Source: an uncultured Desulfobacteraceae bacterium
Lineage (GTDB): Bacteria > Desulfobacterota > Desulfobacteria > Desulfobacterales > UBA5852
Direction: 5' to 3'
DNA: 64,000 nucleotides
NCBI GenBank assembly: GCA_913060875.1
Contig: CAJXSL010000001.1
Coordinates: 950,464 to 1,014,463 of the forward strand
This document shows, one piece after another, positions 1 to 64,000 of this stretch. Every line of letters starts with the position of its first letter. Position 1 is the first letter of the stretch. The translations under genes and the position numbers were made by a program. A model generated the notes under the pieces. It did no database searches. It was not told where the DNA came from and saw nothing but the letters and a program-made list of their open reading frames with translations.

Positions 1-100
1 GCAGGGCGGCGATCCAATGATCAACACGAATGGGTGTGGGTGACTTCACGAATAGCGACTCCGTTGTTTAACGATGCGGTTCAGGCGCAACCCATATGCA

Positions 101-130
101 ACCGGGGCAGTCGGTAAAGGCTGCCCCGGT
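101..130 (-). terminator. Hairpin downstream of the left-edge TRAP receptor gene
   Basis: A 10-bp perfect inverted repeat (ACCGGGGCAG and its complement) around a 10-nt loop lies 25 bp past the dctP stop codon. No T-run follows on the minus strand, so it may stabilise the mRNA 3' end rather than act as a strong intrinsic terminator. Confidence 0.45.
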
Positions 131-154
131 AAAACGCATTGTGGTTTGGGTGGG

Positions 155-1237
155 TTATTGGGCCATGTCGGCCCGGGCTTTCTCCACGAGGTCCGTACCG
201 AGTTCCTGGGTCCATTTGTCCAAAACAGGGGCCGTGGCATCGGCAAAGGCCTTTACCTGGGCGTCATTCAGGAATGATACGGTCATGCCCTTGGATTCCA
301 TGAATTTGACCGGATCCGGCACTTCCATGGTGTAGTTGAATTCGTTTTTAAGGACATCGAGGGACTTGTCCCCATCCAGGCCGGCCCGGCAGAGGGCAAC
401 CTCAAATCTGCCGGATTCCCGGGCGGCGTCCTGGATGGCCTGCTGGATATCAGCAGGGAAGGCCTTCCACTGCTTCTGGTTCCAGTAGATGATGAGGGGG
501 TCCACCAGATAGTTCCACATGGTGACATGTTGGTGGTACTGGTGGATTTGGACCGGGATCAACACCCCCACCGGGTTTTCCTGGCCGTCCACGACCCCCT
601 GCTGGAAAGCGGTCTGGGCGTCGCCCCAGTTCATGTTGACCGGATCGGCGCCGAGCTGGCGGAAAGTGTCCATAAAGAGGGGATTGCCGACGACACGGAT
701 GCGCAACCCCTCGAGGTCGGCCGGCGAGGTGATGGCACGCTTGCTGTTGGTGATTTGCCGGAAACCATTTTCAGCCCAGGCCAGGGGTTTTAATCCCACT
801 TTTCCCATGGCAGTGAAAACCGTTTGGCCGGACTGGCCGGCCTTCATTTTGTCAAGATTATCAAAAGTGTTGATGAAAAAGGGCAGGTGGAAGACATTGG
901 CTTCCGGGATGACCGGTGAAATGTTGATGGTGGATTCATAGGCACAGTCGATGACGCCTTTGGCCACCATCTGGGCGGATTTGAGCTGGGCGCCTTTCAA
1001 GAGGGCGCTGCCGAAATAAGGCTTGATATTGATGCGGCCGTCCGTTTTCTCCCGGGCCAGGTCGGCAAATTTGTTGGCCCCGATGCCCCAGTAAAAAGAA
1101 GGGCCGACATTGACCTGAAGTTTGTATTCTTTCTTGAAATTCGCGGCTTGCACGGCTGGAACGCAATAGACCGCCAGCATAATGCCGGCGATGGCCAGAA
1201 CAATGCCTTGCAACAGGGGTTTTCTGATCGGCGCCAT
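155..1237 (-). CDS. dctP: TRAP transporter solute-binding protein, DctP family
   Basis: This is a periplasmic receptor of a tripartite ATP-independent (TRAP) importer, which hands an organic acid or similar solute to a DctQ/DctM permease. The 360-residue product has an N-terminal signal peptide ending near AVQAA. It shows the DctP signature around residues 170-200 (GLRIRVVGNPLF, then GADPVNMNWGDAQTAFQQGVVDGQENP), where the conserved Arg usually contacts the substrate carboxylate. The start is supported by a strong ribosome site (AAGGAGGAG) six bases upstream. No dctQ or dctM is visible here; since the gene reads toward position 1, they are probably beyond the left edge. A second complete TRAP system lies at 41.3-44.2 kb. 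The substrate cannot be read from the sequence. Confidence 0.93.
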   Translation of the reverse strand: MAPIRKPLLQGIVLAIAGIMLAVYCVPAVQAANFKKEYKLQVNVGPSFYWGIGANKFADLAREKTDGRINIKPYFGSALLKGAQLKSAQMVAKGVIDCAYESTINISPVIPEANVFHLPFFINTFDNLDKMKAGQSGQTVFTAMGKVGLKPLAWAENGFRQITNSKRAITSPADLEGLRIRVVGNPLFMDTFRQLGADPVNMNWGDAQTAFQQGVVDGQENPVGVLIPVQIHQYHQHVTMWNYLVDPLIIYWNQKQWKAFPADIQQAIQDAARESGRFEVALCRAGLDGDKSLDVLKNEFNYTMEVPDPVKFMESKGMTVSFLNDAQVKAFADATAPVLDKWTQELGTDLVEKARADMAQ

Positions 1238-1966
1238 CTTCTCCTCCTTGCTTTGGGGTTACCTGCCGATTTGCCGGCCCAAGGCCGATCGCGGCGGCGG
1301 ATGATCGGTAAGGGAATTCAAGCCCATCCCCTCGAAACGAATCTATACTTATCAACTGCGGCCCCGGCCCCGTCAAGTCGAAAATAGCAAACGCAACATA
1401 GCAGATGAATGCAGCGAGTGGCGCTGGTATCCCTTCATGCACTGCTGCGATACGGATTGGGATATGGGCCAGGATACAATTGCCTTGACGCCTTTGACCT
1501 CTATGGCTAGAATCGCAACAGAGGTCAAACCGGTATGATTTGTGTTTGGGAACTGTTCATGGGATCTAAACTGGATATCGAACGGGAAGAATCGGCCATG
1601 TTCGAATTTTTCGAGCGCTCGAAGAAAAGGCTTTCAGCAAAGTCATGACTTCCCATCGCCTGGATCAGGCCCTGGCCTGGCTGGACGCGCTGGATAACAC
1701 CTAACAAAATATCTCAGATCGTGAAATACCCTTCCCGTCGCACGTTCAAGGATTATTTCAAACGCCTGCCCTGGTGGGTGATTCCCCTGATCCTAATATT
1801 GCTTTTCGGGCGCTTTGTCCTCATCTTCTTCTGGCACTACTGATGGCTTAACAGGATCGCCAGCTACCGTAGTTTCGGGTGCGGTGCCATACTAACCCGG
1901 ATATTCCACGCGTTCGCGATGTTCATCAAAATAAATTGGCCTTAAAATTGTCATGAAATGTTCGGG
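1238..1966. other. Intergenic stretch with gene remnants and an inverted repeat
   Basis: This 730-bp gap holds no full-length gene. A perfect 10-bp inverted repeat (TTTGACCTCT and its complement, 1493-1502 and 1520-1529) could be an operator. Short plus-strand open frames follow at 1559-1648 (29 codons) and, overlapping as ATGA, 1645-1704 (ending LDALDNT). They look like a frameshifted remnant, though no family was recognised. A possible small membrane peptide at 1721-1843 is listed separately. Confidence 0.4.
1721..1843 (+). CDS. Possible 40-residue single-pass membrane peptide
   Basis: A GTG-started frame encodes 40 residues. A basic N-terminus (KYPSRRTFKDYFKR) is followed by WW and one strongly hydrophobic helix (VIPLILILLFGRFVLIFF), ending HY. 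The basic-WW-hydrophobic layout resembles the tiny DUF5989-type membrane proteins, but this is a resemblance by eye only. No convincing ribosome site precedes the GTG and the flanking DNA looks degenerate. It could be a real short membrane protein or chance. Confidence 0.3.
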   Translation: MKYPSRRTFKDYFKRLPWWVIPLILILLFGRFVLIFFWHY

Positions 1967-3070
1967 CTAAGCCTGACCGGCGACAAGCTGGGGTTGAATG
2001 CCCCCTGCTGATTGCCCGGACGCCAGCATGTAGCCCTTGCGGGCCATATGGCGTGTCAACAAGGCGTCGAAGCCATTGTAAAACACCACCAGAATTGCAG
2101 CTACGGCGGCGTTTTCACCCCCTCCCTCCACCAGCAGGCTGAACACGATGGACCACACGATAAGCGATCCGGCCAATTCAAGCCCCCCTAAAAACCGATG
2201 CCCCAGATACCAGTCCCCCCAACCCGGCAGGATGAGGGAGCGCAGGGCGGCTTTCCGGGGCGTCTTGAAGGCGGCATGACAGGCCGGACACTGTTCCAGT
2301 TTGGCCGGCAGAGCCGTGTAGCAGGACGGGCAAACATTCTCGGTCGGGGCTTTCTCCCGGGGCATGGGGTCCGGGGTCATCATGGGTCTGATAAACGCCT
2401 GCAGTTCTTTCGTGAAGACCATTTTCATGGAAGTGAAAATGCGGCGTTTGCCCTTTTTGCGTGTCAGGGTCAGACTGGTGCGGAAGAGCCCCCGGGATAC
2501 CTTTTTAATTTCGCCATAGGCCATCTGGAACAGGTAGTGACTGGGTTTGGTCATCCGGTGGTTGGTGTTGACCATCACCATGCGTTGGTTGGTGGCCACA
2601 ACGGCGTAGCGATTGTAAAGCATGGTGAAGAAACCATTACCGAAGAGAATTTCGATCGGATAGTAAGCGGTGCCGCCCGCAATGCGCATGACCTGTTCGT
2701 TTTTCCGGACCAACCGGTCCAGGGTCGGTTTGACGGCCATCAGGATTTTTATTTTCAGTTTGTTTACGCGGGTGCGGTAGTTGCCCTTGCGGTTTGGCTT
2801 TAGAATTTCCGACAAGGCGTAGGTGTCGGGATGAAAGGCCATCAGCTCGGGAAAGGCATCGATGATGCCCTGATCATGATGCGTCGGCGGTGCGGTTTGC
2901 GGTTTGGAAGACGCCGCAGGGACAGCGACGGCCGGTGGCTTTTCAGCGGCAGGGGGCACGATGACAATACGGTTGCCGCAGCGTTTGCATTTTGCAGCCG
3001 CTTTTTGGGCCGGAATTTTATGGTCGGCGATAGAATAAGTGGCATTGCAGTGACGGCATACGATATCCAT
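1967..3070 (-). CDS. Zinc-ribbon membrane protein with a central PH-like domain
   Basis: This 367-residue protein begins with a MJ0042-type zinc ribbon (residues 1-40, CRHC...CKRC). A Pro/Ala linker follows, then a globular region (about 110-235) that looks like a bacterial PH-like domain (VVATNQRMVMVNTNHRM). A second zinc ribbon (CPSC...CPAC) sits near residues 245-270. The C-terminus has two or three hydrophobic helices beginning at the LPGWGDWYLGHRFLGG motif, reminiscent of TM2-type proteins. The start has a good ribosome site (AGGAGGATCACCC). No enzymatic motif is seen. It is probably an inner-membrane protein with its zinc ribbons in the cytoplasm; the function is unknown. Confidence 0.8.
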   Translation of the reverse strand: MDIVCRHCNATYSIADHKIPAQKAAAKCKRCGNRIVIVPPAAEKPPAVAVPAASSKPQTAPPTHHDQGIIDAFPELMAFHPDTYALSEILKPNRKGNYRTRVNKLKIKILMAVKPTLDRLVRKNEQVMRIAGGTAYYPIEILFGNGFFTMLYNRYAVVATNQRMVMVNTNHRMTKPSHYLFQMAYGEIKKVSRGLFRTSLTLTRKKGKRRIFTSMKMVFTKELQAFIRPMMTPDPMPREKAPTENVCPSCYTALPAKLEQCPACHAAFKTPRKAALRSLILPGWGDWYLGHRFLGGLELAGSLIVWSIVFSLLVEGGGENAAVAAILVVFYNGFDALLTRHMARKGYMLASGQSAGGIQPQLVAGQA

Positions 3071-3119
3071 GGGTGATCCTCCTGCTTCGTTTTGGGGAAG
3101 CGTTTGGTCGTTCCGGAAA

Positions 3120-3194
3120 TAACTGGTTGAAATTTAAGCAATTATTATGCCTGTCGCATTTGCATTGAAGATTGGCCAAAATATCAACCAGTTA
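3120..3194. repeat. Separated 11-bp inverted repeat
   Basis: TAACTGGTTGA at 3120-3130 is repeated in inverse at 3184-3194, flanking an AT-rich stretch upstream of the zinc-ribbon gene. It could be a regulator site pair or DNA-loop ends. The rest of the 3071-3350 gap shows nothing convincing. Confidence 0.35.
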
Positions 3195-3350
3195 TGGTGG
3201 AAATCAAACAGGAGCTCGGCTTCCCGGTGACACTTCCTGTCATGGCGGGTGCCGCACATTGTCAGCTGCGGACGGCCTGGATGTTGCTGCCGGGCGGCTT
3301 TTTCGCGACCGCAAACGGGAAAAAGCAAGAGAAGATTTGCGGCAAGCAAC

Positions 3351-4298
3351 CTATCGTGTGCCGACCCTTCGAAGCGGCAGAGAGATATCGATGGCGCGTT
3401 GTCTGTTGCGGCCTTCTTTTTTGGCTTCATACAAGCATCTGTCCGCGGCTTCGATCAGGACATTCACGTCGGCGGGTGCCGTTGGAAGGAGACAGGCACC
3501 GCCAACACTGATAGTGACATGATCGGCCACCGAAGAATAACGATGCGGGATATGAAGGGTTTCAATACAGGCGAGCATGCTTTCCGCCAGATGGCCAATG
3601 CCTCCCAGGTCGGTCTGGGGCAGAATGCAGGCAAACTCCTCCCCTCCGTAGCGGGCGAAATAATCACCGGGTCGTTTTACGGCGGCGGCCAGACTCCTGG
3701 CGACCAGCTTAAGGCAGTCATCGCCCGCCAAATGGCCATAATTGTCATTAAAAGCCTTGAAATGGTCGATGTCCACCATCAGAAGCGCCAGGAATGTTGA
3801 TTCCCGGATTGCCCGTCGCCATTCCATGGACAGCCGTTCGTCGAAGGTGCGTCGGTTGGGGACACCCGTCAGACCATCCAGGGTGGAAAGATTCTCCAGA
3901 ATGTCGCGATGCCGTTTCAATTCCAGATGTGTTCGGATGCGGGCGTTGACGATGGGCAGGCTGAACGGTTTGGTGATATAATCCACCGCGCCGATTTCAA
4001 GCCCCATGGTTTCGTCTTTTTCCTGGTCTTTGGCCGTGATGAAGATAATGGGGATATTGCGGGTCGAACGACGGGCCTTCAGTTGTCGGCAGACTTCGTA
4101 ACCGTCCATTCCCGGCATGACGATGTCCAGCAATATCAAATCCGGCGGGTTGCCCGAACCGGCGATCGCCAGGGCCTTCGGCCCGCTGGTGGCAAGCCGG
4201 ACGCGATAGCTGGATTTGAGGGAGTCCCCCAATAGCTTGATGTTCATGGGGAGGTCGTCAACGATTAGAATCGTCGGTTTCGTGGTATCTGAATTCAT
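3351..4298 (-). CDS. Response regulator with GGDEF domain (diguanylate cyclase, PleD-like)
   Basis: A cytoplasmic enzyme expected to make cyclic di-GMP when its receiver domain is phosphorylated. Residues 8-125 form a REC domain with acidic pocket VDD, phospho-acceptor Asp in LILLDIVMPGMDG and Lys in DYITKPF. Residues 140-305 form the GGDEF domain, with DGLTGVPNRR at its start and an intact active site RYGGEEF. The usual RxxD inhibitory site just before the GGEEF motif is not evident. It lies six bases downstream of the large hybrid kinase on the same strand, so the two are almost certainly co-transcribed, and the kinase or its HPt domain is the natural phosphodonor (inference). Confidence 0.95.
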   Translation of the reverse strand: MNSDTTKPTILIVDDLPMNIKLLGDSLKSSYRVRLATSGPKALAIAGSGNPPDLILLDIVMPGMDGYEVCRQLKARRSTRNIPIIFITAKDQEKDETMGLEIGAVDYITKPFSLPIVNARIRTHLELKRHRDILENLSTLDGLTGVPNRRTFDERLSMEWRRAIRESTFLALLMVDIDHFKAFNDNYGHLAGDDCLKLVARSLAAAVKRPGDYFARYGGEEFACILPQTDLGGIGHLAESMLACIETLHIPHRYSSVADHVTISVGGACLLPTAPADVNVLIEAADRCLYEAKKEGRNRQRAIDISLPLRRVGTR

Positions 4299-4304
4299 CC
4301 CTTA

Positions 4305-7300
4305 TTATCCTTCCACCGGTTTGGAAGCTGCCGTAATCACTTCCAGCGCGCCAGAGGCCGGCTCAAAGTCCAGTCGGTTCAGACTGTCATCGATGGTTGC
4401 GATCTGGGCGCCAAAACGACTGGGATCCAAAGACGACCGAATCCCCTGCCAGAGGGTTTCCGCTTCCAGGTCGTTTTCGGCCAGCAACCGGGCCAGTTGC
4501 CGAATTTTTTCCGGAAGATCCGGCAGCAGCACGTCCGGGTTTGAGCAGGTGTCCAATGGATCGGCCTCCGATTTCCACCCCTTGACAGCGGTTGCCAGAG
4601 CCTGGATGGATGCATCGATGACAGCGAGTCGTTCTTCCAGCTGAATAGGGTCATGGGCTGCAATTGCGCTTTCCACGCTGGCGGCGGCTTCCGCAATGCG
4701 GGTGGCGGACAGATTGGCGGCCGCACCCTTGAACGTATGGGCCAGCCGGCGGGCAGAATCGCTATCCCCGCTGTCGAGCGCATCACGGATCGTTGTGGCG
4801 GCCATTTCAAACTCACGGATGAAATCGTCTAACAATCCCTTCAGAAAAGAAGGGCTCGACCCTGTTCGGGATCGTAAATCGTCCAGGTCAACACCCGGTA
4901 GATCCGGGATAACCGCTGTTTCTGTCTGGTTCCCGGGCAGACGCGATGGGATGTCGCAGCCATGTGTGGCAAAGGGTTTGTGGGGCGGTACCCACCGGGA
5001 TAGAGCAGGAAAGAGGATATCCACGTCGATGGGTTTGGTGACGTAGTCGTCCATACCGGCTGCCAGGCATTTCTCCCGGTCGCCTTTCATCGCGTGGGCC
5101 GTCATGGCGATGATCGGAACCGGTATAAGACGGGGGGGGACTTCTCCCTTGTCAAACCGGTTCGCTTTTTCCATGGTCCTTATGGCCCGGGTGGCGTCAT
5201 AGCCGTCCATTTCAGGCATCTGGACGTCCATCAGGACAGCATCGTAGGCCCGCTCGCGGATTTTTTCCACCGCTTGTTTGCCGGTTGTCGCTGTGTCCAC
5301 AACCATGTGCGCCCGGGTCAGCAGTTCTTCAGCCAGACGAAGGTTGATGGCGTTGTCTTCCACCAGAAGAATTTCCCGTCCGGCCAGGCTTTGGACATCG
5401 AAACATTGATTGTCCTGCGCGGATTCAGCGGTCAGGAAGGCGTCAATATCTTCCGGCACGAAAAGATGGGCTATGGTATCGAAGAGGCAGGACTGTTTGA
5501 GAGGCTTTCGCAGCCAGCCACTGATGTTCAGTTCTTCCGGCGCGGGCTGAATGGCCTTCTCTTCGTAGCCGGTGATCATCACAATCGGGATATGGGCCGT
5601 TCCATGGCAGGAACGAATTTGACGGACCGTGTCCAGGCCGTTCATACCCGGCAGTTTATAATCCATCAGGATAAAATGATAGGGAGGGCCCTGGTCGCAG
5701 GATTCGATCATTTCAAGAGCCTGTTCGCCCGACCCGGCGACAGACACATCCAGCCCGTAATGCGCCAATATTTCTTTCAGCAATTCGCAAAGGGCCGGGT
5801 TGTCATCTACTACCAGGGCTTTATGGCCCCGGACAAAACTCAACCGCGACGACCGGGATCGGTTGACCTTGGGTATGTCAAAGCGTATCGTGAACGAGAA
5901 CACACTTCCCTGGCCCAGTTGGCTGTCCAGCCACAAATTTCCGTCCATCATCGTGACGAGATGTTTGCTGATGGTTAACCCGAGACCGGTTCCTCCGTAT
6001 CGGCGCGTGGTGGAGTTGTCCGCCTGGACAAAGGAATCGAAGAGCTTGTCCTGCTGGTCCGGCGCAATGCCGATGCCTGTGTCGGCAACGTCGAAACGAA
6101 CCCAGAGCCCCTTTTTATTCTGGTGGCTGACCGTGCCTTTGACGATAACGTCGCCCGCATCGGTAAATTTAATGGCATTGCCGATCAGGTTGGCTAAAAT
6201 TTGTTTGAGCCGCAGTGGATCGCCGGTAAGATAATCGGGGATGCCGGGTGAGAGGGCTGTGATCAATTCAAGCCCTTTTTGCTCGGATAGCTGGGCAAAC
6301 ATGTCGGTCACGTTGTCGATGACATCCTGCAGTTGGAAATCCGTATGCTCGATGTCCAGCTTGCCGGCCTCAATTTTGGAATAATCAAGGATATCGTTGA
6401 TAATACCTAACAGAGAACGGCTGGACATGCAGATGGTGTCCATATATTCCCGCTGTTTGGACGTTAATTGGGTCTCCAATAGTAAATCGGTGTACCCGGT
6501 GATGGCATTCATGGGGGTGCGGATTTCATGGCTCATATTGGCCAGAAAGTCGCTTTTGGCCCGTGCGGCGGTTTCGGCCTGGCGGGCCATTTCCCGGGCG
6601 TGGTCGATGGCCCGTTCAAGCTGTTGGTTGACGTCACGCAACTCATGGTTGGCCGCCTCGATTTCCGATTTGGCCCGGGCCAGTTCATCCTGGGATTTTT
6701 TATAGATGATGATCTGGGAGATCAAACTGGAGAAAATCTCCAGCGGCCGCACAGTTTCACCATTGGGCTTGCGGCCTGATTTGGATGTGTCGACCGAGAT
6801 GATGCCGATCAGATTCCCGTCCGGCCCGTTCATCCTGACGAACAGGTTGTCTTCCGGGTGCCAGGCGTCGTTCGACACTGGTGGGCATCCCTTGCCGAAC
6901 AGGGTGGCCTCCTGGCGCAGCACGTCTTTGCTGTCATGGGGCAGGTAATAGGACAACTGGCCGAATGGAATACTGTGGGCAAAAACGTTGTCGTAATACT
7001 CCGGTTTCATCTCGATGTGTTGAAGTGAGGCGATATAGGCCGGATCAACATTCTGGTAGCTGACGATTTCACGAAATGGCGGGGTCTCTTTGAAATAGGA
7101 GATCATGACCCGTTTATAATCGGAATAATCGACAATCGCCCGGCTGATGCGGTCGAAGATGTTTTTTTCATCCTTCATGGCGATAATGGAGGCCGCTGCA
7201 AGGCTGAACTGCTCTGTCTGTTCGGAAAGCCTTTTAATCTGGGCCTGGCTGTGGCGCAAAGCTTCTTCGGATCGTTTGCGGACGATGGCCAGGGCGACCT

Positions 7301-8924
7301 GGTGGGATACGGAGCTGAAAATTTCCACATCTTTCTGGTTGTAGAGATATGGATCCGTGTAGGTCTGGGTGGCCATTACGCCGATGACTTCGTTGCCGAA
7401 CTTCAATGGAACACCCAGCCAGATCTCGGAGATATTGCGAATTTCAGCCCTTTCTGCGGTTTCCGCCTTGGCGATCATTTCGTCTTTGGTGATCAGCAAC
7501 GGCTGCCCGGTGCGGATCACTTCGCATGTCAGCGAGGTGGTGCGGCTGACATGCTTTATATCCGAATTGTCGGTCATAACCTCATCCACCTTATAGGGGA
7601 AGGAGGCCGAATCCGTTTCTTTGTGGTAAAGCGCGATATAGAAGCTCGTGACATCAATAATGCTGCTCAAGGAATGATGGATGGACCGGTAGAGTTCATC
7701 CAGGTTTGTGGAAGTGTTGACCGCATTGGATATTCTGAAGAGGGTCTTGTTGATCTCCTCGGCGTGTTTGCGCTGCTGGATATCGGAAAAGACACCTTCC
7801 ACCCTGCGGCCGTGCCGGCCTTCGATCACATGCCCTTTCTCGTGCACCCATCGGATTTTGCCGTCTTTGCGAATGATGCGGTATTCGAAACTATAGTCCT
7901 GCCCCTTGGCAAGGGCTTCCCGGACAGTCCGGCTGTTCAATTCCCGGTCCTCGGGATGGACCATGCGTTCATAGCAGAGGTCCAAGTCGTTTTCGGCATC
8001 GACGTTGCCATAGGCGCCGATTAAGCCGATGAATTCATCCTGAGTGTATCCGGTGATGGTTTCCACGGCGGGATTGATGTAGGTGACAAAACCCTGATTG
8101 TCGATGGAGAAAATGGCCTGGTTGATGTTTTCCAGGAGGCTGCGGTAACGCGACTCGCTCTGCTTCAGCGCCTCCTCCGCGCGTTTGCGATCGATGGCAA
8201 TGGCCACCTGTTCGGATACGGCGCTCAGGATTTCGACATCCCGCCGGGCGTAAAGATGGGGATCGGTGTAGCTTTGGACGACGATCGCACCGATGACGCG
8301 GCTTTGAATTTTCAGGGGCGCTCCCAGCCACAGCTCCGAAGGAATACCGACCACGGGCATGCCCAATCGCCGCGCGCGTTCCAGCGCTTCTTCCTTGCTG
8401 ATCAAAATAGGTTGGCCTGAACGAATGATTTCGCTGGTCAGGCTGCTCGATTGGCTGGCTTTTGGAATTTCCGGGATTTCATCGTCGATCTTGTCGGTGT
8501 TGAACGGAAACGTGATGGCATCGCTGTCCGAATCGTAAAGGGCAATAAAGAAGTTGGTAACGTCCAGCACCCGTGAAAGGGAACGATGGATGGATCGGTA
8601 GAGAGCGTCCAGATTGTCGGTGGTGTTGAGGGCATTCGATATGGTGAAAAGCACCTGATTGATTTCTTTGGCATAGATTTGCTCCCGCAGGACTTGGCGG
8701 TGTTTGTCTTTTAGCTCGGCGATCCGGTCATAAACAGCCTTAAATGGATGCGAAGCGTCCACCTGGGTGGCAGGACCGGCGTCTGGTTCAATTCGGTCGA
8801 TGGTTGCCAAACATAAGATCAGTTCATCAATATACCCTCGAAACGTTTCCGAACCCGCCACCATTGCGGTTGGTGCGGGTTTCGGGCTGCTCTTCTTTTG
8901 ATGGCCGTTTTCCGATGTTTTCAT
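4305..8924 (-). CDS. Hybrid sensor histidine kinase (GAF-PAS-GAF-GAF-HisKA-HATPase-REC-REC-HPt)
   Basis: A 1539-residue soluble multidomain phosphorelay protein. In order: GAF near 80-250; PAS near 255-385 ([19 protein letters not shown]); a second GAF that repeats the first (both carry RSIH-SL, LWLG/IWLG and SYTDP/TYTDP); a third GAF-like segment; a coiled coil; HisKA with the phospho-His in [12 protein letters not shown] near 799; an ATPase domain ([15 protein letters not shown] near 950; GGTGLGL); REC1 (VVDDN near 1040, LMDYKLPG near 1087); REC2 ([17 protein letters not shown] near 1232); and HPt with [15 protein letters not shown] near 1398. The frame is open 20 codons further upstream, but ATG 8924 starts a typical N-terminus. 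No membrane segment is seen, so the GAF domains probably sense cytoplasmic ligands. It is followed by the diguanylate cyclase gene. Confidence 0.95.
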
Positions 8925-9015
8925 GCCTTTATTCTGAACCCCTCCCCTCGCGGTGCATGAGATTAAAGCGAATTTCACCTCCATGATTGATGGTTTCGTA
9001 AAAAGTCAGATTTGG

Positions 9016-9139
9016 GACGGTTTCGTAAAAGGTTCGAGATCAAGGCTTGCGAATCCCGAGGAATGAGGCGTACTTATCGTACGCCGCAGTGACGAGGGAT
9101 GAAGCCTAACGCCGATATCGGACTTTTTACGAAACCGTC
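9016..9139. repeat. R1 palindromic element, copy A
   Basis: The outer arms GACGGTTTCGTAAAA and its exact complement enclose the R1 core: GATCAAGGC, then GGCGTAC...GTACGCCGCAG, then AACGCCGATATC. A partial extra left arm lies just before it (about 8991-9015). It sits in the gap between the divergent kinase and rhomboid genes. The rest of 8925-9379 shows no gene; a short TGTGAC/GTCACA palindrome occurs at 9284-9302. Confidence 0.85.
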
Positions 9140-9379
9140 ATGATTATCGGCCGAATGGCGTTAATGCTTTAGAGTTTATCAATTTGCGGGCGCGACCGTT
9201 AGCCCGACGAAGGCCTTTTGACCAGCCGTGTTGCCGTTTCCTGCAGGTCGCGGCGGTGTGTTGGCGCAGAATTTTTTTCCGACTGTGACCGGATCTGTCA
9301 CACCCCTGCCTTATGATTTTCGCCAAACAGCAATTCAACATGAAATGTTCAGGTTAGGGCTGGCGGGTGGGAGGTGCTT

Positions 9380-10174
9380 GTGACAACACGGAATAATCAG
9401 ACGCATGGGGTTGATCTGGATGGAATGACGCCGCGGCCTAAGCGGTGGCCGCTCATCACCGTCGGCATGACTGTAGCCTGCGTCGTGCTGTTTTTCATAA
9501 CACCGGAGGCGATTTGCGATCGCCTGGTCTACCGGCCCTACATGGATAGCGGCCTGCCGCATTTGATGCTGACCACCGTTACAGGCGTTTTCCTGCACGC
9601 AAGCTTCAGCCAACTGCTGGCCAACATGCTTTGCCTGCTGGTTTTAGGGGGCCTATTGGAGCGCCGTCTGGGGGCATGGTACTGCATCACCGCTATGATT
9701 CTGGGCAGTGTGCTGGCCAATCTGGTGGGATTGAACTTCATGTTGGCCCGGATGGGCCTGGTGGACGGCGTCCGTCATCTCCGGGAGTTGCATTGGCCAC
9801 CGGCAGGGGCTTCCGGGGCTGTTGCCGGTCTGCTGGGGCTTTGGGTAGTTTTCGGCGGTGGCCAAAGCTGGTCAAGGCGGCTGCGGCCTGGCTTCGGGGG
9901 GCACGCTTCGTTGCTGCGCATCACTGCTGCGGTGATGATAGGGCTGTGGGGGGCAGGGCTTTTGTCCGGAACGTCCAGCATGATGGGCGGTCGGGGGTGC
10001 TGGGCCGGTTTCCTGGGAGGGCTGGTGCTGGCCCTGGTGTTACGCCTGCAGGACGATGATACGGATGCTGATCCGGCGCGTCTGGAAGCCATTAAGCCGC
10101 CGGGCACCGTCGGGGGGCGACCCAAACCAAATGGTTCCGACTCCAAAAGCTTCAGGACGGGCTGTGTGGCATGA
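9380..10174 (+). CDS. Rhomboid-family membrane protein, catalytic His replaced
   Basis: A polytopic inner-membrane protein of the rhomboid fold (about 264 residues, six helices). The Ser motif is present (GASGAVAG, near residue 144), as is the loop/helix motif FLHASFSQLLANM, whose second His is Gln. In the last helix the position normally occupied by the catalytic His of AHxxGFxxG reads GCWAGFLGG, so the Ser-His dyad is incomplete. The protein is therefore probably a non-proteolytic rhomboid-like protein, comparable in principle with iRhoms/derlins, unless Cys can substitute. GTG 9380 is preferred over the in-frame GTG 9374 because GGGAGG lies at proper spacing before it. The 3' end overlaps the convergent gene by 23 bp. 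Confidence 0.82.
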   Translation: MTTRNNQTHGVDLDGMTPRPKRWPLITVGMTVACVVLFFITPEAICDRLVYRPYMDSGLPHLMLTTVTGVFLHASFSQLLANMLCLLVLGGLLERRLGAWYCITAMILGSVLANLVGLNFMLARMGLVDGVRHLRELHWPPAGASGAVAGLLGLWVVFGGGQSWSRRLRPGFGGHASLLRITAAVMIGLWGAGLLSGTSSMMGGRGCWAGFLGGLVLALVLRLQDDDTDADPARLEAIKPPGTVGGRPKPNGSDSKSFRTGCVA

Positions 10175-10964
10175 TGTACTTGCGGTTAAAAGCTGATATC
10201 ACTTCCTTGAAGGCATCCGGCAGGCGCCGGTCGGTTTCCCGTCGAATAGAATCCGGCAGCGGGCCGTAAAAGGCCTCGGCTATTCCCCCGGCAATGCAGG
10301 CCAGCGTGTCGCTATCGCCTCCCAGGGAGACGGCATTGCGAACGGTTGATTCGTAGTCGTTGGATTCCAGAAAACAGATCAGGGCTTCCGGAACGGTTTC
10401 CTGGCAGGAGATTCGAAACGAATAGTCCGAACGGATGGTCGCGACAGTGCGCCGTAGATCATAGCCGAAGTGGGACTGAATCGTACTGCGAATCGCGGTT
10501 TTACTACTTCCTTGCCGGGCCAGGAAAATCGACAATGCGGTTGCCTGCGCCCCACGGATGCCCTCGGGATGGTCGTGGGTGACGGCGGCACTGTTGCAGG
10601 CCTCGTGCAGAACCTTCGCTTCATTGTCGAAGGCCCATCCAACGGGGCTGACCCGCATGGCCGATCCATTGCCGAAACTGTGGTAGGGGGGCGCGGTGTC
10701 CGCCTGAAACCATCGACGGAAAGAGCTCCCATAACCTCTCAGGGGATGCGCCCGTGCCATGGTTCGATAGGCGGCGCTGTATGCCATAGGGGTCATGATG
10801 GCCAAAGCCGTTGCGATGGTCAGCACGGTATCGTCCGTAAACGTTGATTGGGCCGAGAACAGCGGGAAGTCGACGGTTTTAATGGGGTGGGCTTCATAAA
10901 CCGACCCGATGATATCTCCGGCAATGGCACCAAGCATCTTGTTCCATGACCTCACGTGCTGCAC
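10152..10964 (-). CDS. ADP-ribosylglycohydrolase family protein (DraG-like)
   Basis: This enzyme family removes ADP-ribose from Arg or other acceptors, or cleaves related nucleotides, using a binuclear Mg centre. Visible motifs are LGAIAGDIIGSVYE at the N-terminus, the metal ligands FTDDTVLT (about residue 43) and the C-terminal GGDSDTLACIAGGIAEAFYG. The length (270 residues or slightly less) is normal for single-domain members. The frame opens with GTG at 10964; an ATG at 10937 (MLGAIAGD) is an equally plausible start. No dinitrogenase reductase or DraT partner is visible, so the target is unknown. It is followed upstream by a binding-protein gene whose stop is only 5 bp away. Confidence 0.88.
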   Translation of the reverse strand: MQHVRSWNKMLGAIAGDIIGSVYEAHPIKTVDFPLFSAQSTFTDDTVLTIATALAIMTPMAYSAAYRTMARAHPLRGYGSSFRRWFQADTAPPYHSFGNGSAMRVSPVGWAFDNEAKVLHEACNSAAVTHDHPEGIRGAQATALSIFLARQGSSKTAIRSTIQSHFGYDLRRTVATIRSDYSFRISCQETVPEALICFLESNDYESTVRNAVSLGGDSDTLACIAGGIAEAFYGPLPDSIRRETDRRLPDAFKEVISAFNRKYIMPHSPS

Positions 10965-10969
10965 GAATC

Positions 10970-11755
10970 CTATTTCGCGGAATAACGCACCATAAATTTT
11001 TCAAAAACCGCGCCATAGGTGTGTTGCTGTTTAACCTTGGCGAGGGCCAACTCGTAGTGTTTCAAGTATCTGGGAGCCGCGGTTTTGGAAAAGACGGAAT
11101 AGAGCCCGATCGGGGGATCAGGCAGATATAAGATTTTGATTTTGGACGCGAAGGCTTCGCGCATCGCCTCGAATTGGATGGGGTAGTGATCGGGCTGGTA
11201 GCAGGCGTCGATGCGCCCGTTGAGGATCATGGCATAGCAACGGCGCGTGAAGTCATCGCCGGCCAGCGGCGTGATATTCAAGCGGTGGTCCTGCATGATG
11301 GCGGAGCGATAATTTTCCGGGGTTTCATGAAAGGCGAGCAGTAAGAGTTCGTCGACCGACCGAATTTTCTTGAGTGGGATTGCCGCACTGACGGCAATCG
11401 AGGGCTTGGTCATGCAAAAAGCTTCCGCCGGGTAGACAAATTGGGCCTCCCGTTCGGCATTCCGGGCCAGAAGCAGTGCCATGTCGACATGGTTGTTTTT
11501 CAGTTCCACCAGCAGCCGGTTCAACGGCAGCAAGACGAATTCGATGTCGGCCACCGGCATTTCCTTGGCGATGAGGTCGAAATAGGCCACGGCTACACCC
11601 TGGGGCCTGCCCGCCGGCCCGGGCATGGCATGCGGCGCGACGTTGAAGTAACCCACTCTCAAGGCATCGTCACCGGCAATGGCAGCGTTGCTGAACACCC
11701 AGAACGCAAGGATGGCAGCGAAGGCGGGGTAAATAATCGCGCGGATTTTCAGCAT
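10970..11755 (-). CDS. Periplasmic solute-binding protein, family 3 type
   Basis: The 261-residue product has a cleavable signal peptide (FSNAAIAG near residue 28) and the two-lobed fold pattern of amino-acid-type binding proteins: LRVGYFNVAPHAM at the start of the mature chain, a polar loop VDMALLLARNAER (near 90) and the return segment LYSVFSKTAAPR. No transporter permease or ATPase is adjacent, so it may be an orphan receptor or the sensor part of a signalling pathway. It shares this orphan context with the similar protein at 26.0-26.8 kb. Start: ATG with GGGGAA seven bases upstream. The ADP-ribosylglycohydrolase gene follows at once and may be in the same transcript. Confidence 0.8.
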   Translation of the reverse strand: MLKIRAIIYPAFAAILAFWVFSNAAIAGDDALRVGYFNVAPHAMPGPAGRPQGVAVAYFDLIAKEMPVADIEFVLLPLNRLLVELKNNHVDMALLLARNAEREAQFVYPAEAFCMTKPSIAVSAAIPLKKIRSVDELLLLAFHETPENYRSAIMQDHRLNITPLAGDDFTRRCYAMILNGRIDACYQPDHYPIQFEAMREAFASKIKILYLPDPPIGLYSVFSKTAAPRYLKHYELALAKVKQQHTYGAVFEKFMVRYSAK

Positions 11756-12217
11756 GCTAAATTCCCCGACAAAAGTGTTTTACTGCCGGCGTCACGCCTG
11801 CGAAACCTACAATCCGGTCATGTTTTGGTTGCCTGTCGCCAGGCGGTCACCCGGGTCTGGATGGTGAAAACGCTCTCACTTGACTTAACGTAAAACGAAA
11901 GTGGGTGACAAGCCAACCATGAAATGATGACAACTTTAACATGAATGAAAGGTCCAACGCAATTTGGCGGAATCGTCGGCAAAAAGTGCATCAAGACGGA
12001 TAGGATCCATAGTTCCAACAATACGATGCCATGCGCCAATGGGATGAAAGTTTACTGGCTCTCCTTGGATATCGATTATTGCTATGCCGTCTTCTTGCCA
12101 GGTTTTCTTGGAAGCCAGAATATGGGGGAGGAAAACAGTCTTTTATGCGTGATTGTAAGGATTATTTGTACTACTGGCAGGTTGGCTTTAGGCTGGAGGC
12201 TGGTTTGGCGGAAATAG
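11756..12217. other. AT-rich gap, no convincing gene
   Basis: About 460 bp of lower GC than its surroundings. Open frames here (for example plus-strand 12031-12300) have no recognisable family and poor codon use. It marks the left boundary of an AT-rich, partly decayed patch that continues to about 13.5 kb. Confidence 0.4.
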
Positions 12218-12589
12218 CTATCCATTTAGCCACTCAATGGCGGTATCATAATCGAAAAGCTGTCGGAATTGGAACTTTTGGATTTCCATGCATTTTTTGA
12301 AGAGCTGAGCGAACCGGGTATGTTCTTCATCTCTTGGGAAGATGACAGCAATCTTGTTATCGAAATCATCTGCAAGGCGTGACCATGCGGACATAATTGC
12401 CATCAAGTCGGTCATCTCAGGTGCAGTTACTGACTCCCTAAGGTCTATGAGGATGTCATAGCCCTTTTGCTGTTCTGCTGCAATAGAGAGATCGCGAACC
12501 AATTTAATGGCTCGATCCGTATGCAATACACCCGAGACAGCCCCCTTGATGATTTTTTTCTCGTTATGAGTCTCGATTTTAGTTTTCAT
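12218..12589 (-). CDS. SpoIIAA/STAS-like small protein
   Basis: A 123-residue protein with the pattern of SpoIIAA-like (STAS/CRAL-TRIO-like) cytoplasmic domains: a central YDILIDLRESVTAP strand-turn, IAVIFPRDEEHTRFAQLF in the third strand and helix, and a terminal AIEWLNG. Function is unknown; relatives are thought to bind lipids or act as anti-anti-sigma-like modules. Its ATG at 12589 directly abuts the stop codon of a decayed paralogue at 12590-12592, showing tandem duplication. It is the only intact copy among at least four in this patch. Confidence 0.65.
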   Translation of the reverse strand: MKTKIETHNEKKIIKGAVSGVLHTDRAIKLVRDLSIAAEQQKGYDILIDLRESVTAPEMTDLMAIMSAWSRLADDFDNKIAVIFPRDEEHTRFAQLFKKCMEIQKFQFRQLFDYDTAIEWLNG

Positions 12590-12830
12590 TTACGACGATT
12601 TCACAAGGCAGGCTTTGGCTTCTTCAACGCTACGAAAAAAGTTGACCTCAAAAAGTATTGGTGAGATGCCATAATGCGTTAAGCATCTTGCTCAATCCAT
12701 ATGAAAGTTTGTCAGCAGATACGAAAGATGTTTTCCCATCCTTGCCCTTTGTGGCAAGGCTTTGGGTCATCATAACGTCATTTCTATGATTGCCTGTGTT
12801 GATTTGATAAAAATATCTTTATTGATATAT
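12590..12830 (-). pseudogene. Decayed SpoIIAA/STAS-like paralogue, upstream of the intact copy
   Basis: Reading the minus strand, one frame gives MMTQSLATKGKDGKTSFV and then LSYGLSKMLNALWHLTNT before a stop. A second frame continues the family pattern as VNFFRSVEEAKACLVKSS and stops at 12590. Both halves match the C-terminal half of the copy at 13.1-13.4 kb (KGGKIAFVF, GAGRMLDAYNEV, IDDAKKWL). The gene is therefore frameshifted, and its 5' half is unrecognisable. The upstream limit given is approximate. Confidence 0.5.
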
Positions 12831-12841
12831 ACGAATCTTTC

Positions 12842-12965
12842 GCTAAATAGGTCACACGCTATCCGGTTTGCCCAGCTTTTCAAGGCTAGCATCGAAGAAT
12901 TGGACGTATGGAATAGTCATCTGCTTAACCATTTTAACGCATGGTCCCCTCTGGAAAATAATTGG
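12842..12965 (+). pseudogene. Fragment of another SpoIIAA/STAS-like copy
   Basis: The plus strand encodes HAIRFAQLFKASIEELDVW and then FNAWSPLEN. This matches the C-terminal third of the intact copy (HTRFAQLFKKCMEIQKF, AIEWLNG). No start or upstream half is found. Orientation is opposite to the two copies on its left, implying duplication with inversion. Confidence 0.4.
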
Positions 12966-13039
12966 ATGCTACCCATTTTGCAGGGCTTCAGATTTCTCCA
13001 ATCATTACTGGGACAAGTGTCGCATGCCTGGAATTTTTT

Positions 13040-13387
13040 CTTATCTAAAGATCTGACTTTTGTGAGGGCAAAGGGAGGGATCACAGTGAACGATTTCATC
13101 ACTTGGGGAAAAATAGATACATCCAGGCGTCCACAGCATTGATCCTGTGGGATCTTTTGGGGGCAGAACTGTGTAAGCTCGGTAACGATGAAATTAGAAT
13201 GATTGCCACAAAGGCGAAAGGAATTGCCTATGTAGGCAAAGGAGGCAAAATAGCATTCGTTTTCGGAAAACCCCTCAATTTTGGTGCCGGGAGAATGTTA
13301 GACGCATACAATGAGGTCGTAAAGATGCCCTCAGAAATCCGCATATCTCATACAATCGATGACGCCAAAAAGTGGCTTCGCGTTTGA
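13040..13387 (+). pseudogene. SpoIIAA/STAS-like gene interrupted by a frameshift
   Basis: The first frame encodes DLTFVRAKGGITVNDFITWG. The next frame takes over at 13103 with NRYIQASTALILWDLLGAEL and runs to 13387 (IDDAKKWLRV). Joined, they give a normal family domain. The switch falls on G-GGA-AAA (13106-13112), which has the layout of a -1 slippery heptamer but is also a run prone to deletion. No start codon is seen for the first part. A decayed gene is the simplest reading; a sequencing error or programmed frameshift is possible. Confidence 0.5.
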
Positions 13388-13643
13388 CAATTTTACCGCA
13401 AGTTAATCGTTCTATCATTGTTTTGCTCACGCTATGGCCCCATGCCCACTGCCAAAACAATTATCACGCGATAGCGTATGAATTGGCACCGTCACCCCTG
13501 TTTCAGAATGGCGCATCAATGGTAAGAGGCCTGCCTTTGATATCGGTGCCGGACAGGGCAAGCCCGGCCGGCCTCTGCCGGCGGACGACCAAATGCGGTG
13601 GGTGTCGCCACGGCCGGCAGCAGCGGGAGCCTGGTCGGCGGGA

Positions 13644-14072
13644 TTACATCCCGAATTTTTTGAGCATCTCGATGACGCGTTCCTGGTTTTTCTTCTCGAC
13701 GATCAGGGCCTTCTGGTTGTGCGCGTTTTTGATTTTTTCGGAGAGGGCATCCAGATCGGCCGGTTTTTCGACCAGGTCCATGGCCCCGGCTTTCATGGCT
13801 TCGACGGTTTTCTCGACCGTGGCATGGCCGGTAAGCAGGATGATCTGCATCTCCGGGTTTTTCTCCTTGATCGCCTTGAGCGCTTCGATGCCGTTCATTT
13901 CCGGCATCATGAAATCCATGATGACGGCGTCGTAAGATTCCGTGGCAATCAGGTCCATGGCCTCGAGGGCCGATGTGGACGTGGTGACCTCGATATCCCG
14001 GGCCTGCATCCGTTCGGACATGATTTCCAGAAACTCCTTCTCGTCATCCACTAACAATACACGTTCGGTCAT
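13644..14072 (-). CDS. Single-domain response regulator (CheY-like)
   Basis: A 142-residue receiver: acidic pocket VDDEKEF, phospho-acceptor Asp in VIMDFMMPEMNG (near residue 52), Thr in LLTGHAT and Lys in DLVEKPAD. A charged coiled tail of about 25 residues follows. No output domain is attached, so it probably shuttles phosphate or binds a partner. It is the last gene of the minus-strand tetR-sulP-kinase operon. It resembles the REC half of the cytidylate-kinase-like fusion at 16.9-18.1 kb (EFL...SERMQ versus EFV...SERLQ). A strong ribosome site (AAAGGAG) precedes the ATG. An R2 repeat separates it from the upstream DHp gene. Confidence 0.93.
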   Translation of the reverse strand: MTERVLLVDDEKEFLEIMSERMQARDIEVTTSTSALEAMDLIATESYDAVIMDFMMPEMNGIEALKAIKEKNPEMQIILLTGHATVEKTVEAMKAGAMDLVEKPADLDALSEKIKNAHNQKALIVEKKNQERVIEMLKKFGM

Positions 14073-14096
14073 GTCAGACTCCTTTCTGTTTAGCTA

Positions 14097-14285
14097 GTGT
14101 CCATCCAAAAAAGGCATCTTTCGGCCCCTGGCGGCGTTCTCGCTCGTTTTCAATCCTCGCAATAGCGGACTATTCCTCCGGTTGACACCCACCGATCGGA
14201 ATCGATTAGACGGGAAGTCCCCCGGAGAGGGAAAACTCGCTCGGGCCTTGCCAGGAGCCAAAACCTACCATTCATGAACGGATAC
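14097..14285. repeat. R2 palindromic element, copy 1
   Basis: An imperfect long palindrome. The left part (GTGTCCATCC, then GGCCCCTGGCGGCGTTCTC) mirrors the right part (CTCGGGCCTTGCCAGGAGCC, then CATGAACGGATAC), with a conserved centre around CCTCGCAATAGCGGACTATT. It lies between two genes of one operon, so it will be transcribed and can fold into a long hairpin in the mRNA. Confidence 0.8.
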
Positions 14286-14336
14286 TCATTATAAGCATGA
14301 ATTGCAAAATTTCGATTCGTGATAGCATTCCATCGT

Positions 14337-14999
14337 TCATGAACCTTTCCCGGGCAGTTCCAGATAAAACGCACCCGCTTCCGGGTGCGACACCATGCGG
14401 GCCCCGATCAATTCCAGGGCACAGCTCGATTCGATTGACGCAAGGACCGATTCGGGAAAAGCCTCGGCCGTGTCCAAACCGCTGAATTGCAGGGCCGGGC
14501 CGGTTTCCGTTTTGTCGACACGAATTTGAACTGCTCGATCGGACCGGCCGGCATGCATGGCGGCCTGCAAGCACTGCCAGATAGCGAATTGCAGGTAAAA
14601 CCGACTTGTGAAGGCCGTCACCGTCTTGTCCGGCAGGACAGCATCGAAACGGATCCCCTTCAACATGATCAGTCGCGACGTCAGCTCCAGCATGAACTGA
14701 ACTGTTTCGCCGACATCGACCGGCCCCCATTCGTGATCGGCGCTGTGGGCAAAGCGGTTCATGACCGCAATGATGTCGTTGGCCCGGGCGATCTGGCGTG
14801 TCACCGATTGGGCCAATTTTTCAATACGGGCGTCATCGAAAGGCTTCCCCAGCCGATGCAGGGCGACCATATCTTCCAGAAGACCGGCGTTTTCGTTGAT
14901 GACGGCCATCACATTTTTGATCTCGTGGGATATGGAGGCATTCATCTCGCCGCAGAACCGGGCTCCGGATGCGGCCAGGGGATTTTCTTTTTTTGTCAT
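14337..14999 (-). CDS. Histidine-kinase-like DHp protein with degenerate ATPase domain
   Basis: A 220-residue soluble protein. Residues 15-95 form a dimerisation/phosphotransfer domain with the H-box SISHEIKNVMAVINENAG. The following 120 residues occupy the place of an HATPase domain, but the N-box Asn is not recognisable (QFAIWQCLQAAMHAG where an NxxxNA motif is expected) and the DxGxG loop is absent. It may act as a phosphotransferase or phosphatase in the style of ChpT/Spo0B, linking the upstream kinase to the downstream single-domain regulator. That is inference from the missing ATP-site residues and gene order. The start has AGAGGTG eight bases upstream. Confidence 0.75.
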   Translation of the reverse strand: MTKKENPLAASGARFCGEMNASISHEIKNVMAVINENAGLLEDMVALHRLGKPFDDARIEKLAQSVTRQIARANDIIAVMNRFAHSADHEWGPVDVGETVQFMLELTSRLIMLKGIRFDAVLPDKTVTAFTSRFYLQFAIWQCLQAAMHAGRSDRAVQIRVDKTETGPALQFSGLDTAEAFPESVLASIESSCALELIGARMVSHPEAGAFYLELPGKGS

Positions 15000-15041
15000 G
15001 GGTGCACCTCTTCCAAGACGTCAATGCCATGCCGTTGCCGA

Positions 15042-16865
15042 TCACGCTGGCCGCTGGCCGTCCGCAGATAATGTTTCTTCCCTCTCAGTGTCCGGTTTTT
15101 CCGTGATTCTCTCCGGGGGTTGTTTCATCGGTAGTGTCACCGTGAAACAGGTTCCCTTGCCGACCCGGCTTTGCACCGTAATGTCGCCGCCCATCTCCAT
15201 CACCAAGCCATAGGTGACCGATAAGCCCAGTCCGGTTCCCGCGCTCTGATGACGGGTGGAGAAAAACGGTTCGAAAACGCGTTTGACGTCGTCGTCCGGA
15301 ATGCCATGGCCGTTGTCCGTGACCGTAACCCGGACGCGGCTTCCTTCGTGGCGGGCAAGTACGATGTCGAGTTTGCCGCCATCGGCCAGGGCGGCCAAGG
15401 CGTTGTTGATCAGGTTCAGGAAAACCTGCTGGAGGCCGCCACGGTCGATGAGCAGCTCGGGGATGTCGTCCACCTTTTCTACGGTTGCCTGGATGTGCCG
15501 GCGATCCACCTCTTTCCGGATGAAGTCCAATATCTGGCGGATAACAGCTTCCAGATTTACCGGTTCGATGCGGGACTCCATGTGGCGGGAAAAATCAAGC
15601 AGTCGTCGGGTGATGGAACTGCAGCGCACGATGGATTCCAGAACGTCGTCCACCAGTCCCATCATCCGCTCATCGGCGGCATAACCCTGCTTGAGGGTGA
15701 ACAGATCCTTGATGAGCCCCACCTTCTGGTTGATGATGGCCAGGGGGTTGTTGATTTCGTGGGCGACCCCCGAAGCCAGTCGTCCGATGGAGGCCAGTTT
15801 GTTGGCATACTCCACCCGGTGCAAGGCCTGGACACGTTTTTGGTCCGCCCTGTAAATCCGGTCCACAAGCCAGGTGGCGGTTCCCAGGATGGCGCCCAGG
15901 ATCAGGAGGATGCTAAAAACCAGGACGCCGATCAACTGGACGCGTGGCCTGAGCCAAAGATCCATGATGCCGGATTTGGGACGGACGAGCATCAGGATAA
16001 AGGGACTTTGGGGAATATAGGCATACCCCAGAAGGATTTCTTCGCCTTCGGTTGTGGTGGTGCCCATCACCCGGGGGCTGCCGGCCGGTTCGGGCACCGG
16101 CAACGGCACGGGGCCAAAAGGGAGGCCGTAGCGCCGGGAGGGCGTTTGCAGCAACCCGGCGGTGTTGATGATGAATACATCGTCGCCCGGGTCAATCGCT
16201 ATCCGGGAGATCGGGTCATCAAGGATCCGTCGGTCCAGGGCTGCCCGCAGGATGATGAAGTCGCCGTCTCCGAGATCGCGCCGGATGGCGAGCATCATTT
16301 GCCGGTCGCTGCCCGAAGGGCCGCCATCAGCGCTCACAAAAAAGCCTTGGGCCACCGTCTGTTCGAAACAAGGCTGTTTTCCGGGCTTTAGCCCTTCCCA
16401 GGAACGGGGGCCGGCATAAGCAAGGGGGCGGCCCTTGTGATCAAGCACCCCCAGGCTGATGAAACCGCCGATATGGTCTCTCAAACGGGTCAAAAGGGTT
16501 GCCAGGCGTTCGGATGAGCACAGGGCCTGGCGGGTGTTATCCCGGGCAATGAACTCCAGCGCCGCCCGCCGCTGGGACAGAAAAAGGGCTATGTTGCGTC
16601 CGGCGCTGGACACGGTGCGTCCTGTGTGGCCGATTGTTTCCGATTCAAAGGCCTGAATGGTCAGGTGGTAATCCATCAGGGCCATGACCACCAGCGGGGT
16701 CAGGGCCACCACGGTCATGAAGAGGACGGTCAGTTTCCATTTGCGGCGGAAACTGAATAATTGGCCCCCGGGGCCGGCAGCTACATCCTGGTGGTCCCAG
16801 AAGCTTGGTTTTATTTTGGATAGATTCAGCATTGCCATATGGTTGTTTTGATTAAAACCCGCCAT
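15042..16865 (-). CDS. Membrane sensor histidine kinase with periplasmic dCache-like domain
   Basis: The 607-residue protein has one membrane helix near residues 45-65 (LTVLFMTVVALTPLVVMALM), a periplasmic domain of about 230 residues of double-Cache type (YDPxxRxW-like ending replaced by PLPVPEPAGSPRV), and a second helix near 310-335. It then has HisKA with phospho-His in ASGVAHEINNPLAII and a complete HATPase (NLINNAL N-box, DNGHGIPDDD, GTGLGLSVTYGL). No PAS or HAMP domain is evident. It is the likely input kinase of the operon. The extracellular ligand is unknown; the operon context with a SulP anion transporter makes an inorganic or small organic anion a reasonable guess. Confidence 0.92.
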   Translation of the reverse strand: MAGFNQNNHMAMLNLSKIKPSFWDHQDVAAGPGGQLFSFRRKWKLTVLFMTVVALTPLVVMALMDYHLTIQAFESETIGHTGRTVSSAGRNIALFLSQRRAALEFIARDNTRQALCSSERLATLLTRLRDHIGGFISLGVLDHKGRPLAYAGPRSWEGLKPGKQPCFEQTVAQGFFVSADGGPSGSDRQMMLAIRRDLGDGDFIILRAALDRRILDDPISRIAIDPGDDVFIINTAGLLQTPSRRYGLPFGPVPLPVPEPAGSPRVMGTTTTEGEEILLGYAYIPQSPFILMLVRPKSGIMDLWLRPRVQLIGVLVFSILLILGAILGTATWLVDRIYRADQKRVQALHRVEYANKLASIGRLASGVAHEINNPLAIINQKVGLIKDLFTLKQGYAADERMMGLVDDVLESIVRCSSITRRLLDFSRHMESRIEPVNLEAVIRQILDFIRKEVDRRHIQATVEKVDDIPELLIDRGGLQQVFLNLINNALAALADGGKLDIVLARHEGSRVRVTVTDNGHGIPDDDVKRVFEPFFSTRHQSAGTGLGLSVTYGLVMEMGGDITVQSRVGKGTCFTVTLPMKQPPERITEKPDTEREETLSADGQRPA

Positions 16866-16886
16866 CTTTGGTGGAAGCCCCGGCGG

Positions 16887-18104
16887 TCATGACGGCTCCT
16901 TGCGGATCCGGGCATGGGCTTTTTTCAGGGTATCGCTCAGCAGATCGATGTCGACCGGTTTCTGCAGATAGGCAAAAGCGCCCAACTGCATGCAGCGCTC
17001 GCGGTCTTTTTCGGAACCATGACCCGTCAATACAATAACCTCGATTTCAGGACGGGTCTGTTTGACTTTCTTCAATATTTCCATCCCGTCGATGCCGGGC
17101 ATTTTCAGGTCGATGATCATGACTTCCGGCTCGTCTTCGTTTACCAGAGACAATGCCGATTCCCCGTCATAGGCCACCACCGAGCCCATTTCCCGCAACT
17201 GCAGGCGTTCGGAAAGCGTCTGGACGAACTCCCGTTCGTCATCCACCAGAAGGACCCGGGAAGGAACCTCAAAATTGTGCTTCCGGTAAATATGGCTCTC
17301 ATGATAGTCCTGTCCGACTTCAGTGGTCACCGATAGAACGCCTGGAATTTTGCCGGCGATGGCCTTCAGTTCTTCTTCCAGCCGGGTGAGCATGAGCACC
17401 TGTTTGTTGATTACCAGGGTGACCGCGCCGCCCCGCGCCGTTACCGAAACGGCGTGGCCGGCCTGGGCCAGTTCGACCTCGACGGTGGCCGCCAGTAAAA
17501 AGTCCTTTTCGGCGGCATTGGAAGTCTCGGTCCGGCGCACGGCTTCTTTTACCAGGTTTTCCTCGATCAGGGCGCTGGCCTGGGGAAGGTGTATCCGGTT
17601 CATGGGCAGCACCATGTCGTAGAGGTCCTGGTGCCAGGGGTCCGCTGTCCCGAATAGCGTGTTGGTCCAGGCCCCCCGGTCGGCGTCGTCCTGGTGGATG
17701 CGCTTCAGGGCGTCCTTTTCGGACAGATTGGCCTCCTGTTCCGCCCGTTGAATGCGGTAGGGCGTCTCCGCAATCAGGCATACCCGCAGTACATGGCTCA
17801 CGCTGGCGGGAATGAGCAGGCCGCCATACCCGTGGACGACGGCCGGTGTGGCTTCGATCAATTGGGCCATGGCCATTCGGAGGCAGGCAATGGAGAATTC
17901 TTTCTCCCGGGTGAATTTGTTGAATACCGAGGTCTTGGCGGTGAAGGCGCGGCGCAGTTTGGCCTCGGGCATGTCGGACAGTTCGACGGCCCGGGCAATC
18001 ATGTCGTCATCGGTAATCAACCGGTAGCCGGTGCTCTCCATCACATCGCGGACGACGGTTTCGGCGTCGCAGAAAAGACCGTTAAATAGCGTTACGACCG
18101 ACAT
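16887..18104 (-). CDS. Cytidylate-kinase-like / BON-like / receiver-domain fusion protein
   Basis: The 405-residue fusion has three parts. Residues 1-190 have the fold pattern of the cytidylate-kinase-like family (VVHGYGGLLIP, AEQEANLSEKDALKRIHQDDADRGAW), but the usual P-loop Gly-rich/Lys segment at the N-terminus reads FNGLFCDAET and so is degenerate. Residues 200-270 resemble a BON-like domain (VEVELAQAGHAVSVTARGGAV). Residues 280-400 form a REC domain with VDDEREF, Asp in MIIDLKMPGIDG and Lys in LQKPVD. Phosphorylation of the REC by the neighbouring kinase may control the kinase-like module, which may bind rather than phosphorylate a nucleotide (inference). Its ribosome site overlaps the sulP stop codon. 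Confidence 0.85.
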   Translation of the reverse strand: MSVVTLFNGLFCDAETVVRDVMESTGYRLITDDDMIARAVELSDMPEAKLRRAFTAKTSVFNKFTREKEFSIACLRMAMAQLIEATPAVVHGYGGLLIPASVSHVLRVCLIAETPYRIQRAEQEANLSEKDALKRIHQDDADRGAWTNTLFGTADPWHQDLYDMVLPMNRIHLPQASALIEENLVKEAVRRTETSNAAEKDFLLAATVEVELAQAGHAVSVTARGGAVTLVINKQVLMLTRLEEELKAIAGKIPGVLSVTTEVGQDYHESHIYRKHNFEVPSRVLLVDDEREFVQTLSERLQLREMGSVVAYDGESALSLVNEDEPEVMIIDLKMPGIDGMEILKKVKQTRPEIEVIVLTGHGSEKDRERCMQLGAFAYLQKPVDIDLLSDTLKKAHARIRKEPS

Positions 18105-18106
18105 CG

Positions 18107-20293
18107 TTACAATCCTTTGGCACTGGGGTTGGCGTCCAGGGTGACCACCGAGGTCAGGGGACAGTTGGCTTCGCGACCGCCGGTGTGGGTCTGGGCGTGA
18201 ATCGCACTGATGGCGCTTTTCATTGAAGGATAAAAATGATCGGCGCCGATGCGGGTGTAGAGGTGGGTGCGTTTGAGCACCCGCATGACCGAGGCGTGGA
18301 CACCGCTGAAGGAAATATCGATGCCCGCGCTGCGGACCCGTTCAACGACCAGGGCCAGGGCTTCCTGACCCGATGCATCCATGTCGTTGATGCCCTCGGC
18401 TCCGATGATGATGTGTTTGAGATCCTTTTTGGTGCGCCGCCGCTGCCGAATCTGGTCCTCGAGATAACTGGCGTTGGCAAAAAAGAGCGGGCCGTCAAAA
18501 CGCACGGCATCGATATAGCGGCACTCTTTAAGTCCGTGGGCCACCGCGTCATGCAGGGCCTGGTCAACGCCCAGGGAGAGGTCCACCACCTTCGGCCGCA
18601 TGCTGCGGTAGAGATAAACCCCCAGGGAGAGGGCCACTCCCAACAGGATGCCCCGGTCCAGGTGCGGGGCGAAGGCCAGGGTGGCGACGAAGGTGACGAT
18701 GGATATGGCCCCGTCAAACCATTGGGCCCGCCAGGCATGGATGAATCCTTCGATGTTGATCAGGCCGCCCACGGCCATCATGATAATGGCGGCCAGCACG
18801 GACTGGGGCAGGTGATAGAGCAGGGGCGTGAAGAAAAGCAGAGTGGCCAGAACGGCCAGGCTGGCGAACAGGCTGGCCAGACCGGTCACAGCGCCCGCCT
18901 GCAGATTGACGGCGGAGCGGGAAAACGAGCCGGCCACGGGATAGCTTTGCCCCATGGCGCCGAGCATGTTGGCCAGCCCCTGCCCGATCAGTTCCTGATT
19001 CGGATCGATCCGCTGGCCGGTTTTAGCGGCCATGGCCTTGGCAATGGAGATGGCCTCCATGAAGCCCAGGATGGCGATAATGACAGTGGCCGGCAGCAGG
19101 GTCAGAACAACACTGCCGCGGATGCGCGGCAGCGTGAAAGAGGGCAGCCCTTCGGGGATGGCGCCGACGACCTTACCGCCGCAGAAAAGGGGTAAGGCTT
19201 CCGTATCCAGGGCGGCGCGCCCTACCTCGATGCGCCAGGTGCTTCCGGCGGCGGTCATTTCCGGCGGACGGCCGCCCTTGCGGAAAAAGCGGGTTTCTCC
19301 TGAGGCGGTCCGGCCACCGTCCATCAGCACCTGGTTGAGGGTCCGACGCAACATGGTGGCCTGGCGGCTTTTTTGAGCATTCTGGAAATCGATAATGTCG
19401 AGGTCCCGCCGGATATGGATGATCTGGAGTGCGGCATCGTTTTGGCGGGCCTGATCAAGTTCGGCGGTCCGCCGGGCGCGTTGGTTCGCCAGACGGTCGA
19501 TTTCCGCCAGGGAGGCATTATACTGGACGATCAGCGTGCGGATGTCGGCGTCATCCAGGGCCTCCATGGGGACGTGGGTTTTATGTTCGAAACCAATGGC
19601 CCAGGACACCAGTGTCGTCATGACCACGGCCGCCAGGACGTTGGGAATTTTCAGGGAAATTTTCTTGAGAACCACCATGACCAGAAAAGCGAATACGCCC
19701 ATGAGCAGGGTGGGCCAATGGGTGAAATGAAACGCTTCGGCAATGATCCGGGCGATGGCCTGGGCATAGTGATCGGTTTGGCCCACAGTGATGCCGAAGA
19801 GTTTGGGCAACTGACCGGTGGCGATGATAATGGCGGCGGCATTCGTAAAACCGTTGATCACCGGGTGCGACAGGAAATTGACCACCAGCCCCAGCCGCAG
19901 GAACCCCAGCAGAAACTGGAAGACGCCCACCATCAGGCCCAGCAATACGGCATAGGCTATGAAGGCCTGGCTGCCGGCTACGGCCAGGGGTTCCAGGGCC
20001 ACGGCCGTCATGAGGGACACCACGGCCACCGGACCGGTAGCCAACTGGCGGCTGGAGCCGAAAAGGGCCGCCACAGCCGGCGGCAGGAAGGCCGCGTAGA
20101 GGCCGTAATAGGACGGCAGATCGGCCAGTTGGGCGTACGCCATGGACTGGGGAATCAGGATCAGGGCCACGGTCAGCCCTGAAAAGAGATCGGCTTTGAG
20201 ATGCCGCCGGTTATAGCCCGGCAGCCATTCCAAAAAGGGGAAAATGTCAGCTGGTTTGGGCCATGCCGCTATGCCGGGTCGTTGCGAGGCCAT
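18107..20293 (-). CDS. SulP-family anion transporter with STAS domain and central insertion
   Basis: An inner-membrane transporter, typically for sulfate, bicarbonate or dicarboxylates. The SulP signature is near residue 50 (ILIPQSMAYAQLADLPSYYG), followed by FGSSRQLATGPVAVVSL and the late motif PVAGSFSRSAVNLQAGA. A cytoplasmic STAS domain lies at the C-terminus (FDGPLFFANASYLED, INDMDASGQEAL). At 728 residues it exceeds typical bacterial members by about 130. The excess is a charged, heptad-like insert near residues 255-385 (DRLANQRARRTAELDQARQN), just before the motif GAIPEGLPSFTLP. The gene is second in the operon after tetR; its GGGGAGGAG ribosome site overlaps the tetR stop. The solute is not certain. 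Confidence 0.9.
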   Translation of the reverse strand: MASQRPGIAAWPKPADIFPFLEWLPGYNRRHLKADLFSGLTVALILIPQSMAYAQLADLPSYYGLYAAFLPPAVAALFGSSRQLATGPVAVVSLMTAVALEPLAVAGSQAFIAYAVLLGLMVGVFQFLLGFLRLGLVVNFLSHPVINGFTNAAAIIIATGQLPKLFGITVGQTDHYAQAIARIIAEAFHFTHWPTLLMGVFAFLVMVVLKKISLKIPNVLAAVVMTTLVSWAIGFEHKTHVPMEALDDADIRTLIVQYNASLAEIDRLANQRARRTAELDQARQNDAALQIIHIRRDLDIIDFQNAQKSRQATMLRRTLNQVLMDGGRTASGETRFFRKGGRPPEMTAAGSTWRIEVGRAALDTEALPLFCGGKVVGAIPEGLPSFTLPRIRGSVVLTLLPATVIIAILGFMEAISIAKAMAAKTGQRIDPNQELIGQGLANMLGAMGQSYPVAGSFSRSAVNLQAGAVTGLASLFASLAVLATLLFFTPLLYHLPQSVLAAIIMMAVGGLINIEGFIHAWRAQWFDGAISIVTFVATLAFAPHLDRGILLGVALSLGVYLYRSMRPKVVDLSLGVDQALHDAVAHGLKECRYIDAVRFDGPLFFANASYLEDQIRQRRRTKKDLKHIIIGAEGINDMDASGQEALALVVERVRSAGIDISFSGVHASVMRVLKRTHLYTRIGADHFYPSMKSAISAIHAQTHTGGREANCPLTSVVTLDANPSAKGL

Positions 20294-20300
20294 GGGATTG

Positions 20301-20885
20301 CTAGCTCCTCCCCGTGAGCAGGCTGCGGCATGAGGTCATCAGATTGCTGTAGAGAGCCCCGGCATCATAGATCCGGTAGGTGTTCAACCGCACGATGCCA
20401 TCCACCATGGCGAACATGACCATGGCGGTGTTACGCGCCGATGATGCCGTCACCGAACCGTCCTGTTGCCCGATGCGGATGCCTTCCTCGAAAATGTCCA
20501 GCAGGCAATTGTAGATGGACGCCAGGCATTCGCGGCAGACCGTATTGGTTTCCGCCATCTGGTAGGGGAAATGACGGTGCAGGAGAAGGAACTGGTCTTC
20601 CATGGCGCCGGTCAGGTGCAGGTAAAAAACCACCGTGCGTTCCACCATTTCCAGGCCGTTGCGGCTGTCGCCGTTTTTTTGATACCGGTCGAATTCGGCC
20701 AGAATGGTTTCCTTGATGTCCGCCAGGATGTTCACAAACAGGTCTTCCTTATTCTTGAAATGGTGGAAGATGGTGCCTGTGGCGGCATCCGTGGCTCTGG
20801 ACAGCTCCGCCATGGAGGTGCCTTCAAACCCCTTACGGGAAAACAGCCGGGTGGCGGCGGCAAGGATTGCATTTCGTTTGGACAT
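20301..20885 (-). CDS. TetR/AcrR-family transcriptional regulator
   Basis: A 194-residue repressor-type protein. The N-terminal helix-turn-helix is clear (RLFSRKGFEGTSMAELSRA, then TGTIFHHFKNKEDLF). The C-terminal ligand domain is of the common TetR_C type. It is the first gene of the minus-strand operon with sulP and the two-component genes. A palindromic operator lies 24 bp upstream of its start, so autoregulation and control of the operon are likely. The divergent gene at 21.0 kb could share this operator. The inducer is unknown. Confidence 0.92.
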   Translation of the reverse strand: MSKRNAILAAATRLFSRKGFEGTSMAELSRATDAATGTIFHHFKNKEDLFVNILADIKETILAEFDRYQKNGDSRNGLEMVERTVVFYLHLTGAMEDQFLLLHRHFPYQMAETNTVCRECLASIYNCLLDIFEEGIRIGQQDGSVTASSARNTAMVMFAMVDGIVRLNTYRIYDAGALYSNLMTSCRSLLTGRS

Positions 20886-20908
20886 ATGGTACCAGCGGAA
20901 AAAGAACT

Positions 20909-20926
20909 CGACCGAATGATCGGTCG
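20909..20926. promoter_or_regulatory. Palindromic TetR-type operator
   Basis: A perfect 7-bp inverted repeat, CGACCGA-ATGA-TCGGTCG, lies in the divergent gap between tetR and the ATP-grasp gene. Its ACCGA/TCGGT half-sites are typical of TetR-family operators. Confidence 0.65.
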
Positions 20927-20999
20927 GTTTTTATTGATTAAAGACTTTCAGACTGTAAGTCAACAAAAAATATAGCGGTTAGCCCGCCGGAGGCATCCC

Positions 21000-22238
21000 A
21001 TGGTCGAAGCGGTTCCTGAGAAGGCCAAGCTTTTGGAAAAATTAAAAAAATCTGGATTTGCCGTTCCGGATTTCATTTACGTGCCGGCTCAAAATTTTGA
21101 AAATGGTGACACTGCCGCCCTCGAGGCCTTCCTGGAAAAACACCGGGAGAGCTTCAAGGTCATCGCCCGCAGCGCCCATCCCCATGAGCGGCGTTTCAAG
21201 GGCGGCACCTTCGATTCCCTGGAAACCTACGCCGACGTCGGCGGGATCCGCTACGCCCGCAACAAGATGATCAAGCTGGCCAATACCAGCAAGCAATTGA
21301 ACATTCAACGCCAGCAGAAATTCAACCAGGCGCCGGATCTGGATATGAATGCCATGGGGGTCGTGGTCATGCCCTTCATCGACGGCACCAGCGTCATGGC
21401 CAAGATGATTTGCGGGCAATGGGAATTCGGCTATTGCCGGGACCGGGTGCACCGGGTCCAGAGCGAGCCCTATATCACCCGCACCCCCCACGACCGCCGG
21501 CTCTTGCAGCTTTCCAAGGAGATTCAATCGGTTCTGGGATTTCGATGTGAAATCGAATACATTATCTCCAGCGAAGGGGAGATCCATGTGGTCCAGGCCA
21601 AGGATATCTCCGAGATCGACATTCTGGAGGAAAAGGAGAGCCAGCGATCCATCACCCTAACCGGCGTGCGCCGCATCCGCAAACGCCGGAACTATCGGGA
21701 ACGCCCGCTTTACGTGATGGACAACCGGGAATTTTATATCAGTGTCATCACCCAATGCGAGGACATGCTCGATGCCTGCCCCCGTCCGTCTTCGGGGGAT
21801 GTGGAACCCGTCATCGCGGCCATCAAGGCCTATGAGGCGGAGCTCGAGGCGTTTGCCCTGCGCCACCAGCGATACGCCGTATTGGGGCTCTCCATCCAGG
21901 ACACGGGTGGGCTTTACCAGATTGCCAGCCACTACCTGGACGATTTCCCGGAATGCCAGGCGGAGCTCGCCAAGGTGCTGCACAACAACCTCTATCAGAT
22001 CGACATCTTTATCTCCGAGGCCGATACCCTCATCGCCAAGGACAAGATCCGCATCGGCCTTTGCAGTCATGACGCCTACGGGATCGACACCGTCCGCAAC
22101 CCCCTCTGGAATGTCTACTGGCCGGCGGACCGTCACGAAGAGGTGGTCGCCCAGTTCCAGGAGGTGGGATTCCGGACAGGGGACACCGTGGGCATCGACA
22201 TCAATGTGGATGATCAGCCGGTGGTGTTTCGATTGTAG
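21000..22238 (+). CDS. PEP-synthase/PPDK N-terminal-like ATP-grasp protein
   Basis: The 412-residue protein resembles the pyruvate-phosphate dikinase/PEP-synthase ATP-binding region. LLEKLKKSGFAVPDFIYVPA at the N-terminus matches the entry strand, FKVIARSAHPHERRFKGGTF the substrate/ATP loop, and IEYIISSEGEIHVVQAKDIS the end of the ATP-grasp fold (usually E-x-h-hQ-R). The phosphohistidine swivel and PEP-binding domains are missing. The last 190 residues carry no recognised motif. It may activate a substrate through ATP or be a regulatory derivative; the true substrate is unknown. The start has a good ribosome site (GGAGGCATCCC). It is transcribed divergently from tetR. Confidence 0.75.
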   Translation: MVEAVPEKAKLLEKLKKSGFAVPDFIYVPAQNFENGDTAALEAFLEKHRESFKVIARSAHPHERRFKGGTFDSLETYADVGGIRYARNKMIKLANTSKQLNIQRQQKFNQAPDLDMNAMGVVVMPFIDGTSVMAKMICGQWEFGYCRDRVHRVQSEPYITRTPHDRRLLQLSKEIQSVLGFRCEIEYIISSEGEIHVVQAKDISEIDILEEKESQRSITLTGVRRIRKRRNYRERPLYVMDNREFYISVITQCEDMLDACPRPSSGDVEPVIAAIKAYEAELEAFALRHQRYAVLGLSIQDTGGLYQIASHYLDDFPECQAELAKVLHNNLYQIDIFISEADTLIAKDKIRIGLCSHDAYGIDTVRNPLWNVYWPADRHEEVVAQFQEVGFRTGDTVGIDINVDDQPVVFRL

Positions 22239-22298
22239 GGTTGCGGGCCCGTATTTCGATACCGAGACCGGGCGGCACCTGACGTTCTCTGGATGGGA

Positions 22299-22964
22299 TC
22301 AACCATGCGGCCAAGCGCAATCCGGGCTTGTTTCGACATCGAGATAACAGGTTCGCCCGCCGTGTTTAATGGTGTGCACATGGGGAAGGGGGGTGCGGTT
22401 GGACCCCAGGCGGATACTGGCGACTCGGTCGGCGCTCGTCGTGGGCTCACGCATGGCGCTGTATTTTCGGCGGTAGTAGGGGGCGGTATCGTCTGTTGGT
22501 TTAATACGGAACCATGGGGCGCCCTGTTCTACGGCGTACTCCAGCGCGACGGCCATCATGAGCTCGTCGAGGTTCCACACACCTCTTGATCCTCCATTGC
22601 GAAATGCTTCCTGCACGAAAAAGCCGTACCGGTGAAGATTTCGCAAATCGTCGAATCGGTCCAGGGCAACCCCTTTTTCGTGTTTCAGCGCGGCCGCAAA
22701 GGGTAGACCGATGAAAGGCGAACCAAAGGCCGAGTCCAGGTGGATCTCCCGCTGCATATCGAAATCGAGAAAGGCCACATGCCGCCAGGCGCGGCTCTTG
22801 AAGACGTCGATCATGCCGGTGCCGCGAAAAGTGATCAACAGGTCGGTGCCGGGCGATTCAAAGTCGGCAAATCCCTTCTGGGCCAGATGCTCGTAATCGA
22901 AACGAAACACCGGTACCAAGGTGGGGTCATCCCATGACGCGTGTCGTATGGCGTCGTTCGTCAT
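22299..22964 (-). CDS. Unrecognised 221-residue protein, GNAT-like hint
   Basis: Start ATG 22964 is chosen for its ribosome site (AGAGGCGGACC); the frame stays open 54 codons further, but that part has no coding character. I recognise no family with confidence. The segment AVEQGAPWFRIKPTDDTAPYY followed by RRKYSAM is reminiscent of the acetyl-CoA-binding end of GNAT acetyltransferases, where A..G...I......A..YYR..GF is common; this is a hint only. The gene is convergent with the ATP-grasp gene (60 bp gap) and is separated from the rhodanese gene by a strong hairpin. Confidence 0.6.
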   Translation of the reverse strand: MTNDAIRHASWDDPTLVPVFRFDYEHLAQKGFADFESPGTDLLITFRGTGMIDVFKSRAWRHVAFLDFDMQREIHLDSAFGSPFIGLPFAAALKHEKGVALDRFDDLRNLHRYGFFVQEAFRNGGSRGVWNLDELMMAVALEYAVEQGAPWFRIKPTDDTAPYYRRKYSAMREPTTSADRVASIRLGSNRTPLPHVHTIKHGGRTCYLDVETSPDCAWPHG

Positions 22965-23092
22965 GGTCCGCCTCTGTCCATGTGTTGCCGGTTTGATAAG
23001 TCTGCAGGCGCAGCGCTGCGCCCCAGATGCCGTCCAATGAACATCGCGAGTGCGTGAAATATCCGGGTTAAATGGTTTGCCTTCGAACGGGG

Positions 23093-23127
23093 AATGATCG
23101 CCTCCCGTCTCATGGGAGGCGATCATT
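23093..23127. terminator. Strong bidirectional hairpin
   Basis: A perfect 14-bp stem (AATGATCGCCTCCC and its complement) with a 7-nt loop, just past the rhodanese stop. A T-rich tract (CTATTTTTC) follows on the plus strand. It probably ends the APC-rhodanese transcript and blocks entry into the 22.3 kb gene. Confidence 0.7.
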
Positions 23128-23129
23128 AT

Positions 23130-23540
23130 CTATTTTTCATCCACCGGATATTTGGCCCGGAACCATTCCCGCCAACCGCCCTTGAGGGCGTATACATTTT
23201 CGTAGCCATTGTCTATCATTTTCTGTGCCAGACTGGCACTGGTGTATTCGTTCGGTCAGGCGCAGTAGAGGACGATCTTCTTGGATTTGGAGTAGGTATT
23301 GGCCCACTGATCGTAGGCCTCGGGCTTGGCGTAGGCGGCGCTTTGGATTTTGAACTCGGAGGATTTCCAGTCTTTGCCGCGCCGGACATCCAAAACGACG
23401 AGATCGGGGTCGCCCAGCATGGCTTTAAGCTCGTCGGCGGTCATCAGGGGGACGTTCCCGGCCTGGGATATCCCCAGACCCGTCAGCATCAACGCCACTG
23501 CCAGCAGAAAGACAAATGGCATTTTGCGTGTTTTCATCAT
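23130..23540 (-). CDS. Periplasmic rhodanese-like protein with in-frame UGA (probable selenocysteine)
   Basis: The frame reads 94 codons from ATG 23540, meets TGA at 23256-23258, then continues 41 codons to a TAG at 23130. The sequence across the TGA is IVLYCA-U-PNEYTSASLA, and downstream NGYENVYALKGGWREW is the classic rhodanese C-terminus. Related rhodaneses carry Cys at this position (CACPNE), so the TGA replaces a Cys. A signal peptide (FLLAVALMLTGLGISQA) places it in the periplasm. The start has AAAGGAGG. A hairpin just after the TGA fits a bacterial SECIS. It follows the APC permease gene by 13 bp in the same operon. Without Sec insertion the product would stop at residue 94. Confidence 0.85.
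23225..23239 (-). promoter_or_regulatory. Candidate SECIS hairpin for the rhodanese UGA
   Basis: Starting 16 nt after the UGA, the mRNA forms GUGCC-AGUCU-GGCAC, a perfect 5-bp stem with a loop close to the AGGUCU apical loop of E. coli fdhF. The loop G-U lies at positions 26-27 counted from the U of UGA, against 23-24 in fdhF. It is inside the coding region, as bacterial SECIS elements are. Confidence 0.65.
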
Positions 23541-23553
23541 GGGTAGCCTCCTT

Positions 23554-24867
23554 TCAATGATTCGATAAACCTGCTTTGGTGTTCGTATCAATTCCTCTTG
23601 CCAAATACTGGCCGGCACCGGCGAAGCCGATGGCCAGGATCAGAAAAATAGAAAGGGTTTTTAAAAGAGCGGAAGGATCTTCATCGGTGGCGACAAGTGT
23701 GCCCGCAATGATGACGAATAACGCAGCGACCAAAACTGTCCGAAGACCTTCCCGGATCGATGGATGCGACAGGTTCCAGGGGCGATCAGGCATCGATTTA
23801 AGCTTACCGGCGAGCAGGATGATGGCATAGAAAACAAGCCACAGCAGGAGACCGGCCCGGATGCTGGCATCCAGCCAGTCAGTGCCGGCAAATCCCGTGG
23901 CCATGAGCAGACCGACGATCGCAGCGAGACTGACCAGAGCGAATGTTGGACGGGAGGCCGAATGCCCGAAAACGGCCGGCAACAGATGGTTGCGCGCCAT
24001 GGCTGCCAGCATGCGCGCAACGGTTTGGAAAAGATAATTCACGGCAGCGCAGGCACCGGCAATGGCCACGATCCCAATGATAATCCGGCCGGTGGGTCCC
24101 GCGATCGCTTTGGCGGCCAGGATGTGGGGTATGCTGGTGTCCGCCAGGCGGGACGGAGCAACATGCAGCAAGCTTGCCGTGTTCCAGAGCAGAATAAGAA
24201 GCCCCCCCATAACCAGACCGGCTTTGATGACCATCGCCAACTGGTCGGGATGGAAACGGTGGGCGCTGTAGCGCAGCAGGTCGTACCCAACCAAACCGAT
24301 GGCGGCCAGCCCTGCCCCCCGGGTGCCGGCACTCATGGATAAGGCTGTCGATGTTGCGGCTGCCGTCTGGTCTCCACTGAAAAGACCGACAACGGCCAGA
24401 CCGACCAGACCGGCGCTGGCGGTCGCCGTAAACAGGAACTGGCCGGCCGCCGCCGCTCGGGGGCCGGCCAGGTTCAGGGCCAGGATGATCGATAGGAGAA
24501 GGGCGGCAAATCCGAAATTGGGGAACCAGTAGAGAAAGACTTCGTTGAAGACAAAGCCCGCCGTGACCAGCAGGGCGGTCGCCAGGCACACCGCCAGGGA
24601 CGGGCGCGCCATCAACAACAGCGCCGAGGCGCTAAGCGGGCCGACAGTCTCGATCAGGAGCTTGATTTCACTTGGTGCGGCAGGGTCGGTCATCCCGTCG
24701 CCCCGGGCCGCCGTGACGTTTGTCCAATGAAGAATGATCGCCGCGGCCAGCAGCAGGATAAACCCCGGGCCGCACAATCCGGAGAGGTTGCCTTGCAGCA
24801 GCAAGGCTTCCGGTGAAATAAACAGGCCTGTCATCCAGGCCAGGGCTATGAGGTATCGGACCTTCAT
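23554..24867 (-). CDS. APC-superfamily permease
   Basis: A 437-residue, strongly hydrophobic protein with about 11-12 predicted membrane segments and the amino-acid/polyamine/organocation pattern. It starts with MKVRYLIALAWMTGLFISPEA, shows a Gly-rich internal helix (GFVFNEVFLYWFPNFGFAALLL), and has a conserved middle segment (TSIPHILAAKAIAGPTGRI followed by IGIVAIAGACAAVNYLFQTVARMLAAMARN-type helices). It lacks an N-terminal tail, so it is short for the family. It precedes the selenocysteine rhodanese by 13 bp on the same strand, suggesting a joint role with a sulfur or selenium compound; this is context only. The ribosome site is weak. Confidence 0.8.
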   Translation of the reverse strand: MKVRYLIALAWMTGLFISPEALLLQGNLSGLCGPGFILLLAAAIILHWTNVTAARGDGMTDPAAPSEIKLLIETVGPLSASALLLMARPSLAVCLATALLVTAGFVFNEVFLYWFPNFGFAALLLSIILALNLAGPRAAAAGQFLFTATASAGLVGLAVVGLFSGDQTAAATSTALSMSAGTRGAGLAAIGLVGYDLLRYSAHRFHPDQLAMVIKAGLVMGGLLILLWNTASLLHVAPSRLADTSIPHILAAKAIAGPTGRIIIGIVAIAGACAAVNYLFQTVARMLAAMARNHLLPAVFGHSASRPTFALVSLAAIVGLLMATGFAGTDWLDASIRAGLLLWLVFYAIILLAGKLKSMPDRPWNLSHPSIREGLRTVLVAALFVIIAGTLVATDEDPSALLKTLSIFLILAIGFAGAGQYLARGIDTNTKAGLSNH

Positions 24868-24922
24868 GGCTGTTTGGTCGTTGATGTAAGGAAAACCTCA
24901 CAAGGTTTACGCAAACGAATGC

Positions 24923-25130
24923 GTGTCCATCCATCAAAGGCATCTTTCGGCCCCTGGCGGCGTTTTCGCTCGTTTCCAATCCTCGCAATAGCGGGCTATT
25001 CCTCCGGTTGACACCCACCGATCGAAATCGATCAGACGGGAAGTCCCGGCCAGCGGGATACTATCCCGCGGAGCGGGAGAACGCGCTCGGGCCTTGCCAG
25101 GAACCAAAATCTACCATTTATGGACGGACC
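24923..25130. repeat. R2 palindromic element, copy 2
   Basis: Same family as 14.1 kb, with the arm pair GTCCATCCAT / TGGACGGACC, the GGCCCCTGGCGGCGTTTTC / CTCGGGCCTTGCCAGGAACC inner arms and the CCTCGCAATAGCGGGCTATT centre. Copies 1 and 2 share an extra central segment (GACACCCACCGATCG...), and copy 2 has a further small hairpin. It ends one base before the stop codon of the molybdenum-carrier-like gene. Confidence 0.8.
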
Positions 25131-25634
25131 CTAATGTAGGGTTTCACCCGGTGTCGGGGCGGCATTGCTGCCCAGCAGAAACAGCGCACTCATGGTATCG
25201 TGAACACTCGGGTAGATGCTGTGGTCTTCTCGAAGATCGGTACCGCTGACGCACAGGCTGGCAAGATTATTTTCCTGAATCCAGGCGGCAATACGAAACG
25301 CCGCCTTATCGGGCGTTGCAGCAGCAAAATCAACATGCAGGCAAGGCTGGCGTTGCGCCTGGGCCTCGCGTTTGATCGATTCCAGACGAGGCGGCAATTC
25401 CCCCCCGGAAAACAAAAGGATGCCTTCGGCCCGGGCTATGTTGGCCTTAAGGAGCAGCATGGGATGGACAAACGGCCGCTCATCCAGCCTATAGCGGCCG
25501 GTTGGGCGGTCTCCCGGAACCAAGGCGCCACGGCTGGTAAAGCCACCATAAGGGATGTTGAACCGAATGGCCGCGTCCAGGGCGGCAGATTCCGCACCCA
25601 AGTTGCCGGAAGAAATGATCCGAATATTGCTCAT
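25131..25634 (-). CDS. Putative molybdenum-carrier-like protein (SLOG superfamily)
   Basis: A 167-residue protein resembling the putative molybdenum carrier family (YpsA/SLOG Rossmann-like fold), whose members bind molybdenum cofactor or a nucleotide. Matching features are SAALDAAIRFNIPYGGF near the start (family AALDxAIxxGIPxGG), RYRLDERP, GILLFSGGEL and the C-terminal CVSGTDLREDHSIYP. The N-terminal Gly-rich signature normally GGQTGVD reads SSGNLGAE here, so ligand binding may differ. Start at ATG 25634 (MSNIRII) is likely; an ATG at 25652 is possible. An R2 element immediately follows the stop and may serve as terminator. Confidence 0.7.
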   Translation of the reverse strand: MSNIRIISSGNLGAESAALDAAIRFNIPYGGFTSRGALVPGDRPTGRYRLDERPFVHPMLLLKANIARAEGILLFSGGELPPRLESIKREAQAQRQPCLHVDFAAATPDKAAFRIAAWIQENNLASLCVSGTDLREDHSIYPSVHDTMSALFLLGSNAAPTPGETLH

Positions 25635-25673
25635 GTTGTTTTTCCCGAGCATTCGTTGTCTGCGCCACCTCAT

Positions 25674-26027
25674 TCACTCTAATACCGTATTCGTGAATTT
25701 AAACCCCCCGGGGTGTCGGCCGGCGGGCCAGGTGATGTGTTAGCGTTTCCTGAACCGGAAGGCCTGTCGATACAACCAAATGAACGAAATGGACGAAGCC
25801 GGGCGCTTCGCTCTTCTCTCTTGAAAAGAAAGGGAATCAAAAAAGACCGCGTGCGTCACGCCTCATTTAGCCCGTCTCACCCATGCTCGGTGTGGAACAA
25901 GGGAGATACTAGCCCCCCAACGGCGAGTGTGTGTGGGGACGGGTTGACACCTTTCCGGTTGGTCATTTAAAATAAACGAGACATGGCGCAGAACAGGTGG
26001 CTTTGGCAATGTGGAACAGAGGAGACT
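25674..26027. other. Upstream region of the 26.0 kb binding-protein gene
   Basis: No gene seen. The stretch contains short purine-rich and pyrimidine-rich tracts and, near its end, a clear promoter (listed separately). Confidence 0.4.
25944..25973 (+). promoter_or_regulatory. Sigma70-type promoter
   Basis: TTGACA (25944-25949), an 18-bp spacer and TAAAAT (25968-25973) form a near-consensus promoter. Predicted transcription start is near 25980, giving a leader of about 48 nt before ATG 26028. Confidence 0.7.
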
Positions 26028-26795
26028 ATGGGAAGAAATTCTGGGTTAACCGGCCTGTCGGTCCTCATCGTTTGTTTTTTCCTGCTAGTCGTCGTGCCCA
26101 TCCCTTCAAAAGCGAAAGAATGTCTGACAACCGCGGTTTCCCAAGAACACTGCAATAGCGTGGTCGTTCACATTTTAAAGGCCGTCGCCAAGAAAATGGA
26201 TGCCGATCTGACGATCCGGCATGCACCTTTTGCCAGGCGGTTGTGCTGGATGCGGACCGGAGAAATCGATCTGATGGGCGGGCTGCTCAAACGCCCCGAG
26301 CGGGAGGATTACATCTATTTTGTGATGCCGCCCTATGTTACCAAAAACAGAAAAGTTTTTTTTGTCCGCAAGGGGGATGCCGCGCTGATTGCGCGCTATG
26401 AAGATTTGTATGGGTATAAAATCGGCACCAAGATCGGATCACAATATTTCCCCCGCTTTGACCGGGATCCGGACATTGTCAAAGAGCCGACCCGCAGTGT
26501 GAAGTTGAATTTCAAAAAGCTTATCGATGGACGCATCGATGCCGTTGTCTACAGCCTTCGGTCCGGATTGCTGAAGCTCCACGAGATGAACCTTGTCGAT
26601 CAGGTGGACGTAGCGGACTATGCTTACCTGGAGGACAACCCCGTTTACATCGGTATATCCCGGAAATCCCGCATTTGGCATCAGCGGGAAAAATTAGAGC
26701 AGGTGGTCCGTGAGATGGTGGCAAGCGGGGCTGTGAAGACGATCATTGACGATTACTATGCGGACCTTCGGAAGAAGGTCTCCGGGGAACGGTAG
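26028..26795 (+). CDS. Periplasmic solute-binding protein, family 3 type
   Basis: The start ATG 26028 is selected by its ribosome site (AGAGGAGACT); the frame stays open 15 codons upstream. The 255-residue product has a signal peptide (LIVCFFLLVVVPIPSKAKE) and SBP-3-like features: HAPFARRLCWMRTGEIDLMG (the conserved R-x-GxIDxxxG segment), VYSLRSGLLKL and a terminal IIDDYYADLRKK. Two early Cys residues (ECLTT and EHCNS) may form a disulfide. Like the protein at 11 kb it stands without a transporter. It has its own near-consensus promoter. The ligand is unknown. Confidence 0.82.
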   Translation: MGRNSGLTGLSVLIVCFFLLVVVPIPSKAKECLTTAVSQEHCNSVVVHILKAVAKKMDADLTIRHAPFARRLCWMRTGEIDLMGGLLKRPEREDYIYFVMPPYVTKNRKVFFVRKGDAALIARYEDLYGYKIGTKIGSQYFPRFDRDPDIVKEPTRSVKLNFKKLIDGRIDAVVYSLRSGLLKLHEMNLVDQVDVADYAYLEDNPVYIGISRKSRIWHQREKLEQVVREMVASGAVKTIIDDYYADLRKKVSGER

Positions 26796-26804
26796 ATGGC
26801 CTGT

Positions 26805-27290
26805 TCAAAAGAAGCGAACGATGGCGAAAAGACCGACCATGGACATGGCCACCGCCAGTTTGGCTGCCACGCCGAGCGCCAGCCCGACGGTGGTGCCGAT
26901 GCCGGCTTTGCCGGCGGCCATCAGGTTTCGCTGAACCGATAATTCCCCTAATACGGCTCCGATGAAAGGCCCCAGGAGAATTCCGGGAATACCGAAAAAC
27001 AAGCCGACCACCGCCCCAATGCTGGCGCCGACAATGGCACGGGTCGACGCCCCGAATTTTTTGGCCCCCAGGGCTCCGGCAATGAAATCCACCGCATAAA
27101 TCGCCAACGTCATGAGGCCCAGAACCGCCAGTGTACCCATGCCGATGTAGGCGAAATCTTCCGCCCATGCTGCCAGCAGCAATCCCAGGAAAAGCACCAC
27201 ACCGCCCGGAAACGCCGGGAGCACCAGGCCGATGATGCCGGCCAGCACAAGGATTACGGAGATTATCAGAAGGACGATCGGTGTCGTCAT
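26805..27290 (-). CDS. DUF456 membrane protein
   Basis: A 161-residue protein with four to five membrane helices and the DUF456 pattern: a first helix ending in GLVLPAFPGGVVLFLGLLLA, then the Gly-rich centre FGASTRAIVGASIGAVVGLF and the strongly conserved FGIPGILLGPFIGAVLGE. Members are small inner-membrane proteins of unknown role. It stands alone, convergent with the binding-protein gene (9-bp gap). Ribosome site GGGTGA lies just before the ATG. Confidence 0.88.
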   Translation of the reverse strand: MTTPIVLLIISVILVLAGIIGLVLPAFPGGVVLFLGLLLAAWAEDFAYIGMGTLAVLGLMTLAIYAVDFIAGALGAKKFGASTRAIVGASIGAVVGLFFGIPGILLGPFIGAVLGELSVQRNLMAAGKAGIGTTVGLALGVAAKLAVAMSMVGLFAIVRFF

Positions 27291-27527
27291 GTCACCCGGC
27301 TATTCTATTTGGTTTCGAAAGGGCCCCATCGGTTAACTCCAATCCTGATATCATGGCACAACATACCGGGAAATCAAGCGTCAAAGCACACGCCGGGAAT
27401 CCTTGATCCGTCTATTGCCATAAGCATTATGATTCCGGTGGCCATACAACATTGCGACATGGCCGTTTCCGGTGGATCCGAATATGTCAGCGTCGTTGCT
27501 ATGCTTGCCGGAAGAGTTCCCCGTGAG

Positions 27528-27646
27528 CGGATTCGTAAAATGGCCAATATCAAGGCGTGCGAAGGCTGAGGAGGGAGGCGTACACCCGTACGCCGCACCG
27601 ACGAAGCAAGAAGCACAACGCCGATATGGGGCATTTTACGAATCCG
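27528..27646. repeat. R1 palindromic element, copy B
   Basis: Arms CGGATTCGTAAAATG and its exact complement enclose the core ATATCAAGGCGTGCGAAGG, then GGCGTAC...GTACGCCGCA, then AACGCCGATAT. It is located 12 bp from the terminator hairpin of the hotdog gene. The rest of 27291-27882 has no gene. Confidence 0.85.
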
Positions 27647-27657
27647 TCCAAATAAAA

Positions 27658-27682
27658 GGGGCAAGGCCCTATGCCTTGCCCC
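27658..27682 (-). terminator. Intrinsic terminator of the hotdog gene
   Basis: A 10-bp perfect GC-rich stem (GGGGCAAGGC and complement, loop of 5) followed on the minus strand by TTTTATTT. It lies about 200 bp past the 27883 stop codon. Confidence 0.75.
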
Positions 27683-27882
27683 AAAGAGGAGGGAGAAAAG
27701 ATGGTCTGACAGATGGTTAAAGCAAATCGTGTGCCATAGGTCTGTGTGAATTAATAAAAATAATATAATCAATTATATAGATGGTCTTGGTTGATATCCT
27801 GGCGGGTGCTGTCAACGTTTTTGTCAGAATAGTTGACGGTCAGGTGTCATGATTTTTACACAGGGCGGGACTTTCCAGGCGG

Positions 27883-28311
27883 TCAGGCGACCTGGACGCC
27901 GTGCAAGTTGACTTCACCGATGACCTGGTCCTCAATCTTGGCATACCCATTGATCTCTTTAAAGTTTTCCAACAGGGCACGGGTCGTGGCACAGGTGGTG
28001 ATCCGGGCGTGTAGGGGAAGGGTGTCGATCCTGAACACAGCATTTTTGATGCCCACCAGCATACCTTGGCGCATATGGGCTCCCGAAGGCTGGGTCACGG
28101 CTTTGAAGCCGCCGACCACGGCAGCGGTTTGGGCCACGAGTTCGATCAACAGCACAACATGGGCCGCGCCTTCGGAAAAGGTCGGCCAGGAGGAGACCAC
28201 GGTGGCAGCAGTGGTTGCCGTATCGCCGGATACATCCAGGATGGTATCGATGAGCCGCATGGGAGGGCGGTGGGGGACGAGGGTGTCGATGTCAAATTCG
28301 GGCCGGGGCAA
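27883..28311 (-). CDS. ApeP/FabZ-like hotdog dehydratase
   Basis: A 142-residue protein with the start pattern LVPHRPPMRLIDTILDV, typical of ApeI/ApeP-type 3-hydroxyacyl-ACP dehydratases of aryl polyene and related pathways. It also has a central helix LLIELVAQTAAVVGGFKA (the family's E-xxAQ-xAA helix). The long hotdog helix and beta strands fit the single-domain length. The start is TTG with GGAG seven bases before it. It lies on the opposite strand 0.5 kb from the RND pump and ketosynthase block, and its family is the strongest link of that block to aryl-polyene chemistry. No acyl carrier protein is visible nearby. Confidence 0.72.
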   Translation of the reverse strand: MPRPEFDIDTLVPHRPPMRLIDTILDVSGDTATTAATVVSSWPTFSEGAAHVVLLIELVAQTAAVVGGFKAVTQPSGAHMRQGMLVGIKNAVFRIDTLPLHARITTCATTRALLENFKEINGYAKIEDQVIGEVNLHGVQVA

Positions 28312-28836
28312 GGGCCAACTCCAATCACTCTAAAATAGGGTATTCCGGGTGTACGATTTTGCTTCCGAAGCCAAAACCATTACCCCAACGCAACGTTGTC
28401 CGGTAGCATCGCCCCTCTGGGGTGGGCTGTCAACACCAAAAGGTTGACTGGCAGCGATAACTGGCACCAAACGCCTGACCGGTCTTCGAGGATGTAACCC
28501 GTTCGCGGTATCCATCGACATTGTATTGAGAAGTTCCAAAGCCTTGACCGGGAAGAGGAAGATCCATGCGGAAAAGGGGGCAACCGGCCCGTTTTTACCG
28601 GGACGCCCATCAAAAAGGACTCCGGCGGCCATCGGAGTGTTTACGTTGACAAAGCCCACAATTACGGTTAAAAAAATCAGTTTTCCGTCAAGCGGCCGCA
28701 GGGTTCATTGGCATCCAGGCACTCATGGGCGCCACTTCGGTCCGCCTTTCCGGCGGCACCCGGACGACGATAGCCGGCGGCGTATTCCGGACCTTTAACA
28801 ACGCCTTCCAATGATGGCGGAACAGGTTGCCAGGCC
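28312..28836. other. Gap with an unassigned 53-codon plus-strand frame
   Basis: No full gene is recognised. On the plus strand a frame from about 28654 to 28813 ends in GTRTTIAGGVFRTFNNAFQ and a TGA. Its residue composition looks protein-like, but it has no start codon with a ribosome site and no known family. It may be the 3' remnant of a lost gene of the cluster. Confidence 0.3.
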
Positions 28837-30240
28837 ATGAATGCTTCCCTCCGAATCCAGACAATTCTGATCTTGGCCGCCTTGGTGCTGAGCGCCTGCA
28901 GTCCGTTTGCGCCAGCGGTGCGATCCTTTGCGGAGGACCCGCTGCCGGAGAGCTTTTCGCTTTATCCTGTTCAGGCGCCGGACCCGGCCCCCTGGTGGAC
29001 CGCTTTAAATTCCAGTGCGCTCAATGGACTCCTGGGCCAGGCCTTTGCCGGCAACCTGTCGCTTAAGCAGGCCTGGGCCCGCATGGAACAGGCCCGGGCC
29101 GTGGCCGTAAAGGCCGGCGCCGACCTATATCCGGACCTGAGTGTCACCGGCCGCACCAACCATGCCCGCCAGCGGAGCGAAAACGGTTCGGCCGATAGGT
29201 TTACCACCCGGAATTATGCCATCGGACTTTCCACCAGCTACGAGATCGACCTTTGGGGCCGGATTCGCTCCGGGCAGAAGGCGGAATCCCTTACGGCCGA
29301 AGCCGCCCGGGAGGATTGGCATGCCACCGTCATCGCCCTGGCGGCCGATGTCGCCACCACCTGGGCGGAGATCCTCTCCCGGCAAATGCAGCGGCGTTTG
29401 CTGGAGAAACAGCTGGAAACCAACCGTACCTACCTGGAACTGGTGGATTTGCGTTATCGCAAGGGCATCGTCACCGCGCTGGATGTTTTCCAGCAGCAGC
29501 AGGTCGTGGAAGAAATCCGCTCGCAGATCCCGGTTGTGGAAGCCCAGGAGCGTCTGCGCCGCAACCAGTTGGCCGTCCTGCTGGGGCAGGCTCCGGGCAC
29601 GGAGCTGACCATCGGGGCGGAAAATTTGCCGACCCTCGAACCGTTGCCGGCCGCCGGGCTTCCGGCCGATCTTTTGGCCAATCGTCCTGATGTGCGCGCG
29701 GCCGGTTTGCGCCTGGAAGCCGCCGACTGGCAACTGGCGGCGGCCCGGGCCAATCGCCTGCCGGCCATCAGCCTGACCGGCACGGCAGGATACGGACCGG
29801 CCGATATGGATCTCATGCTCGACAACTGGATCCTTTCGCTGGCCAGCAACCTGGCAGCGCCCATCCTGGACGGCGGGCAAAGAGCGGCCGAGGTGGACCG
29901 CAGCCGGGCCGTGATTGCCGAAAACCTGGCCGCCTATCGGGAAAGCGTTTTGGTGGCCATTCGCGAAGTGGAAGACGCCCTGGCATCGGAGCTTTACCAG
30001 CGTCGGTATATCGCGGCGTTGGAACGCCAACTCGAAGCCGCCCGCCACGCCCTGGTGGAAGCCCGTGAACAGTACCGCAAGGGGGTTGACGACTACCTGC
30101 CGGTTTTGACCCAGATTGTCGCCGTTCAAAACCTGGAACGCAACCTGATCGAGCAGCAAACCCAACTCCTGATCGACCGGATCGACCTGTTCGAGGCCCT
30201 GGGCGGCAACTGGGCCGGAACGGTTGTCGCGGAAAAATAA
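28837..30240 (+). CDS. RND efflux outer-membrane lipoprotein (NodT/TolC family)
   Basis: The 467-residue product has a lipoprotein signal with lipobox LSAC (Cys 21) and the twice-repeated outer-membrane efflux pattern. The opening WWTALNSSALNGLLGQAFAG (PWW..F.d..L..L...A) is diagnostic for NodT-type factors. The second repeat contains LLANRPDVRAAGLRLEAADW and the closing REQYRKGVDDYLPVL. It would form the trimeric outer-membrane channel of the pump encoded directly downstream. It is first gene of a plus-strand operon with the adaptor (54 bp gap) and the permease (85 bp gap). Confidence 0.93.
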   Translation: MNASLRIQTILILAALVLSACSPFAPAVRSFAEDPLPESFSLYPVQAPDPAPWWTALNSSALNGLLGQAFAGNLSLKQAWARMEQARAVAVKAGADLYPDLSVTGRTNHARQRSENGSADRFTTRNYAIGLSTSYEIDLWGRIRSGQKAESLTAEAAREDWHATVIALAADVATTWAEILSRQMQRRLLEKQLETNRTYLELVDLRYRKGIVTALDVFQQQQVVEEIRSQIPVVEAQERLRRNQLAVLLGQAPGTELTIGAENLPTLEPLPAAGLPADLLANRPDVRAAGLRLEAADWQLAAARANRLPAISLTGTAGYGPADMDLMLDNWILSLASNLAAPILDGGQRAAEVDRSRAVIAENLAAYRESVLVAIREVEDALASELYQRRYIAALERQLEAARHALVEAREQYRKGVDDYLPVLTQIVAVQNLERNLIEQQTQLLIDRIDLFEALGGNWAGTVVAEK

Positions 30241-30294
30241 GCCCTCCCTTCCGGGAAAGGGATCTTATCCTGACAGGGTTAAAGGAAAAGACGC

Positions 30295-31542
30295 ATGACC
30301 ACACACCCCATTGACGAGGACCGGACGATACCCCATTCCGATACGCCCCGTCCGACGATGCGCCGCCGCCTGACGCATGCCATTATCGGCGGACTCATCG
30401 TTGCGGCGGGCATCGGCGGGGCCGCCTATTTCCAAAAAACAGCCCCGCGCGCGGACAAGCGCCTCCCCCGCACGATGGCTCCCCTTGTGGAGGTGGACAC
30501 CGTGGCACCCGGAAACCACCAGGTGGTGCTGTCCGCCATGGGAACGGTCATACCGGCCCGCGAGGTGGTGCTGGAATCCCGGGTGACCGGCGCGGTGACC
30601 CGGGTGCACCCGGAATTTGAGGTCGGCGGCCTGCTCAAAGTTGGCGCGGAAGTGCTGCAGATTGACCGCGACGATTATGAACTGGCCGTAACCCGGGCGA
30701 AAAGCAGTGTCGTGGAGGCGGAATACGCCCTCAAGCTGGAAGAGGGCCGGCAGGAGATCGCCCGGCGGGAGTGGGAAATTCTCAACGGCAATAAACCCGC
30801 CGACCCCCTGGACAGGGAGTTGGCCCTGCGTCAGCCCCACCTGCGAAAAGCCCGTGCGGATCTGGCGTCGGCCCGGGCCAATCTCGAGCAGGCCCGCATT
30901 GACCTGGCGCGTACGCGCATCACGGTTCCCTTCAATGCCATCGTACGCAGCCGGAGCGTATCCCTGGGCTCCCAGGTGGCGGCCCAGGAACAACTTGCTG
31001 TCCTGGTGGATACGGATGCCTACTGGGTCGAAATTTCCCTTCCGGTGGACCGGCTGCCGTGGATCGACATTCCCCGCCGGTCGGGGGACCCCGGTGCCGG
31101 TGCCCTGGTTCGCAACCAGGGCGGATTGGCCTTGACGGGCCAGGTGATCCGATTGCTCAGCGATCTTGAAACGGCGGGTCGCATGGCGCGCATCCTGGTG
31201 GCGGTCCGTGATCCCCTGGGCCTGGACGCCGACGCCAAGCCCCATCCGCCTTTGATCCTGGGGGAATATGTGCGGGTGGAAATCCAGGGCCGTGTACTGG
31301 AAAATGTTTTTCGCATTCCGCGCACGGCCCTGCGGGACAATGCCCGCATTTGGGTGGCCGGTCCGGCGGAAACCCTCCAAATCCGCGCGGTCGATCCCCT
31401 TTGGCGGGGCGCCGACTATGTTTTGCTGCGGGAAGGGCTGGCCGCCGGTGAACGTCTTGTCACCTCAGATTTGGCCGCCGCAGTGGAAGGCATGGCCATA
31501 CGGACGCGCGGGACTGTTTCGTCAAAAGCCCCGACCTCGTAA
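30295..31542 (+). CDS. RND periplasmic adaptor (HlyD/AcrA family)
   Basis: A 415-residue membrane-fusion protein. An N-terminal anchor helix (residues 20-42, ALTHAIIGGLIVAAGIGGA-like) is followed by a barrel-sandwich lipoyl segment (MGTVIPAREVVLESRVTG and LLKVGAEVLQIDRDDY). Then come a long alpha-hairpin (about 120-210), the second lipoyl half (VPFNAIVRSRSVSLGSQVAA) and beta-barrel and membrane-proximal domains. It joins the outer-membrane factor and the permease. It has a good ribosome site (AAAGGAAAAGACGC) and lies between its two partner genes. Confidence 0.93.
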   Translation: MTTHPIDEDRTIPHSDTPRPTMRRRLTHAIIGGLIVAAGIGGAAYFQKTAPRADKRLPRTMAPLVEVDTVAPGNHQVVLSAMGTVIPAREVVLESRVTGAVTRVHPEFEVGGLLKVGAEVLQIDRDDYELAVTRAKSSVVEAEYALKLEEGRQEIARREWEILNGNKPADPLDRELALRQPHLRKARADLASARANLEQARIDLARTRITVPFNAIVRSRSVSLGSQVAAQEQLAVLVDTDAYWVEISLPVDRLPWIDIPRRSGDPGAGALVRNQGGLALTGQVIRLLSDLETAGRMARILVAVRDPLGLDADAKPHPPLILGEYVRVEIQGRVLENVFRIPRTALRDNARIWVAGPAETLQIRAVDPLWRGADYVLLREGLAAGERLVTSDLAAAVEGMAIRTRGTVSSKAPTS

Positions 31543-31627
31543 ATCAGCAGGACCACCCGGATGCGGAGGCGAGCGAAACGGCGCATGCCCGAGAGGCGTT
31601 AACAGGGACATCAACAACGGTTGAACG

Positions 31628-34600
31628 ATGGATACACGGTCTGAAAAGCAAACATCCCGCGGCCCGATCGCCTGGATGGCCGGCCATTCGGTGACGGCTA
31701 ATCTCCTCATGCTGGTTTTCCTGGTGGGCGGTCTGGTTATGGGCAGCCGCATCAAGCAGGAAATTTTTCCGGATTTCGACCTGGACATCATCACCATCAC
31801 GGTGGCCTACCCCGGCGCCAGCCCGGCCGAGGTGGAACGGGGCATCGTATGGGCGATCGAGGAAGCGGTCCAGGATCTCGAAGGGGTCGAAGAGGTGACT
31901 GCCTCGGCCAGAGAAGGTGTCGGTACCGTTTCGGTCGAGGTTCTGGAAGGGGCCGATCCCAACCGCCTTGCCCAGGAGATCCAGAACGAGGTGGACCAGA
32001 TTACCTCTTTCCCGGACGATGCGGAAGAGCCCAAAGTGGCCATCGCCGATCGTAAAAGAGCCGTGCTTTCCGTTATCCTGTCCGGGGATAAAAGCGAGTG
32101 GGTTTTGCGGGGCCTGGCCGAGGACTTGCGGATGCGGATGCTCCAGGACCCGGACATTACCCAAATCGACCTGTGGGGCGTCCGGGATTATGAAATCAGC
32201 ATCGCCATACCCCAGGATACCCTGCGCGCCTATGGCCTGACCCTGGAAGGGGTCGCCCGGGAAATCGGCGCGGCGGCTGTCGAACTGCCGGGCGGGTCCA
32301 TTGAGACCGCGGGCGGCGATATTCTGGTGCGGATGACGGAACGCCGTTATTTCGGCCGTGAATTCGCGGATATACCGGTGGTCACCGCCAACGATGGCAC
32401 CGAGGTGCGCCTGGAAGATATCGCTGTCATCACGGACGGTTTCGAGGAAACCGACAGCTTCGCCTCCTACAATGGCCAGCGCGCGATCCAACTCGAAGTC
32501 TCCCGTGTGGGCGACCAGACCCCTATTTCCGTTTCGGATGCGGTCAAACGCCAGGTCAGCCATCTGAAGGCTGGACTGGCCCCCGGTCTTCACCTGAACC
32601 TGCTCCATGACCGGTCGGACATTTACCGCCAGCGCCTGGACCTGATGCTGCGCAACGGCTACCTGGGCCTGGGCCTGGTATTTATCGTGCTGGCTATTTT
32701 CCTGGAGGCCCGCCTGGCCTTCTGGGTGAGCCTGGGCATTCCCATCAGTTTCCTGGGGTCGCTGCTTTTTTTGCCCGCCGCCGGGCTCAGCATCAACATG
32801 GTATCCATGTTTGCCTTCATCATTACCCTGGGCATCGTGGTGGATGACGCCATCGTGGTGGGGGAAAACGTTTATCAATACCGCCAGAAGGGGCTGGCCT
32901 GGCCCCGGGCGGCCGTCCGCGGCGCCCGTGAGATCGCCATGCCGGTGACGTTCAGTGTGCTGACCAACATGGTGGCCTTTTTGCCGATGATCTTCATCCC
33001 GGGTTTCATGGGCAAGGTTTTCGGCCAGATTCCCGTGGTGGTGATCAGCGTTTTTGCCATTTCCCTGATCGAGAGTCTCTTCGTTCTGCCGGCCCACCTC
33101 GCCCATCAAAAGGAAAAACGTTCCATCGGCCCTCTGGTTTATCTGCATCGTGCCCAGCAGGGCTTCAGCCGCTGGTTTTCAGGTGTGGTCCGGGATCACT
33201 ACGGCCCCTTTTTAATCCGGGTGCTGCGCTGCCGTTATCTGGCCCTGGCCGTCGGACTGGCGATTCTTATCCTGGTCGTCGGCTACGTGAAAAGCGGACG
33301 GATGGGGTTCTCCCTTTTTCCCAAGATCGAATCCGACTTTGCCCGGGTTACGGCCACGCTCCCGTACGGATCGGCGTTGCGCAAGACCACCGCGGTCCAG
33401 GAGCGACTCGTGGCGGCGGTCCGGGCGGTGGCTGCCGAAAACGGCGGGGAGGATCTTCTGACCGGCATTTTCGCACGGGTGGCCGACAACCAGACCATTG
33501 TCACGGCCTACCTGACGGATGCGGACCGGCGTCCCGTAAGTACCGCCGAGGTCACCCGCCTGTGGCGCGAACGGGTCGGATCGCTGGTGGGGCTGGAATC
33601 GATTCTGTTCGAGTCGGATGCCGGTGGCCCGGGTCGGGGGGCCTCCATTGCGGTGGAGTTGCGCCATGAAGATCTGGACGTGCTGGAAAGCGCCAGCGCC
33701 GCCTTGGCCGAGGCCCTGGGCTATTACCCGAACGTCAGCGATATCGACGACGGCTTTGCACCCGGCAAACAACAGGTCGATTTCAAGATCAAAGCCGAAG
33801 GACGCAGCCTGGGGCTTACCGCCCAGGAGGTGGCCCGTCAGGTACGCCATGCCTATTACGGGGCCGAGGCCCTGCGCCAGCAGCGCGGCCGCAACGAAGT
33901 CAAGGTGATGGTGCGCCTGCCCCGGGCGGAGCGCGTGTCCGAATATAACCTGGAGGAGATGATCCTGCGCACCCCGGCGGGCGTGGAGATCCCCCTGCGG
34001 GAGGCCGTGACCCTGAAACGGGGCCGGGCCTACACCACCATCGATCGCCGCAACGGTCAACGGGTGGTGACGGCCACGGCCAATGTCCGCCCGGTCAGCC
34101 AGTCCGGTCAGGTGCTGGCGTCCCTCAAAGAAGACATCCTGCCGAAACTGGTCGGGGAATACGACGGCCTGAGCTACAGTTTCGAAGGCCGCCAGGCCGA
34201 CATGCGGGAGAGCATGCAGAGCCTTTCCCGGGGGCTTTTGGTGGCGCTGCTGGTTATCTTTGCCATGCTGGCGGTCCCCTTCAACAGCTATATCCAGCCC
34301 ATCATCGTCATCGTTTCCGTTCCTTTCGGGATCGTGGGGGCCGTTGTCGGGCATCTTTTGATGGGCTTCAGCCTGAGCGTCATGAGCATGTTCGGAGTGG
34401 TCGCCCTGTCCGGGGTGGTGATCAACGATTCCCTGGTGCTGATCGACTATGCCAACCGCCGCCGCCGCGAGGGCTTCCGGGCCGCCGAGGCGGTGCATGC
34501 CGCCGCGCTCCAACGGTTTCGGCCCATTGTGCTGACGACCCTGACCACCTTCGGCGGCCTGCTGCCGATGATCTTCGAGACCTCCCGCCAGGCCCGGTTC

Positions 34601-34762
34601 CTGATCCCCATGGCGATTTCCCTGGGTTTCGGGATTGTGTTTGCGACCCTGATTACGCTGGTGTTGGTGCCGACCATCTACCTGATCGTCGAAGACGTGA
34701 AATCCCTGCTGGCCTTCGGCCGGACGGCATCGACGGACAGCGCGTCTTCCGGTCCCTTTTAG
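31628..34762 (+). CDS. RND efflux permease, AcrB/HAE1-like
   Basis: The 1044-residue proton-driven inner-membrane exporter has 12 helices and two large periplasmic loops. The entry motif is MGSRIKQEIFPDFDLDIITI followed by YPGASPAEVE. The proton-relay Asp pair is in GIVVDDAIVVGENVYQY (near residue 405). The second half repeats the fold with GIVGAVVGHLLMGFSLSVMS and a later VINDSLVLIDYANRRR. The sequence is closer to the divergent HAE1 branch seen in Desulfobacterota and marine bacteria than to classical AcrB. It completes the tripartite pump. Its substrate could be a product of the ketosynthase and ammonia-lyase genes that follow (inference from position). Confidence 0.93.
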   Translation: MDTRSEKQTSRGPIAWMAGHSVTANLLMLVFLVGGLVMGSRIKQEIFPDFDLDIITITVAYPGASPAEVERGIVWAIEEAVQDLEGVEEVTASAREGVGTVSVEVLEGADPNRLAQEIQNEVDQITSFPDDAEEPKVAIADRKRAVLSVILSGDKSEWVLRGLAEDLRMRMLQDPDITQIDLWGVRDYEISIAIPQDTLRAYGLTLEGVAREIGAAAVELPGGSIETAGGDILVRMTERRYFGREFADIPVVTANDGTEVRLEDIAVITDGFEETDSFASYNGQRAIQLEVSRVGDQTPISVSDAVKRQVSHLKAGLAPGLHLNLLHDRSDIYRQRLDLMLRNGYLGLGLVFIVLAIFLEARLAFWVSLGIPISFLGSLLFLPAAGLSINMVSMFAFIITLGIVVDDAIVVGENVYQYRQKGLAWPRAAVRGAREIAMPVTFSVLTNMVAFLPMIFIPGFMGKVFGQIPVVVISVFAISLIESLFVLPAHLAHQKEKRSIGPLVYLHRAQQGFSRWFSGVVRDHYGPFLIRVLRCRYLALAVGLAILILVVGYVKSGRMGFSLFPKIESDFARVTATLPYGSALRKTTAVQERLVAAVRAVAAENGGEDLLTGIFARVADNQTIVTAYLTDADRRPVSTAEVTRLWRERVGSLVGLESILFESDAGGPGRGASIAVELRHEDLDVLESASAALAEALGYYPNVSDIDDGFAPGKQQVDFKIKAEGRSLGLTAQEVARQVRHAYYGAEALRQQRGRNEVKVMVRLPRAERVSEYNLEEMILRTPAGVEIPLREAVTLKRGRAYTTIDRRNGQRVVTATANVRPVSQSGQVLASLKEDILPKLVGEYDGLSYSFEGRQADMRESMQSLSRGLLVALLVIFAMLAVPFNSYIQPIIVIVSVPFGIVGAVVGHLLMGFSLSVMSMFGVVALSGVVINDSLVLIDYANRRRREGFRAAEAVHAAALQRFRPIVLTTLTTFGGLLPMIFETSRQARFLIPMAISLGFGIVFATLITLVLVPTIYLIVEDVKSLLAFGRTASTDSASSGPF

Positions 34763-35127
34763 TTTTGATTTAAACCCTTCACCGCTGGTGGCGGACCCGG
34801 AGAGGTTCGGCCGCTCCGGAATGTCTTCTGCTGTCTCATATCGTTGACCCACGTGATGCCGAATCAGGACCGGCATGACGGGCAAGAGCAGGGGGCAACA
34901 GACTTTCCTGGTGGAGGGATGGCAGAACGGACCTTTGCCCCTGGCCGTTTTTCCCGGATAGCCGGTCGGCTTGACACCGGGCAAGGCAATTGGTAGTTCC
35001 ATGCGCGGGCGATGTTGCCCTGCAAAGCATTCTTGTCATCCGTCTTTTCGATATCTGCCGGAGGCCGCGGTTGTCCGGCAAATCCTTCAATTCGAGTGTC
35101 GTGCCTGAATCGGGGTGCCTGAAATCA
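34763..35127. other. Gap between pump and ketosynthase genes
   Basis: 365 bp with no convincing gene. TTGACA at 34971-34976, with TAGTTC 17 bp downstream, might be a weak promoter for the biosynthetic genes. Confidence 0.3.
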
Positions 35128-36375
35128 ATGGAAGACACGCGTGTGGTCATCACGGGGCTGGGGACGATCAATGCCGTGGCCCGGAATGCAGACGAATTTG
35201 CGGCGGCCCTGCAGCAGGGGCGCTGCGGCATCGGCCCGGTGACGGTATTCGATGCGGCCCCCTTTCGCACCCATACGGGCGGAGAGGTCAAGGCATTCGA
35301 CCCGAAGCGTGAGGTGCCCCAGGCCTTTTATGGTAAACGCATGTCCCGCTCGGATGCCATGGCCATGTTGGCTGCCCTGGAAGCCCTTGAAGACGCCGGT
35401 CTCTTTCCGTTGCCGGAAGACCTGCATCAAGACACGGGCGTGGCCATCGGCGGTGGCGCCGGGGGCATGCCGGATGGGGAGGCCGCTTATGAGCGCTGCC
35501 TCGCCGGTCAAGCCGACGCGGTTCGCTTCTCGGATTTTTCCGCCTTCTGCTGCGCCTCATCGGCCGATCACATCGTTTCCAAACTGCGCCTCTGGGGACC
35601 CAAGACCACGTTCATGACGGCCTGCTCGTCCGGGGCTACCGCCCTGGGCTATGCCCGGGACCTGATCCGGGATGGAATGGCCCGTATCATGATTGCCGGC
35701 GGCACCGAACCCCTGGCCCGCACCACCTATGCAGCCTTCAATTCCCTGAAAGCCGTGGATCCGGAATTTTGCAAACCCTTCGATGGGACCCGCGAGGGGA
35801 TGTCCCTGGGAGAGGGGGCCGGGATGATGATCCTGGAGTCCCTGGACCACGCCCGGGCGCGGGGGGCCAGGATCTACGGCGAAATCCGGGGGTATGGGAT
35901 CAGCTGCGATGCGGACCACATGACTGCGCCGGACCCCGAAGCCTCCGGGGCGGTGCGCTGTATGCAGATGGCCCTGGCAGACGCCGGGGTTTCGCCGGAC
36001 GATGTGGACTATATCAATGCCCACGGCACGGCCACGCCGGCCAATGACCGAATGGAAACCATCGGCATTAAAAGGGTATTCGGCGAGAAGGCGTTTCGCA
36101 TCCCCGTTAGCTCCACCAAATCCATGATCGGGCACACGTTGGGAGCGGCCGGGGCCATCGAGGCCGTTGCTTGTGTGCTGGCCTTGAGCCGGGGGTTCAT
36201 TCCGCCGACGATCCACAGCCGGACCCGGGATCCGGAATGCGATCTCGACTACGTGACCGAAGGGGCACGCCGGGCGACCCTCGACGTCATTCTATCCAAT
36301 TCGTTTGCCTTCGGCGGCAACAATACATCCGTTGTATTGGGAAGTTTCCGGGAAGAGGGATCGGCTAATGGATAG
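35128..36375 (+). CDS. Beta-ketoacyl-ACP synthase (FabF-like, complete catalytic triad)
   Basis: A 415-residue thiolase-fold condensing enzyme. The Cys-His-His triad is intact: Cys in FMTACSSGATALGYA, His in YINAHGTATPANDRME and His in STKSMIGHTLGAAGA. The start ATG 35128 (MEDTRVVITGLG) is chosen because family members begin here; the frame is open 46 codons upstream without coding character. Its 3' end overlaps the next gene by 8 bp, so the two are translationally coupled and likely form a heterodimer. It belongs to the biosynthetic block, where it would extend an ACP-bound acyl or aromatic starter (inference). Confidence 0.9.
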   Translation: MEDTRVVITGLGTINAVARNADEFAAALQQGRCGIGPVTVFDAAPFRTHTGGEVKAFDPKREVPQAFYGKRMSRSDAMAMLAALEALEDAGLFPLPEDLHQDTGVAIGGGAGGMPDGEAAYERCLAGQADAVRFSDFSAFCCASSADHIVSKLRLWGPKTTFMTACSSGATALGYARDLIRDGMARIMIAGGTEPLARTTYAAFNSLKAVDPEFCKPFDGTREGMSLGEGAGMMILESLDHARARGARIYGEIRGYGISCDADHMTAPDPEASGAVRCMQMALADAGVSPDDVDYINAHGTATPANDRMETIGIKRVFGEKAFRIPVSSTKSMIGHTLGAAGAIEAVACVLALSRGFIPPTIHSRTRDPECDLDYVTEGARRATLDVILSNSFAFGGNNTSVVLGSFREEGSANG

Positions 36376-37591
36376 GCGCGTGGTCATATCCGGGATGGGC
36401 ATGGTAACCCCCATTGGCATCGGCCAGAAGGAATTTGCCACACATCTGTATGCCGGCCGGTCCGGCATCCAACCCATCACGGCCTTTGATACCGCACGCT
36501 TTCGCTCCAAGCTGGGCGCCGCCATCACGGATTTCAATCCCAAGGATTTCATTTCCCTCAAGAACCGCCGGCGCATGGACCGCCTTTCCCAGATGGCGGC
36601 GGCGTCCGCGCGCATGGCCCTGGAAGACGCCGGGGTCACCATTACGGCGGCCAACCGGGACCGGATCGGCATCCTTCTCGGCGTCACCTTCGGCAGCACC
36701 GATGTCGCCGCCAAGTTCGTGGGCAGCCTCTTCACGGAAGGGCCCCAATTCGTCAGCCCCATCCTGGTGCCCAATACCGTCATGAACGCGCCGGCCGGCC
36801 ATGCCGCCATCGAACTCGGCTTCCGCGGCATCAACTCCACCGTCAACCATCACGAGGCCTCGGCCGAAACGGCCATTGCCTATGCCGCCGCCGAGATCAG
36901 GGCCGGGCGGGCCGATATCATGCTCACCGGCGGCGCGGATATCTTCGCGGAATTCTTTTTTGAGATCATGACCCATTTCAGGGCCATGTCCCCCACGGAC
37001 GGCAAGGCCGAGGGGGCTTGCCCCTTTGACCGCGACCGCAATGGTCCTGTCCTGGGAGAAGGGGCGGGGATTATCTGCCTGGAAACCCTGGCGCATGCCC
37101 GGGAGCGCGGCGCGCCGATCTACGGCGAAATCAGCGGCTGGGGCCTGAGTTCCGCACCGGCCCCACCCACCGACTGGCCCGCCGACCCCCAAGGGCCTGC
37201 TCTGGCCATGCAGCGTGCTCTCAAGGGGGCGGGGGTATCCCCGGAACGGGTGGACTATGTCTCCGCCTCGGCCAACGGCGGCCGGAACCTCGACCGGCTG
37301 GAAGCCGAAGCCCTCGAAGTCCTGTTTGGCGGGAAGGAAGGCTCCCCCTGGATCGGGTCCATCAAGGGCGCGGTGGGGGAAAGTTTTTCTTCCGGCGGCA
37401 TACGGGCCGCGGCCATGGCCTTGTCCCTCAGGGACGGCGTTATTCCCCCGACGCTGGGGCTTCGAAACCCGCTGAAACCGCTGCGTTTCGTCATGGACCG
37501 GCGACGAGAGACCCGAGCGGGGATCGGGCTGGTGAACGGGTTTTCTTCAGGAGGGACCTTTGTTTCACTGATAATGAATCGAATGGATTAA
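36368..37591 (+). CDS. Ketosynthase-like protein lacking all catalytic residues (chain-length-factor-like)
   Basis: The 407-residue protein has the KAS fold and length (MDRRVVISGMGMVTPIG, NRRRMDRLSQMAAASARMAL, FDRDRNGPVLGEGAG), but each catalytic residue is replaced. The nucleophilic Cys position reads NHHEASAET, the first His position (NAHGT) reads SASANGG, and the second His position (KSMxGH) reads KGAVGESFSSGG. Start ATG 36368 overlaps the stop of the active ketosynthase. The pairing of an active KS with an inactive partner is known from type II PKS KS/CLF and from the ApeO-ApeC pair. A scaffold or chain-length role is the natural inference. Confidence 0.85.
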   Translation: MDRRVVISGMGMVTPIGIGQKEFATHLYAGRSGIQPITAFDTARFRSKLGAAITDFNPKDFISLKNRRRMDRLSQMAAASARMALEDAGVTITAANRDRIGILLGVTFGSTDVAAKFVGSLFTEGPQFVSPILVPNTVMNAPAGHAAIELGFRGINSTVNHHEASAETAIAYAAAEIRAGRADIMLTGGADIFAEFFFEIMTHFRAMSPTDGKAEGACPFDRDRNGPVLGEGAGIICLETLAHARERGAPIYGEISGWGLSSAPAPPTDWPADPQGPALAMQRALKGAGVSPERVDYVSASANGGRNLDRLEAEALEVLFGGKEGSPWIGSIKGAVGESFSSGGIRAAAMALSLRDGVIPPTLGLRNPLKPLRFVMDRRRETRAGIGLVNGFSSGGTFVSLIMNRMD

Positions 37592-37607
37592 ACATGGAAA
37601 TACCTCT

Positions 37608-39131
37608 ATGAACATTGGAGAATGGATCGGCAAACGGGCGCTGCTCCATCCTGACCGTCCTTTCGTCAAAGAGGGGGATCGGGAATGGGACAACCGGATT
37701 TTCGAAAACCAGGTCAACCGTACGGCGAACGCTCTGGCGGATCTCGGCGTCACCAAGGGCACCTGCCTGGTGACCCTTATGTGCAACTCGCCAACGTTTC
37801 TGGAGGTGTTTTTCGCCTGCGCCAAACTGGGGGGAATCATCGTTCCGGTCAATGCCGCCCTGTCTCTGACCGAATTGACGCACATCGTTACCGATTGCGC
37901 GCCGCGGGTGCTGGTTTACACTACGGAAAACCGTGACAAAGTCGACCATCTCAAGACCGCCGTGGGGGGCGAAGTCCATTATCTGGTGGCCGACAGCAAG
38001 GCGGCCCCGGACGACCGGCCGCTGGCATCCCTGACACGGGGCGCCGCGGCAACCGTCCCCCGGGTGTCGGTGGATCTTCCCGATCCGTTGATGATCATGT
38101 ACACTTCAGGCACCACGGGAGCGCCCAAGGGGGCGGTGCTGTCCCACGGCAATTTTTTATTCGGGGCCATCCATTCACTGCACAGCTACCAGCTCGACGC
38201 GAACTGTCGATCCCTGGTCGTGGCGCCTCTATTTCATATCGGCGCTTTGGCAGCATCCGTGATACCGGTGGTTTATGCCGGCGGTGCCCTGGTGCTGAAA
38301 AGTTTCGACAACCCGTCGGATATCATCACCTGCATCGTGCAGGAGAAGATTACCTTCATGTTTGCCGTGCCGGTCATGTACGACATGATGGCCAAGGCCC
38401 CCCGCTGGCCGGTGGCCGATTTTTCCGGGGTCGACTTTTTTATTGCCGGCGGCGCCCCCATGCCGGTGCCCCTGATTCACCGTTATCAGAAGGAGAAAGG
38501 GGTCGCTTTCGCCCAGGGCTACGGTATGACGGAAACCCTCCGGATTACGGCCCTGGATCTGGCGGATGCGGACCGCAAGGCCGGTTCCATCGGCAAGGAA
38601 GTCTTCCACACCGCCGTCAGGATCGTGGACGACGACAACCGCGAGGTATCGCCGGGGGCGACGGGCGAACTGGTGGTCAAGGGTCCCACGGTTTTCCGGG
38701 GCTACTGGAACAATCCCGCGGCAACCGATGCGGCCATGAAGGGCGGCTGGTTTCACACCGGCGACCTGGGACGGCGTGACGCCGAGGGTTTCCTTCATCT
38801 GGTGGGGCGCAAAAACGACCTGATTATCTGCGCCGGAGAAAATATCTACGCGGCCGAAGTGGAGCGCGCCATCGAACAGCACCCGCAAGTGGCCGAGGCC
38901 GCCGTGGTGGGATTGCCGGATGCCAAACGCGGGGAAGTCCCGGCCGCGTTCGTCCGCCTTGAAAATGGTCAGGCGCCGGCCGAAGCGGAACTGCTTCGGT
39001 TCCTGGACGGCAAACTGGCCGGTTTCAAGCGTCCTCGTAAAATGTGGTTCGTTGAAGAATTTCCCCGCAATCGTGCGGGCAAAATCATGAAATCAGATCT
39101 GAAGTCTGCTGTGCCTTCGCATCGGGGGTAG
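37608..39131 (+). CDS. AMP-dependent acyl-CoA/acyl-ACP ligase
   Basis: An ANL-superfamily enzyme of 507 residues that activates a carboxylate as acyl-adenylate. Motifs are the P-loop MYTSGTTGAPKGAVLSH (near 165), the A5 motif YGMTETLRITAL, the ADP-binding TGDLGRRDAEGFLHLVGRKND (near 380-400) and the C-terminal Lys loop PRNRAGKIMKSDL. It lies 16 bp past the KS-like gene, and with the ammonia-lyase downstream a cinnamate- or coumarate-type acid is an attractive substrate (inference). Medium-chain acids are the alternative. Confidence 0.9.
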   Translation: MNIGEWIGKRALLHPDRPFVKEGDREWDNRIFENQVNRTANALADLGVTKGTCLVTLMCNSPTFLEVFFACAKLGGIIVPVNAALSLTELTHIVTDCAPRVLVYTTENRDKVDHLKTAVGGEVHYLVADSKAAPDDRPLASLTRGAAATVPRVSVDLPDPLMIMYTSGTTGAPKGAVLSHGNFLFGAIHSLHSYQLDANCRSLVVAPLFHIGALAASVIPVVYAGGALVLKSFDNPSDIITCIVQEKITFMFAVPVMYDMMAKAPRWPVADFSGVDFFIAGGAPMPVPLIHRYQKEKGVAFAQGYGMTETLRITALDLADADRKAGSIGKEVFHTAVRIVDDDNREVSPGATGELVVKGPTVFRGYWNNPAATDAAMKGGWFHTGDLGRRDAEGFLHLVGRKNDLIICAGENIYAAEVERAIEQHPQVAEAAVVGLPDAKRGEVPAAFVRLENGQAPAEAELLRFLDGKLAGFKRPRKMWFVEEFPRNRAGKIMKSDLKSAVPSHRG

Positions 39132-39191
39132 TCTTTTCCTCCCGATGTGGCGACATGCTGCCTGATACTGCCCCGAAAGGACGTTGCGGGA

Positions 39192-39728
39192 ATGCATCCG
39201 CGTTTGAGAGATTATTTTCATGCCGAAGTCATCGGCGGCAAAGAAAAGCCGTTTTCATGGCGCCGCGTATTTCAAAAAGCCATGCGCAGCAAGCGCTGCA
39301 ACTATATTTTCTGGTTTCGCATCGCCTATGTCCTGTATGCGAAAAATAGCCGTACGCTGAAATCCCTGGCCAAGAATATCAACAACCGCATGGTCCGACG
39401 CTATGGCGTGGAAATCATGCTGGGGGCTGAAATCGACGAGGGACTTGTTTTGCCGCACCCCATTGCCATTGTGATTACCAAGCACGTGTGCATGGGTAAA
39501 AATGTAACCGTGCTGCAAAACACCACCATCGGTATCGATGGCAAGGGAAACCAGGGCCTGACGATCGGGAACAATGTATGGATCGGCGCCAATTGCTGCA
39601 TCATCGGTACCGGTTTGCGCATTGGCAATGACGTCAGGATCGGTGCCATGAGTTTTGTCAACCAGGATATCCCAGACCGCACAACCTTCGTGACTCCCAA
39701 AGAGGGGCGCCTAATCCCGTGGGACTAA
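39192..39728 (+). CDS. Serine acetyltransferase-like hexapeptide transferase
   Basis: The 178-residue left-handed beta-helix protein starts at ATG 39192 (MHPRLRDYFHAEV). Hexapeptide repeats run from GVEIMLGAEIDEGLVLPHP through MGKNVTVLQNTTIG and IGNNVWIGANCCIIGTGLRI. The family His is in LPHPIAIV (CysE reads HPxGIVI). The N-terminal trimerisation domain of CysE is largely missing, as in the short CysE-like enzymes of polysaccharide and secondary-metabolite clusters. In this cluster it is more likely to acetylate a pathway product or sugar than serine; the acceptor is unknown. Confidence 0.82.
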   Translation: MHPRLRDYFHAEVIGGKEKPFSWRRVFQKAMRSKRCNYIFWFRIAYVLYAKNSRTLKSLAKNINNRMVRRYGVEIMLGAEIDEGLVLPHPIAIVITKHVCMGKNVTVLQNTTIGIDGKGNQGLTIGNNVWIGANCCIIGTGLRIGNDVRIGAMSFVNQDIPDRTTFVTPKEGRLIPWD

Positions 39729-39743
39729 AAACGGAATGCATCC

Positions 39744-41276
39744 ATGCCAACTGCAGATAAAAAGCACGGCAAGCCGGACGTGACGATCGACGATGGCGAG
39801 GTCTCCCTTGACCAGTTGGTGGCCGTGGCCCTGGAAGAGCGGCCGGTTACGCTTTCATCGAATGACGAATGGCTGTCCAAACTCAACCGGGGCCGGGATA
39901 TCCTCGATCGTTCCCTGTTCGCCGGAAAACGCATTTACGGTGTATCCACCAGTGTGGGCTACAGTTCGGGCCGCTCCGTCGGACCGGAGCACTCCCAGGA
40001 GTTTGCCTACCAGATTATCCGCCAGCACGGCTGCGGCCTTGGCGTGCCTTTTACCGTGCCGGAAGGGCGGGCCATCGTGTTTGCCCGCCTGGTCAGCCTG
40101 GCCAAGGGTTTTTCGGCGGTGCGACCGTCGCTGTTGGAAGCCCTGTGCGGCCTGCTCAATCACGACGTGATCCCGGTGATGCCGTCCCTGGGATCGGTGG
40201 GGGCGTCCGGTGATCTGACCCCCTTGTCCTATCTGGCCGCTGTGTTGTGCGGCGAGCGCGAGGCCTATCACGGCGGGGAAATGCTGCCTGCCGGCGACGC
40301 CCTGGCACGGGCCGGTCTGCCGGTGCACACGTTTGTCCCCAAGGAATCCCTGGCCATCATGAACGGCACCGCCGTAATGACCGCCATCGGCGCCCTTACC
40401 GCTGAGCGTTTCGACCGCACCCTGGCGGCCTGTGAGCGGGCCTGCGCCCTGGCGGCGGAAGTGCTTTACGGCCGATCCCAGGCCTTTCACCCCACGGCCC
40501 ATCGCCTCAAACACCATCCGGGCCAGATCGCCGCGGCGGAAGCGATCCGGGGCGCCCTGGCGGGCAGCCGCCTGACAGACAGTCACAAAGAGACCGGCCG
40601 CATCATCCAGGATCCCTATTCCCTGCGCTGCGCCCCCCATGTGATCGGTGCGGCCCGGGATGCGCTGGATTGGGCCCGCCAGGTGCTGCAGCGCGAACTC
40701 AACAGTGTCAACGACAACCCCATCGTGGACCCTGAGGGGGAGGAGACCATTTTTGCGGGCAATTTCTACGGCGGCCACATAGCCCTGACCATGGATCTGC
40801 TCAAAACCGCCGGGGCCTCGGTGGCGGATCTCATCGACCGCCAATATGCCCTGCTGGTGGATTCCCGGCTGAACGTCGGTTTACCCGAAACCCTGGTAGG
40901 CTACGAGGGTTGCGGCCTTAAGGCCCTGCAACTGACCTGCTCGGCCCTGGCGGCCCGGGCCGCCCAGCGTGCCGCGCCGGATACCGTGCTTTCCCGCTCC
41001 ACCGAGGTGAGCAACCAGGACAAGGTCAGCATGGGGCTTAACGCCGCCCTGAATGCTGCCGAGATCACGACGTTGATGCAGCAGGTGCTGGCCACCCAGA
41101 TGGTGGCCTTATCCAATGCCGCCGCCCTGCGGGACGAAACACGGCTGTCGCCTGGCGGTCGACGATGGCTGGAGATCATCCGGTCCGCCTCGCCGGTTCT
41201 GACCTACGACCGCCGGCTGGACAGTGACCTTCAGCGCCTGACGGAGATGATCGATCAGGGCCAATGCGATTTCTGA
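39744..41276 (+). CDS. Aromatic amino acid ammonia-lyase (HAL/PAL/TAL family)
   Basis: A 510-residue MIO enzyme. The self-forming cofactor triad Ala-Ser-Gly is in GSVGASGDLTPLSYLA (near 153-155), the inner-loop Tyr is in IYGVSTSVGYSS, and ELNSVNDNPIVD and NFYGGHIALTMD are the canonical family segments. The position that sets amino acid preference (SH in HutH, HL in TAL, FL in PAL) reads QH (IIRQHGCGLG), so the substrate cannot be assigned. No histidine-utilisation genes are nearby. With the ligase and ketosynthases upstream, generation of an aryl acrylate starter is plausible. It is followed 23 bp later by a TRAP operon. Confidence 0.9.
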   Translation: MPTADKKHGKPDVTIDDGEVSLDQLVAVALEERPVTLSSNDEWLSKLNRGRDILDRSLFAGKRIYGVSTSVGYSSGRSVGPEHSQEFAYQIIRQHGCGLGVPFTVPEGRAIVFARLVSLAKGFSAVRPSLLEALCGLLNHDVIPVMPSLGSVGASGDLTPLSYLAAVLCGEREAYHGGEMLPAGDALARAGLPVHTFVPKESLAIMNGTAVMTAIGALTAERFDRTLAACERACALAAEVLYGRSQAFHPTAHRLKHHPGQIAAAEAIRGALAGSRLTDSHKETGRIIQDPYSLRCAPHVIGAARDALDWARQVLQRELNSVNDNPIVDPEGEETIFAGNFYGGHIALTMDLLKTAGASVADLIDRQYALLVDSRLNVGLPETLVGYEGCGLKALQLTCSALAARAAQRAAPDTVLSRSTEVSNQDKVSMGLNAALNAAEITTLMQQVLATQMVALSNAAALRDETRLSPGGRRWLEIIRSASPVLTYDRRLDSDLQRLTEMIDQGQCDF

Positions 41277-41299
41277 CTTTTTACGAAAGTGAGCTCGCT

Positions 41300-42322
41300 A
41301 TGCAAAACAGGATGATGACCAAACTTCTGACATCGATCGTACTTGTTGCCGCTATTGTGGTTGGTATCGGCACGGTGCCGACGGCTGACGCCAAGGAACT
41401 AAAACTGGCCCATTTCATGCCCACGGTGCATACCCTGCACCAACAGGTTTTTCTGCCCCTGTCCGAAGACCTTTCCCAAGCCACCGAAGGGGAAGTGACG
41501 ATCAAGATCTACCCCTCCGGGGCCTTGGGCAAAGGGCCGGTGCAGCAGTACAAACGGGCGGTGACCGGCGTGGCCGACATCACCTTCTGTATCCAGAGCT
41601 ATTCGGCCACCATATTCCCACGATCCCTGATCGCCACCCAGCCGGGGGTCACCCTTGGTGCCGAGCAGGGCACCCGGCGTTTGTGGGCGATCTACGACGC
41701 CTATCTCCAGGAGGAATACCAGGCCGTCAAGGTGCTGGGTATCTGGGTCATGTCGCCCACCGTTTTGATGAGTCGCAATCGTCCGGTATCGACCGTGGCC
41801 GACGTGGCCGGCATGAAAATCCGCATCAGCTCGCCGGTGGAATCGGAATTGATCCAGGCCTGGGGGGGCGTACCGGTGGCCATGCCCATTACCGAATCCT
41901 ACAATGCCCTGAATACGGGCGTCGTGGATGCGGTGCTGATCCAACCCAGCGCCCTGTATGAACCCTGGAATCTGGCCGAACCGGCCCAATACGTGACCGC
42001 CAACCTCCCCAGCCCCACTTCCATCGTCTGCCTCGTCATGAACCGGAAAAGTTGGGAAGCCCTGACGGCTGAGCAGCAAAAGGCCCTGGATGGTCTGACC
42101 GGCCGCGAATTCAGCATCAAGGCGGCCATCATCTGGAGCCGCAAGGATGTGGCGGCCCTCGAAAAATCCCACCACGACGACGGCATCGAGACCATCGACC
42201 TTTCGGCCCCCAAGCGGGAGACGTTTGAAAATGCGGCCCGGAAAGCCATCGATGTCCATCTCGATCAACTGGAAGCCGAGGGGATCCATGCCCGGGAGAT
42301 CTATGAGGCCTTCAAGCGCTGA
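41300..42322 (+). CDS. dctP: TRAP transporter solute-binding protein, DctP family
   Basis: A 340-residue periplasmic receptor of the second TRAP system. Start ATG 41300 (MQNRMMTKLL) opens a signal peptide ending near TADAKE. The mature chain has LAHFMPTVHTLHQQVFLPLS, the DctP ligand Arg region ADVAGMKIRISSPVESELIQ (near 185) and VPVAMPITESYNALNTGVVD. Unlike the left-edge receptor it lies with its own permease genes. It begins 23 bp after the ammonia-lyase, which suggests co-transcription and perhaps import of an aromatic or related acid. The substrate is not determined. Confidence 0.92.
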   Translation: MQNRMMTKLLTSIVLVAAIVVGIGTVPTADAKELKLAHFMPTVHTLHQQVFLPLSEDLSQATEGEVTIKIYPSGALGKGPVQQYKRAVTGVADITFCIQSYSATIFPRSLIATQPGVTLGAEQGTRRLWAIYDAYLQEEYQAVKVLGIWVMSPTVLMSRNRPVSTVADVAGMKIRISSPVESELIQAWGGVPVAMPITESYNALNTGVVDAVLIQPSALYEPWNLAEPAQYVTANLPSPTSIVCLVMNRKSWEALTAEQQKALDGLTGREFSIKAAIIWSRKDVAALEKSHHDDGIETIDLSAPKRETFENAARKAIDVHLDQLEAEGIHAREIYEAFKR

Positions 42323-42338
42323 AGAACGGCCGGCGAAA

Positions 42339-42848
42339 ATGGATCGCCTGATCGGCGGTGTCGACCATACCGTTCGCCAGGCGGCATTGTGGGGGGGCGG
42401 CGCCATGCTCCTGGGGCTGACGGGGTTGACCGTCGTCGATGTCACCCTGCGTTATTTTTGCAATGCGCCCCTGTATGGCGCCCGGGATGTCAGCAAACTC
42501 ATGCTGCTCGCCATGGTGGCCCTTTCCGTGGCTTACAGTGCGCGTACCGGCGGGCAGGTGGTGATCGAATTCTTCAGCCGCTGGATGGGGCCGCGCCTGG
42601 CCGCCTGGGCGGAAACCGGCGCCCGCACGGTGGCTCTCTTCATGCTGGTGGTGCTGGCATGGCAACTGTGGCGTTGCGGACAGGAGGCCGCCCTGTTCGG
42701 TGAGGCCTCCCTGGCCCTGGCGATTCCCTACGGCCCGTTTTACGATCTTTTGGCCCTGGGGATGCTGCTCTATGCCGCTGTCCTGGTGGTGGAACTTCTT
42801 CTTATTTTCCGGGGGCGTATGAGCGAACTCGGTCGGCATGACGATTGA
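42339..42848 (+). CDS. dctQ: TRAP transporter small permease, DctQ family
   Basis: A 169-residue protein with four membrane helices. DctQ features are VVDVTLRYFCNAPLYGARDVSKLM (the R(Y/F)xFNxPxxGxxE-type segment) and YSARTGGQVVIEFFSR. Start at ATG 42339 (MDRLIGG) follows the dctP stop by 16 bp; an ATG at 42303 would overlap dctP. It forms the membrane complex with the large DctM subunit encoded next. Confidence 0.9.
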   Translation: MDRLIGGVDHTVRQAALWGGGAMLLGLTGLTVVDVTLRYFCNAPLYGARDVSKLMLLAMVALSVAYSARTGGQVVIEFFSRWMGPRLAAWAETGARTVALFMLVVLAWQLWRCGQEAALFGEASLALAIPYGPFYDLLALGMLLYAAVLVVELLLIFRGRMSELGRHDD

Positions 42849-42854
42849 TGGAGC

Positions 42855-44156
42855 ATGACACCTGAACTGATCGGAATTGCGGGGCTGGCCGGCTTTTTTC
42901 TTCTCCTGATTTTCCGCGTGCCCATCGCCATGGCCATGCTGACCACCGGATTTTTGGGGATTGCCGCCATCAATGGCTTCCCGGCGGCCTGTGCCACCCT
43001 GGCCTCCGAAACATTTGAAATCGCCGCCTATATCCAGTTGAGCGTGATCCCCCTGTTCGTACTGATGGGCAATCTGGCCGGACTTTCCGGCATGAGCCGC
43101 GATCTTTACAACGCCGCCTATGCCTGGGCCGGCCATCACCGGGGGGGACTGGCCGGCGCCACGATTATCGGCTGCGCCGGTTTTGCCGCCCTGAGCGGAT
43201 CGTCGTTTGCCTCGGCCGTCACAATGGGGCGGGTGGCCCTGCCCGAGATGCGGCGTTTTGGCTATGACGACAGCCTGGCCACCGGCTGTGTGGCGGCCGG
43301 CGGGACCCTGGGGTTCCTGATTCCACCGTCGTCCGGTTTTGTCATTTTTGCCGTCCTGACGGAGCAGTCCATCGGCAAACTTTTCATCGCCGGCATCCTG
43401 CCGGGACTCTTGCTGACAGCCCTCTTTCTTTTCTCCATCGCCCTGGTTACGCGCCTGCGCCCGGATGCCGGACCGGCCGGGCCCCGGGCGCCCTTTCGGG
43501 AGAGATGGGCAACCCTGGGGCGGGCCGGCATGTTTATCCTGATCGTTCTGGTCACCATCGGCGGCATATACGGGGGGATCATGACACCGATGGAGGCCTC
43601 CGGGGTCGGGGCCTTTCTGACAATGGTGGTGGCGCTGGCCCGGCGGTCCCTGAGCCGGCGGGGGTTCCGGATGGTGATCCTGCATACCCTGCGGACCACC
43701 GCATTGACCTTCATGATCCTGATCGGCGCCCACGTGTTCATTCCCTTCATGGCCCTGTCCGAGATTCCTGGAAATCTTGTCAATTTTCTCACGGGGCTGG
43801 ATGTGGGGACCCTCGGGGTCCTGTTGATCATCCTGGCCACTTACGTCCTGCTGGGCACTTTTCTGGAGGGGATCGCCATGCTGGTACTGACCCTGCCGGT
43901 GGTGTTCCCGGTGATCCTGGATCTGGGATACAGCCCCATCTGGTTCGGCGTGGTGGTGGTCATCGTGCTGGAGATGGGGTTGATCAGTCCTCCGGTGGGC
44001 GTCAATGTCTTTGTGGTCAAGGGCGTCGCCCCGGAAGTCCCCCTGGAAAAGATCTTTCGCGGCATCTGGCCGTTCTGGCTGGCCATGCTGGTGTGTCTGC
44101 TTATCCTGGTGGCGTTTCCGCAGGTGGCGCTATACCTCCCCGACCGCATGTTCTAG
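42855..44156 (+). CDS. dctM: TRAP transporter large permease, DctM family
   Basis: The 433-residue sodium-coupled permease subunit has about 12 helices. Family motifs are FRVPIAMAMLTTGFLG at the start, SGMSRDLYNAAYAWAGHHRG, SGSSFASAVTMGRVALPEM (the conserved GSS hairpin), GGTLGFLIPPSSGFVIF and a late MGLISPPVGVNVFVVKG. It completes the dctPQM operon. Its stop codon is directly followed by the first R1 palindrome, which probably serves as the transcript end. Confidence 0.93.
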   Translation: MTPELIGIAGLAGFFLLLIFRVPIAMAMLTTGFLGIAAINGFPAACATLASETFEIAAYIQLSVIPLFVLMGNLAGLSGMSRDLYNAAYAWAGHHRGGLAGATIIGCAGFAALSGSSFASAVTMGRVALPEMRRFGYDDSLATGCVAAGGTLGFLIPPSSGFVIFAVLTEQSIGKLFIAGILPGLLLTALFLFSIALVTRLRPDAGPAGPRAPFRERWATLGRAGMFILIVLVTIGGIYGGIMTPMEASGVGAFLTMVVALARRSLSRRGFRMVILHTLRTTALTFMILIGAHVFIPFMALSEIPGNLVNFLTGLDVGTLGVLLIILATYVLLGTFLEGIAMLVLTLPVVFPVILDLGYSPIWFGVVVVIVLEMGLISPPVGVNVFVVKGVAPEVPLEKIFRGIWPFWLAMLVCLLILVAFPQVALYLPDRMF

Positions 44157-44282
44157 GGACGGATGCGTAAAACGTCCGAGATCGGCGTTACGCGGTCCCC
44201 TTCATCGCTGCGGCGTACGAAAGTACGCCTCACTCTTCAGGGGACCGCAAGCCTTGATCGCGAACGTTTTACGCATCCGTCC
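44157..44282. repeat. R1 palindromic element, copy C (first unit of the array)
   Basis: Arms GGACGGATGCGTAAAACG and its exact complement (44265-44282) enclose an R1 core in reverse orientation: GATCGGCGTTACGCGG, then GGCGTAC...GTACGCC, then GCAAGCCTTGATCGCG. It begins on the base after the dctM stop. Confidence 0.88.
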
Positions 44283-44988
44283 TGCGATGGGGGGGCGTAA
44301 CCGCAGCGTAAAGCGGTCGGCTTTTCACGTAATCAGCCGATATGCGTTCCAGCACGGTCTATCGTAAAAGCCGGATCAAACCATTTGCGTTAGACGTCCG
44401 ATTCCCCGGGGGGGACTAAAGATCGGCGTTACGCGGTTCCCTTCATCGCTGCGGCGTGCAAGAGTACGCCTTACGCTTCAGGGGACCGCAAGCCTTGATC
44501 GCGAACGTTTTACGCATCCGTCCTGCGATGGGGGGCGTAACCGCAGCGTAAAGCGGTCGGCTTTTCACGTAATCAGCCGATATGCGTTCCAGCACGGTCT
44601 ATCGTAAAAGCCGGATCAAATCATTTGCGTTAGACGTCCGATTCCCCGGGGGGGGACTAAAGATCGGCGTTACGCGGTTCCCTTCATCGCTGCGGCGTAC
44701 AAGCGTACGCCTCACGCTTCAGGGGACCGCAAGCCGTATCGCGAACGTTTTACGCATCCGTCCTGCGATGGGGGGCGTAACCGCAGCGTAAAGCGATCGG
44801 CTTTTCACGTAAAAGGCCGGTATGCGTTCCAGCACGGTCTATCGTAAAAGCCGGATCAAACCATTTGCGTTAGACATCCGATTCCCCGGGGGGGACTAAA
44901 GATCGGCGTTACGCGGCCCCCTTCATCGCTGCGGCGTACAAGCGTACGCCTCACTCTTCAGGGGACCGCAAGCCGTATCGCGAACGGG
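44180..44988. repeat. Tandem array of R1-containing units, period about 240 bp
   Basis: GATCGGCGTTACGCGG recurs at 44180, 44421, 44662 and 44901, spaced 241, 241 and 239 bp. Each unit holds the R1 core with the right arm plus a near-identical linker (CGCAGCGTAAAGCGGTCGGC..., then GATTCCCCGGGGG). Only the first unit has the matching left arm, and the fourth breaks off near 44988. Units differ by a few substitutions. No protein-coding signal is seen, and the gap up to 45166 holds no other feature. Confidence 0.88.
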
Positions 44989-45166
44989 TGACGATGACAA
45001 TTGCACCGGCGGGGGTGATCATGGTATTCCAACCCCAATGGCTGCTGCTGGGTCTTTACGGGTGCCTCCGGAACCGGCCTGCCATCGACCATCAAGATTC
45101 TGAACCTCCAATGACAACACATCGATTTCGACCGCTGTCACAACTTACGCACAGGGGAGAATGCAC

Positions 45167-45907
45167 ATGCCGAAGAAGATCTTGATCACGGGGGCCTCGT
45201 CCGGCATCGGACGGGCGTTGGCTTATGAACTGGCGGGCAGGGGATACGCCCTGGCCCTGACGGCCCGGCGTATGGAAACGCTGGAAGAAATCCGGAAGGA
45301 CATCCAGGTCCGGCATCCCGGCGTCACGGTTGTGGTCCATCCGCTGGATGTGACAGCCTTCGAGACCGTTCCCGGCGTTATTGCGGCCTGCGCCGAGGGG
45401 CTCGGGGGGCTGGACATCCTGTTTGCCAATGCCGGCATCAGTCGGGGTGAAAAAGTGGGGCGGGGTCGGTTCGACAAAGCCCGGCTTACTATTGAAACCA
45501 ATCTTTTGGGCGCCATGGCCACCGTGGATGCCGCCGTGGCCTATTTTCTCCAACAGGGTCACGGCCATGTCGTGGGCGTTGCTTCGCTTATTGCTTTCCT
45601 GGGATTTCCGCGCATGGCGTCCTATGGTGCGGCCAAGGCCGGCTTGGCCATTTATCTCGAATCCCTGCGGGCGGAGGTCCACCGGAAGAATATCCAGGTG
45701 ACGGTGTTGAACCCCGGCTATATCGACACGCCCCTCAACGACATGCTGAAGAGCCGGCCGTTTCTCGTCTCGGCTGAAAAAGGGGCCGCCCTGATTGCCG
45801 GCATGATCGAACGCAAAGTGAAAAGGTCCACCGTGCCGGTCTGGCCCTGGTGTCTCCTGGGGCGGCTGCTGAAATGGCTGCCCACCAGTGTCATCGCCAG
45901 GTTTTAG
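45167..45907 (+). CDS. Short-chain dehydrogenase/reductase
   Basis: A 246-residue classical SDR. The N-terminal Rossmann motif TGASSGIG is at residues 8-15, NAG is in FANAGISRG, the catalytic Ser is in VGVASLIAF, and Tyr-x3-Lys is in SYGAAKAG. An Arg in LTARR after the second strand suggests NADP preference. Start ATG 45167 is favoured over ATG 45161, which lies too close to the ribosome site (AGGGGAGA). The C-terminal hydrophobic stretch VPVWPWCLLGRLLKWLP may touch the membrane, as in lipid-modifying SDRs. It lies 55 bp before the mechanosensitive channel gene. Substrate unknown. Confidence 0.9.
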   Translation: MPKKILITGASSGIGRALAYELAGRGYALALTARRMETLEEIRKDIQVRHPGVTVVVHPLDVTAFETVPGVIAACAEGLGGLDILFANAGISRGEKVGRGRFDKARLTIETNLLGAMATVDAAVAYFLQQGHGHVVGVASLIAFLGFPRMASYGAAKAGLAIYLESLRAEVHRKNIQVTVLNPGYIDTPLNDMLKSRPFLVSAEKGAALIAGMIERKVKRSTVPVWPWCLLGRLLKWLPTSVIARF

Positions 45908-45962
45908 CCCGGAAGGGGGGGGCGGCTTTCCATGTTTACTCCCGGACCAAGGAATATCGGCT

Positions 45963-48386
45963 ATGCGCATTAAGGACATCATTCTGCTATTCGGCTTGAT
46001 CCTGCTGGGTCCTGCGCTGTTGATCGTCCCGACGGAACTGGTTGCCCAGACGGCTGAAAAACCGGTGGCCGAATCCTCACCTGCTGAAAAACCCGCCCCC
46101 GTGCCCGAACTTCAGGATATCGTTCCTCTGGCGGCCAACCTCAGCGAGCGGCTGGAGCGCCTCAATGGGCAGTTGGCCAAGCTCGAAACCACCGAACAGC
46201 TGGAGACAGATCTGGCCCCCAGCTTTGAAGCCATCACGAAATTCAAGGAACAGCTATCGGAGTTGGCGTCGGCTGCGGAACCGGATTTTGGCCTGCTGAG
46301 AGGCCTTAAATATGTTGTCCAGCTTGAAGACAACCGAATCAAAAACGTTCTGGACCAGATTACCGGCAGCATCGGCACGATTGAAGAAGCCATTGACGAA
46401 TGGCGGCGGGAGCAACAGAAGTGGGCCTCTTGGCGCAAGGCCCTGTCCCAGGACAACCTCTACAGATACGTCAAACCTACCTTTGTCTCCGTGGAAGACA
46501 TGTTCCGCGATGCCGAGCGCATTATCGAAAAACACCTCAAGCCTTTTCTTGCGGTCCAGCAGAAAGCATGGCAGGCCCAGAATCGCCTCTCGGATCTTCA
46601 GCAGCGTATCGACACCATGATCGTGGCCATACGCGGCAAAGCCCTGGGAACTGCGACACCCTTCCTCTTCTCTAAAGGATTCCTGGCTCAATTCGACAGT
46701 AGTCTTGTGGAGGATTTCGCTAAAGGCATCCGGGCGATTCCCCTGCCCGAGGTTCAATATGTGGCGCAACGGATATGGGTTCTGCTGCTGCAGATCTTCG
46801 TTATCGTGGCACTTATTGCGGCCTTCCGCCGTCGGCCCGATCTCCTGAAACGATCTGACCGCCTGGAGTGGTTTGCGAACCGGTCGGCGGCCACCGGCTG
46901 TTTTGTCGGCATTGTCGTGTTAAGCGACATCTTTGCAGCGACCATTCACCTGCGGCTGGCGTTGACCTTTGTCCTTGTTTTGGTCACCGGTCGCCTGCTG
47001 GGAGGCATCATTAAGGAAAAATGGCTGCAGCGGTCGATTTACGCGTTGCTGGCGATTCATCTGCTGGTGCAAATCTTCGATGAAATCAATCTACCGGCGC
47101 CCATGATGCGACTGTTTGTGGCGCTAGCTGCCCTGGCCGGACTTTTGGCCTTCGGACGTCATGTCATCGCCTGGCGGAAAAAGGCCAGGTTCCAGACATG
47201 GTTCCTGCGGTTGTGCCTGGCGGTATTGACCGTGACCCTGGCCGCGGAAATGTTTGGTTTCAGCCGCCTGGCCGAATATCTTTTCTTTTCATCGGTGGAC
47301 ACCATCCTTGCGCTGGTGATGGCCTGGATGCTGGTTCGTTTTCTACAGGGGATCATCGAAGTGCTGGTCCGCAGCCGCCGCCTCGAAAAGTTTGCCCTGA
47401 TCCGCAACAATGCCCCCAAGATCATCGCAAGGACCGATCTGGTCTGCATCGTTGCCATCGGGTTGTGGGTGCTCGTGGATCTCCTGCGGACATGGAAAAT
47501 CTACGCCGATATGGATACGGCCCTGGCGCATATTCTGGCGTTGGGTCTGACAGTCGGGGACCGTCATTTTTCCATTGGTTTGATGCTGGCCGCCGGGGCG
47601 GTTCTGTACGGCGCCTTTTTGCTTTCCTGGTCCCTGCAGTCGCTTTTGCTGGACGGGGTCATCCTGTCCCGCAAAATGCAGCAGGGCGTTCGTATTTCCA
47701 TGGCCCGTCTGATTCATTATGCCATTGTCCTGGTGGGATTCCTGTTCACCCTATCGGTGCTGGGATTCGATTTTACCAACATCGCCATCATCGGCGGCGC
47801 TCTGGGAGTCGGCATCGGGTTCGGCATGCAGACCATCGTGAATAATTTCGTGTGCGGCCTGATCATGCTTTTCGAACGCCCCCTCAAGGTGGGCGATTCG
47901 GTGGAGTTCGGCACTCACCTCGGCCGGGTCAAACATGTGGGCCTGCGGGCCACGGTGGTGGAGACCTACGACCATGCCGAGATCGTGGTCCCCAACGCCG
48001 ACCTGATTACCGGCCAGGTGACCAACTGGACCCTGGCCGCACGCCGCCGTCGGCTGAAACTGCCGGTGGGAGTGGCCTACGGATCGGATGTATCCCTGGT
48101 GATGCAGACCCTGATCGAAATTGCCGAGGACCACGTGCTGGTATTGAGCGACCCCAAACCTGTTGTTATCTTCTTCGGGTTCGGGGCCAGTTCGCTGGAT
48201 TTTGAACTGCGTGTCTGGATTGCGGATTTCGACAGCCGCCGGGTCGTGCAGAGCGAGATTAACCAGGATATCGACCAGCGCTTCCGGGAACTGGCGATCG
48301 AGATCCCCTTTCCCCAGCAAGATCTTCACCTGCGCAGCGTGGATCCCTCTGTTTCGGGTCCGATGGCGACAAACGTCCCCGATTGA
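45963..48386 (+). CDS. MscS-family mechanosensitive channel with long periplasmic N-terminus
   Basis: The 807-residue protein has a signal peptide, then about 250 residues of coiled-coil periplasmic domain (LSERLERLNGQLAKLETTEQ). Ten or more membrane helices precede the MscS core. The pore helix and beta domain are seen in LGVGIGFGMQTIVNNFVCGL, followed by FERPLKVGDSVEFGTHLGRV and VVPNADLITGQVTNWT. The overall layout is that of MscK/YbiO-like large channels, which release osmolytes on hypo-osmotic shock. Start ATG 45963 opens the signal peptide. The tamB-like gene follows and the reading frames nearly touch. Confidence 0.9.
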   Translation: MRIKDIILLFGLILLGPALLIVPTELVAQTAEKPVAESSPAEKPAPVPELQDIVPLAANLSERLERLNGQLAKLETTEQLETDLAPSFEAITKFKEQLSELASAAEPDFGLLRGLKYVVQLEDNRIKNVLDQITGSIGTIEEAIDEWRREQQKWASWRKALSQDNLYRYVKPTFVSVEDMFRDAERIIEKHLKPFLAVQQKAWQAQNRLSDLQQRIDTMIVAIRGKALGTATPFLFSKGFLAQFDSSLVEDFAKGIRAIPLPEVQYVAQRIWVLLLQIFVIVALIAAFRRRPDLLKRSDRLEWFANRSAATGCFVGIVVLSDIFAATIHLRLALTFVLVLVTGRLLGGIIKEKWLQRSIYALLAIHLLVQIFDEINLPAPMMRLFVALAALAGLLAFGRHVIAWRKKARFQTWFLRLCLAVLTVTLAAEMFGFSRLAEYLFFSSVDTILALVMAWMLVRFLQGIIEVLVRSRRLEKFALIRNNAPKIIARTDLVCIVAIGLWVLVDLLRTWKIYADMDTALAHILALGLTVGDRHFSIGLMLAAGAVLYGAFLLSWSLQSLLLDGVILSRKMQQGVRISMARLIHYAIVLVGFLFTLSVLGFDFTNIAIIGGALGVGIGFGMQTIVNNFVCGLIMLFERPLKVGDSVEFGTHLGRVKHVGLRATVVETYDHAEIVVPNADLITGQVTNWTLAARRRRLKLPVGVAYGSDVSLVMQTLIEIAEDHVLVLSDPKPVVIFFGFGASSLDFELRVWIADFDSRRVVQSEINQDIDQRFRELAIEIPFPQQDLHLRSVDPSVSGPMATNVPD

Positions 48387-48415
48387 TTAGAAGCCTTCTC
48401 CGAGAGGATGCTGAG

Positions 48416-51400
48416 GTGAACCTGCGGTGGCATGGGTATCGATGGGGGGCCGCTTTCCTGCTGGCGGCGGCCGCATTAACGCTGGGCGTTTACCTGTTGC
48501 GTGGCGTTTTTCTCTACCCATACCTGAGAAAGGCCGCCGTCGCGTTTTTTGAATCCGATCTGAACCTGCAGCTTGCCCTGGATGACATCAGCGGATCGTT
48601 GGTCACCGATCTCGAGATTGCAAACCTCCGGATCAGCAGCATCGAGCCGGCGGACACCCCCCTGAAGGTAAACGTTTCCAATGTTCATCTACGCTATCGC
48701 CTGATCGACCTTCTCCATGGCATCGACGCCCTCATTGCCGGCCTGACCATCGAAGTGGATCGCCCCGCGGTGCATATCGATATGTCGCGACCGTCATCGA
48801 CGCCTTCGGCGGCCGACGATCCGGAAGCCTTCGGCGGGTGGCCGGAAAACCTCCCCCGCGTTTACATCCATGACGGACAACTGGACTTGCAGGGCGATGG
48901 ATACGAAAGCCGGTTTGGCGGCTTATCCCTCGCACCGTCTGCCGGCAATGCAAGCGCGGCTAACGCCTATACAGTCGCGGTGCGTGACTGGCGCTGGCAT
49001 CTGCCGCCGCTGCGCGACGGTCAGGCCGAAGCCCGGGCCCGCATTGACGTGGAACCATCCGGGCGGCTTGCCGTGCACCAGCTTGCCCTGAATCGGAGCG
49101 TCCTGATCGAAAAAGGCTGGGTGGACCTGTCCCAATTGCCCCGAAGCCTGTTTTTCGATGGCCTGATTCTTATCCAAAACGGCAGTTTGACGGTGAAAGG
49201 AAGGCATGATGACGACACCCTTGACCTGAAAATTACCGGCGGAGGACTGGATTTGGCCCTCATCGAGCAAATCATGGACGGGCCGGATCTGTCCTTGAAC
49301 GGGCATGTCGCGATCGAGGCCGATATCCGGCTGCCCTACGCCCATCCGGAATTCCTGGCCGGAGAAATGATGCTCCGCGCCGGTGCCGGGCAATGGAAGT
49401 CCCTTGCCTGGAAACATGGCCGCTTGCATGCCCAGGCCGGTGAGGGCATCCTGACCGTATCTCAGGCCGACTGGCAGAGTGACGGCAACTCCGGCCGAAT
49501 CCGCGATTTGTCCCTGCCGACGGCGGTTCTGTTCGGTGGGCCGACCCATCAGCTGCCGGGGCGGCTGACCGCCGCCTTCGATTTCTCCCTGGAGGATATA
49601 CCACCGTTGTTGGCGCTTTTCGGACAAGAGATCCATCCGGCCATCGGCGCGGCGCCGCCCCACCATTTGGTTTTGAAAGGGCATGTCCAAGAGGGGATCC
49701 TTACGGTCAGCGAAGGGCAGCTGGTTTCCGGGGGCAGTACGATTGGATTGCAGCGCCTGAAGACCGACCTGACAGCCTTGAAGGGCAGGGCGACGGACCT
49801 GGAGGCCGCAGCAACCATCAATGTGCCCGATTTAGGGGACCTTGCGGCACTGCTGCCGCTTCCGCCCCTGAGCGGCCAGCTGCAGGGCGACATTTCTTTT
49901 GACGGATCGTTGCAGGCGCCTAAAGGCACGGTCACGCTGAAGGGGAGGAATCTAGGGGGTGCCGGTATCCGTCTCGGCGATCTGGATGTATTCGGTCGGT
50001 CCGACGGGGCCTGGTTCACAGTCAAAACGCTTGCGCTCCACAACCGCACCGACCGGTTGAACATCACGGGTCGCGTCCACCTGGAATCCGGACAGTTGGA
50101 AGATGTTCAAGGGGTGTTACGCATTCAGAAGGTCGGCAATTACGCCAATTCGTTTCTGCCCGCTGCGTGGCGGGCCGAGGGGGAACTCGACTTCCAGGCT
50201 GCGGTGGAGGGGACCCTGGTGCAACCGCAGATACGGGCCGCTTTCGGGTTGTCAAAAGCCGTTTTGGGTGCGTTGACCGCGGAGAAGGCCCAGGGACAGT
50301 TGAAAATTTCGCGAAACAGTCTGGATGTCGAGCATATTGAAATGCAGTCATCGCTGGGCGACATCATGCTGGCGGGACGGATGGATTACAGTGGTGATGG
50401 GGCCCCTTTGAAGTTCGATGTAAAGGAATTCGCTTTCCAGCGCGGCGACACCGCCATGCACATGTCGGCACCGGTCCGGATTTCAGAGAGGCCAAATGAC
50501 CGCTGGCAAATAGACCCGCTGGTGCTGGAGGGTACCGCCGGTCGTTTGATGATCGCAGGTGAACTGGGGTGGCCGGGCCAGACGGATATAACGATCAACC
50601 TGGACGGGCTTAGCAGCGGCGACTGGCTGGGCACTGAGAGTGGCCCGATCCAGTCTTTCTCCGGATTGACGGCCCGCATTCACCTGGCCGGTACGGCCGC
50701 GGACCACACGATGGAGATCGAAGGCCGGTTGCCGCGCCTGATTGTTAGAGAAGCACCGCGTCCGCTGCAAGGGCGCTTCGACATCGCGGCAACTGCTGAC
50801 GGGATTGAGATCCGCCAGTGGGCCTGGAACGACGGTGCCGGTGCGCAATGGATCGCCACCGGCCATCTGCCCGTGGCCTATAACGATGGCTGGCAAACGC
50901 TGCCCGGGCAACTTCAATTGCATGCCGCACTTGATATCGCGGAAGGCATTGACCTGCAGGGCTTCATGCCGGATTTGCCCCTGACCATGGGGGCTGTCCG
51001 GGCACGACTCGATCTCGCTGGAACAGCAGGGTCACCTGTCGGTACCCTCCAGACCCGGATCCACGACCTGTTTCTGGCCCTCCCCGACGGCGGGAGGCCC
51101 CAGGGGCCGTTTGAAGCCCGGGCCACCCTGCGGGTTCACCGGGAGGGGGTGGATCTGGAAAATTTGGACATCGCATCAGCGCAGGCTTCCTTGCGCGGCC
51201 AGGGGCTGTGGCGGGCCGACGCACCCCCGGTAAATTGGGCGGCTTTTAAATACCAGCCGCCGGAAGGATCCCTGGCCGCCTCGGCCGATATCGCCATCCC
51301 GGACCTGGGATGGCTGGCTGGCATGGTCGCCGGTGTCCAAAGAATAACCGGCCGGTTGAACGGTTCCCTGAAGGTGGACGGTTCCCTCGAGAATCCTGCC

Positions 51401-52510
51401 ATCGCGGCCGACCTTGCGCTTCGGGGGGGCAGCCTGCAGCCGGAAGGTGATGCCCCGCCGCTGAAATCCTTGCAGGCCGATCTCGAAGCCGACGGCACCC
51501 GGCTGACGGTTCGATCCTGCCGGGGTGAGATCGGCGGGGCCCCCTTTGAGATGGCAGGCGATCTCCGGTGGTCGGATGCGAAGGGCTGGGTGACGGACTT
51601 CCACTTCACCGGCGCCAATCTGTTGCTCTACCGCACCGCCGACATCCGGGTGCGGGCCGATACCGACCTGCATCTGGCGGGGCCTGTAGAGAAAATGGCC
51701 CTCCAGGGCGAGGTGCGGTTGGCCAACAGCCGCTTCCGGCGCAACGTCGATATTTTCAGCTTTTTAAAAATCGCCCCCGCCTCAACCGGGACGCCCTCGG
51801 AAGTATTGTTCTCGATGCCCGATCCGCCGTTGAGCGATATGACCTTCGACGTAAACATCGATAGCAAGACCCCCTTCGAGTTGGCCAACAATGTGGTCAG
51901 GGGCAGTTTGCGTCCCCACCTCCATCTCGGGGGGACAGGGGCGCTGCCCCTTATCACGGGAGACGTCTACCTGGATCCCATCCGCCTGCGCCTGCCCGCC
52001 GGTACCATGACGATCCAGTCGGGTGTCATTCGGTTTCTGCCGTCACGGGCCAATCGTCCCATGATGGATTTGCAGGGCGAAGGTAAAGCGTTCGATTACG
52101 ATATTACCGCCTTGATCGAGGGGCCCCTCGACGAACCCCAGGTGACCCTGTCTTCTTCACCGCCGTTGCCCGGCGACCAGCTGATGCTGATGCTCCTGAC
52201 GGGTCAACCCCCGGCGGATAAGAGCAGCACGGATACCCGGGGGGTGCCCATGAATCTGGCCGTCTATATCGGGCAGGATTTGCTCCATCAGTGGTTTGGC
52301 GGAGAGTCGGAATCCTGGGCCTCCATCCTGGACCGCTTCGATGTAACGGTTGGCCGCCGGGTAACGCGTGCAGGGGATGAAACCCTGGAGGCCGAGTTCC
52401 GTCTCGGGGAGAATGTTATCAGGGATGGGGACAGCATCTACATTACGGGCGAGAAAGATGTCTTCGATTTTTACAATGCGGGGGTTAAATTTGTCTTCCG
52501 GTTCCAATAG
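48416..52510 (+). CDS. tamB: TamB-like translocation and assembly module protein
   Basis: The 1364-residue protein is anchored by one N-terminal helix (AAFLLAAAALTLGVYLL), followed by a long repetitive beta-rich AsmA/TamB region. The C-terminal DUF490 domain has the family end motifs VTLSSSPPLPGDQLMLMLLTG and FDVTVGRRVTRAGDE. TamB-like proteins bridge the periplasm and serve outer-membrane protein assembly or phospholipid transport. GTG 48416 is preferred because AGAGGATG lies correctly before it; a TTG at 48383 is in frame. The tamA-like gene follows with an overlap of about 35 bp. The order here (tamB first) is the reverse of E. coli tamA-tamB. Confidence 0.88.
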   Translation: MNLRWHGYRWGAAFLLAAAALTLGVYLLRGVFLYPYLRKAAVAFFESDLNLQLALDDISGSLVTDLEIANLRISSIEPADTPLKVNVSNVHLRYRLIDLLHGIDALIAGLTIEVDRPAVHIDMSRPSSTPSAADDPEAFGGWPENLPRVYIHDGQLDLQGDGYESRFGGLSLAPSAGNASAANAYTVAVRDWRWHLPPLRDGQAEARARIDVEPSGRLAVHQLALNRSVLIEKGWVDLSQLPRSLFFDGLILIQNGSLTVKGRHDDDTLDLKITGGGLDLALIEQIMDGPDLSLNGHVAIEADIRLPYAHPEFLAGEMMLRAGAGQWKSLAWKHGRLHAQAGEGILTVSQADWQSDGNSGRIRDLSLPTAVLFGGPTHQLPGRLTAAFDFSLEDIPPLLALFGQEIHPAIGAAPPHHLVLKGHVQEGILTVSEGQLVSGGSTIGLQRLKTDLTALKGRATDLEAAATINVPDLGDLAALLPLPPLSGQLQGDISFDGSLQAPKGTVTLKGRNLGGAGIRLGDLDVFGRSDGAWFTVKTLALHNRTDRLNITGRVHLESGQLEDVQGVLRIQKVGNYANSFLPAAWRAEGELDFQAAVEGTLVQPQIRAAFGLSKAVLGALTAEKAQGQLKISRNSLDVEHIEMQSSLGDIMLAGRMDYSGDGAPLKFDVKEFAFQRGDTAMHMSAPVRISERPNDRWQIDPLVLEGTAGRLMIAGELGWPGQTDITINLDGLSSGDWLGTESGPIQSFSGLTARIHLAGTAADHTMEIEGRLPRLIVREAPRPLQGRFDIAATADGIEIRQWAWNDGAGAQWIATGHLPVAYNDGWQTLPGQLQLHAALDIAEGIDLQGFMPDLPLTMGAVRARLDLAGTAGSPVGTLQTRIHDLFLALPDGGRPQGPFEARATLRVHREGVDLENLDIASAQASLRGQGLWRADAPPVNWAAFKYQPPEGSLAASADIAIPDLGWLAGMVAGVQRITGRLNGSLKVDGSLENPAIAADLALRGGSLQPEGDAPPLKSLQADLEADGTRLTVRSCRGEIGGAPFEMAGDLRWSDAKGWVTDFHFTGANLLLYRTADIRVRADTDLHLAGPVEKMALQGEVRLANSRFRRNVDIFSFLKIAPASTGTPSEVLFSMPDPPLSDMTFDVNIDSKTPFELANNVVRGSLRPHLHLGGTGALPLITGDVYLDPIRLRLPAGTMTIQSGVIRFLPSRANRPMMDLQGEGKAFDYDITALIEGPLDEPQVTLSSSPPLPGDQLMLMLLTGQPPADKSSTDTRGVPMNLAVYIGQDLLHQWFGGESESWASILDRFDVTVGRRVTRAGDETLEAEFRLGENVIRDGDSIYITGEKDVFDFYNAGVKFVFRFQ

Positions 52511-54650
52511 TCGGCGACGCGTTTTCAAATACGCGGCCCACCGGTCGAAGGCGGTCTGGGGCCTGGGGTTGGCGCTGGTCTTGGTCCTGGCGCCCGTCGC
52601 GACAGTTCCTGCCTCCGACGAGGGCCGTTTCGAATTTCGGTTCGTGGGCAACCGCCAGCTGAGCGATGCGGCCTTGCACCGGGCAGCGGGTGCCGAATTG
52701 GAAGCCTTCGTCCAAAACAAAGGGCGTGAAGCCGACCTCGTGGATGCCGTTTTCCAGATGACGATCCACTACCGCCGGGAAGGCTATGCGTTTGCGCAGG
52801 TGACCTATGCCCGGGAGCAGCACGATGACCGCGTGCGGGTTGTTTTTACCGTCGAAGAGGGGCCTCGCGTATGGGTTGAGGCCATCCGCTTTGTAGGGGA
52901 CGTGACGGTTCCCAAAGAAGATCTGGAGGCCCTTTTTGCGACGGCCCAATTGGTTTTTTTTCGATCGGACATGCTGCCCTACGTCCAATCTCAAATTGAG
53001 GCTGGCACCGGTCGGGTGCGCGATTACTACCGGGCACGGGGCTATCAGGACGTGCAGGTGGATCCGCCCCGCTTGACCTTTTCGCAGGACCGCAGCCGTG
53101 TTGCGGTCGCGATACCGATATCCGAGGGGCGGCTTTATCGCCTGACCGATCTGCGCTTCAAAGGGGACCTCCCCGAGCCCCTCACCGCCGATCTCCGTGC
53201 CCTGCATGAGGCCATGGTGGGGCAGGCCTACAACCGCAGTCTGCGCCTGGTGACCCAAAGCCGCCTGGAGGAAATCTACGGCGATAAAGGCTATGCCGAC
53301 ATAAAGGTGGCCATGGATGAAAAGCGGCTTGCCGCGCCGGAAGGCATCCGCCTGGAGGCGGTCATCACCAGCGGCCCGCTGGTGACCATCGAGCGCATCG
53401 AGGTGCGGGGCGCGCGAAAGACAGCTTCGAATTTCATCCGCCGCCGGCTCAAGTTCAAACCCGGCGATCGCTACAGCCTGACAAAAGAACGGGAGAGTTT
53501 CCGGGCGCTTTACCGCACCGGCCTGTTTTCCAGGGTGGACATTTTCCTCGAAGATCCGGGGGCGCCCGGGCGGCGGATCCTGGTGGTTGTGGTAACCGAG
53601 GGGCCGGCCCGGGAATTTTACATCGAACCGGGCTGGGGGTCTTACGAACTGCTTCGGCTGCGACTGGGATGGCGTGAAAAGAATCCCTTCGGGGGCGGGC
53701 GCAATGTGGGCCTAGACACCACGGTTTCGATCAAATCCCGCCAGGTGGTGGCCAGTCTGGTGGATCCCTGGTTCCTGAATACGGAGATCACGGCGGACGT
53801 GCCCGTGTACTACAGCTACCGGGAGGAGCCCTCCTATACCCGGGAAGACATCGGTTTTTCCCCCTCGCTTTCCAGTCAATTGAGCCCCCACGTCTCGGTC
53901 ACGACGGCCTACACCCTCCGCAATACCGATCTCAGCGACGTGGATTCCTTGTCATCCCTGGAAGATGTCGAAGTGGACAACTACAATTTCGGCAGCATCA
54001 AACTCCAAACGACCTACGATGATCGTGACGATCCCTTTTATCCGGCCCGGGGAAAGCGCTTTACCTTCAGTATCGAGCACGCTGATGACTTCCTGGGCGG
54101 CGATATTATATTTACCCGCCTGACCGCCGGCATGCGGTATTTTCATTCTTTCAATCGCGACACGGTGCTGGGCCTGCGCTATGCCACCGGCTTCATCTAT
54201 CCGGGGCCGGGGGAAACCAACGTGCCGATCAGTGAGCGGTTTTTCAACGGCGGCGAGAACAGTGTCCGCAGCTTTCGCGAATCGGAACTCGGTCCCCAGG
54301 ACCCTTCGGGCGATCCGGTCGGGGGACTGGCCTTCAATACCATCAACGTGGAATTGCGGCAGCGTTTGGTAGGCGATTTGTTGGGCACGCTTTTCTTCGA
54401 TATCGGCAATGTGGCCCCCAACCGTTCCATCAGCGAAGGCAGTAGACGGCCCCCGGAGAACCGGTCGGATGCCGTTTCGGACACCCTCGCTGATTTTTTA
54501 AGTGATTTTCGGCCGGGCATCGGGATCGGACTGCAGTACAAGCTGCCGATCGGTCCGCTCCGTTGCGACCTGGCGTTCAATCCCGATGCCGACGATGACC
54601 GGGACGAAGACGATTGGGTTTTTCACTTCAGCGTGGGCATGGCGTTTTAA
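52476..54650 (+). CDS. tamA: Omp85-family outer-membrane protein (TamA/BamA-like)
   Basis: A 724-residue protein with a signal region (GLALVLVLAPVATVPASDE), several POTRA domains (about residues 40-400; for example FRFVGNRQLSDAALHRAA, VRVVFTVEEGPRVWVEAIRF and VTIERIEVRGARKTASNFIR) and a C-terminal 16-strand barrel. The barrel shows the Omp85 lid-lock motif region SVRSFRESELGP and a terminal WVFHFSVGMAF. The last residue is Phe, as expected for Bam substrates. It overlaps the end of tamB, so the pair is coupled. The start is uncertain between ATG 52476 and TTG 52491, the latter having GGGGG upstream. Confidence 0.88.
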   Translation: MRGLNLSSGSNSRRRVFKYAAHRSKAVWGLGLALVLVLAPVATVPASDEGRFEFRFVGNRQLSDAALHRAAGAELEAFVQNKGREADLVDAVFQMTIHYRREGYAFAQVTYAREQHDDRVRVVFTVEEGPRVWVEAIRFVGDVTVPKEDLEALFATAQLVFFRSDMLPYVQSQIEAGTGRVRDYYRARGYQDVQVDPPRLTFSQDRSRVAVAIPISEGRLYRLTDLRFKGDLPEPLTADLRALHEAMVGQAYNRSLRLVTQSRLEEIYGDKGYADIKVAMDEKRLAAPEGIRLEAVITSGPLVTIERIEVRGARKTASNFIRRRLKFKPGDRYSLTKERESFRALYRTGLFSRVDIFLEDPGAPGRRILVVVVTEGPAREFYIEPGWGSYELLRLRLGWREKNPFGGGRNVGLDTTVSIKSRQVVASLVDPWFLNTEITADVPVYYSYREEPSYTREDIGFSPSLSSQLSPHVSVTTAYTLRNTDLSDVDSLSSLEDVEVDNYNFGSIKLQTTYDDRDDPFYPARGKRFTFSIEHADDFLGGDIIFTRLTAGMRYFHSFNRDTVLGLRYATGFIYPGPGETNVPISERFFNGGENSVRSFRESELGPQDPSGDPVGGLAFNTINVELRQRLVGDLLGTLFFDIGNVAPNRSISEGSRRPPENRSDAVSDTLADFLSDFRPGIGIGLQYKLPIGPLRCDLAFNPDADDDRDEDDWVFHFSVGMAF

Positions 54651-54721
54651 TGGTATGCCGCAGCAACGAGGCGTGCGGTGCAGCGCCTCTATTGATCATT
54701 TGGCCCAGCGATCAAGACGGG

Positions 54722-54840
54722 GCCGTAAAACGTCCAAGATCAAGGCGCACAAGCTCTGCGGAGTACCGCAAACGCGGGAGCCGAAGGCTGCGTTCATCGA
54801 AGTACGCCGCAGGGACGAAAGGCGCCGCTAAACGCCGATG
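54722..54840. repeat. R1 element, copy D, right arm lost
   Basis: It begins GGCCGTAAAACGTCCAAGATC, close to the arm of copy C, and has the core pieces CAAGGCGCAC, AAGTACGCCGCAGGGACGA and AAACGCCGAT. The right side after 54840 does not pair with the left arm, so this copy is degenerate. It lies between the convergent tamA and tyrA genes. Confidence 0.65.
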
Positions 54841-54863
54841 AAAGCTGTTGAGAAGAGCATACA

Positions 54864-54986
54864 GACGGCTTAGCCAGATGCTCAAGATCAAGGCGCGCAA
54901 GTTCCAAGGAGTGAGGCGTACATCGGTACGCCGCAGCGACGCGGAAGGCAGTGCAACGCCGATCTTGAGCATCTGGCTAAGCCGTC
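54864..54986. repeat. R1 palindromic element, copy E (26-bp perfect arms)
   Basis: The arms at 54864-54889 and 54961-54986 are perfectly complementary over 26 bp (GACGGCTTAGCCAGATGCTC plus AAGATC). They are unlike the arms of other copies, yet the inner core (AAGGCGCGCAA, GGCGTACATCGGTACGCCGCAG, AACGCCGATC) is the same. It ends inside the tyrA stop codon. Confidence 0.9.
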
Positions 54987-56145
54987 AAAAGCGCTCGATC
55001 AGCTTGTCGATGAGAAAGGTCGTCTCCCGCAAAGCCTGTCCGCTGAAGGGGTCGAACCAGGCCGCGACCTTGCGGAAGACACTCTCGAAGGCGGCCTTGT
55101 CACCCGTTTCGATCAGGGCCAGGCTGTCCTGCAGGGAGGCCAGGTAGTCCCGGAGCAGCTGCCGTCGTTCGGGCGAGGCCTTGATAATTTCGGAGTATAG
55201 GCTGGGGTCCTGGGCAAAGAGCCGTCCCACCATCCCCAGTTCCAACCGGTAGATGGGGCTGGAAAATTCCAGAGTGCGGTCCAGCGGGACATCCTGCTCG
55301 AAAAGAAACTTGCCGAAGGAGAAAGTAGCAAAGTGGCGCAGGGCCTGGATCACGGCCATGGCATCGTCATGTTCCTCCGGATCAGATGAGATCACGATGG
55401 CCCCCCAGGCGGTAAACTGATCCAGCAGCCACTGACATTCCGTGGCCCGCCGCCCCGGGCTAGCGATGACCACCTGTTTGTCAAGACTGGTCGTGGCCGG
55501 TCCGAAAAGGGGATGCAGACCCACCACCGGCCCGGGATGGGCTTCGAGCATGGCGGCCATGGGGGCGGCTTTCACGCTGGTGATGTCGCTCAGCACACAA
55601 TCCTCAGGCAGGAGGGGGGACAGGCGTTCGACGACTTCGGCCGTGCGGTCGATGGGCACGCTTAGAAGGGCCAGGTCGATGCCATCACAAAGCCTTGCAG
55701 CTTGGTCCCAGTCATCGTGTTCAAGTATGCGGACCCGATAGCCCGCCTCGTTGAACCAGCGTGCCAGATAGTCTCCCATGACGCCTCCACCGCCGACGAG
55801 CAGCAGGCGCGCGCCCGGTTTGGTGCCCTGCCGGGCCAGTTGCGCGGTTTGCTCCACCCGCGACTGGCGCAAAATCCGGCGGAAAATATCTTCCAGGAAA
55901 TCGGGATCGAGTCCCACCGCCCGGGCGGTGCGCCGTTTTTCCGAGATCAGGTTTTCTTCCCGGGCCGGGTGATAGACCGGCAGGCCGTGGGCCCGTTTGA
56001 GGGCCACGACGCGGTCCACCTGTTCCTGACGTTCTTTGAGCAGGGCCACCATGTCGTGATCGATGGCGTCGATGGCTTCCCGCAGTTTCAGCAGCTCGCG
56101 GTCGGCTGGATGGGGATTGGGACGGTCGGTGGATTTCGATGGCAT
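54985..56145 (-). CDS. tyrA: Chorismate mutase / prephenate dehydrogenase (T-protein)
   Basis: A 386-residue bifunctional enzyme of tyrosine synthesis. Residues 15-95 are an AroQ-type chorismate mutase (LREAIDAIDHDMVALLKER and VYHPAREENLI). Residues 115-380 form the NAD-linked prephenate dehydrogenase with Rossmann motif LLVGGGGVMGDYLARWF and the active-site segments LSDITSVKAAPM and VVGLHPLFGP. The length and order match E. coli TyrA. Start ATG 56145 has GGAGTAAC before it. It is convergent with tamA, and the stop codon lies within an R1 palindrome. Tyrosine supply would feed the ammonia-lyase, though the genes are 14 kb apart. Confidence 0.93.
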   Translation of the reverse strand: MPSKSTDRPNPHPADRELLKLREAIDAIDHDMVALLKERQEQVDRVVALKRAHGLPVYHPAREENLISEKRRTARAVGLDPDFLEDIFRRILRQSRVEQTAQLARQGTKPGARLLLVGGGGVMGDYLARWFNEAGYRVRILEHDDWDQAARLCDGIDLALLSVPIDRTAEVVERLSPLLPEDCVLSDITSVKAAPMAAMLEAHPGPVVGLHPLFGPATTSLDKQVVIASPGRRATECQWLLDQFTAWGAIVISSDPEEHDDAMAVIQALRHFATFSFGKFLFEQDVPLDRTLEFSSPIYRLELGMVGRLFAQDPSLYSEIIKASPERRQLLRDYLASLQDSLALIETGDKAAFESVFRKVAAWFDPFSGQALRETTFLIDKLIERF

Positions 56146-56221
56146 ATTGTTACTCCGCTTTGCTGGAGAAGTCTCAATTGCGTTCTGCATCCTGCAAAAC
56201 TGATGGATGCTCCGGAAATGT

Positions 56222-56653
56222 TCAATCCTGCCGACTACGGTACAGGCGGGCCTGTTCCAGAGTGTAGGATTCCAGGGGTTCGGAGCGCGGATCATCGACC
56301 TCTGCAAGGGGCTTCAAGTAGACAAAGACCTCCTGGATATCCGAGAACGATCTATCGACACGTTCCACCATGATGCGATGGCGTCGATACCCGTCCGGAC
56401 GGTCGACGCGCTCGAGGCGGTCCATTTGGGCCAGGCCCGCATCATCCACCGTGTATAGCTCGCCGATCACGTTATGGCCTTTGCCGCTGCCGGCGATCAT
56501 GCAGGGCGAATGGCGTTCGCCGTTGAGGACGAGCCGGTAGCGTTCCCGGGTTCGGAAGACGCCTTCCAGCCGGGCCTGCGGCATGCAGCGGCCATGATTC
56601 GGAAACCCTTTCTTGAGGGTGCCGTAGACAAATATGCGGTATCGGTCAGGCAT
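56222..56653 (-). CDS. Gamma-glutamylcyclotransferase-fold protein
   Basis: The 143-residue product has the GGCT fold. The signature YGTLKKGFPNH sits near residue 10 (family YGTLxxG), GELYTVDDAGLAQMDRLE is in the middle with the catalytic Glu-like acidic position (LDxxEG reads MDRLERVD), and VFVYLKP is at the end. Members release 5-oxoproline from gamma-glutamyl amines or peptides. The ATG at 56653 is used; a TTG at 56665 is in frame. It precedes tyrA on the same strand but overlaps none of it. About 210 bp of gene-free DNA separates it from the divergent aldehyde dehydrogenase. Confidence 0.85.
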   Translation of the reverse strand: MPDRYRIFVYGTLKKGFPNHGRCMPQARLEGVFRTRERYRLVLNGERHSPCMIAGSGKGHNVIGELYTVDDAGLAQMDRLERVDRPDGYRRHRIMVERVDRSFSDIQEVFVYLKPLAEVDDPRSEPLESYTLEQARLYRSRQD

Positions 56654-56865
56654 GGGTATGTTCAATTCCCTTGTGGCGATGGCAGCGATTGCCTATGCTG
56701 CCTTTTCATAGTCGCCGCCGAGGGAATAATCAAGGCAGGCGACAGCGTTGCCCTGGAGTACGGTCGGCCGGAAGCCATTGAGACGGTTGGCCCAGTGGAT
56801 GCATCTTCTTATTGTTACCACATGCCAAAACAATTTAAACCGACGGCGAAGGAGCGCTTCTCATC

Positions 56866-58236
56866 ATGCTGAAGGTCATCAATCCCTACGATCAGAGCGT
56901 CTATTGCACCGTAGCTTTCGATACGCCTGAGGACCTGGATGGAAAAGTCCGGGCGGCGGCAGGGGCGGCGGAACAATGGCGCCGGGTCCCCCTGGCGGAG
57001 CGGGTGGCGGCCCTGGAGCAGGGGCTGAACCATTTCCGGAACCACAAGGATACAATCGCCGCGGAAATAACGGGCCAGATGGGGAAGCCCATTACGGAGG
57101 CCTGCAACGAACTCGACGGGTTTTTCGAGCGGGCCGAGCACATGCTGGCCATTGCCGCCGATGTCCTCGCGCCGGAGATCCTGCCGCCCAAAGACGATCT
57201 GCATCGGCGGATCGAACGGGAGCCGCTGGGCGTGGTGCTTGACATCGCTGCCTGGAACTATCCCCTGCTGATCGCGGTCAACGTGGTCATCCCGGCCCTG
57301 GCGGCGGGCAATGCCGTTTTGCTCAAACACAGTGCCCGGACACCATTGTGCGGCCGGCATTTCGAGGCGGCGTTCAACCCGCTGCCCGGCGTTTGCACCA
57401 ACCTGGTCCTCTCCCATGGCCAGACCATCGGTCTGGTGCGGGATGCCCGGGTCGATCACGTGTCATTTACCGGTTCCGTAGATGGCGGCCGCCGCATCCA
57501 TCAGGCGGCGGCCGGCCGGTTTGTGGACGTGGGGCTCGAACTGGGGGGCAAAGACCCGGCCTATGTGGCCGAGGATGCCGATCTGGCCTTTACCGTGCCC
57601 AACGTCGTTGCGGGCGCGCTGTATAACGCCGGGCAGTCATGTTGTGCGGTCGAACGGGTCTACGTGCACCGCAGCCTCTACAAATCCTTTCTTGAACAGG
57701 CGGTTGACGCCCTGGACAGCTTCATTCCCGGAGACCCTATGGACCCGCATACGACCCTGGGCCCCCTGGCGGATCGCGGGGCCCTGGATGTTTTCGACCG
57801 CCAGGTCCGGCAGGCCCTGGAAAGCGGTGCCCGGCTCCTTGCCGGTGGCCGGCGTCTGGAGGATTCTCCGGGCAATTTATACCTCCCAACACTCCTGGCG
57901 GATGTGGACAACCTTGCCGAAGTGATGCACGAAGAAAGTTTCGGCCCCCTGCTGTCGGTTCGGGCGGTGGAAAGCGATGCCCAGGCCCTGGCGGAAATGA
58001 ACGCCTCCCGCTACGGCTTGACGGCTTCGGTCTGGACCCGCAGCCGGGAGCGGGCGGATTGGTTTGCCCCCCGCCTGGCGGCTGGCACCGTTTACCAGAA
58101 CCGCTGCGACTATCTCGACCCGGGCCTGCCCTGGAGCGGGGTCAAGGACAGCGGCCGGGGTACGAGTTTGTCCCCCTATGGCTATTACGCTCTCACGCGG
58201 CCCAAGAGCATTCATTTCCGGTCTGCGGCGGATTGA
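56866..58236 (+). CDS. NAD(P)-dependent aldehyde dehydrogenase
   Basis: A 456-residue ALDH-superfamily enzyme, close in layout to succinate-semialdehyde dehydrogenases. The cofactor site segment is LDIAAWNYPLLIAVNVVIPAL, the catalytic Glu is in VGLELGGKDPAYV, and the catalytic Cys is in NAGQSCCAVERVYV. MHEESFGPLLSV closes the fold. The substrate aldehyde is not fixed by sequence. Nearby polyamine-type transport, GGCT and glutamine amidotransferase genes would fit an aminoaldehyde, but that is inference. It is transcribed divergently from the GGCT gene and followed by an R2 repeat. Confidence 0.9.
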   Translation: MLKVINPYDQSVYCTVAFDTPEDLDGKVRAAAGAAEQWRRVPLAERVAALEQGLNHFRNHKDTIAAEITGQMGKPITEACNELDGFFERAEHMLAIAADVLAPEILPPKDDLHRRIEREPLGVVLDIAAWNYPLLIAVNVVIPALAAGNAVLLKHSARTPLCGRHFEAAFNPLPGVCTNLVLSHGQTIGLVRDARVDHVSFTGSVDGGRRIHQAAAGRFVDVGLELGGKDPAYVAEDADLAFTVPNVVAGALYNAGQSCCAVERVYVHRSLYKSFLEQAVDALDSFIPGDPMDPHTTLGPLADRGALDVFDRQVRQALESGARLLAGGRRLEDSPGNLYLPTLLADVDNLAEVMHEESFGPLLSVRAVESDAQALAEMNASRYGLTASVWTRSRERADWFAPRLAAGTVYQNRCDYLDPGLPWSGVKDSGRGTSLSPYGYYALTRPKSIHFRSAAD

Positions 58237-58354
58237 TGCCATCGGCCCGGTGGGGGGCGACGCCCGGGGCCTTGCGTTGGTTTCGACAGCGGCATTTTGT
58301 TGAGCGATTGCCCAAAGTTCATCTTGCTAAAACCGGGCGGGTTCGTTATCTATT

Positions 58355-58493
58355 GTCCATTCATAAATAACATCTTTCGGCCCCTGGCGGCGTTCTCGCT
58401 CGTTTTCAATCCTCGCAATAGCCGGCTATTCCTCCGGTTGAAAACGCGCTCGGGCCTTGCCAGGAACCAAAATCTATCATTTATGGATGGACA
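58355..58493. repeat. R2 palindromic element, copy 3 (compact form)
   Basis: TGTCCATTCATAAAT on the left mirrors ATTTATGGATGGACA on the right. The inner arms GGCCCCTGGCGGCGTTCTC / GCTCGGGCCTTGCCAGGAACC and the innermost CGTTTTCAA / TTGAAAACG surround a perfect 14-bp palindrome AATAGCCGGCTATT. It lacks the extra central segment of copies 1 and 2. The flanking gap 58237-58557 has no gene. Confidence 0.85.
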
Positions 58494-58557
58494 CTATCTA
58501 AACAGTGTCCGATAGCCTTGCCCTTCAGCATTATTTGCTTTTTAGCTAGGATCCACC

Positions 58558-59397
58558 ATGACGTTGAACATTGCCCACCGCGGGGCCCGCAGCATCGCCC
58601 CGGAAAACACCCTTCTGGCCGCGCAAAGGGGATTCGAGGCCGGTGCCGATCTCTGGGAAACCGACCTGGCCGTTACCCGGGACGAGCAGTTGATCCTCTT
58701 CCACGACGATCTGCTGGTACGCACCACGGATGTGCCGCAGCGTTTCCCTGACCGTGCCCAGGATCCTTTTACGACCTTCGATCTGGCCGAAATCCGCTCG
58801 CTGGACGCAGGCTCCTGGTTCGTGGAAACCGATCCCCACGGCCAGATTGCCGCGGGGGCCCTTTCAGAAGCCGATCGGCGGGCCTGCCGGGGCGAAAAGA
58901 TTCCTACTTTAGAAGAGGCCCTGGTGTTCACCCGCGATGCAAATTGGCGCTTGAACCTGGAACTCAAGAAACTGCCCGATCCCATGGCCGCCTTCCCGGT
59001 GGTGCCGCAGGTGCTGGCCATGATCGATCGCGTGGGACTCAATCCGGATCAGGTGCTGGTTTCATCCTTTCAGCATGCCTGGCTGGAGGAGATCCGGGAA
59101 CGCCGGCCGTCGCTGGAAATCCAGGCTTTGATCGGCTATCATACCGACCGGCCGCTGGACTGGGGCGATCTCGCCTTTGCCACCTACAACGCCCGCGCCA
59201 CCCTGATCGAGGATGAAACCATTCGACAGCGCAAACAGGACGGGGTGGCCATCAATCTTTTTACGGTGAACGAAGCCGCGGACATGCGCCGTTTCATGGC
59301 ACTTGGGGTGGACGGTCTCATCACCGATTTCCCCCAGCGGCTGACAAAACTTCGCAGCACGACGCCGGTGGGGAATGGAGAAGAAAGTGAACGCTGA
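58558..59397 (+). CDS. Glycerophosphodiester phosphodiesterase family protein
   Basis: A 279-residue TIM-barrel enzyme that hydrolyses glycerophosphodiesters to glycerol 3-phosphate and an alcohol. The catalytic His pair and metal ligands are visible: IAHRGARSIAPENTLLA at the N-terminus (HRG...ENT), WETDLAVTRDEQLILFHDD (E-x-D and HDD) and LNLELKK (ExK) near 140. VDGLITDFPQRL is the usual end. No signal peptide, so it is cytoplasmic. Its stop lies inside the next gene (23-bp overlap), indicating coupling with the glutamine amidotransferase. Confidence 0.92.
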   Translation: MTLNIAHRGARSIAPENTLLAAQRGFEAGADLWETDLAVTRDEQLILFHDDLLVRTTDVPQRFPDRAQDPFTTFDLAEIRSLDAGSWFVETDPHGQIAAGALSEADRRACRGEKIPTLEEALVFTRDANWRLNLELKKLPDPMAAFPVVPQVLAMIDRVGLNPDQVLVSSFQHAWLEEIRERRPSLEIQALIGYHTDRPLDWGDLAFATYNARATLIEDETIRQRKQDGVAINLFTVNEAADMRRFMALGVDGLITDFPQRLTKLRSTTPVGNGEESER

Positions 59398-60256
59398 AGC
59401 CCGTCTGGCCATTGCCATTTTCAACGGCTACCCGCGCGCGAGCCGGGAGAATTTCGATCGTACCGGGGTGGGCCACCCCCATGACTTTTTCGCGGATTTC
59501 CTGAAACGCCACCTGCCGGAGGCCACGGTGGAAACCTGGTTTGTGGCCGACACGGATCAGGCTTTGCCCACCGGAGCCGGCCTGGCGGATTACGCCGGTT
59601 TCATCTGGACCGGATCGGATCTCACGATCTACCAGGACGACGATCCGCGGGTGACCCGCCAGATCGAGCTGGCCCGGGAAATTTTCCGGGTCGGGGTGCC
59701 CAGTTTCGGCTCCTGCTGGGGCATCCAGATGGCGGCCGTGGCGGCCGGCGGTGTCGTGGCCAAAAACCCGAAAGGGCGGGAGTGGTGCATCGCCCGCGAT
59801 ATCCGGCTGACGGACGCGGGCCGGCGCTCGCCCTTGATGGCCGGCAAACCCGAATGCTTCGACGGCTTCATCATGCACCTGGACGAGGTGACGCAACTAC
59901 CGCCCGGCGCCACCCTGCTGGCCACCGGGGACCATACCCATGCCCAGGCCCTGGAAGTGAAGCACGATAAGGGCACCTTCTGGGCCACCCAGTACCACCC
60001 GGAATACAACCTCCGGGAGATGGCCCGGCTGATTGCCGCCCGGGCCAAACCGCTGACCCAGGAGGGTTTTTTCGAGCAGGAGGACGCCGTAGCCGTGTTC
60101 GCGGACAAACTCGAGGCCCTGGCGGGCAACCCCGGCTCGGCCGCGCTGCGGGAAGAGCTGACCATCGGCGACGACATCCTGGATTCTGTCATCCGCGAGC
60201 AGGAATTGCGCAACTGGGTCGATCACCTGGTGCTGCCGAAGGCGGCCGGCCGTTAG
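59375..60256 (+). CDS. Class I glutamine amidotransferase-like protein
   Basis: A 293-residue single-domain protein of the GuaA-type glutaminase family. The nucleophile Cys is in VPSFGSCWGIQMAAV (near 113) and the catalytic His is in ATQYHPEYN (near 209). The C-terminal 80 residues extend beyond the domain. No synthase domain is attached, so it may hydrolyse a gamma-glutamyl compound (as PuuD does for gamma-glutamyl-GABA) or partner another protein. Position next to a polyamine-type ABC importer supports the former weakly. The start overlaps the phosphodiesterase gene; GTG 59387 is an alternative. Confidence 0.87.
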   Translation: MEKKVNAEARLAIAIFNGYPRASRENFDRTGVGHPHDFFADFLKRHLPEATVETWFVADTDQALPTGAGLADYAGFIWTGSDLTIYQDDDPRVTRQIELAREIFRVGVPSFGSCWGIQMAAVAAGGVVAKNPKGREWCIARDIRLTDAGRRSPLMAGKPECFDGFIMHLDEVTQLPPGATLLATGDHTHAQALEVKHDKGTFWATQYHPEYNLREMARLIAARAKPLTQEGFFEQEDAVAVFADKLEALAGNPGSAALREELTIGDDILDSVIREQELRNWVDHLVLPKAAGR

Positions 60257-60379
60257 CGGTTCCCAATGCTAACAGGCGGCTAACATCGACCCCATAAGAC
60301 CTACGCCTTAGATAAACGACAGGCTGATTTTTCCTTAAAAGCGAAGTTTGCAAACAACCATTTCCAAGGAGGAAAGACA

Positions 60380-61447
60380 ATGAAACGTACACTCGTGTGT
60401 CTCATGGTATTGGGGGCCTTTCTGGCCCTTGTCGCGGCGCCGGTCAGTGCCGAAACCCTGGAACTGCTGACCTGGAAGGGCTATGCCCCCAAGGAATTGA
60501 TCGACAAATTCCAGGCCGAAACAGGTATCACGGTAAAAGCCACCTACACCAACAACGAAGAAATGATTGCCAAGCTGCGGGCCACCCGCGGCGCCGGATT
60601 TGACCTGGCCCAGCCCAGCCAGGACCGGATTTCTTCGGTTCAGGCAAAATACAAAATTTATCAACCGATTGATTATGATAAATTAAAAAAAGATCAAATT
60701 ATTGCTTCCATGCTGGAAGCCGTGAAGAAAAACACGCTGGTGGACGGAAATAGTTTTGGTGTACCCCATGTTTATGGAACATCAGGATTGGTGATAAATA
60801 AAAATTTTGCTGGTGACGCCAAAGATTACACCGACCTCTTGGATTCCAAATACAAAGGCAGGGTCAGCTATCGCCTCAAGCGCCCCACCCTAATCGGGGT
60901 GGCCTTTGCTATGGGCAAAGATCCTTTCGCTCTTTACAATGATCCGACTGCCTATCAAGCCCTTATGGAAGAAGTCGGTCAGAAGCTGATCGAAGGAAAA
61001 CCACTGGTTAAGAATTACTGGACTAATGGGGATGCCATAAAGGAAAGTTTACGTTCTGGAGAAGTCCATCTTGCTATGGCGTGGGAAGTAGGCGCTTGGC
61101 AACTTTATGCCGAGAATCCGGACATCGATTTTGTGGCTCCCAAAAGCGGAGCCCTGGGATGGATCGACACTTTTGCCATTCCAGCCAAGGCCAAAAACGT
61201 TGAGGGTGCTTATAAATGGATCAATTTCATGCTGCGCCCCGAAAATGCAGCTGTTTTTACCAACGACCAAAAATACGGCACGGCATCGAAAGGGGCTGTC
61301 AATCTTTACGAACCAGCAGTGAAAGCCAATTTTACACGTTGTTTCACCGATGCCGATATCGACAATATCAAGTGGTACCCACCGGTTCCGGTCAAACTGG
61401 AAGAAATTGAAGGCAAGATTCTGGACAAGGTGAAAGCAGCCCAGTAA
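60380..61447 (+). CDS. potD: Polyamine-type ABC transporter substrate-binding protein (PotD-like)
   Basis: A 355-residue periplasmic protein with signal peptide LVALMVLGAFLALV-type ending PVSA-ETL. Features of the spermidine/putrescine family are ELLTWKGYAPKELIDKFQAE, GFDLAQPSQDRISSVQ, FGVPHVYGTSGLVIN and the late AYKWINFMLRPENAA. A very strong ribosome site (AAGGAGGAAAGACA) precedes the ATG. It heads the potD-A-B-C block, though 330 bp containing hairpins separate it from potA. From about 60640 to 61400 the codon use is clearly more AT-rich than in the first 240 bp and in all neighbours. Exact ligand unknown. Confidence 0.92.
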   Translation: MKRTLVCLMVLGAFLALVAAPVSAETLELLTWKGYAPKELIDKFQAETGITVKATYTNNEEMIAKLRATRGAGFDLAQPSQDRISSVQAKYKIYQPIDYDKLKKDQIIASMLEAVKKNTLVDGNSFGVPHVYGTSGLVINKNFAGDAKDYTDLLDSKYKGRVSYRLKRPTLIGVAFAMGKDPFALYNDPTAYQALMEEVGQKLIEGKPLVKNYWTNGDAIKESLRSGEVHLAMAWEVGAWQLYAENPDIDFVAPKSGALGWIDTFAIPAKAKNVEGAYKWINFMLRPENAAVFTNDQKYGTASKGAVNLYEPAVKANFTRCFTDADIDNIKWYPPVPVKLEEIEGKILDKVKAAQ

Positions 61448-61462
61448 CGGTTGGCTGTCAAC

Positions 61463-61498
61463 GATACCGGCCAGGGGAAGCGTTCTCCGGCCGGTATC
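61463..61498 (+). terminator. Hairpin after potD
   Basis: GATACCGGCC and its exact complement form a 10-bp stem with a 16-nt loop 16 bp after the potD stop. No T-run follows, so it probably stabilises or attenuates the potD message relative to potABC, as is common for binding-protein genes. Confidence 0.55.
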
Positions 61499-61631
61499 CG
61501 CTGGCATGGATCCGGCCTGATGGTTTCAGGCGCCGGTTCACTATGATTGAAATTCTTCATTTCTGTTGGAAGTCTTGGAGAGGTCCTACCGATCTGGAGT
61601 ATTTTTGTTATTAACCCGGCGATTAATCGTG

Positions 61632-61716
61632 CCAGGGTTGTCATTCCGGCGAAAGCCGGAATCTATTGGCAAATGGGCGGTTTGCATGGAGATCCCGGCT
61701 TTCGCCGGGATGACGT
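61632..61716. repeat. R3 REPIN-like inverted doublet
   Basis: TCATTCCGGCGAAAGCCGGAATC and an inverted copy GATCCCGGCTTTCGCCGGGATGA flank about 40 bp. The CCGGCGAAAGCCGG hairpin is a REP-type unit widespread in proteobacteria. It lies between potD and potA. The rest of 61448-61781 has no gene. Confidence 0.8.
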
Positions 61717-61781
61717 GAGTTTGTAGATATTGTTGCCAGGTTAATAAGCTCTTCTTCATTCTTTTTCACGTGAAAGTGTTT

Positions 61782-62870
61782 ATGCCCATCGATCTGGAAG
61801 TTCAAAGCGTAACGAAGACATTCGGTGATTTTACCGCTGTCGAGGATGTCGTCTTCGAAGTGCCCCAGGGGCAATTTTTCTCCATCCTGGGCCCATCCGG
61901 ATGCGGCAAGACCACACTCCTGCGCATGATTGCCGGGTTTACCGAACCCAGCCGGGGGAAGATCGCCATCCGCGGGGCGGACATGGCGGGCGTGCCGCCC
62001 AACCGCCGCCCGGTCAACCTGATTTTCCAGCACCTGGCCCTTTTTCCCATGATGACGGTGGCCCAGAACATTGCCTTTGGGCTCCAGCGTCGCAAGGAAA
62101 ACCGCAGCGATATCCAGCGTAAGGTGACCCGTATTCTGGAGCGCGTGGATCTCCCCGGCTTCGAGGACAAGACCATCGACCAGCTTTCCGGGGGCCAGAA
62201 GCAGCGCGTGGCCATCGCCCGCTGCCTGGTGCTGGAACCCGCCGTGCTGCTGCTGGACGAGCCTCTGGGGGCGCTGGATCTCAAACTGCGGGAGCAGATG
62301 AAGGTGGAGCTGAAAAAGCTCCAGGCCCAGGTGGGGACCACCTTTGTCTATATCACCCACGACCAGTCCGAGGCCCTGGTGATGTCCGACCACGTGGCGG
62401 TTATGAACAAGGGACGCTTCGAACAGGTGGACACGCCCCAGAATCTCTACCATCAACCGCGCACCGCCTTTGTGGCGCGTTTTGTGGGGGACAACAATGC
62501 CTGGTCGGGAGTTGTGCGCCGCTGTGATGGGGAGACGGTGGAGATCGAAACCGCTGCGGATCAATCATTCCGGACACGGATCACGACGCCGTTGGAACCC
62601 GGTGCCCCGGTGGAACTCTTCCTGCGGCCGGAAGCCATGATCATTCAACCGGATGCAGACCTGCCCAACCTGAACCGCTTCGAGGTCATCGTGAAGTCGC
62701 TGCTGTTCGACGGGGCCAACAGCCGTCTCCTGGCCCATCCGATAAACGACGAAACCGAGCTGCTCATTGCCCTGCCCCAGAACCGGCAATTCGATCACAT
62801 CCGCCGTGACGACCGGATCGAGGTGGCCTGGGACGAGCAGTCCGGGATTTGTTTCCCGGCGGCGGGGTGA
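61782..62870 (+). CDS. potA: Polyamine-type ABC transporter ATPase (PotA-like)
   Basis: The 362-residue ATPase has Walker A GPSGCGKTT (near 40), Q-loop FQHLALFPMMTV, signature LSGGQKQRVAIARCL, Walker B VLLLDEPLGALD and switch His in YITHDQSEA. A C-terminal TOBE-type regulatory domain (VELFLRPEAMII) follows. The ATG at 61782 (MPIDLEVQSV) is favoured; GTG 61770 is in frame. It energises uptake through the PotB/PotC permeases encoded directly downstream. Confidence 0.93.
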   Translation: MPIDLEVQSVTKTFGDFTAVEDVVFEVPQGQFFSILGPSGCGKTTLLRMIAGFTEPSRGKIAIRGADMAGVPPNRRPVNLIFQHLALFPMMTVAQNIAFGLQRRKENRSDIQRKVTRILERVDLPGFEDKTIDQLSGGQKQRVAIARCLVLEPAVLLLDEPLGALDLKLREQMKVELKKLQAQVGTTFVYITHDQSEALVMSDHVAVMNKGRFEQVDTPQNLYHQPRTAFVARFVGDNNAWSGVVRRCDGETVEIETAADQSFRTRITTPLEPGAPVELFLRPEAMIIQPDADLPNLNRFEVIVKSLLFDGANSRLLAHPINDETELLIALPQNRQFDHIRRDDRIEVAWDEQSGICFPAAG

Positions 62871-62872
62871 CC

Positions 62873-63736
62873 ATGCCGCGCCGATTCCACATTACCCTGC
62901 CGTTGGTCTGCTTCCTGACGCCGGTGCTCCTCTGGCTGGTGCTGATGATCGTGCTGCCCCATGTGGATTTGCTGCGCATGTCCCTGCGGGTGGAGGACAT
63001 CGAGGGCAATGTCTCCTGGGGGTTTGCCAACTATCTCAATTTTTTCAAGGAGCCGATCTACTGGCTGACCTTTGTGCGCACGGCTGTCTATTCCATCATG
63101 GTGACCTTCATGACTTTCGTGGTGGCCCTGCCGGTGGCGTTCTACATTACGAAAGTGGCGGCGCCACGCTTCCAGGGCTTTCTCATGATGCTGCTCCTGA
63201 TGCCCTTCTGGGTCAGTGAACTGGTGCGGGTCTACGGGTGGATGATCCTGTTGCGGGAGAGCGGGGTGATCAATCATTTCCTGACGCGCCTGGGGATCCT
63301 GACCCAGCCCATCGAGATGCTTTACAACGATGTGACCATGGTCATGGGGCTGGTCTACACGTCCATGCTCTTCATGGCGGTACCCCTCGTGTCGGTGCTG
63401 GAGAGCCTGGACGACAGCCTGATCGAGGCGGCTTACGATTTGGGGGCCAACATGGGGACCATTCTTTTTCGCATCGTGATCCCCCATGCCATGCCCGGCA
63501 TCGTTTCCGGGTCCATCGTGGTGTTCATGCTGACCCTGGGCAACTACCTCACCCCCAATCTCATGGGTGGCAAGAACTCCCTGTGGTTTACCGAGCAGAT
63601 CTACAATCAGTTTATTGCCAGCTTCAACTGGAACCAGGGCTCGGCCTTCGGTTTTCTGCTCCTGGTCCTTTCCTCCCTCGTGATATGGGTGGGTTTGAAA
63701 CTCACCCGTCAGAAACTCAGCCGGGTGGTGCAATGA
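62873..63736 (+). CDS. potB: Polyamine-type ABC transporter permease (PotB-like)
   Basis: A 287-residue membrane protein with six helices. The EAA loop is SLIEAAYDLGANMGTILFRIVIPHAMPG (key residues E-A-A and G), normal for PotB. Also typical are MLLLMPFWVSELVRVYGWM and the late LTPNLMGG. ATG 62873 follows the potA stop by two bases. Its stop overlaps the potC start as ATGA, showing translational coupling. Confidence 0.93.
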   Translation: MPRRFHITLPLVCFLTPVLLWLVLMIVLPHVDLLRMSLRVEDIEGNVSWGFANYLNFFKEPIYWLTFVRTAVYSIMVTFMTFVVALPVAFYITKVAAPRFQGFLMMLLLMPFWVSELVRVYGWMILLRESGVINHFLTRLGILTQPIEMLYNDVTMVMGLVYTSMLFMAVPLVSVLESLDDSLIEAAYDLGANMGTILFRIVIPHAMPGIVSGSIVVFMLTLGNYLTPNLMGGKNSLWFTEQIYNQFIASFNWNQGSAFGFLLLVLSSLVIWVGLKLTRQKLSRVVQ

Positions 63737-64000
63737 TCCGATCCCTGCCCAACAGTCGCCGCTACCTTTACAGCTATAAGCTCTACATGGGGCTCTACTT
63801 CACCTTCCTTTTCGCGCCCCTAGTGGTGACCTGCGTCCTGGCATTCAACGACTCCCAGTTTCCGGCCCTGCCCTGGAAGGGGTTTACCCTGGAATGGTTC
63901 ACTGCAGACCTGCCCCACCGGGTGGGCATCTTCCACGACCGCATGAACCTGGAGAGCATTTGGGTCAGCGCCCAGGTGGCTTTTTTTGTGACCATTCTTT
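63733..64000 (+). CDS. potC: Polyamine-type ABC transporter permease (PotC-like), cut by window edge
   Basis: The first 89 codons are present. Residues 18-40 form the first helix (LYFTFLFAPLVVTCVLAFN), followed by the PotC-type segment FPALPWKGFTLEWF, which matches the usual F-N-xS...WxGFSLxWY pattern. The reading frame is open to the last base of the window. The start overlaps the potB stop (ATGA). Confidence 0.88.
   Translation, partial: MIRSLPNSRRYLYSYKLYMGLYFTFLFAPLVVTCVLAFNDSQFPALPWKGFTLEWFTADLPHRVGIFHDRMNLESIWVSAQVAFFVTIL

Follow-up and report, generated by a model that had tools for sequence, protein, structure and literature searches.

The window, a stretch of 64,000 nucleotides from the genome of an uncultured Desulfobacteraceae bacterium, carries on its minus strand a rhodanese gene with an in-frame TGA and, directly upstream of it, a predicted permease gene (Table 1). 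The rhodanese frame runs from an ATG at position 23540 to a TAG ending at 23130 and its sole interruption is the TGA at 23258-23256. This codon falls between LYCA and PNEYTSA, giving the loop motif LYCA-U-PNEYTSA, and is followed by 41 sense codons before the TAG. With the TGA translated as a residue, the PF00581 rhodanese domain covers residues 34-128 of a single 136-codon frame at 52.1 bits (cut-off 22.2). Both points of the original prediction concerning the frame, a TGA within a rhodanese domain and a clean reading frame downstream of it, are confirmed. Under the standard code the frame closes at the TGA, so that genes of this kind are easily overlooked or cut short.

Table 1. Features of the rhodanese-permease locus, in window positions, and the selD genes of the same genome, in contig positions.
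Feature	Position	Strand	Basis
Predicted rhodanese selenoprotein gene, 136 residues and TAG	23130..23540	-	PF00581, NF041203, structure model
Putative Sec95 codon, in-frame TGA	23256..23258	-	Same codon is TGA in 80 of 80 kept loci
Cys93 codon TGC, catalytic rhodanese Cys position	23262..23264	-	Column invariant in 11 of 11 aligned domains
Putative signal-like hydrophobic N-terminus, about residues 1-28	23457..23540	-	By eye; cleavage site guessed
Probable rhodanese ribosome-binding site, AGGAGG	23547..23552	-	By eye
SECIS-like hairpin GUGCCA-GUC-UGGCAC, loop at 23233-23231	23225..23239	-	Fold, published limits, relatives
Predicted APC-fold permease gene, 437 residues, TGA end 13 bases before the rhodanese ATG	23554..24867	-	Predicted fold
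Two selD genes, both containing an in-frame TGA	G000:C7:188817-189743; G000:C15:54858-55781

The in-frame TGA is conserved among relatives of the window gene. A scan of a genome collection confirmed 146 relatives, and in all of the best 80 of these, which were kept as loci and come from independent assemblies, the codon at the Sec95 position is TGA; rarer Cys forms could sit among the 66 relatives outside the kept set. A class sample of 291 genomes, including the window's own, gave 50 matches in 44 genomes, 48 of them above the cut-off. One or two in-frame TGAs are present in 47 of the 50, the TGA position having been checked only for retrieved genes. Within 58 nearer genomes, again including the window's own, 20 matches were found in 16 genomes, and 17 of these matches have a TGA. 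The three class-sample genes without an in-frame TGA include one with Thr at the Sec95 position (L049) and a Cys form with the loop YCACPNE (L155; G195:C151:220-570, in the region L155 1-570), which is the type of Cys homologue that had been predicted for the UGA position. L155 keeps the SECIS-like hairpin and groups with Sec sequences, albeit where the tree is weakly resolved, which suggests that it may derive from a Sec ancestor by a change to Cys. In Desulfacinum hydrothermale DSM 13146 (L101, 6001-6384), one of the 80 kept loci, the rhodanese frame has an extra TAA downstream of the Sec codon and is possibly a decayed copy. Two TGA-bearing genes of the family adjoin each other in one genome (G013:C104:82577-83387; L044 and L048).

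An ordinary rhodanese gene hit by a stop mutation or a sequencing error would also be closed at the TGA under the standard code, and the frame is known here from sequence alone. The recurrence of TGA at one codon throughout the kept loci led us to reject this explanation, in agreement with the original prediction, and the hairpin conserved across relatives, the sel genes of the genome and the existence of a curated selenoprotein family, all described below, likewise speak against it. We consider it extremely improbable. General reassignment of UGA was rejected as well, since UGA still terminates the permease gene 13 bases upstream.

The hairpin that had been predicted behind the UGA is present at 23239-23225, fits the bacterial SECIS model and is conserved among relatives. 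It has a stem of 6 pairs and a loop of 3 bases (GUC) with G in first place, and 22 bases lie between the UGA and the loop. A figure legend of a 2026 review (PMC13188914) sets the limits for bacterial SECIS elements at a loop of 3-9 bases, a stem of 4-16 pairs, a G as the first or second base of the loop, 16-37 bases from UGA to loop and an energy of at most -7.5 kcal/mol; the window hairpin lies within all of them. Its energy of -8.7 kcal/mol corresponds to a z of -1.91 against dinucleotide shuffles of the 48-base stretch, with 7 of 200 shuffles as stable or more so, which makes the hairpin moderately unusual when the window is taken alone. All six pairs formed in 0.96% of 5000 synonymous shuffles of the window sequence. 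Comparison was then extended to 109 genes, namely the window gene, the 80 kept loci and 28 genes from the class search, which contain 99 distinct 63-base regions. Of these regions, 98 start with TGA and the remaining one is the Cys form L155. The five outer stem pairs are all formed in 94 of the 98 distinct sequences, compared with 5.1 on average and at most 10 in 200 synonymous-codon shuffles, which take no account of kinship between the sequences. Paired changes are seen at stem positions 20-32 (T-A in 81, C-G in 15) and 23-29 (C-G in 92, A-T in 5). Overall folding energy gives weak support for a SECIS, with a mean z of -1.08 against synonymous shuffles and values below 0 in 86% of sequences. 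The case for a SECIS is nevertheless strong because it is built on comparison across relatives and not on the fold of the window sequence alone.

The genome encodes the components of selenocysteine synthesis and insertion. Profile searches identified one selA (616 bits) and one selB (356 bits) above cut-off, two selD genes above cut-off (374 and 368 bits) and one tRNA-Sec above the gathering score (75.6 versus 47 bits). Each selD gene has one in-frame TGA of its own, in the contexts GAG-U-ASK and TCG-U-AAK. The original prediction was to be given up if the genome held no sel genes; selA, selB, selD and tRNA-Sec are all found. SelB- and SECIS-dependent readthrough is supported at the sequence level: the hairpin just 3' of the UGA would recruit SelB with Sec-tRNA, the UGA would be decoded as Sec95 and translation would continue to the TAG. 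We conclude that the UGA at 23258-23256 is almost certainly recoded as selenocysteine and that the Sec rhodanese gene has strong comparative support.

Profile scores place the window gene in an already catalogued selenoprotein family. It reaches 178.7 bits with the NCBIfam equivalog model NF041203 (rhodanese_LYCAU, 'rhodanese-related (seleno)protein'; cut-off 115), and no other gene of the genome exceeds that value. Table 1 of the 2026 review equates NF041203 with rhodanese-like form 3, with a CxU motif and one Sec, and the portions of the review covered rank this form among the high-confidence predicted families and cite Zhang and Gladyshev (2005, Bioinformatics; cited in PMC13188914) for it. 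Among the parts of other sources covered, one lists COG0607 form 2, which has the CxU motif and shares its example accession, TKB26178.1, with form 3 (PMC9312934), and one mentions that a marine deltaproteobacterium has a rhodanese-like selenoprotein (PMC8318568). The selenoprotein call is therefore correct and concerns a kind already known; the literature covered, in part, states no function for the NF041203 family. The hydrophobic N-terminal segment, read by eye as signal-like, would direct the protein out of the cytoplasm, and the rhodanese is probably exported and periplasmic. That the window gene encodes a selenoprotein of this known family and that the protein is exported is, as one joint claim that leaves the sulfur chemistry aside, very probable.

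Sec95 is located two residues past the catalytic Cys93 and not at the catalytic Cys itself. We aligned 11 rhodanese domains, including L155 and nine others of the window's own genome, with Sec printed as Cys. In all 11 the Cys93 column shows Cys, which under this convention may stand for Sec, and because Cys93 falls in this invariant catalytic column, the UGA codon corresponds to the residue two places on. One of the nine own-genome domains (L002) has a TGA in the catalytic column. This second TGA-bearing rhodanese of the genome (G000:C7:220454-220711; L002, L052) reads YUAVGGRS, with the TGA at the catalytic position, and sits downstream of a PrxU-like peroxiredoxin gene. A third (G000:C1:1257375-1257746; L053, L064) reads YCMGYRUVFS, its TGA being five residues past the catalytic Cys. 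An AlphaFold2 model of the window protein (pLDDT 89.6, 52 sequences), in which helix 9-20 is of low confidence, predicts a rhodanese fold that superimposes on 3tp9 with a Z of 17.3 and an rmsd of 1.7 over 103 aligned residues.

The catalytic Cys codon is also TGA in ten relatives, giving a putative double-Sec UxU motif. Nine of the 109 rows of the tree (105 columns; a sequence set different from the 109 genes of the hairpin comparison) are of this form, namely L117, L134, L163, L170, L176, L177, L178, L180 and L181, and the tenth relative, L179, fell outside the tree by the motif filter. The tree, which leaves 43 of 106 inner branches open and has long branches for L180 and L181, requires at least seven changes among CxU, UxU and CxC. 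One of these changes is well placed, as L126 (CxU) and L176 (UxU) form a sister pair whose support is starred. The first TGA of the UxU genes is six bases ahead of the second and about 28 bases from the loop, inside the 16-37 limit. The expected hairpin is part of the minimum-energy fold in eight of the ten UxU relatives; L170 and L180 have a better-scoring alternative fold. The UxU form is absent from the portions of PMC13188914 covered, in which the table gives the family one Sec. Should the UxU form be real, relatives whose catalytic Cys has become Sec, set beside sisters in which it has not, would constitute a natural experiment on what selenium contributes to a rhodanese.

The gene directly upstream of the rhodanese is, according to its structure model (pLDDT 77.4, 8 sequences), of the APC-superfamily fold. 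The window permease has no Pfam match at 0.001 and no PDB sequence match at E values up to 1, and its best NCBIfam score is 29.6 bits against a cut-off of 284. Among six permease homologues scanned, L083 alone passes PF13520 (28.8 versus 27 bits). Six of the 80 loci reach less than 1000 bases upstream, leaving 74 assessable. A permease lies directly upstream on the same strand in 38 of the 74 and none does in 36, and a permease match elsewhere was found in none of the loci. In 35 of the 38 the permease frame stays open for 395 residues or more, and L084 and L142 are cut by the locus start. The cultured Desulfacinum infernum DSM 9756 (L079) is among the relatives that carry the permease. In L065, the closest relative, the permease is a short remnant (5661-6083, 42.7 bits) beside an open Sec rhodanese frame, and permeases with internal stops likewise stand beside open Sec rhodanese frames at G125:C1:438926-439969 and G127:C1:2954797-2955909. 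A permease profile identified 21 genes in the class sample at an E of 1e-40 or better, of which 18 are directly upstream of a family rhodanese, a share that partly reflects the set-up because the profile was built only from rhodanese-linked permeases and the threshold was this strict. The three unlinked genes are the weakest scorers (142-148 bits, versus 183-574 for the linked ones). The permease link is therefore recurrent and has been lost in places; the original prediction had called an APC permease partner less expected, and it is in fact a recurrent neighbour.

The other neighbours of the rhodanese are not widely recurrent. When six window genes were searched in the 80 loci by tblastn, the permease was found in 36, the genes at 22299-23126, 26805-27290, 21000-22238 and 18107-20293 were found in L065 only and cpYpsA (25131-25673) was found in none. 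Downstream neighbour clusters extend to at most 6 of 61 loci. The portions of PMC13188914 covered contain no permease link, and neither this link nor a double-Sec rhodanese appears in the titles and abstract beginnings of the literature searched, which is a weak basis for novelty. Whether rhodanese and permease co-operate as a functional pair is, from gene order and recurrence, an even call. If the link holds, it would offer a concrete lead on the role of the NF041203 family.

A sulfur-transfer cycle can be proposed for the exported protein. As other rhodaneses do, Cys93 would accept sulfane sulfur, the donor being thiosulfate, polysulfide or a persulfide, and Sec95 in the same loop would attack or receive this sulfur, with sulfide released or the sulfur passed on. 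A Cys93-Sec95 selenenylsulfide would result, which a periplasmic reductant would reopen. The permease, probably co-transcribed judging from the gene order, may carry either the product itself or some sulfur or selenium compound related to it over the inner membrane. We regard transfer of sulfane sulfur by Cys93 with Sec95 as its selenenylsulfide partner as evenly poised between right and wrong. The selenoprotein could instead have a purely redox role, the Cys93/Sec95 thiol-selenol pair reducing periplasmic disulfides or oxidants with no part in sulfur transfer. According to the portions of PMC13188914 covered, the majority of predicted selenoproteins look like thiol oxidoreductases or contain redox motifs, and redox functions are likely for them; ten relatives, moreover, would have Sec at both positions. 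The retention of the catalytic rhodanese Cys and of the whole rhodanese fold points away from such a role. The present results fit either chemistry, and both could share one cycle. A purely redox role is a serious possibility that we hold to be somewhat doubtful. An improbable third reading makes the Cys-x-Sec loop a binding site for a metal or metalloid ion, in resistance or as a chaperone. Sec may serve as a metal ligand in several selenoproteins linked to transport (PMC13188914, portions covered) and the chromate-resistance rhodanese model ChrE matches the window protein at 40.5 bits, but this is far under its cut-off of 120 and is expected between rhodaneses, and no metal-resistance gene recurs among the neighbour clusters that were annotated, which are a part of all clusters.

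Returning to sulfur transfer and the permease, we tentatively propose that sulfate reducers and related bacteria have a selenium-dependent module of two genes, the LYCAU rhodanese and a dedicated permease of the APC fold, which activates and imports a sulfur or selenium compound, and that in several lineages the UxU form arose when the catalytic Cys was replaced by Sec, both UGAs being served by a single SECIS hairpin. Taken jointly, these claims are possible but fall short of probable.

The predicted structures allow comparison with characterized proteins. The single-domain rhodanese GlpE (1gmx) shares the fold predicted for the window rhodanese (Z 15.4, rmsd 2.3, 105 aligned), and the periplasmic polysulfide-sulfur transferase from Wolinella succinogenes (1qxn) matches the model with a Foldseek E of 3.1e-5. 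The position of the catalytic Cys is common to both of these and the window rhodanese, which differs from them in the predicted Sec two residues further on and has an identity of 15-17% in the Foldseek rows. The permease model superimposes on LAT1 (8kdg; Z 32.5, rmsd 4.2, 398 aligned) and AdiC (5j4n; Z 31.4, rmsd 4.6, 389 aligned), whereas identity in the 8kdg and 5j4n rows is 12-15%. Among the selenoproteins listed in the portions of PMC13188914 covered, rhodanese forms 1, 2 and 4 (UxxS, UxxG) and TsoB (UxxxxU) likewise have Sec in the active loop, but their listed motifs are other than the CxU of the window protein, which scores only 34.8 bits with the TsoB model (cut-off 805). With NF041203, in contrast, the match is full-length and the CxU motif is the same, and the window protein itself shows no difference from this family.
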